Below, piece after piece: positions 1 through 21,623 of a stretch of DNA of 21,623 bases; position 1 is the first letter of the stretch, and the number at the start of each line of letters is the position of its first letter. This stretch comes from a virus. Below the pieces are notes generated by a model. The model had not been told where the DNA came from. It was given only the letters and a program-made list of their open reading frames with translations, and ran no database searches. Made by a program: the position numbers and the translations under genes. The stretch is from positions 1-21,623 of IMG/VR virus record IMGVR_UViG_3300031999_000223, one strand, 5' to 3'.

Positions 1-846
1 ATTTAACGCGTTGATGATGTCTGCTTGTTGTTGGAACTGTTGACCACCTAACTGACCTAGCTGCCCGGCTGATTGCAATTGAGTCTGTAATCCTTGCAAA
101 CCAAGACCAGCGCCATACTGGCGTGACTGTTCTGTCTGCTGCTGCGCTTGCAACGCACGTTGTTGTTCGTTGCCATATAAGTTTTGCGCTTGCTCGTACG
201 CTGCTTGCTGGCCTCTTTGTTGAATGTCGCCTTGCTGCTGAGCTAAATTACGTTGACGTTCTGCTTCAACAATAGCCGAACGAGAACCACCAAATGCGCC
301 TTGTCCTACGGCTTGTGCTTGGTTTTGATTTTTTTGTATTTCAGATTGACGTGCCGCTTCACGGTTCTGTATATCAACGACGTTCTGCGTATAAGGCGAC
401 ATGTACTGCCCTGCTACGCCCGGCTGGGTAAATGAGCCTGTCTGCGCCAACATAGGGTCGTACTGCACAGCTCCTGCTTTTAAACCAGCAGATGTAGCGT
501 ATTGTGTAGCAGGGCCAAGTTGTTGCGACGGACCCATGTTAGAAACGGCTTGCTGCGCAGTTAGTTGCAGCGGGTCAAATTTAGCAATACGCTCAATTGG
601 AAGCCCCGTTTCTGTATTTTTATACGGTGAGTATCCTTGCTTTGCTAAAGTTAAAGCGTTTCCAACTATGCCTTGAACGTCGGCTTTTGCCCACTCTGGG
701 TACGTTAGATTAGTAACGGTTTGGCTAGTAGGCCCAGAAGAAGGGCCGCTGTCATACAGACGAATCTTGCCGCCTTCTTTTTTAAACGCGCCCAAGTCGC
801 CGGGTATATACCCAGCTTCCAGCATTGCATACGATACTCGGCTCAT
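1..846 (-). CDS. Gln-rich virion protein, C-terminus beyond window (partial)
   Basis: The reading frame opens at ATG 846 and stays open to the window edge, giving 282 codons. AGAGG lies just before the start as a ribosome site. The N-terminus (MSRVSYAMLEAGYIPGDLGA) is followed by a sequence with many Gln and Ala residues. About residues 145-200 carry a PYTQNVVDIQNREAARQS stretch and then GAFGGSRSAIVEAERQRNLA. From memory, this stretch is a hallmark of a common virion protein in uncultured aquatic phages. The later part is Gln-rich and predicted helical (QQQ, QLGQLGGQQ). It follows the GNAT-like gene in the position T7 gives to internal virion protein gp14, so an internal/ejection protein is a reasonable inference. 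No enzymatic motif is visible. The identity as a phage structural protein is fairly safe; the ejection role is not proven. Confidence 0.8.
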   Translation of the reverse strand, partial: MSRVSYAMLEAGYIPGDLGAFKKEGGKIRLYDSGPSSGPTSQTVTNLTYPEWAKADVQGIVGNALTLAKQGYSPYKNTETGLPIERIAKFDPLQLTAQQAVSNMGPSQQLGPATQYATSAGLKAGAVQYDPMLAQTGSFTQPGVAGQYMSPYTQNVVDIQNREAARQSEIQKNQNQAQAVGQGAFGGSRSAIVEAERQRNLAQQQGDIQQRGQQAAYEQAQNLYGNEQQRALQAQQQTEQSRQYGAGLGLQGLQTQLQSAGQLGQLGGQQFQQQADIINALN

Positions 847-854
847 AGTCGCCT

Positions 855-1286
855 CTACTCAAAAAATTTTTGGTACGTCACGCTTTGCGTTTGGTATCCA
901 TATTTAGTTGCATGTTTTTTCCAACCCGGTCTGCCAATAAATTCTATTCCAGCACAACCCATTTCTTTTGCAAACCTGCTTGCGTATTCTTGCATCTGGT
1001 CTTCTATCTGAGCCATGTGGTTAGGCTCCATTGCTGCGTACTGTATTACTAGCAACTGCGTTTGTGGGTACTTACGTACCTCCGTCATGAAGTGCCCGTA
1101 TATTTGGTTGGTTTCTTCTTCGTACACCACCCACAGTTGCATTTCACCTGAAACAATAATACGAATTAAATCGTCAACAACCACACGACCACGACTACGA
1201 ACAGCGGATTCTTCTAAGTACGGCATCAAAGTTGGTAGTACCCTATAAAACGTGCCGTACGGTATTAAGCTAAGTTGCAGCTTCAT
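855..1286 (-). CDS. GNAT-like acetyltransferase-fold protein (T7 gp13-like position)
   Basis: This is a 143-residue protein starting at ATG 1286. The start overlaps the stop of the upstream gene as ATGA, with no clear Shine-Dalgarno site, so translation is probably coupled. The order of elements fits a small GNAT fold: an N-terminal helical region, then GEMQLWVVYEE (47-57), then YGHFMTEVRKYP (63-74) with LLVIQYAAM (78-86) as adjacent strands. A helix with CAGIEFIGRPGW (111-122) and a C-terminal YGYQ element follow. The classical acetyl-CoA pyrophosphate loop (Q/RxxGxG/A) is not obvious, so catalysis is doubtful. Similar short proteins occur in podovirus tail clusters, and T7 gp13, which acts in virion assembly, is also described as GNAT-like. 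It could be a structural or assembly protein that kept the fold, or an active acetyltransferase. It sits 8 bases before the Gln-rich virion gene. Confidence 0.7.
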   Translation of the reverse strand: MKLQLSLIPYGTFYRVLPTLMPYLEESAVRSRGRVVVDDLIRIIVSGEMQLWVVYEEETNQIYGHFMTEVRKYPQTQLLVIQYAAMEPNHMAQIEDQMQEYASRFAKEMGCAGIEFIGRPGWKKHATKYGYQTQSVTYQKFFE

Positions 1287-4200
1287 GCAGGTAATACTTG
1301 ATTTGCTTTGCTGTTTACAGCTACTTTATCTTTACCTACTGTGCTTCTGCGTTTTTTCTGTACTCTGTCCATCATGGCGTACAACTGACGTGCGCCAGCT
1401 TCTGTAGAGCCGTTACCTAACTCAGAAACTATGCGTGCGGGAATAACAAACTCACCATCAGCAAGACGGGCAGGCTGGTGGTTACCAATGGAAGCTGGGA
1501 TAGAATCACTAACACCATCGCCGGGACCTTTAAGCAGTCGTCCACCATCTGAGTAATCTCCTAAGTGATAGCCCCCGCCGGCGTAACCACCCATAGCCAT
1601 ACCTTTAGCTCTGTTTTGTGCGTCTAATAATGCTTGTGCTTCTGGGGTTAAAGGTGTGGTTCCTATCGGGTTATACGCGGTTGGTACACCAAAAGTTATG
1701 CCAGATTGAAGTGCAGGTGCTTTATCTGCAACTTGTTGAAACACTCCTGTTGTACCTAGACGATTCAAAATATCTTGGTATGGCAACGCGCCTTCTTTTT
1801 CAAGCGAGTTGTATGTTGTTGGTTGTGTAAACGAGTAACCGCCTGTGCCTGTTGGAGTTAATTTGGCTTGTTGTTGCAAACTAGCTATTCCTGATGTATC
1901 AATTTTGTTGTAGTCAGCAATCAACGCGTCTTTCTGTGCTTGTGTTAACGGTTGAAAACTTGATGTTCCGGCAGTTTTTGTTTCAAATTTGGGAGTTGTG
2001 TCTAAAGTTTTTGTTTCAAACCCGGGCGTTACATTCTGCGTCATCTTGGCAGCATACTCAGGCGACGCTTTTAACTGCGCTACAATTTTAGATATAGACG
2101 ACCCCGTGCCTAACGCTGCTTGTAGTTGCTCTGCCGTTGGGGCTTTACCAAGCACTGATTGGTACGCAGACGATATTTGTTCTTGCGACGCAGGGACTTC
2201 AGTTGCTATTTGCGCAGCAGATTGGTCTTTGCTAAACGCTGCTTGGTTGATCTTGTTTAAGTTTGCTAAATACTGTGGGTTGTTTTGCATTGCGTTACGC
2301 AAGGCATTAAACGTAGTAAATTTATTAGCGGGGTCTTTGAAGTATTCCAGTTCTTCTGGTTTTAAATCACGACCCCAATAGTATTTAGCTTGAGCGTTTA
2401 AATCATCGTCACTAAACTTAGCCGCCATGTTTAATTCAGCCAAACCAGTTTTTTTGTTGGTTATAGCGTTAAACACATCTTGGTCTGAAAAGTTTTTGCC
2501 GTAGCCAAACTGTTTTAATTCTGTTTTTGTAGGCGAACGGCCTGTAAGTTCTTCAAAAATTTGACGAACATTTTCTTCGCCTTGAATTTTCTTTGTAGTG
2601 TCGTATGTTGGTGCGCCTTTAAGTTCTTGGAACGACTTAGTAGTGTCTGTTTCAAACTTGCCCGTTTCCGCGTTATATTTCTGCGGTGCTAATTTAGCAG
2701 CTTTAAGTGACGCTTTTAACCCTGTTAATTCTTGTTGTTGGGCTGGGGTAAGCATTTTTTGGTTGCCCAGCGGACTAGTTCCTGCCGGGTTGCTTTCAAT
2801 TGCGGAAATTTGCGCTTGTAAAGTTGCAGCGCTTTCATTAACAGGCGTAGACGTGTACTGCCCACGAGCAGTTACGCCGCTGGTAGTGCGTTTAGTTGAC
2901 TCTTCCCAATCTGATTTTTCAGTACCCAAATTAGTTTTATACGTGTCGTATGCGTTTTTAGCCGTATCGTACGTACTTTTTGCATTAGTAATTTTTGTTT
3001 GGTTTGCTTTATCAACTGCGTCATACGCATCAAAAGCCGACTTGTACGCCTTTGCGTTAGCAACATCCTTTTGTGCTTTACCTAAATCAGTAGTAATTCT
3101 TCCTTTTTCTGATTTTGGGGCGCTTCTAAGTTCTTTTGTTAAATCGCCAACCCTTTGTGACGCATCCCCAAGGTTAATGTCTTTGTATTGCTCAACTTTG
3201 CCCAAAGCTGTTTTAAGCTTTCCGGTATTTTTATCTATCGCAGGTTCTTTGTACGCCGCCGGTTCTTTGACAACAGGCAACTTAGATTTAAAACCAACGG
3301 AGCCGCCGGGGGCAAACGAAAGCAACGATGTAATACCGCCTTTTGCCATGCCAGTATACGAACCTACGGCAGCATCTGTTGCTGGGTAAATGACGTTTTG
3401 TGATATTGGGCGTTCTGCCGGCATTGCGTAGGTTGGCGTTGTTTGGCTTGCCATTGGATAGCGCATGTTACCTCCCACCGAATTCATCTGTGACATTTGC
3501 TCAACCGTACCACCTTCTTGTGGGCCGGGAACCATACCGCCATCAGCGGCAAAATATGTGCGCTCACCTGAACTACCCGCAGCAATAGGCGATGTTTTCA
3601 AACCGCTGTAAACAGAAGGGTATTGTTGGAATCTAAACTCTTCTTCTTTTTTCTTTTTCTCTTTTTCTCTTTCTTCAGGATTCATTAACGCGCTAGCCGC
3701 CGATGTAAACAAATCCATTTTGTTATTTTTTAAGAACTCTAGCCCAGCCCCGCCTTCGTTTGTAAAAATGTTTTTAAGACCAGAACCTGTTTGAGCAAAC
3801 TTGTCGCCTATGCCGCTTAACACGCTAGGTGCAGCATTTTGGCCTACTACTGCGGGGTTAGTTAATGCATTAGTAACGGCTGGGCTGTTAGCTAATTGCC
3901 CGGGTACTGTTGCGGTTACTTGAGGTATTGCGCCTGTCATTGTTGTACCGCCTGTTTGTGCTGCTTGATTAAAGGCAGCGCCGGGAGCAAAAGCAGGATT
4001 AACTGCGTTAGCTGCCAAAGTAGACTGAGGCACCGCAGCCGCAGCCGTACTAGCACCCATAATTCCCGGAGCCATACCAGCGCCACTAAACGCGCCCAAA
4101 CCTGCCATCAAACCTTTTTTCAAACTGCCGGTCATAACACCTGTTCCAGCACCCACCATCATTGCAGCCGCAGGAGCACCAACACCTGTAGCTGCTAGCG

Positions 4201-4402
4201 CAGCACCAATAATGGTAGGTAGCAAGTTAGACAAAAAGCCTGCCTCTGGCAGACCTGTTTCTGGGTTGATGGTTAGTGAACCGCCATGTGCCATAGCCAG
4301 TTGTTGCAAACCAGCTACCTCTTTTGGGTTCATGTGAACAAGCATGGAGTCGCCGCCGCGACCGGTGGATTGCATCTGGTTGGCTAGGTTTTGCAGGCTC
4401 AT
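1283..4402 (-). CDS. Large virion protein with DUF4214-like repeats, putative internal/ejection protein
   Basis: This is a 1039-residue protein with ATG at 4402 and AAAGGTG before it. The N-terminus carries HMNPKEVAGLQQLAMAHGG (23-41) and GLPEAGFL, then a Gly/Ala-rich hydrophobic stretch (about 59-120) that could interact with membrane. A highly charged EKEKKKKEEE segment lies near 245, and a helical Lys/Ala/Tyr-rich part at about 445-495. Three DUF4214-like units follow at about 612-790, recognisable by LTGRSPTKTEL, YYWGRDLKPEEL with NPQYLANL, and YQSVLGKAPTAEQL with SPEYAAKM. The C-terminus (about 958-1012) has GPGDGVSDSIPA, ARLADGEFVIPA and GNGSTEAGARQLYAMMDRV, a motif set remembered from many aquatic podovirus virion proteins. 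Its size and place before the GNAT-like and Gln-rich genes suggest a protein ejected with the DNA or lining the neck. The exact role is unknown. Confidence 0.8.
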   Translation of the reverse strand: MSLQNLANQMQSTGRGGDSMLVHMNPKEVAGLQQLAMAHGGSLTINPETGLPEAGFLSNLLPTIIGAALAATGVGAPAAAMMVGAGTGVMTGSLKKGLMAGLGAFSGAGMAPGIMGASTAAAAVPQSTLAANAVNPAFAPGAAFNQAAQTGGTTMTGAIPQVTATVPGQLANSPAVTNALTNPAVVGQNAAPSVLSGIGDKFAQTGSGLKNIFTNEGGAGLEFLKNNKMDLFTSAASALMNPEEREKEKKKKEEEFRFQQYPSVYSGLKTSPIAAGSSGERTYFAADGGMVPGPQEGGTVEQMSQMNSVGGNMRYPMASQTTPTYAMPAERPISQNVIYPATDAAVGSYTGMAKGGITSLLSFAPGGSVGFKSKLPVVKEPAAYKEPAIDKNTGKLKTALGKVEQYKDINLGDASQRVGDLTKELRSAPKSEKGRITTDLGKAQKDVANAKAYKSAFDAYDAVDKANQTKITNAKSTYDTAKNAYDTYKTNLGTEKSDWEESTKRTTSGVTARGQYTSTPVNESAATLQAQISAIESNPAGTSPLGNQKMLTPAQQQELTGLKASLKAAKLAPQKYNAETGKFETDTTKSFQELKGAPTYDTTKKIQGEENVRQIFEELTGRSPTKTELKQFGYGKNFSDQDVFNAITNKKTGLAELNMAAKFSDDDLNAQAKYYWGRDLKPEELEYFKDPANKFTTFNALRNAMQNNPQYLANLNKINQAAFSKDQSAAQIATEVPASQEQISSAYQSVLGKAPTAEQLQAALGTGSSISKIVAQLKASPEYAAKMTQNVTPGFETKTLDTTPKFETKTAGTSSFQPLTQAQKDALIADYNKIDTSGIASLQQQAKLTPTGTGGYSFTQPTTYNSLEKEGALPYQDILNRLGTTGVFQQVADKAPALQSGITFGVPTAYNPIGTTPLTPEAQALLDAQNRAKGMAMGGYAGGGYHLGDYSDGGRLLKGPGDGVSDSIPASIGNHQPARLADGEFVIPARIVSELGNGSTEAGARQLYAMMDRVQKKRRSTVGKDKVAVNSKANQVLPA

Positions 4403-4427
4403 AACGCACCTTTAGAAAATTTTGTCA

Positions 4428-4456
4428 ATAGTATCATGTGGGTAACGCCGAAACAA
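4428..4456 (-). promoter_or_regulatory. Candidate sigma70-like promoter before the 1039-residue gene
   Basis: On the minus strand TTGTTT (4456-4451) and TACTAT (4433-4428) are separated by 17 bases. The -10 is preceded by TGA, matching an extended -10 (TGn). It lies over the end of the C1q-like gene and a 31-base gap, so a transcript would begin about 20 bases before ATG 4402. Only three of six -35 positions match, so this could be chance. Confidence 0.22.
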
Positions 4457-5102
4457 AGGTAACTGTAGTCACCACAGACTGTGTTGCAGGTTTGGTTGGG
4501 CTGCCAGACGCAGCGTAAAAAGGTATGGTCACAGTATTCTGTGTGGCTGACCAGTGAATAGACACATTGTCTCTAGCGTTCATACTTAAAAAGTAGTTCC
4601 ACCCTTTAATATCATGCGAGGGGTCGCCGGGGTTTTTCCTAGCTACTAAACCCACTACACCAGTAGAACCGGGAATATTAACGCCGTTTTGTTTAAGCCA
4701 GATATACACATCTTCCGGCTGATTTGCAGAGTTTTCTAACTGCGCACTAAATTGCAAGTTGTATATCCCAGCATACTCAACAGTAATGTTTGACGAATTC
4801 AACGTGACGTTGCTTGTAAAATCCGTCGTGTTCATTGTCATCAATGTTGCTGTATTTGCAGTTGTTGTTTGTGTAAGGTTGCTTGAAAACGCCCCATAAG
4901 GAACGCGCAAGTTAGACGTAACAACGGAAGCATTGGCGTTTAGCTGTCCTACAAAATTATCCAGCGTGTTGAAATACAAACGTAAAATGCTGTTAAGTTG
5001 GTCTGCGTACTGGCGACTGTACTCCGTCGGCGCAACAGGCAATGCTGGCGCTTTAGTTCGTGTAAGTAAAAGCGAATCCGTTGTAACAATCTGTGTTGTC
5101 AT
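4434..5102 (-). CDS. C1q/TNF-like jelly-roll fibre-tip protein
   Basis: This is a 222-residue protein whose ATG at 5102 overlaps the stop of the 711-residue tail gene as ATGA. The N-terminal part has Ala/Pro-rich sequence, then a helix (YSRQYADQLNSILRLYFNTL, about 28-47) that could trimerise the protein. Residues 68-222 look like a C1q/TNF-like jelly roll: PYGAFSSN at the first strand, an NTTDFTSNV strand, YAGIYNLQFSAQLEN (about 110-124), DVYIWLKQNGVNIPGS, WNYFLSMNARDNVSIHW, and a final TVTFVSALPT strand. This order and spacing match phage C1q-like proteins known from tail appendages and capsid decorations. The likely role is a trimeric receptor-binding or surface domain on the tail, encoded beside the tail protein it may attach to. 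The fold call rests on pattern memory only. Confidence 0.75.
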   Translation of the reverse strand: MTTQIVTTDSLLLTRTKAPALPVAPTEYSRQYADQLNSILRLYFNTLDNFVGQLNANASVVTSNLRVPYGAFSSNLTQTTTANTATLMTMNTTDFTSNVTLNSSNITVEYAGIYNLQFSAQLENSANQPEDVYIWLKQNGVNIPGSTGVVGLVARKNPGDPSHDIKGWNYFLSMNARDNVSIHWSATQNTVTIPFYAASGSPTKPATQSVVTTVTFVSALPT

Positions 5103-7234
5103 CTGCGTCCGTCGCTGCGTACGTCAATACGAGGCACACCTAACTGCCACTGTGTCCCCAACGTATCTGAACTTATTTTTAACGCCATCTGACGACCGCG
5201 TACGCGTGTGTACACAATCTGCGTAAATTCCTGCACGTTGTAGTTTCTTTGATTTGCGTAGGATTGCGTAGACGCAACTGTTGGCGTGTCAGCTAGGCTG
5301 TAAGGAGCGCCGGGGTTTTGTCTTGGCCTTACCGTAAATACAGCCGATGGTTTGTCGGGTATTGGATTGCTTGAACCGTCAAAGGTAATGTCAGGAATAA
5401 TACGCCACACAAAACCATAGTTATGCCCATCACCAATGTCAAAGTCCGATGATTGAATGTATGAATTGATAGGTAGCGTAGTGCCGTTGACTTCAATATC
5501 ATCATTTCCGCTTTCATGGTACACAACAGTGTTTTGGTACGTTGCGCCCATAGGGTAGTTACGTAGGGGGCTATCTAGCCACGCGCTACGGTTTAAAGAG
5601 CCGTAGTACCAAACTTTATCCAAGTAGTTAAATATAACGTAACGGTCAACAGTAGTACTGTTAGCTGAACAGTAGTACCACCATATTTCGCTGTAACCCT
5701 CGTTACTGCCACAGAACACCTGATAGTTTTGCTCCAAATTAATGTCGCCGTACACGTACTGCCGCAAGGCACAAGGCAGCGTTTCTACGCGGCCTGAATA
5801 GACGTAGAACTTATCTAACCCCATCCAATACACAATGTTGTTTGCCGCGCCAACAGCGTTGGGACCCATGACAGAAATATTGTTTGAGAGGATGTTAAAG
5901 CCCCAGACGTACGGTGGTCCTAAGTACTGCATGGAATACACCGCTGCATCCGTCAAAACAACAATCTCTTGCCGTGATTGAATTGCTGTAACGATGGATG
6001 AGCCGCTAGATAGCCTGTAGCTACCTGCCTGATTAGTGATAGCGGGTGTCCACGTTTGGTAGCTTTCCTGATCTGACCAGCGAATTAACATCGGGTCTTG
6101 CAACGTAGAACCGTAATCGTTTGCACCAAACGCAATCACAAAACGGGACGCATCTGAAACAAGAATTTGTGCCACAACGCTTGGGCAGCCTGCATCTGTA
6201 TCGTACACACCAGAACTATTAGGCGAAAGCAATTCAGCTCGGTTAGTAAACTGAAGAACATTCGCTCCAGAATACTGCGGTATCCACAGGTATATAGGGC
6301 CGTTACGCGGGTTAATAAGTAAGTACTCACCAAAAGTGGCTTGTGACCACAGACGCAACTGCTCACCTAATCCTTGTGCAGAAGACTGCCCCCAACCTGT
6401 ATATGTGTTGGCGTTGTAAACAATTGTGCTGTTTGCGTGGGTTGTTGCTATTGTGCCGTTAGAGCCGCGTGTAGCTCCTGTAAACAGCGTTGCTGTATTG
6501 CCTGTGTAAGTAGCTAGTTCGCTGTCAATTAGCACCGTGCCGGTAGCATTTGAAAAACCTACCGTAGATACAACAGAAATGTTGGTGTTACTTGAATTAA
6601 GGGCAACTGACAAAAGTGTTTGCTGCGCACCCTGTACTCGTCCGCCCCACAAACCCGTACCCCAACCTGTTACGTAACTATACGTGGATAACCCTACGGT
6701 GATTTGATATGCCGCTGTAACTGTGCCGCCGCCAGTAGCGCTAGAAGTAGCAGGAGAAGAAGCTTGGATAGAATACGTATTAAAATCAATGTTCGTTATT
6801 TGGAACTCGCCGTTTAGCGTTAGGCCACCAACAGCCGTAGCCCCTGAGAACGTAACAAAGTCGCCAGTAATGCCAGCATATCCAACGTCTGTTACGGTTA
6901 CTGTGGTAGAGCCGTTAGTTGTAGTAAACGGGTTTGTTAGTACATCGGTTGCACGTATAGGCGTGATGTCGTTATAAACGCCACCGCTTTCAACGTAGTA
7001 CTTTAAGTTAGTGCCTACACCCAACAGGTTATAGCCTTGCAGCGTAACCCAGTTGATTAGCGCTCGTGCCGTGCCAAGATACGTGTTAGATGATATAGGT
7101 TGCCAGCCACCTAACTTTTGCGGATACCCTGAACGAAACCGGATTTTGTCGCCATCGTACCAACCGCCTTCATTGGCAAGCGTTGTGCCCTCGCGGTTGA
7201 TTCCCGGCCTAAACTGTAAGAGCTGTAATGGCAT
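5099..7234 (-). CDS. P22 gp10-like tail/packaged-DNA stabilisation protein (putative tail hub)
   Basis: This is a 711-residue protein, ATG at 7234 preceded by AGGTGGG. The N-terminus has FRPGINREGTTLANEGGWYDG and KIRFRSGYPQKLGGW (about 8-44), the signature of a family annotated in podoviruses as structural, stabilisation or tail protein. Two inserted beta modules follow. One is at about 102-178 (TTTNGSTTVTVTDV, FVTFSGATAVGGLTLNGEF). The other is at about 205-273, where SSNTNISVVSTVGF, SELATYTGN and TGATRGSNGT resemble a domain reused in many phage tail proteins. The second half is Trp/Tyr-rich and beta-predicted, with WSDQESYQTWTPAI and WYYGSLNRSAW. The family is thought to form the tail tube or nozzle below the adaptor and to keep packaged DNA in the head. 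That role is inferred from family and position after the lysis genes. Confidence 0.78.
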   Translation of the reverse strand: MPLQLLQFRPGINREGTTLANEGGWYDGDKIRFRSGYPQKLGGWQPISSNTYLGTARALINWVTLQGYNLLGVGTNLKYYVESGGVYNDITPIRATDVLTNPFTTTNGSTTVTVTDVGYAGITGDFVTFSGATAVGGLTLNGEFQITNIDFNTYSIQASSPATSSATGGGTVTAAYQITVGLSTYSYVTGWGTGLWGGRVQGAQQTLLSVALNSSNTNISVVSTVGFSNATGTVLIDSELATYTGNTATLFTGATRGSNGTIATTHANSTIVYNANTYTGWGQSSAQGLGEQLRLWSQATFGEYLLINPRNGPIYLWIPQYSGANVLQFTNRAELLSPNSSGVYDTDAGCPSVVAQILVSDASRFVIAFGANDYGSTLQDPMLIRWSDQESYQTWTPAITNQAGSYRLSSGSSIVTAIQSRQEIVVLTDAAVYSMQYLGPPYVWGFNILSNNISVMGPNAVGAANNIVYWMGLDKFYVYSGRVETLPCALRQYVYGDINLEQNYQVFCGSNEGYSEIWWYYCSANSTTVDRYVIFNYLDKVWYYGSLNRSAWLDSPLRNYPMGATYQNTVVYHESGNDDIEVNGTTLPINSYIQSSDFDIGDGHNYGFVWRIIPDITFDGSSNPIPDKPSAVFTVRPRQNPGAPYSLADTPTVASTQSYANQRNYNVQEFTQIVYTRVRGRQMALKISSDTLGTQWQLGVPRIDVRSDGRR

Positions 7235-7236
7235 TT

Positions 7237-7716
7237 TTACCCACCTAGGTACAAAGCGCGTTCATCTTTACGGCGGTTCTCAAGCCCTCTTAGGACTTTG
7301 CCACCGGCTTTGCAATACTTTAAAAATTCTTCGGCAGCGCCATCGTAATCGCCCCGGTTATGTTTCTGTCGCAGTGTGCTGCGCTGCAAAGTTCCTAAGC
7401 CTACATTGAAGGAAAAACTGACCAAACTATCCAGCCAAGCTTGGCGGCTACCAGCAGTAGGACAATATTTAAGAACTCCGCGCTCAAAACGCTCAAGGTC
7501 TTTAGCAAGTATGGCATCCACTTCTTCCATTGTAAATGTTCGGTTCCACCCTGCTGGGCAAGGCAAACCTACCCTGTCTTCAATTTTCAGCTTGCCGTGG
7601 TTTGGGTCAATCACATGCCCAACACCTATCGTCCACAACTTAGCAGGGCACCGGTAAGGTTTAGTCCTTACCCCTTCGTGGTGGGCAATCATTTTGAGAG
7701 CCTTGGGGCTTATCAT
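7237..7716 (-). CDS. Endolysin, GH24 (T4-type) lysozyme
   Basis: This 159-residue protein hydrolyses the beta-1,4 bond between MurNAc and GlcNAc in peptidoglycan. The catalytic region is clear: HHEGVRTKPYRCPAKLWTIG places Glu14, Cys23 and Thr29 at the spacing of T4 lysozyme Glu11-Asp20-Thr26, followed by GVGH. The Asp position is Cys, a variant I recall from many phage GH24 enzymes (YxCPAGxxTIGYGH). Later family elements include SFSFNVGLGTLQRST (about 101-115) and GLENRRKDERALYL near the end. Length is usual for the family. There is no signal peptide or SAR sequence, so release should depend on the holin. ATG 7716 overlaps the holin stop as ATGA, so the two are probably translationally coupled. 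Confidence 0.93.
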   Translation of the reverse strand: MISPKALKMIAHHEGVRTKPYRCPAKLWTIGVGHVIDPNHGKLKIEDRVGLPCPAGWNRTFTMEEVDAILAKDLERFERGVLKYCPTAGSRQAWLDSLVSFSFNVGLGTLQRSTLRQKHNRGDYDGAAEEFLKYCKAGGKVLRGLENRRKDERALYLGG

Positions 7717-8228
7717 TTCCCAAACGCCCTGCCGCCAAAGTGAAACGCTATGATGCTGGCAAACAATGCTTGAGTCTCGTTATCCCAAAGCTGGTCAGCC
7801 AGCGCATTAAAATCCACGCCGCTAGTCAAACCTTTGTACGCCAACACACCGTCAATACCAACCAGTAGAAAAAAGAAACCGTAAGTAATTACAGGACGCA
7901 CACTAGCGCGTAGGTCTTTCATCCACTGGCTTGTACCTTCATTAAGGCTAGTGTCGTGGGCATAGATGGCACTCATCTCGGCTTGTTGTGCGCCAATCAA
8001 AATTTGACGGGTGTCTGCTTCTGTTTGCGTTTTTATTTCGTCAAGCTTAATGGCTTCAATCTGTTGCTGTGCTACGTAGCCTGCGGCTGCTAGTTGTAGC
8101 TCGCGCTCTGTTTGCATCTGAGCTAGTTTTAACTCGTGGCCTTTGTCAGCTTTGTCTTGAAAGAAATCCAATATCTTGGGCAGACCGCCCATCAAAAACG
8201 ATACAAGCGTTGAAAGTAGTGTCAGCAT
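7713..8228 (-). CDS. Holin, 3TM gene-transfer-agent-like family
   Basis: This is a 171-residue membrane protein, ATG at 8228 with GGAAGGG upstream and a TAATG overlap with the gene before it. The layout fits the family of holins with three transmembrane segments. There is an N-terminal hydrophobic helix (1-19), a long charged and Gln-rich cytoplasmic helix (about 25-95), then WMKDLRASVRPVITYGFFFL leading into a second segment (about 110-130). A short hydrophobic C-terminal segment (about 152-166) ends in FGGRAFGK. The RxSVRPxxTYxF motif at the second segment is the strongest recognition point. Encoded immediately before the lysozyme, it should form the inner-membrane lesion that lets the lysozyme reach the cell wall and sets lysis time. 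Confidence 0.83.
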   Translation of the reverse strand: MLTLLSTLVSFLMGGLPKILDFFQDKADKGHELKLAQMQTERELQLAAAGYVAQQQIEAIKLDEIKTQTEADTRQILIGAQQAEMSAIYAHDTSLNEGTSQWMKDLRASVRPVITYGFFFLLVGIDGVLAYKGLTSGVDFNALADQLWDNETQALFASIIAFHFGGRAFGK

Positions 8229-8755
8229 TATCTAACCCTTCCTTTTGTTTTACCTCGTTTAGCTATACCGTCTGCACGTTGGGAAGCAGTACGTACTTTA
8301 CCGCCTTTTTTATACTGCCCACCCTCACGTTCCATCCGTTCTTTTTTATGTTTGTCTATCATGGCTTTTGGATCAAATTCTGCGCCTAGCTGTAACTCTT
8401 TTCTATCCATTGAACCACCACCGCCTGACCCCCCACCAAGACTCCCACCCCGTATAGGTGACCATTTACCAGTTTTCCTATCATGTACTTCTAAACTATC
8501 AGCAGACACTGCTTTGTTTTCTTTAACATCTCCACGGGGAGCGCGTACTAAAGTAGCGTTTTCTGAATAGTTTGTGTTTGGGTGGTCAACAGCCGTCCAG
8601 TATTTTTTTTGGTTGCCGCTTTCTTTTGGTAACGCATACCCTTTTTCACGTATGTCTTTTATTTCATCTTCGCTTCTTATATATCGTTGAACATAAGCAG
8701 TATCAGTGGAGCGCCCGGGTAAAAATGGATGTACTTGATTTTTTGCTTTTGGCAT
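8228..8755 (-). CDS. Protein with possible ADP-ribosyltransferase-like N-terminus, Gly/Ser linker and basic DGIA/GKTKG tail
   Basis: This is a 175-residue protein, ATG at 8755 with GGGGGG upstream and a TAATG overlap at both ends. Three parts are visible. Residues 20-100 form a compact domain with RYIRSEDEIKDIREKGY, KKYWTAVD, TLVRAPRGD, and AVSADSLEVHDRKTGKWSPI. This order (an Arg strand, a K-Y-W-T strand, and a closing strand with SLEV and W) resembles small ART-fold or toxin-related domains, but I cannot confirm an R-S-E active site. Residues 101-116 are a GGSLGGGSGGGGS-type flexible linker. Residues 117-175 are basic and helical, ending in KKGGKVRTASQRADGIAKRG and then KTKGRVR. That last motif recurs in other small proteins here. 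It sits between the overlapping membrane genes and the holin. Function unknown; a toxin-like or virion-bound effector is possible. Confidence 0.75.
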   Translation of the reverse strand: MPKAKNQVHPFLPGRSTDTAYVQRYIRSEDEIKDIREKGYALPKESGNQKKYWTAVDHPNTNYSENATLVRAPRGDVKENKAVSADSLEVHDRKTGKWSPIRGGSLGGGSGGGGSMDRKELQLGAEFDPKAMIDKHKKERMEREGGQYKKGGKVRTASQRADGIAKRGKTKGRVR

Positions 8756-9048
8756 TATTCCCCCCGCATTTCCATTAGTATCTTTGCGCGTAGTTCACGC
8801 ATCTTCTTTACTTCTTGCATTGCTGCCGCAGTAGCGTTGTTCATGTCCATATACATGATGCCCATGATTGGCAGGGCTATGACTAACACAAGACACAAGA
8901 CCAAAACGGTGACGAGTAAACTCCACGGTATGTGTGGCTCGTTCGAATCAGTATCATTAGCCATAGGAACCATAACATTATGAACACGACCGCGATTATT
9001 GATGTCATCTGTTCCGCGATTTTTTTTCTTATACTTGCCCGTCGCCAT
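8755..9048 (-). CDS. Small single-pass membrane protein overlapping the preceding gene
   Basis: This is a 97-residue protein. The chosen ATG at 9048 has AGGCGG four bases upstream. Residues 1-40 are polar and basic (KYKKKNRG early). Residues 43-67 are a strong transmembrane helix (WSLLVTVLVLCLVLVIALPI). The tail (about 68-97) is helical and charged, with MQEVKKMRELRAKILMEMRG. The first 166 bases, coding the polar part and the start of the membrane helix, are also read in another frame as the end of the 203-residue gene. A later start at Met26 or Met29 is possible and would shorten the overlap. It has no lipobox, so it is not a classical Rz1, and its periplasmic tail is short for an Rz. A lysis-accessory role is only a guess from the nearby holin. 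Confidence 0.65.
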   Translation of the reverse strand: MATGKYKKKNRGTDDINNRGRVHNVMVPMANDTDSNEPHIPWSLLVTVLVLCLVLVIALPIMGIMYMDMNNATAAAMQEVKKMRELRAKILMEMRGE

Positions 9049-9494
9049 ACTGCCGCCTGTTGCTTTAGTAGTTCCTGACGCTGAACCTCTGCTCTTTCCG
9101 CTTTCACCCTGTCACGCATTGCTTCAAATTCTGACCAGATCGCACCCAACTCTTTTGGCGCTTGGTACACGAGCGTTTCACGTAATTCAGTTTCTAACCT
9201 ATTCATTTCCTTTACTGCCATGACTCTGTTAAACGCTTCTTGGTTTACCGACAACTCAGGGTCACGCGACTTCTTAATCTTTAACTCTTCTTCGTGTACG
9301 TGCTTCTCTAACTGCTCATGCGCTTTAAAGAAATTGCCAAGATGTCCGCTTAAATCTGCGACGACATCCTTGGCTTGCCCGTACACATCTACTAGCTCCA
9401 TCCCTTGTGCTTTGTACTCTTGGTACATCTCACAGCCTTTGCGTATTGCAGCGGCTGCGGTTTTTGCTGCGGCTAAGAGGGTGAGCGGATCCAA
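8883..9494 (-). CDS. Coiled-coil protein with C-terminal membrane anchor, TTG start
   Basis: This is a 203-residue protein. The only usable early start in this frame is TTG at 9494, since an in-frame TGA lies five codons upstream. A GAGG lies about 10 bases before it. The start DPLTLLAAAKTAAAAIRKGC resembles N-termini I recall from a family in aquatic podoviruses. Residues 55-150 are charged and helical (HEQLEKHVHEEELKIKK, EMNRLETELRETL, KAERAEVQRQELLKQQ), probably a coiled coil. Residues 165-183 form a membrane helix (SIIAVVFIMLWFLWLMILI) close to the end, and the tail ends in WSCVLC. It overlaps the previous gene by 22 bases and the next by 166 bases. The family is unassigned; it may be a virion or lysis-associated membrane protein. 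Confidence 0.72.
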   Translation of the reverse strand: MDPLTLLAAAKTAAAAIRKGCEMYQEYKAQGMELVDVYGQAKDVVADLSGHLGNFFKAHEQLEKHVHEEELKIKKSRDPELSVNQEAFNRVMAVKEMNRLETELRETLVYQAPKELGAIWSEFEAMRDRVKAERAEVQRQELLKQQAAVWRRASIRKKIAEQMTSIIAVVFIMLWFLWLMILIRTSHTYRGVYSSPFWSCVLC

Positions 9495-9841
9495 GATGTA
9501 GTAGCCTCATCCCATGTGTAAGGGCTTTCCATAGTGCCGTCTGTAGGCATAGGCGTAGGTGGTTGCCACTGAGCGTTAGCATCTAGCGTCCAGCTTGCAT
9601 GCGGCTGTGGAGCAGCAAACGCATCTATGTCTGCGTGGTATTTAAACCCAATACCTGCGTAGTTCTTACGCTTGTTGCCGTTGTAACTAGTCTGTTTCCA
9701 ATTGCCACCAAGAACGCGCTCGCAGAACGCAGCACCGATATGTTCTTTCTCAGTACCATAAACGTCAGCCGTGTCTTTGTTATCAACTACGATGACTTGG
9801 ATAACCACGTTGTTTGAATCAAGCTGGGCAAAATGTGCCAT
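9473..9841 (-). CDS. Conserved KNYAGIG-motif phage protein, function unknown
   Basis: This is a 122-residue protein, ATG at 9841 with AGGAGAAG upstream and a TAATG overlap with the oxygenase gene. The sequence MAHFAQLDSNNVVIQVIVVD, GTEKEHIGAAFC, GGNWKQTSYNG and KNYAGIGFKYHADIDAF (59-75) is the signature of a protein that I recall as very common in marine T4-like cyanophages and other aquatic phages. The second half has SWTLDANAQWQPPTPMPTDG and YTWDEATTSW, short Trp-rich repeats that look like a binding platform. It is usually found near tail-fibre genes. No enzymatic motif is seen. The biochemical role is unknown, but the family call is strong. Confidence 0.88.
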   Translation of the reverse strand: MAHFAQLDSNNVVIQVIVVDNKDTADVYGTEKEHIGAAFCERVLGGNWKQTSYNGNKRKNYAGIGFKYHADIDAFAAPQPHASWTLDANAQWQPPTPMPTDGTMESPYTWDEATTSWIRSPS

Positions 9842-10449
9842 TACTCTTCTCCTAAATGAAGTCCGGTCAGACTTTCGTCCGAACCAATGTACCCTTTTAC
9901 AAAGGTGTTAAACGAAATACTGATACGAGTTCCATCGCCCTGCTTGGTTTGAACCATGTGTGTCAAATCGGACGGGAAGATAATTAAGTCCCCAGCCCCT
10001 GTTTCAAACCACCAGCTATCGCTGTTCCACGCATTAAAGTTTTCTGATGGAATCTTGATACGCTCGTAACCATCTTTGTAAAAATAAATTCTGTCTGTTT
10101 CTCTGTTTGCCTGCGGGTAGAACACACCAGAGATAATACTGTTGGGGTGAGCATGTTTGTGATGATACTGACCCGGCTCTGTGTAGTTAGACCACGACTG
10201 CGTTATGTACGGTGTTACATCAAACTTAGGCGCATGGACTGATTTAAAATACTCCAGCATCGCGGTTTCAATAAACTCACGAATCTCTGTCATCTCAACA
10301 GACTGCAACAGCTTTCTGTTTTCGCTAGTGGTATTGCCTTCGTTGGGGTAACGCACCTGACCAATAATAAAATCCAGCTCTTGCTGGGTAAGGTCACGGT
10401 CTAACTTAGAAAAACCTACCGCTGTAGGAAACAGATTGGTTATGTTCAT
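9841..10449 (-). CDS. Putative 2OG-Fe(II) oxygenase
   Basis: This is a 202-residue protein, ATG at 10449 with AGGGCGG upstream and an ATGA overlap with the preceding gene. The N-terminus LFPTAVGFSKLD is typical of the TIGR02466-like phage oxygenase family. The iron and 2-oxoglutarate sites are visible: YHHKHAHPNSIISGVFYPQ (95-113, with His99 and His101 near the metal site), the distal GAGDLIIFPSDLTHMV with His164, and Arg175 in GTRISISFN for 2-oxoglutarate binding. Such enzymes couple decarboxylation of 2-oxoglutarate to hydroxylation of a protein, nucleobase or small molecule. The substrate is unknown. Its place among fibre genes, after the glycine-rich adhesins and the small LRPGA protein, makes a virion or host-surface target worth considering, though cyanophages carry many such genes without known function. 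Confidence 0.88.
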   Translation of the reverse strand: MNITNLFPTAVGFSKLDRDLTQQELDFIIGQVRYPNEGNTTSENRKLLQSVEMTEIREFIETAMLEYFKSVHAPKFDVTPYITQSWSNYTEPGQYHHKHAHPNSIISGVFYPQANRETDRIYFYKDGYERIKIPSENFNAWNSDSWWFETGAGDLIIFPSDLTHMVQTKQGDGTRISISFNTFVKGYIGSDESLTGLHLGEE

Positions 10450-10700
10450 GCAACCGCCCTGTCGTATATCTCTTGCTGACCACGCATTTTGTCTATCTGC
10501 TCCTGAGTCCAGATTGTATTGATGCTGTCCTCAAACTCTTTTATCTTTTCCATTGTATCCAGCACTTCATCCATAGTCGGACACGGGCGTGGGTCTTCCC
10601 AGCGTGTAAACATGGTGTTGCTGATCTCCCACTTAGCGCCGGGGCGCAGTAAGTGCATAGCTGTGTCAATACCGTAGAGTTGATAAATTTTTGTGTCCAT
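10446..10700 (-). CDS. Small LRPGA-motif protein of fibre clusters, function unknown
   Basis: This is an 84-residue protein with ATG at 10700, six bases after the stop of the glycine-rich fibre gene and without a clear Shine-Dalgarno site. It reads MDTKIYQLYGIDTAMHLLRP, GAKWEISNTMFTRWEDPRPC and PTMDEVLDTMEKIKEFEDSI. The LRPxAxW...W.d...PT..E pattern resembles small proteins encoded next to tail-fibre genes, including XkdW-like proteins, which may assist fibre assembly. The C-terminal half is helical and charged. It overlaps the oxygenase start by four bases. A fibre-assembly chaperone role is inferred from gene order only. Confidence 0.72.
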   Translation of the reverse strand: MDTKIYQLYGIDTAMHLLRPGAKWEISNTMFTRWEDPRPCPTMDEVLDTMEKIKEFEDSINTIWTQEQIDKMRGQQEIYDRAVA

Positions 10701-10706
10701 AAATAT

Positions 10707-12437
10707 TTAGTTGTTTAGTTTAAGAATAACGATGCCTGAGCCGCCTGCACCCCCATCGCTAGCATAACCTGCTGGAGCATTTGGATAAGCCCCTCCACCA
10801 CCGCCACCACCTAAATTATTTGTTCCGTTAAACCCAGCTACAGAAATGCTAGTACCACCAGCCCCACCGCCCCCTGCACCACTTAAACCTGCGTTAGAAG
10901 CAAACGGGCCATACGCACTTCCTCCGCCTCCACCACCTCCAGCATACGTTACAGATACACCTGTAATAGATGAGGCTGTACCAGCTCCGCCGGGGCCTGA
11001 TTGGCTACCTGATCCTGCTGTACCAGCCGCAGTTGCGCCGCCACCTCCTCCTGTTGGGTAAGGAGATGAACTTTGGTTATTACCTCCAGCATTACCTTGG
11101 CTTGGAGTTGTGGCAGGAGTATTTCCAGCGCCACCTGCTTTACCGCCACCAGAGTGACCACCACCGCCGCCAGAACCACCACTAAGACCGGCATTTTCAG
11201 TACCACCTGTATTGATACCACCACCACCACCGCCACCATTGGATGTTATGGTGCTAAAGGTTGAATTTCCACCGTTTACACCGTTAACTAAAGGCCCAGA
11301 CGCGCCAGCACCACCAGCTCCAACAGTTATCGTATATGTAGTGCCTACGGTTACAGCAAGTGCCGTTCCTGTTCTAAACCCCCCAGCGCCACCACCTCCA
11401 CCAGACCTTCCCCCACCAGCTCCACCAGCAACTACAAGATAATCAACGCTTTTAACACCGGCAGGAGCAGTCCAAGTAGAAGTGCCGCCAAAAGTAAGTA
11501 CGCCTGTAGTGGGAGCTACGTATCTGATGATGACTATACCGCTGCCGCCATTAGCACCGTTTCCATTAGGATTATTTCCACCACCACCACCACCGCCACC
11601 TGTGTTTGCTGTACCAGCAGTTCCATCTCCATTACCACCAGCACCGCCACCACCAGCACCACCCGCGCCAAAAGAATTAAGTAAACGATAAGCATCTGCC
11701 CCGCCACCTCCACCACCAGCATAAGTAACAGATGCTCCAGTAATAGTAGATGCCGTACCAGCCCCGCCGTTACCAGACTTTGCAGGGCCGGGTGAGGTTC
11801 CAACAGCCGCACCACCAACAGCACTAGCACCACCACCTCCGCCAGTACCGTAAGGGTCACCACTACCACTACCACCACTACCTATTTTTCCTAAACCACC
11901 ATTATTACCTTGCGATGGGCTTGTTGACGGTGTGTTTCCCGCCCCTACTGGGCCGTTATATCCAGCACCACCGCCAGAACCGCCAGAACCAGCAGCAACA
12001 TAGCCCGGAGCGCCAGTATCGGATGCACCGCCACCACCGCCTGCTGTAGCAATAGACCCAAATAAAGAAAGACTTCCATTTAACCCCGGATTAGCAGAAC
12101 CAGCACCGCCAGAGCCAACAGTTACAGCATACGTAGTCCCCGGCACAACAGTAAATACCGTGCCAGTTAAAAATCCACCTGCTCCACCGCCTCCAGCTAA
12201 ACCACCAGCGCCACCACCACCACCAGCCACTACCAGATAATCCACCTGCGTAACACCATTAGGTGCAGTCCAAGAGCCGGAAGCAGTAAAGCTGGTAGTA
12301 ACAGTCGAACCTATACCGGGCCACACGCCTGATTGAATAGCTTGCAAAGCCTGTTGCAGCGTCCAGATACCTGATGCCTGCGTCGTGGTTATCGTCGCAT
12401 TGCCTTTTGAAATAATCCGTCCGGGATAATTACTCAT
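10707..12437 (-). CDS. Glycine-rich tail fibre/adhesin, two-module, downstream copy
   Basis: This is a 576-residue protein, ATG at 12437 with AAGGTGA upstream. The short N-terminus (MSNYPGRIISKG, ASGIWTLQQAL) is shared in pattern with the upstream fibre and resembles attachment ends of phage fibres. Two long glycine-rich modules follow (about 46-305 and 311-576). Each opens with an SWTAPNGV or TWTAPAGV strand, then VDYLVVAGGGG and a GTTYxxTVGxGGAG segment, then GNTPSTSPSQGN or GNTPATTPSQGN. Each closes through VTYAGGGGGGG with GSGIVIIRY or GSGIVILKL. Runs of Gly suggest polyglycine type II helix sandwiches, as known in the gp38 adhesin of phage S16, here a likely receptor-binding surface. The + strand over the gene is strongly C-rich (Pro-rich shadow frames) as a result. 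Confidence 0.85.
   Translation of the reverse strand: MSNYPGRIISKGNATITTTQASGIWTLQQALQAIQSGVWPGIGSTVTTSFTASGSWTAPNGVTQVDYLVVAGGGGGAGGLAGGGGAGGFLTGTVFTVVPGTTYAVTVGSGGAGSANPGLNGSLSLFGSIATAGGGGGASDTGAPGYVAAGSGGSGGGAGYNGPVGAGNTPSTSPSQGNNGGLGKIGSGGSGSGDPYGTGGGGGASAVGGAAVGTSPGPAKSGNGGAGTASTITGASVTYAGGGGGGADAYRLLNSFGAGGAGGGGAGGNGDGTAGTANTGGGGGGGGNNPNGNGANGGSGIVIIRYVAPTTGVLTFGGTSTWTAPAGVKSVDYLVVAGGAGGGRSGGGGGAGGFRTGTALAVTVGTTYTITVGAGGAGASGPLVNGVNGGNSTFSTITSNGGGGGGGINTGGTENAGLSGGSGGGGGHSGGGKAGGAGNTPATTPSQGNAGGNNQSSSPYPTGGGGGATAAGTAGSGSQSGPGGAGTASSITGVSVTYAGGGGGGGSAYGPFASNAGLSGAGGGGAGGTSISVAGFNGTNNLGGGGGGGAYPNAPAGYASDGGAGGSGIVILKLNN
10710..11505 (-). repeat. Glycine-rich module copy 4 (C-terminal half of downstream fibre)
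   Basis: One of four copies of an approximately 255-265-residue module. It runs from TFGGTSTWTAPAGV to GSGIVILKL. Internal landmarks are VDYLVVAGGAGGG, GNTPATTPSQGN and VTYAGGGGGGG. Confidence 0.8.
11521..12302 (-). repeat. Glycine-rich module copy 3 (N-terminal half of downstream fibre)
   Basis: Same landmarks as the other copies: SGSWTAPNGV, VDYLVVAGGGGG, GNTPSTSPSQGN, VTYAGGGGGGA and GSGIVIIRY. Confidence 0.8.
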
Positions 12438-12445
12438 CGTTCACC

Positions 12446-14098
12446 TTACGAATATAGTCTTAGAATAACTATGCCTGAACCGCCTGTCGCGCCAGCATAA
12501 GTTGCTCCGCCAGAACCAGAACCACCGCCTCCACCACCTGTGTTTGCTGTGCCAGCAGTTCCAGCAGCATTAGCACCGCCATTACCACCGCCACCCAATC
12601 CTCCTGTACCAGCAATGCCTACACTTGGGTATGAGCCTGCCCCACCACCTCCACCTCCTGCATACATTACTGATGTACCAGAAAGAACGGAAGACATCCC
12701 AATGCCACCATTTCCGGCTATTGTAGATGTTCCACTTGCCCCAACTGCACCAGCTCCGCCACCACCGGCTGCACCATAAGAAGGCGCAGAAGATGAACCT
12801 GTGCCGCCATTATTACCTTGGCTTGGAGAAGTAGATGGTGTGTTTCCTGAACCTCCGGCAACTGTTCCTCCGCCAGCACCTCTTCCGCCGCCACCTGAAC
12901 CGCCATTAGCTCCGTTAGCTGCAACATTATTACCACCGCCATATCCACCACCGTTAGATGTAACGGTAAGAAAAGTAGAGTTTCCGCCGTTTGTATTTGC
13001 TGGCCCACCAGACCCCACAGTAATTGTAGATGTGTTGCCTGAAGTTACGGCAAATCCAGTTCCCATGCGAAAACCACCAGCACCGCCACCACCACCTACA
13101 TCATTACCATTATTTCCTGTTCCACCACCACCACCGCCAGCAACTACCAAGTAGTCAACATTAGAAACATTGTTTGGCATTGTGTAGGTAGTAGTCGCAT
13201 TAAACGTAACTACAGTAACTTGGTTAGGGACTGTGTATCTAAGGATGACTATGCCTGAACCGCCTGCGCCGCCTGATGTTGTAGCAGGAGCACCAGTGCC
13301 GCCACCACCACCGCCCGTGTTTACAGTTCCGTCATTTCCATTGCCAGTGTTAACACCAGAACCTCCGCCTGATGTTCCTAATCCACCAGAACCACTGCCA
13401 CCTCCTTGACCACCACCTCCACCACCTCCAGCATAATAAAACCCAAAACCTGAAATAGATGATGCAAGACCAGAGCCACCAGCACCGCCATTATTTGCTG
13501 CGCCAGAAAAAGTTGTTCCTGTACCACCAGCACCACCACCTCCACCAGCTCCTGTTCCACCGCCAGTAGTTGCGCCACCGCCAGAATTTCCTTGGCTTGG
13601 AGAAACGCTAGGAGTATTTCCAGCACCGCCGCCAGAACCTGCCCATCCACCTCCACCACCTGAACCTCCAGCTCCACCTCCAGAGCCTTGAGGTGCCCCA
13701 TAACCACCACCGTTAGAAGTGATAGTAGAAAAAGTAGAATTTGAACCAACAATTCCGTTAGAAGCACCAGAGCTTCCAGCTCCACCAGACCCAACAGTTA
13801 TCGTATAAGAAGTTCCGGGCGTAACAGCTAATGCAGTGCCGGTTCTAAAACCACCAGCACCTCCGCCTCCAGAGCCTCCGTTATTGGGGGCAGTAGAACC
13901 TCCAGCACCACCACCGCCAGCTACAACTAAGTAATCTACAGATGTAACGCCAGCAGGACACACCCACGTATCCGTAGAAGTAAACATCTGCACAACTGTG
14001 CCAGACCTGTAAAGCTTGTTAAACGTCCAAATACCTGAGCCATACGCCGCTGGTGCGGTAGCACTCATTATCTGACCGGGATAACCATGAATTGCCAT
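12446..14098 (-). CDS. Glycine-rich tail fibre/adhesin, two-module, upstream copy
   Basis: This is a 550-residue protein, ATG at 14098 with AAGGGG upstream, eight bases before the second glycine-rich gene. The N-terminus HGYPGQIMSA...GSGIWTFNKLY matches the YPGxIxS...SGIWT pattern of its neighbour. Two modules follow: residues about 36-288 (TWVCPAGVTSVDYLVVAGGG, GTSYTITVGSGGAG, GNTPSVSPSQGN, FYYAGGGGGGG, SGIVILRYTV) and about 293-550 (TYTMPNNVSNVDYLVVAGGG, GNTSTITVGSGG, GNTPSTSPSQGN, VMYAGGGGGGA, GSGIVILRLYS). The opening strands differ while the SPSQGN and closing strands are conserved, as expected if exposed loops vary for receptor choice. It is a probable receptor-binding protein or fibre shaft, with a paralogue directly downstream that may share or exchange modules. 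Confidence 0.85.
   Translation of the reverse strand: MAIHGYPGQIMSATAPAAYGSGIWTFNKLYRSGTVVQMFTSTDTWVCPAGVTSVDYLVVAGGGGAGGSTAPNNGGSGGGGAGGFRTGTALAVTPGTSYTITVGSGGAGSSGASNGIVGSNSTFSTITSNGGGYGAPQGSGGGAGGSGGGGGWAGSGGGAGNTPSVSPSQGNSGGGATTGGGTGAGGGGGAGGTGTTFSGAANNGGAGGSGLASSISGFGFYYAGGGGGGGQGGGSGSGGLGTSGGGSGVNTGNGNDGTVNTGGGGGGTGAPATTSGGAGGSGIVILRYTVPNQVTVVTFNATTTYTMPNNVSNVDYLVVAGGGGGGTGNNGNDVGGGGGAGGFRMGTGFAVTSGNTSTITVGSGGPANTNGGNSTFLTVTSNGGGYGGGNNVAANGANGGSGGGGRGAGGGTVAGGSGNTPSTSPSQGNNGGTGSSSAPSYGAAGGGGAGAVGASGTSTIAGNGGIGMSSVLSGTSVMYAGGGGGGAGSYPSVGIAGTGGLGGGGNGGANAAGTAGTANTGGGGGGSGSGGATYAGATGGSGIVILRLYS
12449..13222 (-). repeat. Glycine-rich module copy 2 (C-terminal half of upstream fibre)
   Basis: Landmarks are TYTMPNNVSNVDYLVVAGGG, GNTPSTSPSQGN, VMYAGGGGGGA and GSGIVILRL. 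The opening strand is the most divergent of the four (TMPNNV in place of TAPAGV). Confidence 0.8.
13237..13993 (-). repeat. Glycine-rich module copy 1 (N-terminal half of upstream fibre)
   Basis: Landmarks are TDTWVCPAGVTSVDYLVV, GTSYTITVGSGGAG, GNTPSVSPSQGN, FYYAGGGGGGG and SGIVILRYTV. Confidence 0.8.
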
Positions 14099-14107
14099 AG
14101 CAACCCC

Positions 14108-14506
14108 TTAGTTAATCTGTTCGTAACTGACTGAGAATGTAATCGCGCTGTTCGTTCCAGACTGAACTACGATTGCATTGTTTTCCAAAATGTACGTCGC
14201 CGTAGTTTTGTCCATCACAATCAGAGAAGCATACGCCGGAACTGAAATGTTCGACGCAACCGCAAACGCATTTGCAGAGCTAGTCACAACTAAGTTACCT
14301 GATGTCACCGCGCCGCTGGTATACAGCAGAACCGTTGCGTTAGCAGCAGTGTTAGACGTATTTGCAGCAACCACTTGGTTAACTTTAAATACGTTAGAAG
14401 AACCACTAGTATTTGCAATCAATACCAGCGTAGACGTATTCGCAGGAGTCAAAAAGTTTGTCTGACCGTAAATCTGCGCTACGTTGACTATATTAGGATT
14501 TGCCAT
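14108..14506 (-). CDS. Beta-rich virion/fibre-associated protein, function unknown
   Basis: This is a 132-residue protein, ATG at 14506 with AAGGAG eight bases upstream. It is dominated by Ala, Ser, Thr, Asn and Val, with alternating strand-like segments: NFLTPANTSTLVLIANTSGS, VFKVNQVVAAN, SNISVPAYASLIVMDKTTAT and SAITFSVSYEQIN. The composition and strand pattern fit a small beta-sandwich of the virion. It lies between a fibre protein and the first glycine-rich fibre, so a fibre base or connector is plausible. I recall similar proteins from aquatic phages without assigned function. No catalytic motif is present. Confidence 0.75.
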   Translation of the reverse strand: MANPNIVNVAQIYGQTNFLTPANTSTLVLIANTSGSSNVFKVNQVVAANTSNTAANATVLLYTSGAVTSGNLVVTSSANAFAVASNISVPAYASLIVMDKTTATYILENNAIVVQSGTNSAITFSVSYEQIN

Positions 14507-14518
14507 TTAAATAACTCC

Positions 14519-15202
14519 TTAGAATCCAAAAACAATTGCGAGGGCGATAGATTTACCTGCCGAAATACCAGATGAAGCTTGGCTTACCCAAGTGGTTCCG
14601 TTACTTGTTAATACGTTGCCGCTAGTACCTGGCGCAACAAAATTTACCGCTGATGTGCCATTACCAAGCAATACATTATTTGCTGTTAACGTAGCTCTAC
14701 CAGTACCGCCTTCATTTGCATCTAAGGCGTTAGTTAAAACAAGATTAGCTAGCGTTAAATTACCAACTTGCAGGTCTGTATGGTAGTTGATAGTTTCCGC
14801 AATATTGGCACCGTCGTTATAAATCATCACCGTTTTATTAGCGGGGATGCTGACAGTTGTACCAGTAGCTGCACCATTTGCACCGTTAGAAATAATGACT
14901 GTATTAGCTAGTCCATTATTTACTATGTATTGTTTGCTGATAGCAGGCACATACAAGTAAGGCGACGTAGTAATTGTCCCAACTAAGTTTAGCCGTAGGC
15001 CACGAGCCGCTTGGAACGTGTTGTTCTGCGCAATCGTAATTGCCGTGTTGGTAGCACTCGTCATTGTGACGTTAGCAGTTCCGACAATCGCTTGTTCGAT
15101 TGTTGTGCCAAGGTTGGTATTCGTTGTATTGCCCCACGTACCGGCTTGGTCACCAGTGCCGATAAGCTCAATAGCTAGGTTGCCACTGTATGTACTTGCC
15201 AT
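14519..15202 (-). CDS. Tail fibre-like protein (ELIGTGDQAGTWG family)
   Basis: This is a 227-residue protein, ATG at 15202 with AAGGAAG upstream. The N-terminus MASTYSGNLAIELIGTGDQA, then GTWGNTTNTNLGTTIEQAIV, is a well-known opening of phage tail-fibre proteins that attach to the virion. The middle has beta strands and VSIPANKTVMIYNDGANIAE (about 116-135), a segment repeated in many such fibres. The C-terminal part (about 160-227) has NEGGTGRATLTANNVLLGNG and GNVLTSNGTTWVS, the GGTG...LLGNGT pattern of phage fibre shafts. The ending GISAGKSIALAIVFGF is unusual in being hydrophobic. It likely forms part of the fibre together with the next genes. No chaperone or peptidase domain is seen. Confidence 0.85.
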   Translation of the reverse strand: MASTYSGNLAIELIGTGDQAGTWGNTTNTNLGTTIEQAIVGTANVTMTSATNTAITIAQNNTFQAARGLRLNLVGTITTSPYLYVPAISKQYIVNNGLANTVIISNGANGAATGTTVSIPANKTVMIYNDGANIAETINYHTDLQVGNLTLANLVLTNALDANEGGTGRATLTANNVLLGNGTSAVNFVAPGTSGNVLTSNGTTWVSQASSGISAGKSIALAIVFGF

Positions 15203-15211
15203 GATTCTTCC

Positions 15212-15760
15212 TTACTGATTAGTGTTTATGAAGGACCAATTTTCAGTAGTCCCGGTATCAATTAGTTCCCATAAACGTCGTCTGCTTACACTATCTGAAG
15301 CTACTGCGGTATCTGTGACCACCGACTTAAAACTACCGCCAGCAGCAGGAGCATCTTCTACGTTCACTGTATCTTCAACACCAATGTTATATACGGAGCT
15401 ACCACCAAAACTAACGTCGTCTTGTGCAACGGCGGATTCTTCTATACGTTCTGTAAAATTACCACCCCCCAGAACTGTATCAATAAGTGCTGCTGTTTCT
15501 TCTAAAGATATATAGAACGTAGCATTTGCTCTAAAAGAATCTGTTAAAACTAAAGACTCTGCAACGCTTACACCAAAAACAGTCGTTGTACTAAAAGTAT
15601 CAGTTACTTGTACCGTGTCTGAAAAAATAGAACCAAAAGCGGCACCGCCATTTACGGTATCTGAAGCAGCTACTGTATCGTCAATAGTCCTCTCATAAGC
15701 GGACAAGCCCCATCCAGACTGTCCCCAACCTCCTGAACTCCACCCGCTTATGTCCGCCAC
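15212..15760 (-). CDS. Virion protein built of seven 20-residue repeats
   Basis: This is a 182-residue protein with a GTG start at 15760, supported by TAGGAG six bases upstream. The N-terminus ISGWSSGGWGQSGWGLSAY is a Gly/Trp/Ser patch seen in other phage structural proteins. Residues 25-166 hold seven tandem units of 20 to 22 residues with the pattern xV/I-x-D/E-T/S-xxxx-D-T/S-V/F-xxxxx-F. Examples are SVAESLVLTDSF, RIEESAVAQDDV and GVEDTVNVEDAP. After the last unit comes RRRLWELIDTG and ENWSFINTNQ, a W..I..x..W motif known at C-termini of such proteins. The repeats suggest a beta-solenoid or fibrous shaft, strongly acidic overall. The role in the tail appendage is inferred from position. 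Confidence 0.8.
   Translation of the reverse strand: MADISGWSSGGWGQSGWGLSAYERTIDDTVAASDTVNGGAAFGSIFSDTVQVTDTFSTTTVFGVSVAESLVLTDSFRANATFYISLEETAALIDTVLGGGNFTERIEESAVAQDDVSFGGSSVYNIGVEDTVNVEDAPAAGGSFKSVVTDTAVASDSVSRRRLWELIDTGTTENWSFINTNQ
15263..15688 (-). repeat. Seven tandem 20-22-residue protein repeats
   Basis: Units start near residues 25, 45, 65, 85, 105, 126 and 147. Each has an acidic D/E-T/S pair, an Asp four to five residues on, and an aromatic residue near the end. DNA identity between units is low, so the repeat is old or selected at the protein level. Confidence 0.75.
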
Positions 15761-15772
15761 AAAACACTCCTA

Positions 15773-16351
15773 TTATTGAGCGTCTAAGTTAAACGAATAC
15801 GTTACGTTCAGTACGTCACCAGTAACTACAGTACGGTCGCCGGGCGATTGAAAGTCAGCCGCAGAAAACAGTAATCCCGGTGATGTGCCAGACGCCACAT
15901 TAGTTAAAAACGCACCAGCAATAGTAGCGTTAGCAGTAAAAGTAAATGACGCTGTAGTAGACGCATTATTAATATTTGATGGGTCTGCCAATGTAGCTGC
16001 ACCAAACGTAGCTGCTGGACGAGTACCAGAATAACTACTGTTTTCAGTCCAACCGGCATGAGTAGCTAACGTATCACCACCAGAGAATGTAGTGGTAGCA
16101 GATGTACCATTAACTAAACCTACATACCAAGCAGCCGTATACGCAGACCCTTTAAAAAACTGGGTATTCATCATTTGCAAACCGGTGTTAACAACGAGGT
16201 TAGGAGCAATATCTACCCACTTCTCGTTACCATCCTTGTCTACACAAGTAACAGTAAACACGCCACCAGCTGACATACCTTCTATAAAGCCGGTTTTGCG
16301 CTCCACATAGCTAGTAACAGTTTCACTAGATTTAGCTTTTTGAATCGACAT
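15773..16351 (-). CDS. Conserved virion protein (WYVGLV/DTLATHAGWTE family)
   Basis: This is a 192-residue protein, ATG at 16351 with AAGGAG upstream. The N-terminus is polar (MSIQKAKSSETVTSY) and is followed by FTVTCVDKDGNEKWVDIAPN and LVVNTGLQMMNTQFF. The recognisable core is AAWYVGLVNG (74-82), GGDTLATHAGWTENSSYSGT (91-110) and RPAATFGAA, then IAGAFLTNV (143-151) and LFSAADFQSPGDRTVVTGD. I recall this set of motifs in many phage and prophage structural proteins of unknown exact function. It lies in a run of small beta-rich appendage genes. A baseplate or fibre-base role is possible. No start ambiguity. Confidence 0.82.
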   Translation of the reverse strand: MSIQKAKSSETVTSYVERKTGFIEGMSAGGVFTVTCVDKDGNEKWVDIAPNLVVNTGLQMMNTQFFKGSAYTAAWYVGLVNGTSATTTFSGGDTLATHAGWTENSSYSGTRPAATFGAATLADPSNINNASTTASFTFTANATIAGAFLTNVASGTSPGLLFSAADFQSPGDRTVVTGDVLNVTYSFNLDAQ

Positions 16352-16360
16352 AAGTACTCC

Positions 16361-16786
16361 TTAGTTAATCTGAATTAGCGCGCTTGACGATGTGTCAGGA
16401 GGTAACAGCACGGAAAACGTGTTGTTACCAGTTTGAGTCTTATCTGAGCCAAAATCCAACACCGCTATTGACGCATTACTTTTGGTGGAGTTGTAGATCA
16501 ACGCCCCTCTGGTAGTAAACTGTACTGAATTCCAAACCACATTACTAAAGCTTACGTACACAACACCGTTACTGGTTGAGCTAATTGTCACGTTAGATAA
16601 CGCTTGCCCTCCTGCCGTATAACCCCCGCTTGTAACTTCGTTGGTTGGCGAGTACACCACCGTGTTGTCGTTGATGTCTGCAAACGCCGTATAAAGCGCC
16701 ATGTATAGCGTATCCGACGCAATGTTCTGCGTGCCTCTCAGCATGTCCAGCTTGAAGCTAGTAGTTAATCCTTGCTGTATCGTCAT
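16361..16786 (-). CDS. Conserved beta-rich virion protein
   Basis: This is a 141-residue protein, ATG at 16786 in a TGATG overlap with the adaptor gene. Motifs are DTLYMALYTAFADI (25-38), NEVTSGGYTAGGQALSNV (49-66), FSNVVWNSVQFTTRGALIYN (80-99) and AVLDFGSDK. This series of strands (ALYT...TaYt..E...GYtAGG...F.d..W....raliYN....) matches a family I remember from phage tail regions, related in style to the WYVGLV protein encoded next. It is probably a structural protein of the tail or its fibres. Function not known. It directly follows the second adaptor, which may mean it contacts the neck. Confidence 0.8.
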   Translation of the reverse strand: MTIQQGLTTSFKLDMLRGTQNIASDTLYMALYTAFADINDNTVVYSPTNEVTSGGYTAGGQALSNVTISSTSNGVVYVSFSNVVWNSVQFTTRGALIYNSTKSNASIAVLDFGSDKTQTGNNTFSVLLPPDTSSSALIQIN

Positions 16787-17508
16787 CAGGTCACCGGCAC
16801 TCTAACTTGTCCAGTACGGTACGCATCCTGACGTTCCAGACCATCGCCAAGACGTTTAGCTTCTGCTAAGGCTTCATTGTACTTAGCTTCCACGTTAGCA
16901 ATCAAATCCGGTTCGCCCTTCATGTACAGGTACGCTTCGCGCAACGAGCCGTACAGCAATATTGGGTCGTAGTTATCGCCCAGCCACGTAGTCCCCGCAG
17001 TCACAATGGATGTTGGGTAGTAGTAATAGTGCAGTTCAGCATAGTATGAACTGTCTGGCGTTGGGCCAAGAATAAACGTCAACTCGTTTGATACGGTGTT
17101 GCTGCTTACCGCTGGACCAAACAACGCATAGTACGAAGGCAGTCCTGTATCAGCGGGTGTCGGGTAGGCTTCACGAATGTAGTTCACGTCCTTGTTTAAC
17201 AGGTAGTGATACGTCTCCGTTGCTGTACCGTAGTTCTCAATAACCGCCAACGAATACACCGATAAAAAGTCTATCGGGCAGGGCAGATACTTGTTGTTTA
17301 CCGTCAATACGCCCGTTTTGTTGGCACGTAATGATGGAAACTGAACAGCGTTATAGACACGCGTTTCAGTCTGTTGAATGAACGTGTTTATCTGATCGGA
17401 GCTTGGGATAACAACTTCATTGGTGTTATCCGTACTCGTAAAAGCCGTAGTTGCAAAATCGTTTTCGCAGTACGACTTGATCGTATTAAACAGGGTCGTG
17501 TAGTTCAT
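16786..17508 (-). CDS. Phage adaptor-like (head-tail connector) protein, second copy
   Basis: This is a 240-residue protein, ATG at 17508, three bases after the preceding gene. The N-terminal region has LFNTIKSYCEN and the motif VVIPSSDQINTFIQQTETRV (about 32-51) followed by FPSLRANKTGVLTVNNKYLP. This fits phage adaptor proteins in which an N-terminal helical bundle binds the portal. The middle is Tyr-rich and beta-predicted (ELHYYYYPTSIV). The C-terminal helices (LLYGSLREAYLYMKGEPDLI, then YNEALAEAKRLGDG) are typical of the family. It resembles the 246-residue protein upstream in architecture, with low direct identity. One of the two should form the ring under the portal, the other may be a second connector layer. 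Assignment by architecture and position. Confidence 0.75.
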   Translation of the reverse strand: MNYTTLFNTIKSYCENDFATTAFTSTDNTNEVVIPSSDQINTFIQQTETRVYNAVQFPSLRANKTGVLTVNNKYLPCPIDFLSVYSLAVIENYGTATETYHYLLNKDVNYIREAYPTPADTGLPSYYALFGPAVSSNTVSNELTFILGPTPDSSYYAELHYYYYPTSIVTAGTTWLGDNYDPILLYGSLREAYLYMKGEPDLIANVEAKYNEALAEAKRLGDGLERQDAYRTGQVRVPVT

Positions 17509-17511
17509 TTC

Positions 17512-17805
17512 TTAACCCATCGGTCCTCGGGACATAAACCCTTTAGTAGCAGCACCAGCACCGCGCATTTTAATGCCATCAGTCTTGGTGTTGTCTGCCG
17601 CAGGGTCCCCTGCGCTAACGCGGTATGTACCGTGTGTACGCGGGTTCATCTTATTAGCTGACAAAGTATTAGGGTCAGTACCGTCATACTGAGCTTTAAC
17701 TTGGCTTTCAGCCGTAACTTTGCCGCCACTCATAGTGTGTGGCGAAGCGTAAGTCTTAGCGGCACCTACTTCTTTGCCCATGCGTTTATCGCTGTATTTA
17801 GCCAT
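17512..17805 (-). CDS. Small basic KGG-type protein with C-terminal DGIKMRGAGAATKG motif
   Basis: This is a 97-residue protein, ATG at 17805. The sequence is polar with many Lys, Gly and Ala (MAKYSDKRMGKEVGAAKTYA, then SGGKVTAESQ). A central NPRTHGTYRVSAGDPAADN precedes a C-terminal TDGIKMRGAGAATKGFMSRG (75-94). The KMRGxGAATKG ending is, from memory, widespread in unassigned small proteins of aquatic phages, and it is related in style to the DGIA/GKTKG tails of two other proteins here. No known domain is present. It sits two bases after the 54-residue gene, in the small cluster between the two adaptors. A role in head completion or packaging is possible but unproven. Confidence 0.78.
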   Translation of the reverse strand: MAKYSDKRMGKEVGAAKTYASPHTMSGGKVTAESQVKAQYDGTDPNTLSANKMNPRTHGTYRVSAGDPAADNTKTDGIKMRGAGAATKGFMSRGPMG

Positions 17806-17807
17806 GA

Positions 17808-17972
17808 TTACCCCGTCTTTTGGCTGTTGGCACGGGACATGTTGCGCCCCATGCTCATACGGTCTTCAGAAGTAGGACCGCCTTTTTTCATGCCTTTAAC
17901 GCCTTTGTGCAAGCGCTTCTCATGCGCTTTAACTTCTTTGTCGGCAATCCGCTTAACCTGTTTAGTGTCCAT
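17808..17972 (-). CDS. 54-residue basic KKGG protein
   Basis: This short gene has ATG at 17972 with TAGGAG seven bases upstream, and TAA at 17808-17810. The product begins MDTKQVKRIADKEVKAHEKR, continues LHKGVKGMKKGGPTSEDRMS and ends NMSRANSQKTG. It is strongly basic and helical at the N-terminus. The KGGPTSE...GRNM element is one I recall from tiny phage proteins of unknown function. A good ribosome site, tight packing between two genes (9 bases before, 2 bases after) and family resemblance make it a real gene despite its size. It may bind nucleic acid or another virion protein. Confidence 0.85.
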   Translation of the reverse strand: MDTKQVKRIADKEVKAHEKRLHKGVKGMKKGGPTSEDRMSMGRNMSRANSQKTG

Positions 17973-17981
17973 CTTGTACTC

Positions 17982-18404
17982 CTAGTTAATTGTCACGTTT
18001 GCTACCGTTGTCGATGCCACCAGATAGTTTGGTGTTAATCCTAAATCGTTTGCTCTTGCTCCACCCACAGGGTTCCAGCCCCACTGTATTACCCTGCTAC
18101 CGCCTGATGGCGTTCCGTCTGACAGCACCGTAGTGCTGGTGTTTGCCGTAATCTGCAACCCACTGTATCCAGACTGCACGTAACTGTTGTCCCTACGTGG
18201 TTCGCGTACAGCTTGCGGGTCATCCACGGGATACATACCTAACTGCAACTGCGGCTGGTCTGGTTCCCAGCAGGTCTGACATACTTTGATCGACACTTGC
18301 TTGGTTTTAATGACCAGCTTAATTAGCTCTTTGAGCTTGTATCGCTGACCGCACCTGTCGCACTCAGCAATGCTGAAGCGACCTGACGAAAATCTGTTAC
18401 CCAT
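17982..18404 (-). CDS. Zinc-ribbon protein with CDRCG...CQTCWEPDQPQ motif
   Basis: This is a 140-residue protein, ATG at 18404 in a TAATG overlap with the first adaptor gene. An N-terminal four-cysteine zinc ribbon is plain: Cys15-x2-Cys18 (ECDRCGQRYKLKEL) and Cys42-x2-Cys45 (KVCQTCWEPDQPQLQLG). DDPQAVREPRRDN follows. The C-terminal half has VIQWGWNPVGGARANDLGL (about 105-123) and a Val/Thr-rich end (YLVASTTVANVTIN). I recall this CDRCG...CWEPDQPQ...WNPVGG arrangement from podovirus head-tail regions, without assigned function. The fixed place after the first adaptor suggests a neck or packaging-linked role. Metal binding is inferred from the cysteine spacing. Confidence 0.85.
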   Translation of the reverse strand: MGNRFSSGRFSIAECDRCGQRYKLKELIKLVIKTKQVSIKVCQTCWEPDQPQLQLGMYPVDDPQAVREPRRDNSYVQSGYSGLQITANTSTTVLSDGTPSGGSRVIQWGWNPVGGARANDLGLTPNYLVASTTVANVTIN

Positions 18405-19144
18405 TACGTTATAAACATCTGCCGTGGCACCAGACGCTCTGCTGCCTTCTCACGGTCCTCGCCTGCGGCAAGTTCCCACGACTCGTCATACATGGCTTTA
18501 AGTAGCTGAACACGACCTTCAGCCCCCGGCAATTTCATCGCCAACATGTACGCTAACCCCGCAACCAGCGCATTGGTAAAACGAAACGGTATCTCAACTG
18601 CATTAACACCGTTCCCAGCGTCGTATATGCGCTTCATACGCCAGTAGTAAAACACGTAGTACGGATTAGCTGCCGTACCTTGATCTGGCGTAGGCCAGAC
18701 ATTGATCTGCGGATGGGCAGCTACTGCTGCTTCCGACCCTGACTTCTGCCCAGACTGACGGTTAATCCACACTTGAATCGGACGACCTTGTGCCAACTTG
18801 TTAGGGATGGTTGAGTACGTCGATACAGAAATACGCGTGATATTTAAGTCCGTCTGGTTTGGTGCATCATTAGCTTGTGTACGAATAACCTGTTCAAGAA
18901 GATCAACAGTGTCATCAGGCAGGTCATACGTAGTCACACCTTGCACCATGTTGATTGAGCCTTGCTCAATCGTCCACAGGTTTACACCGCGGTTCGCCCA
19001 CTCATTCAGCATCAAGTTTAAGCTACGCCGCGCTGTTCTAAAGTGATAGCCCGTACGCATTTCAACGCCGCAACGCTCAAACGCCTCTTCGAAGTAATCG
19101 TTGAGGGTTGGGTTAAACGATGTGGTGTCGGTGGTATATGCCAT
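18404..19144 (-). CDS. Phage adaptor-like (head-tail connector) protein, first copy
   Basis: This is a 246-residue protein, ATG at 19144 with AAGGAAG upstream and a TAATG overlap with the gene before. The N-terminus has FNPTLNDYFEEAFERCGVEM (10-29) and RTARRSLNLMLNEWANRGVN (36-55), then LWTIEQGSINM and YDLPDDTVDLLEQVIRT. This is the signature of podovirus adaptor proteins (P22 gp4 and T7 gp11-like in role) that join portal and tail. The middle region includes GRPIQVWINRQ and a beta part with INVWPTPDQGT. The C-terminal helices (ALVAGLAYMLAMKLPGAEGR, then YDESWELAAGEDREKAAERL) complete the fold. It lies directly before the zinc-ribbon protein. The role is inferred from family signature and order. 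Confidence 0.82.
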   Translation of the reverse strand: MAYTTDTTSFNPTLNDYFEEAFERCGVEMRTGYHFRTARRSLNLMLNEWANRGVNLWTIEQGSINMVQGVTTYDLPDDTVDLLEQVIRTQANDAPNQTDLNITRISVSTYSTIPNKLAQGRPIQVWINRQSGQKSGSEAAVAAHPQINVWPTPDQGTAANPYYVFYYWRMKRIYDAGNGVNAVEIPFRFTNALVAGLAYMLAMKLPGAEGRVQLLKAMYDESWELAAGEDREKAAERLVPRQMFIT

Positions 19145-19410
19145 TACTTCTTCCTTGCAGCCGCCATGTTGTCAATCAAGTTTGGGTACGGCCTACCAGC
19201 AGCTTTAGCTCGTGCCTTAGCTGCCGCCTTCTTCGTTGCCGTTAGCACCGAAGGTTTACCAAGCTTGGCTGGACGTGGCTTCTCCCACACCGCTTTTACT
19301 TTTCCGCCCTTCTTGTACTCAGTAAAGTCAGTATCATCCCGACGGGCTTTTTTCTTGCCGCCGGGCATCTTAGATGGGTTGATATCACCCATGCCGCGGG
19401 AGGCTCTCAT
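19144..19410 (-). CDS. Small very basic MRASRGMG...KKGGK protein
   Basis: This is an 88-residue protein, ATG at 19410, one base after the previous stop. It starts MRASRGMGDINPSKMPGGKK, a start I recall from small proteins of aquatic phages (MRxSRGMG.I..SKMPkGK). The middle has EYKKGGKVKA (31-40), and the C-terminal half is Lys/Ala-rich (ATKKAAAKARAKAAGRPYPN), resembling histone-like tails. High positive charge suggests contact with DNA or with acidic virion proteins. Codons are G/C-richer than in the fibre genes. Function unknown; its place before the first adaptor points to head or neck assembly. Confidence 0.8.
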   Translation of the reverse strand: MRASRGMGDINPSKMPGGKKKARRDDTDFTEYKKGGKVKAVWEKPRPAKLGKPSVLTATKKAAAKARAKAAGRPYPNLIDNMAAARKK

Positions 19411-19411
19411 A

Positions 19412-19831
19412 TCAGCAATACCCGCCTTTGTTCATCTTCTTGTTGCCAGCCATGACAATCTGCTTGCCTTTGGTTTTGCCTTTAACAGCAACACCGTCAC
19501 GGCTAGGAGCAGCAGTTTTAACTGCGCCCATCTTGGAAGCAATAACGCCACCTTTAGCAAATTTAGGCATACCACCTTTTTTCATTCCCATCATTTCACC
19601 TTTTTCGTGTGCAATCATTGATTTGGGTGCGCCTTTCTTTTTCATGAAAGACATTTCTTTACCAATCATCTTCTTTGACTCAGCCATACCACCCTCCTTA
19701 AATTTTTTACCTTTGTCTGCTGCAGAAAAATCTTTACCTACCGACTGCGGTATACCAACTTTTTTAGCAAACGCAGGATTATGGGCTATAGCCGCCATAA
19801 AATTGTGCTGCTTTTTACTCACGCTAGGCAC
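19412..19831 (-). CDS. Basic KKGG protein with C-terminal DGVAVKGKTKG motif, GTG start
   Basis: I choose GTG at 19831: GAGG lies eight bases upstream and the product then starts VPSVSKKQHNFMAAIAHNPA, a start known in this phage family (MPSxSKKQHNFM). The ATG at 19858 has no ribosome site. The resulting 139-residue protein has KVGIPQSVGKDFSAADKGKK (about 25-44), KEMSFMKKKGAPKSMIAHEK, then MKKGGMPKFAKGGV, and ends SRDGVAVKGKTKGKQIVMAG and NKKMNKGGYC. It is strongly basic. The GKTKG tail is shared with the 175-residue protein near the lysis genes. Families with this N-terminus are common in aquatic phages but unassigned. A head-assembly or nucleic-acid-binding role is possible. Confidence 0.8.
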   Translation of the reverse strand: MPSVSKKQHNFMAAIAHNPAFAKKVGIPQSVGKDFSAADKGKKFKEGGMAESKKMIGKEMSFMKKKGAPKSMIAHEKGEMMGMKKGGMPKFAKGGVIASKMGAVKTAAPSRDGVAVKGKTKGKQIVMAGNKKMNKGGYC

Positions 19832-19866
19832 GAGTCTTACCTCTGATAGCGCAACCATCGTAGCGT

Positions 19867-20067
19867 TTAACTTTGCGTTTCATCAGTTTTCTCCTTGCGG
19901 TTAGTTAAACCGCGCACCGTATCAGACTCCCAGATGCGAATACCAAACCACGCAATAGTGACTATAGAAAGCACGTTAGGTAGCCATCCAATTAAAACGC
20001 CTAGCCCTGCAAGGACAGATATGTCATCCATCAGGTTAGGCTCGATATGATCTCTTAGCATTTCCAT
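19867..20067 (-). CDS. Small membrane protein, function unknown
   Basis: This is a 66-residue protein, ATG at 20067, whose start overlaps the end of the previous gene by 13 bases. A polar N-terminus (MEMLRDHIEPNLMDD) leads to a hydrophobic region (about 17-45) with SVLAGLGVLIGWLP and NVLSIVTIAWFGIRIW. This could form one long or two short membrane helices, followed by a charged C-terminus (NRKEKTDETQS). A second ATG two codons later is possible. Shape and size would fit a small class II holin or antiholin, but it is far from the lysozyme, in the head block. I would leave it as a membrane protein. Confidence 0.75.
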   Translation of the reverse strand: MEMLRDHIEPNLMDDISVLAGLGVLIGWLPNVLSIVTIAWFGIRIWESDTVRGLTNRKEKTDETQS

Positions 20068-20309
20068 GCCCTCAACGATTTGTTAATCCGACTGTTCGGG
20101 TCGTTCGCGGTTTTGGGAGAAGTGAGCTTCTTTTTCATCCCTTTCATACGCGCGCAGAAGGAGTCCCGTCTTGAGCCTCCCTCTGGTTGCGGGGCTTTCA
20201 AGCCCGGCTTCCCCGGATTGGCTGCGTTGTAAGAGGCGCGCCCTTTGGCGTTCAATCCGCCCTTCGGGTTCTTTCCTTCTTTGCGAGTCCATGCCTGAGT
20301 TTTAGCCAT
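20055..20309 (-). CDS. Small basic DUF6321-like protein
   Basis: I choose ATG at 20309, which overlaps the previous stop by eight bases. The 84-residue product begins MAKTQAWTRKEGKNPKGGLN and AKGRASYNAANPGKPGLKAP. The AWxRxEGKNPxGGLNAKGRASY motif is characteristic of a small phage family (DUF6321, from memory). It continues QPEGGSRRDSFCARMKGMKK and ends RINKSLRAWKC. A longer form from ATG 20345 would add 12 residues within the upstream gene and lacks family support. The gene is visibly G/C-richer than its surroundings. High basic charge is shared with the KGG proteins downstream. Function unknown. Confidence 0.85.
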   Translation of the reverse strand: MAKTQAWTRKEGKNPKGGLNAKGRASYNAANPGKPGLKAPQPEGGSRRDSFCARMKGMKKKLTSPKTANDPNSRINKSLRAWKC

Positions 20310-20574
20310 AAAACACCGTTGCGTTTGCCCCAACACTTGATACAACAGTTAGGTTTGACAAACAAAGAACTCCCTCACCGGGAACAGTGATCGGTGCTAT
20401 ACCCGCTGCGCCGGGGGCGGTAAAAGAAAAGACATTAGTAGCACCGTCTTTAATTATTACCGTTGCTGCGGTAGAAAAGCTAACAAAACCGCCTCTCCAA
20501 CGCGTGCGTCCCTCATACGCTATCGTAGTAGCGTTAGCGGTACATATTGCCGACTTAACGTCTGTTTGCATCAT
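20302..20574 (-). CDS. Small beta-rich virion protein, function unknown
   Basis: This is a 90-residue protein, ATG at 20574 (a second ATG follows directly), with a near-perfect AAGGAGG seven bases upstream. Strands alternate: TTIAYEGRTRWRGGFVSFST, TVIIKDGATNVFSFTAPGAA, ITVPGEGVLCLSNLTVVSSV and ATVFYG. The pattern resembles a small beta-sandwich or barrel protein made in quantity, judged by the strong ribosome site and its place two genes after the major capsid protein. A capsid decoration or head-surface protein is possible. I do not recognise a named family. Confidence 0.78.
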   Translation of the reverse strand: MMQTDVKSAICTANATTIAYEGRTRWRGGFVSFSTAATVIIKDGATNVFSFTAPGAAGIAPITVPGEGVLCLSNLTVVSSVGANATVFYG

Positions 20575-20589
20575 GGTGATGCCTCCTTA

Positions 20590-21063
20590 TTAGACGTTCT
20601 GCTGACCGAACAAGTAGTCCGCTACGTAATACTGAATGATGCCGCCTACGTTGCCTGTGGCGCTGCTTGAGCTGCTAACTGTAATAACCGCTTCTTTAGT
20701 AGCAGACATAACTGTACCCAAACCAGCGCCGTTACCTGTTGAACCCGGAGTGATTGTGATTACTGAAGTTGCTGTTGCTGTCTGTGCCAAATAGCTGGCG
20801 TTAGAAGCCGAACCATCAAGCAATATGTAACCCACGTTAATTGAGCCAGTGGTAGATGTATCCGTAATCATTACTGACGTAACAACGGCGTTAGCAGGCA
20901 AAATAACTTGTGCAGTTTGACTAGAAGCTACAACAGCGTTAGATAGTGGTACTACGTTAGCTGTGTAAAAAGTTGCGGCCATAAGCATAGAGCCGCAATA
21001 AGCTGAACGATCGGAGGTGTCGCCGCCCGAACGCCAAATAGCTTGGGTAGTTGCAATTCCCAT
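20590..21063 (-). CDS. Beta-rich virion protein next to the capsid gene
   Basis: This is a 157-residue protein, ATG at 21063 with AGAGGA about nine bases upstream. It is the first gene after the terminator. The N-terminus is IWRSGGDTSDRSAYCGSMLM, followed by Ser/Thr/Ala/Val-rich strands: SSQTAQVILPANAVVTSVMI, TTGSINVGYILLDGS, ATSVITITPGSTGNG and a C-terminal IIQYYVADYLFGQ. Composition is like the other small beta proteins of the virion. Position next to the major capsid protein suggests a head protein, perhaps decoration or head completion. I do not recognise a specific family. No catalytic motif. Confidence 0.78.
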   Translation of the reverse strand: MGIATTQAIWRSGGDTSDRSAYCGSMLMAATFYTANVVPLSNAVVASSQTAQVILPANAVVTSVMITDTSTTGSINVGYILLDGSASNASYLAQTATATSVITITPGSTGNGAGLGTVMSATKEAVITVSSSSSATGNVGGIIQYYVADYLFGQQNV

Positions 21064-21078
21064 AATAAATTGTCCTCT

Positions 21079-21148
21079 TCATGCGAGTTAGGTATTGGCA
21101 GTCTGCATGAAAGTCAGCCGGGACTGTCTGCCAAACCGGGTATCCCGG
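21079..21148. promoter_or_regulatory. Cluster of inverted repeats in the only sizeable intergenic region
   Basis: Between the capsid terminator and the next gene several perfect short inverted repeats lie together: CCGGG-3 bases-CCCGG (21136-21148), TTGGCAG/CTGCCAA (21095-21101 with 21128-21134), an inner AGTC/GACT pair (21112-21125), and GCATGA/TCATGC (21105-21110 with 21079-21084). The 7-bp and 6-bp pairs overlap and would compete. This could be a structured leader, operator or RNA-processing site. No convincing sigma70 or T7-type promoter is visible; a TATAAA at about 21157-21162 lacks a -35. Confidence 0.4.
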
Positions 21149-21169
21149 AATATTTCTTTTATACCATAC

Positions 21170-21199
21170 AAAAAAGGGGGACGAAAGCCCCCCTTTTTT
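21170..21199 (-). terminator. Rho-independent terminator after the major capsid gene
   Basis: Reading the minus strand, six A and a G run form a stem with the following C run and six T. A-U and G-C pairs extend through a G-U pair and a C-G pair to a UUUC loop. The stem is about 13 bp and ends in a U run. It lies three bases after the capsid stop. It could also work in the other direction because the arms are A6 and T6. It would limit read-through and raise capsid messages over downstream genes. Confidence 0.9.
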
Positions 21200-21201
21200 A
21201 A

Positions 21202-21623
21202 TTACGCACCTTGCGAACCAAACATGCCTAGCGGGTCAGACCAGCCAAACGAGTAACGCTCACGAGCCTTGTAACGTACGTTGCCTGTATCAAAATCACC
21301 GTCCATACCAGTAGACATTGGCACACGAATAAAGTGCTTCATGCCGTTTGGAACGTCGGTAGTCAAATACCAGCCGTTTGTGTCGGTCAAGAAGTGGTTA
21401 ATCGTATAGCCTTCTGGAATCGAACCATTGTTCTTCAGGGCGTTGATATCGTTGTCGGTAGTACCAACACGGAGGCTGGTTTCCAACAGACGGGTTGCAA
21501 CGAACTGCAGAGCCGATGGGATGATTAGTTTACGTGGCTTAGCAGCAATCAACAGACCACGTTCGTCAGTCCAAGAAGCGATTTGAATAACGGCGGCTTC
21601 CAAAGAAGTCTCGTTCAAGTCGG
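21202..21623 (-). CDS. Major capsid protein, C-terminal part (partial)
   Basis: The frame is open from the window edge to TAA at 21202-21204, giving the last 139 full codons. The visible sequence begins DLNETSLEAAVIQIASWTDE and then RGLLIAAKPRKLIIPSALQF. It goes on with LLETSLRVGTTDNDINALKN, IPEGYTINHFLTDTNGWYLT, MKHFIRVPMSTGMDGDFDTG and ends NVRYKARERYSFGWSDPLGM. This matches, from memory, the C-terminal region of HK97-fold major capsid proteins in many environmental phages, including the YSFGWSDPLG ending. A TTG within the frame at 21618 is not taken as the start because the sequence runs on upstream. A strong terminator follows at once. It forms the icosahedral shell; the N-terminal part, with any scaffold region, lies outside. 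Confidence 0.9.
   Translation of the reverse strand, partial: DLNETSLEAAVIQIASWTDERGLLIAAKPRKLIIPSALQFVATRLLETSLRVGTTDNDINALKNNGSIPEGYTINHFLTDTNGWYLTTDVPNGMKHFIRVPMSTGMDGDFDTGNVRYKARERYSFGWSDPLGMFGSQGA

Follow-up and report, generated by a model that had tools for sequence, protein, structure and literature searches.

Paired glycine-rich fibre genes with slot-specific module frames and apparently exchanged tips in a group of short-tailed phages

Two adjacent genes of an aquatic phage, in a 21.6 kb IMG/VR virus record, a fragment that we refer to in its entirety as the window, most likely encode fibres that bind receptors, with frames that are fixed and tips that can be exchanged. As the best explanation overall we consider it probable that they represent paired tail receptor-binding fibres whose frames are inherited and whose tips recombine. 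A more specific version, to which we give an even chance, is a four-slot array in which frame and anchor are fixed per slot and the tips circulate between slots, genes and viruses; each virus would then be one combination of up to four tip types from a population-wide pool.

The late structural genes of a short-tailed-type phage, including an endolysin and small tail proteins, are located on the minus strand of the window. In this fragment the two fibre genes adjoin a 132-aa protein, each other, an 84-aa protein and a 2OG oxygenase. We denote the modules of the upstream gene as slots F1 and F2, those of the downstream gene as S1 and S2, and those of a single-gene architecture found in relatives as X. 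The features are as follows:

5099-7234, minus strand: protein whose relatives are annotated as 'stabilization' protein
9473..9841, minus strand: phrog_7759 protein, downstream of the fibre genes
9841..10449, minus strand: 2OG-Fe(II) oxygenase (PF13759), downstream of the fibre genes
10446..10700, minus strand: conserved 84-aa protein (phrog_21526), immediately downstream of gene A
10707..12437, minus strand: gene A, the downstream (S) fibre gene, 576 aa, two Gly_rich_2 modules
10710..11516, minus strand: module A2 (slot S2), gene A residues 308-576
11517..12305, minus strand: module A1 (slot S1), gene A residues 45-307
11745..12041, minus strand: glycine-rich tip of module A1, residues 133-231, common to module X1 of locus L006
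12306..12437, minus strand: S-type N-terminal anchor (MSNYPGRII..SGIWTLQQALQAIQSGVWPGI), gene A residues 1-44, with a predicted short helix
12446..14098, minus strand: gene B, the upstream (F) fibre gene, 550 aa, two Gly_rich_2 modules
12449..13231, minus strand: module B2 (slot F2), gene B residues 290-550
13232..13999, minus strand: module B1 (slot F1), gene B residues 34-289
14000..14098, minus strand: F-type N-terminal anchor (MAIHGYPGQI..SGIWTF), gene B residues 1-33, low model confidence (pLDDT about 40)
14108..14506, minus strand: 132-aa protein adjoining F/S pairs
14519..15202, minus strand: 227-aa upstream tail protein (phrog_31104), marker of the fibre locus in relatives

Genes A and B are separated by 8 nt, and both open reading frames were confirmed with the ends given in the original prediction (576 and 550 aa, minus strand). 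Pfam entry PF21722 (Gly_rich_2) matched two stretches per protein with 154 and 161 bits (cut-off 24.3), and each of the four genomic places in genes A and B scored above the curated cut-off. By score, all four modules are members of Gly_rich_2 (PF21722) / phrog_2295. They are 256–269 aa long, within a few residues of the previously estimated 255–265, and contain 35–40% glycine. Pairwise they are 56.5–61.6% identical, or 47–55% over glycine-free columns. Since their local alignment scores lie 23–30 s.d. above composition-preserving shuffles, the similarity reflects homology and not glycine bias. The shared landmarks described earlier are present with small variations, namely GNTP(S/A)(T/V)(S/T)PSQGN, YAGGGGGG(G/A) and SGIVI(L/I)(R/K)(Y/L), and the YPGxI...SGIWT pattern at both N-termini is real.

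AlphaFold2 models of the monomers, for which 39 and 34 sequences from the window and the loci were aligned, reached a mean pLDDT of 85.5 (gene B) and 82.3 (gene A). The N-termini preceding the modules comprise about 33 and 44 residues; pLDDT values below 50 are found there, in the first 25–30 residues and in residues 33–42 of gene A, and gene A has one short helix in this region. A Foldseek search with the gene B model matched the tail fibre of cyanophage Pam3 (E 4.7e-6) and the tail tip of mycobacteriophage Bxb1. Superposition with the Pam3 fibre (PDB-entry 7YPX) gave Z 17.7 and 2.1 Å over 184 residues, and that with the Bxb1 tail-tip protein (PDB-entry 9D93) gave Z 16.3 over 188 residues; the glycine-rich domains of ALK/LTK followed with Z 7–9. 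The original prediction had suggested structure prediction for polyglycine sandwiches; the models predict a TNF-like jelly roll with a glycine-rich tip for each module, as in the two phage proteins matched. The glycine-rich tip on the jelly roll of the Pam3 fibre is the proposed receptor binder (PMC9608196). Mapping the variable loops over 125 modules yielded about nine high-entropy loops, variable in length and sequence, between near-invariant glycine runs. A PDB sequence search with a profile of the pair family gave no match, and single-sequence phmmer matched weakly. S16 gp38 was absent among the fold matches listed, which is no argument against a shared fold. Gene B found no match by tblastn in a phage collection, probably due to low-complexity masking, and this is not evidence of absence.

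The Pam3 fibre gp24 (PDB-entries 7YFW and 7YPX; PMC9608196) shares with our predicted models the jelly roll, the glycine-rich domain with its glycine motifs and the variable distal loops. However, it has one module per chain, whereas here two modules per chain occur in two genes, and it docks to the baseplate by a long N-terminal helical bundle; the N-terminal anchors found here are short. Pam3 also has a dedicated chaperone, gp25, whereas no match to a Tfa-like or gp25-like fibre chaperone was recognised in the genes adjoining A and B; an unrecognised chaperone is possible. The Bxb1 protein has the same fold but is a mycobacteriophage tail-tip protein that aligned to one module only.

Five proteins served as queries against IMG/VR, namely those of genes A and B, the one at 5099-7234, and the 227-aa and 132-aa proteins; all retrieved loci (L numbers) were scanned with a module profile. 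Both genes, each with two modules and arranged as in the window, are complete in 22 other distinct contigs, a count that leaves out L192, a near-copy of L083. L005 and L120 hold a partial 2+2 pair. In L061 the first gene has one module and is directly followed by the second gene, giving a 1+2 arrangement. Two modules were found in 26 of 28 complete F genes and in all 25 S genes. The first-gene anchor always reads M(A/P)(I/L)HGYPG...; comparison of the N-termini of relatives showed this F-type anchor to be slot-specific and kept in all F genes. The second-gene anchor is different and likewise conserved, mostly MSxxYPG... with W(T/S)L(Q/N)QA further along. A third architecture is a single two-module gene (X), whose N-terminus is nearly always MF(A/S)Y(T/S)K. 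Because the complete pair recurs with conserved anchors and module numbers, two adjoining glycine-rich adhesins are normal in this phage group, and their description as unusual does not hold.

Some loci depart from these patterns. In L132 (3224-4126) the F gene ends in the inter-module linker near the contig end, indicating a broken gene or an assembly error. More distant loci (L258 at 1717-9075, L019 and L013) contain three to five close glycine-rich genes with one or two modules each. One-module relatives (L105, L154, L160, L145, L164 and L151) start near VDYLVVAGGG and end in a YTFTGNGTITF-like strand; this strand resembles the xTFTASGTWT that opens the window modules, and a circular permutation is possible.

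The upstream core genes are syntenic and 70–83% identical to those of the window in most relatives. The relatives vary in the segment that separates the 227-aa protein from the downstream genes, which contains a pair, a single gene, a one-module gene, a LamG lectin or another long protein. L133 (9192-11153) has a three-domain LamG lectin-like protein at this locus in place of glycine-rich genes, and L172 (4379-6475) a repetitive protein of 698 aa. Mapped on the core-gene tree, the architectures required 13 changes compared to a shuffled mean of 15.1 (27 of 200 shuffles as low), with L132 scored as one-module, where the F gene may be merely broken, and L061 (1+2) scored as a pair. The architecture of the fibre locus thus does not follow the core tree. 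Among ten related records of 55–67 kb, Gly_rich_2 modules are present in seven and absent in three. Because its content switches without tracking the core tree, the locus appears to behave like a host-recognition cassette. The 132-aa protein was not detected by tblastn in single-gene (X) loci with the exception of DSL-LC04, which is metagenome-assembled (PMC10611076); a role as partner or adaptor of the F/S pair could fit. Scans of the region for promoters, terminators, RNA families and tRNAs gave nothing useful.

We also weighed the idea that the glycine-rich proteins serve as capsid or tail decoration or as structural spacers. Neither the Pfam entry nor the best PHROG family of the modules has an annotated function, and we infer a role in adsorption, assembly as trimers, contact of the loops with the receptor and the location in the virion. 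The fold, however, matches a fibre and a tail tip, the loops are hypervariable and the locus alternates with LamG-type proteins, which makes decoration or spacing quite improbable.

Three further observations concern neighboring genes. The window open reading frames 8755-9048 and 8883-9494 (minus strand) overlap by 166 nt in different frames. They are probably a real overlapping gene pair, since L133 (11527-12072 / 11907-12200) and L172 (6500-7195 / 7030-7323) encode both proteins with an identical overlap. A relative of the 5099-7234 protein with 60% identity is encoded on L259, a contig assigned to a Verrucomicrobiota MAG; this could point to a host or reflect wrong binning of a virus. The protein at 15212-15760 (minus strand) contains repeated DTV..xDS-like units; its L172 homologue, at 306 aa, is far longer, which suggests that the number of repeats varies.

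For the comparison between slots, we divided each module into a frame (or framework), comprising the first ~90 residues, and the glycine-rich interior (the tip). A tree of 102 whole modules required 23 slot-label changes compared to 65.7 after shuffling. The frame tree required 18 (80.6 shuffled), whereas the interior tree, in which most forks are poorly supported, required 76 (80.3 shuffled; 15 of 200 shuffles as low). The same comparison was also made in an earlier FastTree version. Without columns of paired glycines, cross-genome frame identity is 0.574 in the same slot and 0.506 in different slots, and the corresponding interior values are 0.311 and 0.309; within genomes, identity is 0.519 for frames and 0.320 for interiors. 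Codon-column scans for near-identical DNA tracts found 144 of 145 frame tracts in the same slot. Interior tracts numbered only 11, and with near-copies of one strain set aside they correspond to about two or three independent same-slot and two cross-slot cases. Each slot therefore has its own framework lineage, and slot signal is nearly missing from the glycine-rich interior. Each gene, moreover, keeps its own N-terminal anchor.

These data bear on a separate acquisition of the four modules from other phages, for which the original prediction had named a closer relationship to foreign modules as the sign. Taken literally that sign is there, since the top identity of each window module is to a module of another virus. 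This does not mean separate acquisition, however, because the closest relatives of the framework are mostly in the same slot. In 46 loci the frameworks group by slot, and the conserved order of the genes, their anchors and their spacing are as expected of one ancestral array. We therefore reject independent entry of the modules as highly improbable; the part acquired or exchanged appears to be the glycine-rich interior.

Module identity within a genome (58.9%) is no higher than that between genomes in the same slot (61.0%), so the array is old and its duplications are ancient rather than recent. On the same grounds we rejected gene conversion or a recent duplication within the genome. A duplication of adhesin modules, as originally predicted, thus stands. 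The between-slot framework identities in the pair architecture do not discriminate its proposed order, module before gene, from the reverse: all are about 0.48–0.52, and F1 and S1 (0.52) are slightly closer than F1 and F2 (0.485).

Indications of tip exchange come from comparisons of individual viruses. Where core proteins are 96–97% identical, modules are only 0.56–0.69 identical, and anchors 0.71–0.97. L106 and L184 have flanks of 85–95% and S genes of 94.5% nucleotide identity; their S1 and S2 tips are 95–97% alike, whereas the F1 and F2 tips are at background level. L032_F1 and L114_S1, located in different genes of otherwise collinear genomes, have a common tip with an identical stretch of 75 nt. 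Residues 133-231 of window module A1 (about 99 residues) are 98% identical at the amino acid level to L006_X1 from a single-gene virus. The L006_X1 frame, in contrast, is closest to X1 frames (0.69–0.73), and the A1 frame is closest to S1 frames (0.59–0.81). With a dS of about 1 in the tip as well as in the frame, this exchange is old. The ratio dN/dS, a rough value with dS near saturation, is about 0.04 in the shared tip and 0.20–0.23 outside. The module number has also changed, in the one-module F gene of L061. The original prediction had suggested a search for gain, loss or swaps of modules and had seen a potential for recombination to vary receptor binding; recombination finds support in the tip replacement between L106 and L184 and in the cross-slot sharing.

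From this sharing and the low dN/dS of the shared tip we conclude with moderate confidence that tips appear to be distinct types, exchanged and then conserved, rather than segments under constant mutation. Clear independent cross-slot sharings number only two, and the tip evidence consists mostly of a missing signal, as would also result from fast divergence and from misalignment of low-complexity sequence. An ancient module and gene duplication followed by divergence in place, with the slot signal of the tips lost by fast mutation, would account for the poorly supported tip trees, mostly near saturation, and for the small number of close tip pairs. Yet the three cases above (L106/L184, L032_F1/L114_S1 and A1/L006_X1) require exchange, and one shared tip type is slow at the protein level (dN/dS 0.04–0.09), unlike a fast-mutating segment. 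We regard divergence in place as unlikely. Targeted mutagenesis, for instance through a diversity-generating retroelement, is suggested as a source of tip diversity by hypervariable loops in a probable adhesin, but conflicts with the length changes in most loops. No reverse transcriptase was found in the ten related records of 55–67 kb, with positive search controls, and we rejected this barely conceivable source for that reason.

Based on these results we propose the following for the paired fibres with inherited frames and recombining tips. In a short-tailed (podovirus-type) phage, the two genes would encode a pair of related, tail-associated fibres that bind receptors. Each chain would consist of its own short N-terminal anchor and two tandem modules. 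In each module a TNF-like jelly roll would carry stacked polyglycine stretches that present the nine or so variable loops of the tip. The four slots would predate the split of these viruses and have been passed down as frameworks. Tips would be replaced by recombination with a shared pool, across slots and across one-gene and two-gene architectures, and each tip type, once in place, would be kept by purifying selection. The virion would display up to four tip specificities. A plausible route is annealing at the conserved frames and glycine motifs. An ERF-type single-strand annealing recombinase is encoded in six of the ten near-genome-length records, including those of L032 and L114, and RecT is absent from the same ten.

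The domain, the fold and the hypervariability of the loops are of known kinds. What differs from Gly_rich_2 (PF21722) / phrog_2295 in general is the 2+2 slot array with slot-specific frames and, as we propose, exchanged tips. In gp38 of T-even phages (T2, S16 and PP01), hypervariable segments likewise lie between conserved glycine-rich motifs at the receptor-binding tip (PMC12529663, PMC12892980), but gp38 is one tip protein on the gp37 fibre with a beta-helix domain, not a set of tandem jelly-roll modules. Among the genes listed above as adjoining A and B in this fragment, none was seen to be a gp37. Domain shuffling in phage receptor-binding proteins is already known and involves recent exchange of receptor-binding segments behind conserved N-termini (PMC10684548). 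There, unrelated C-terminal domains are swapped, whereas here the exchange appears to occur within a homologous domain and also between paralogous slots. In the literature searched, which lay mostly outside subscription journals, no account was found of an array of four slots in which the frames are fixed and the tips circulate.

Little is known of how phages that infect uncultured bacteria of aquatic habitats change their host specificity. In the present case, a single homologous domain would split into a slot-fixed frame and a reassorting tip. The unit of exchange, its boundaries and the number of tip types would thereby become measurable from metagenomes, and defined protein fragments suited to receptor-binding tests would result.
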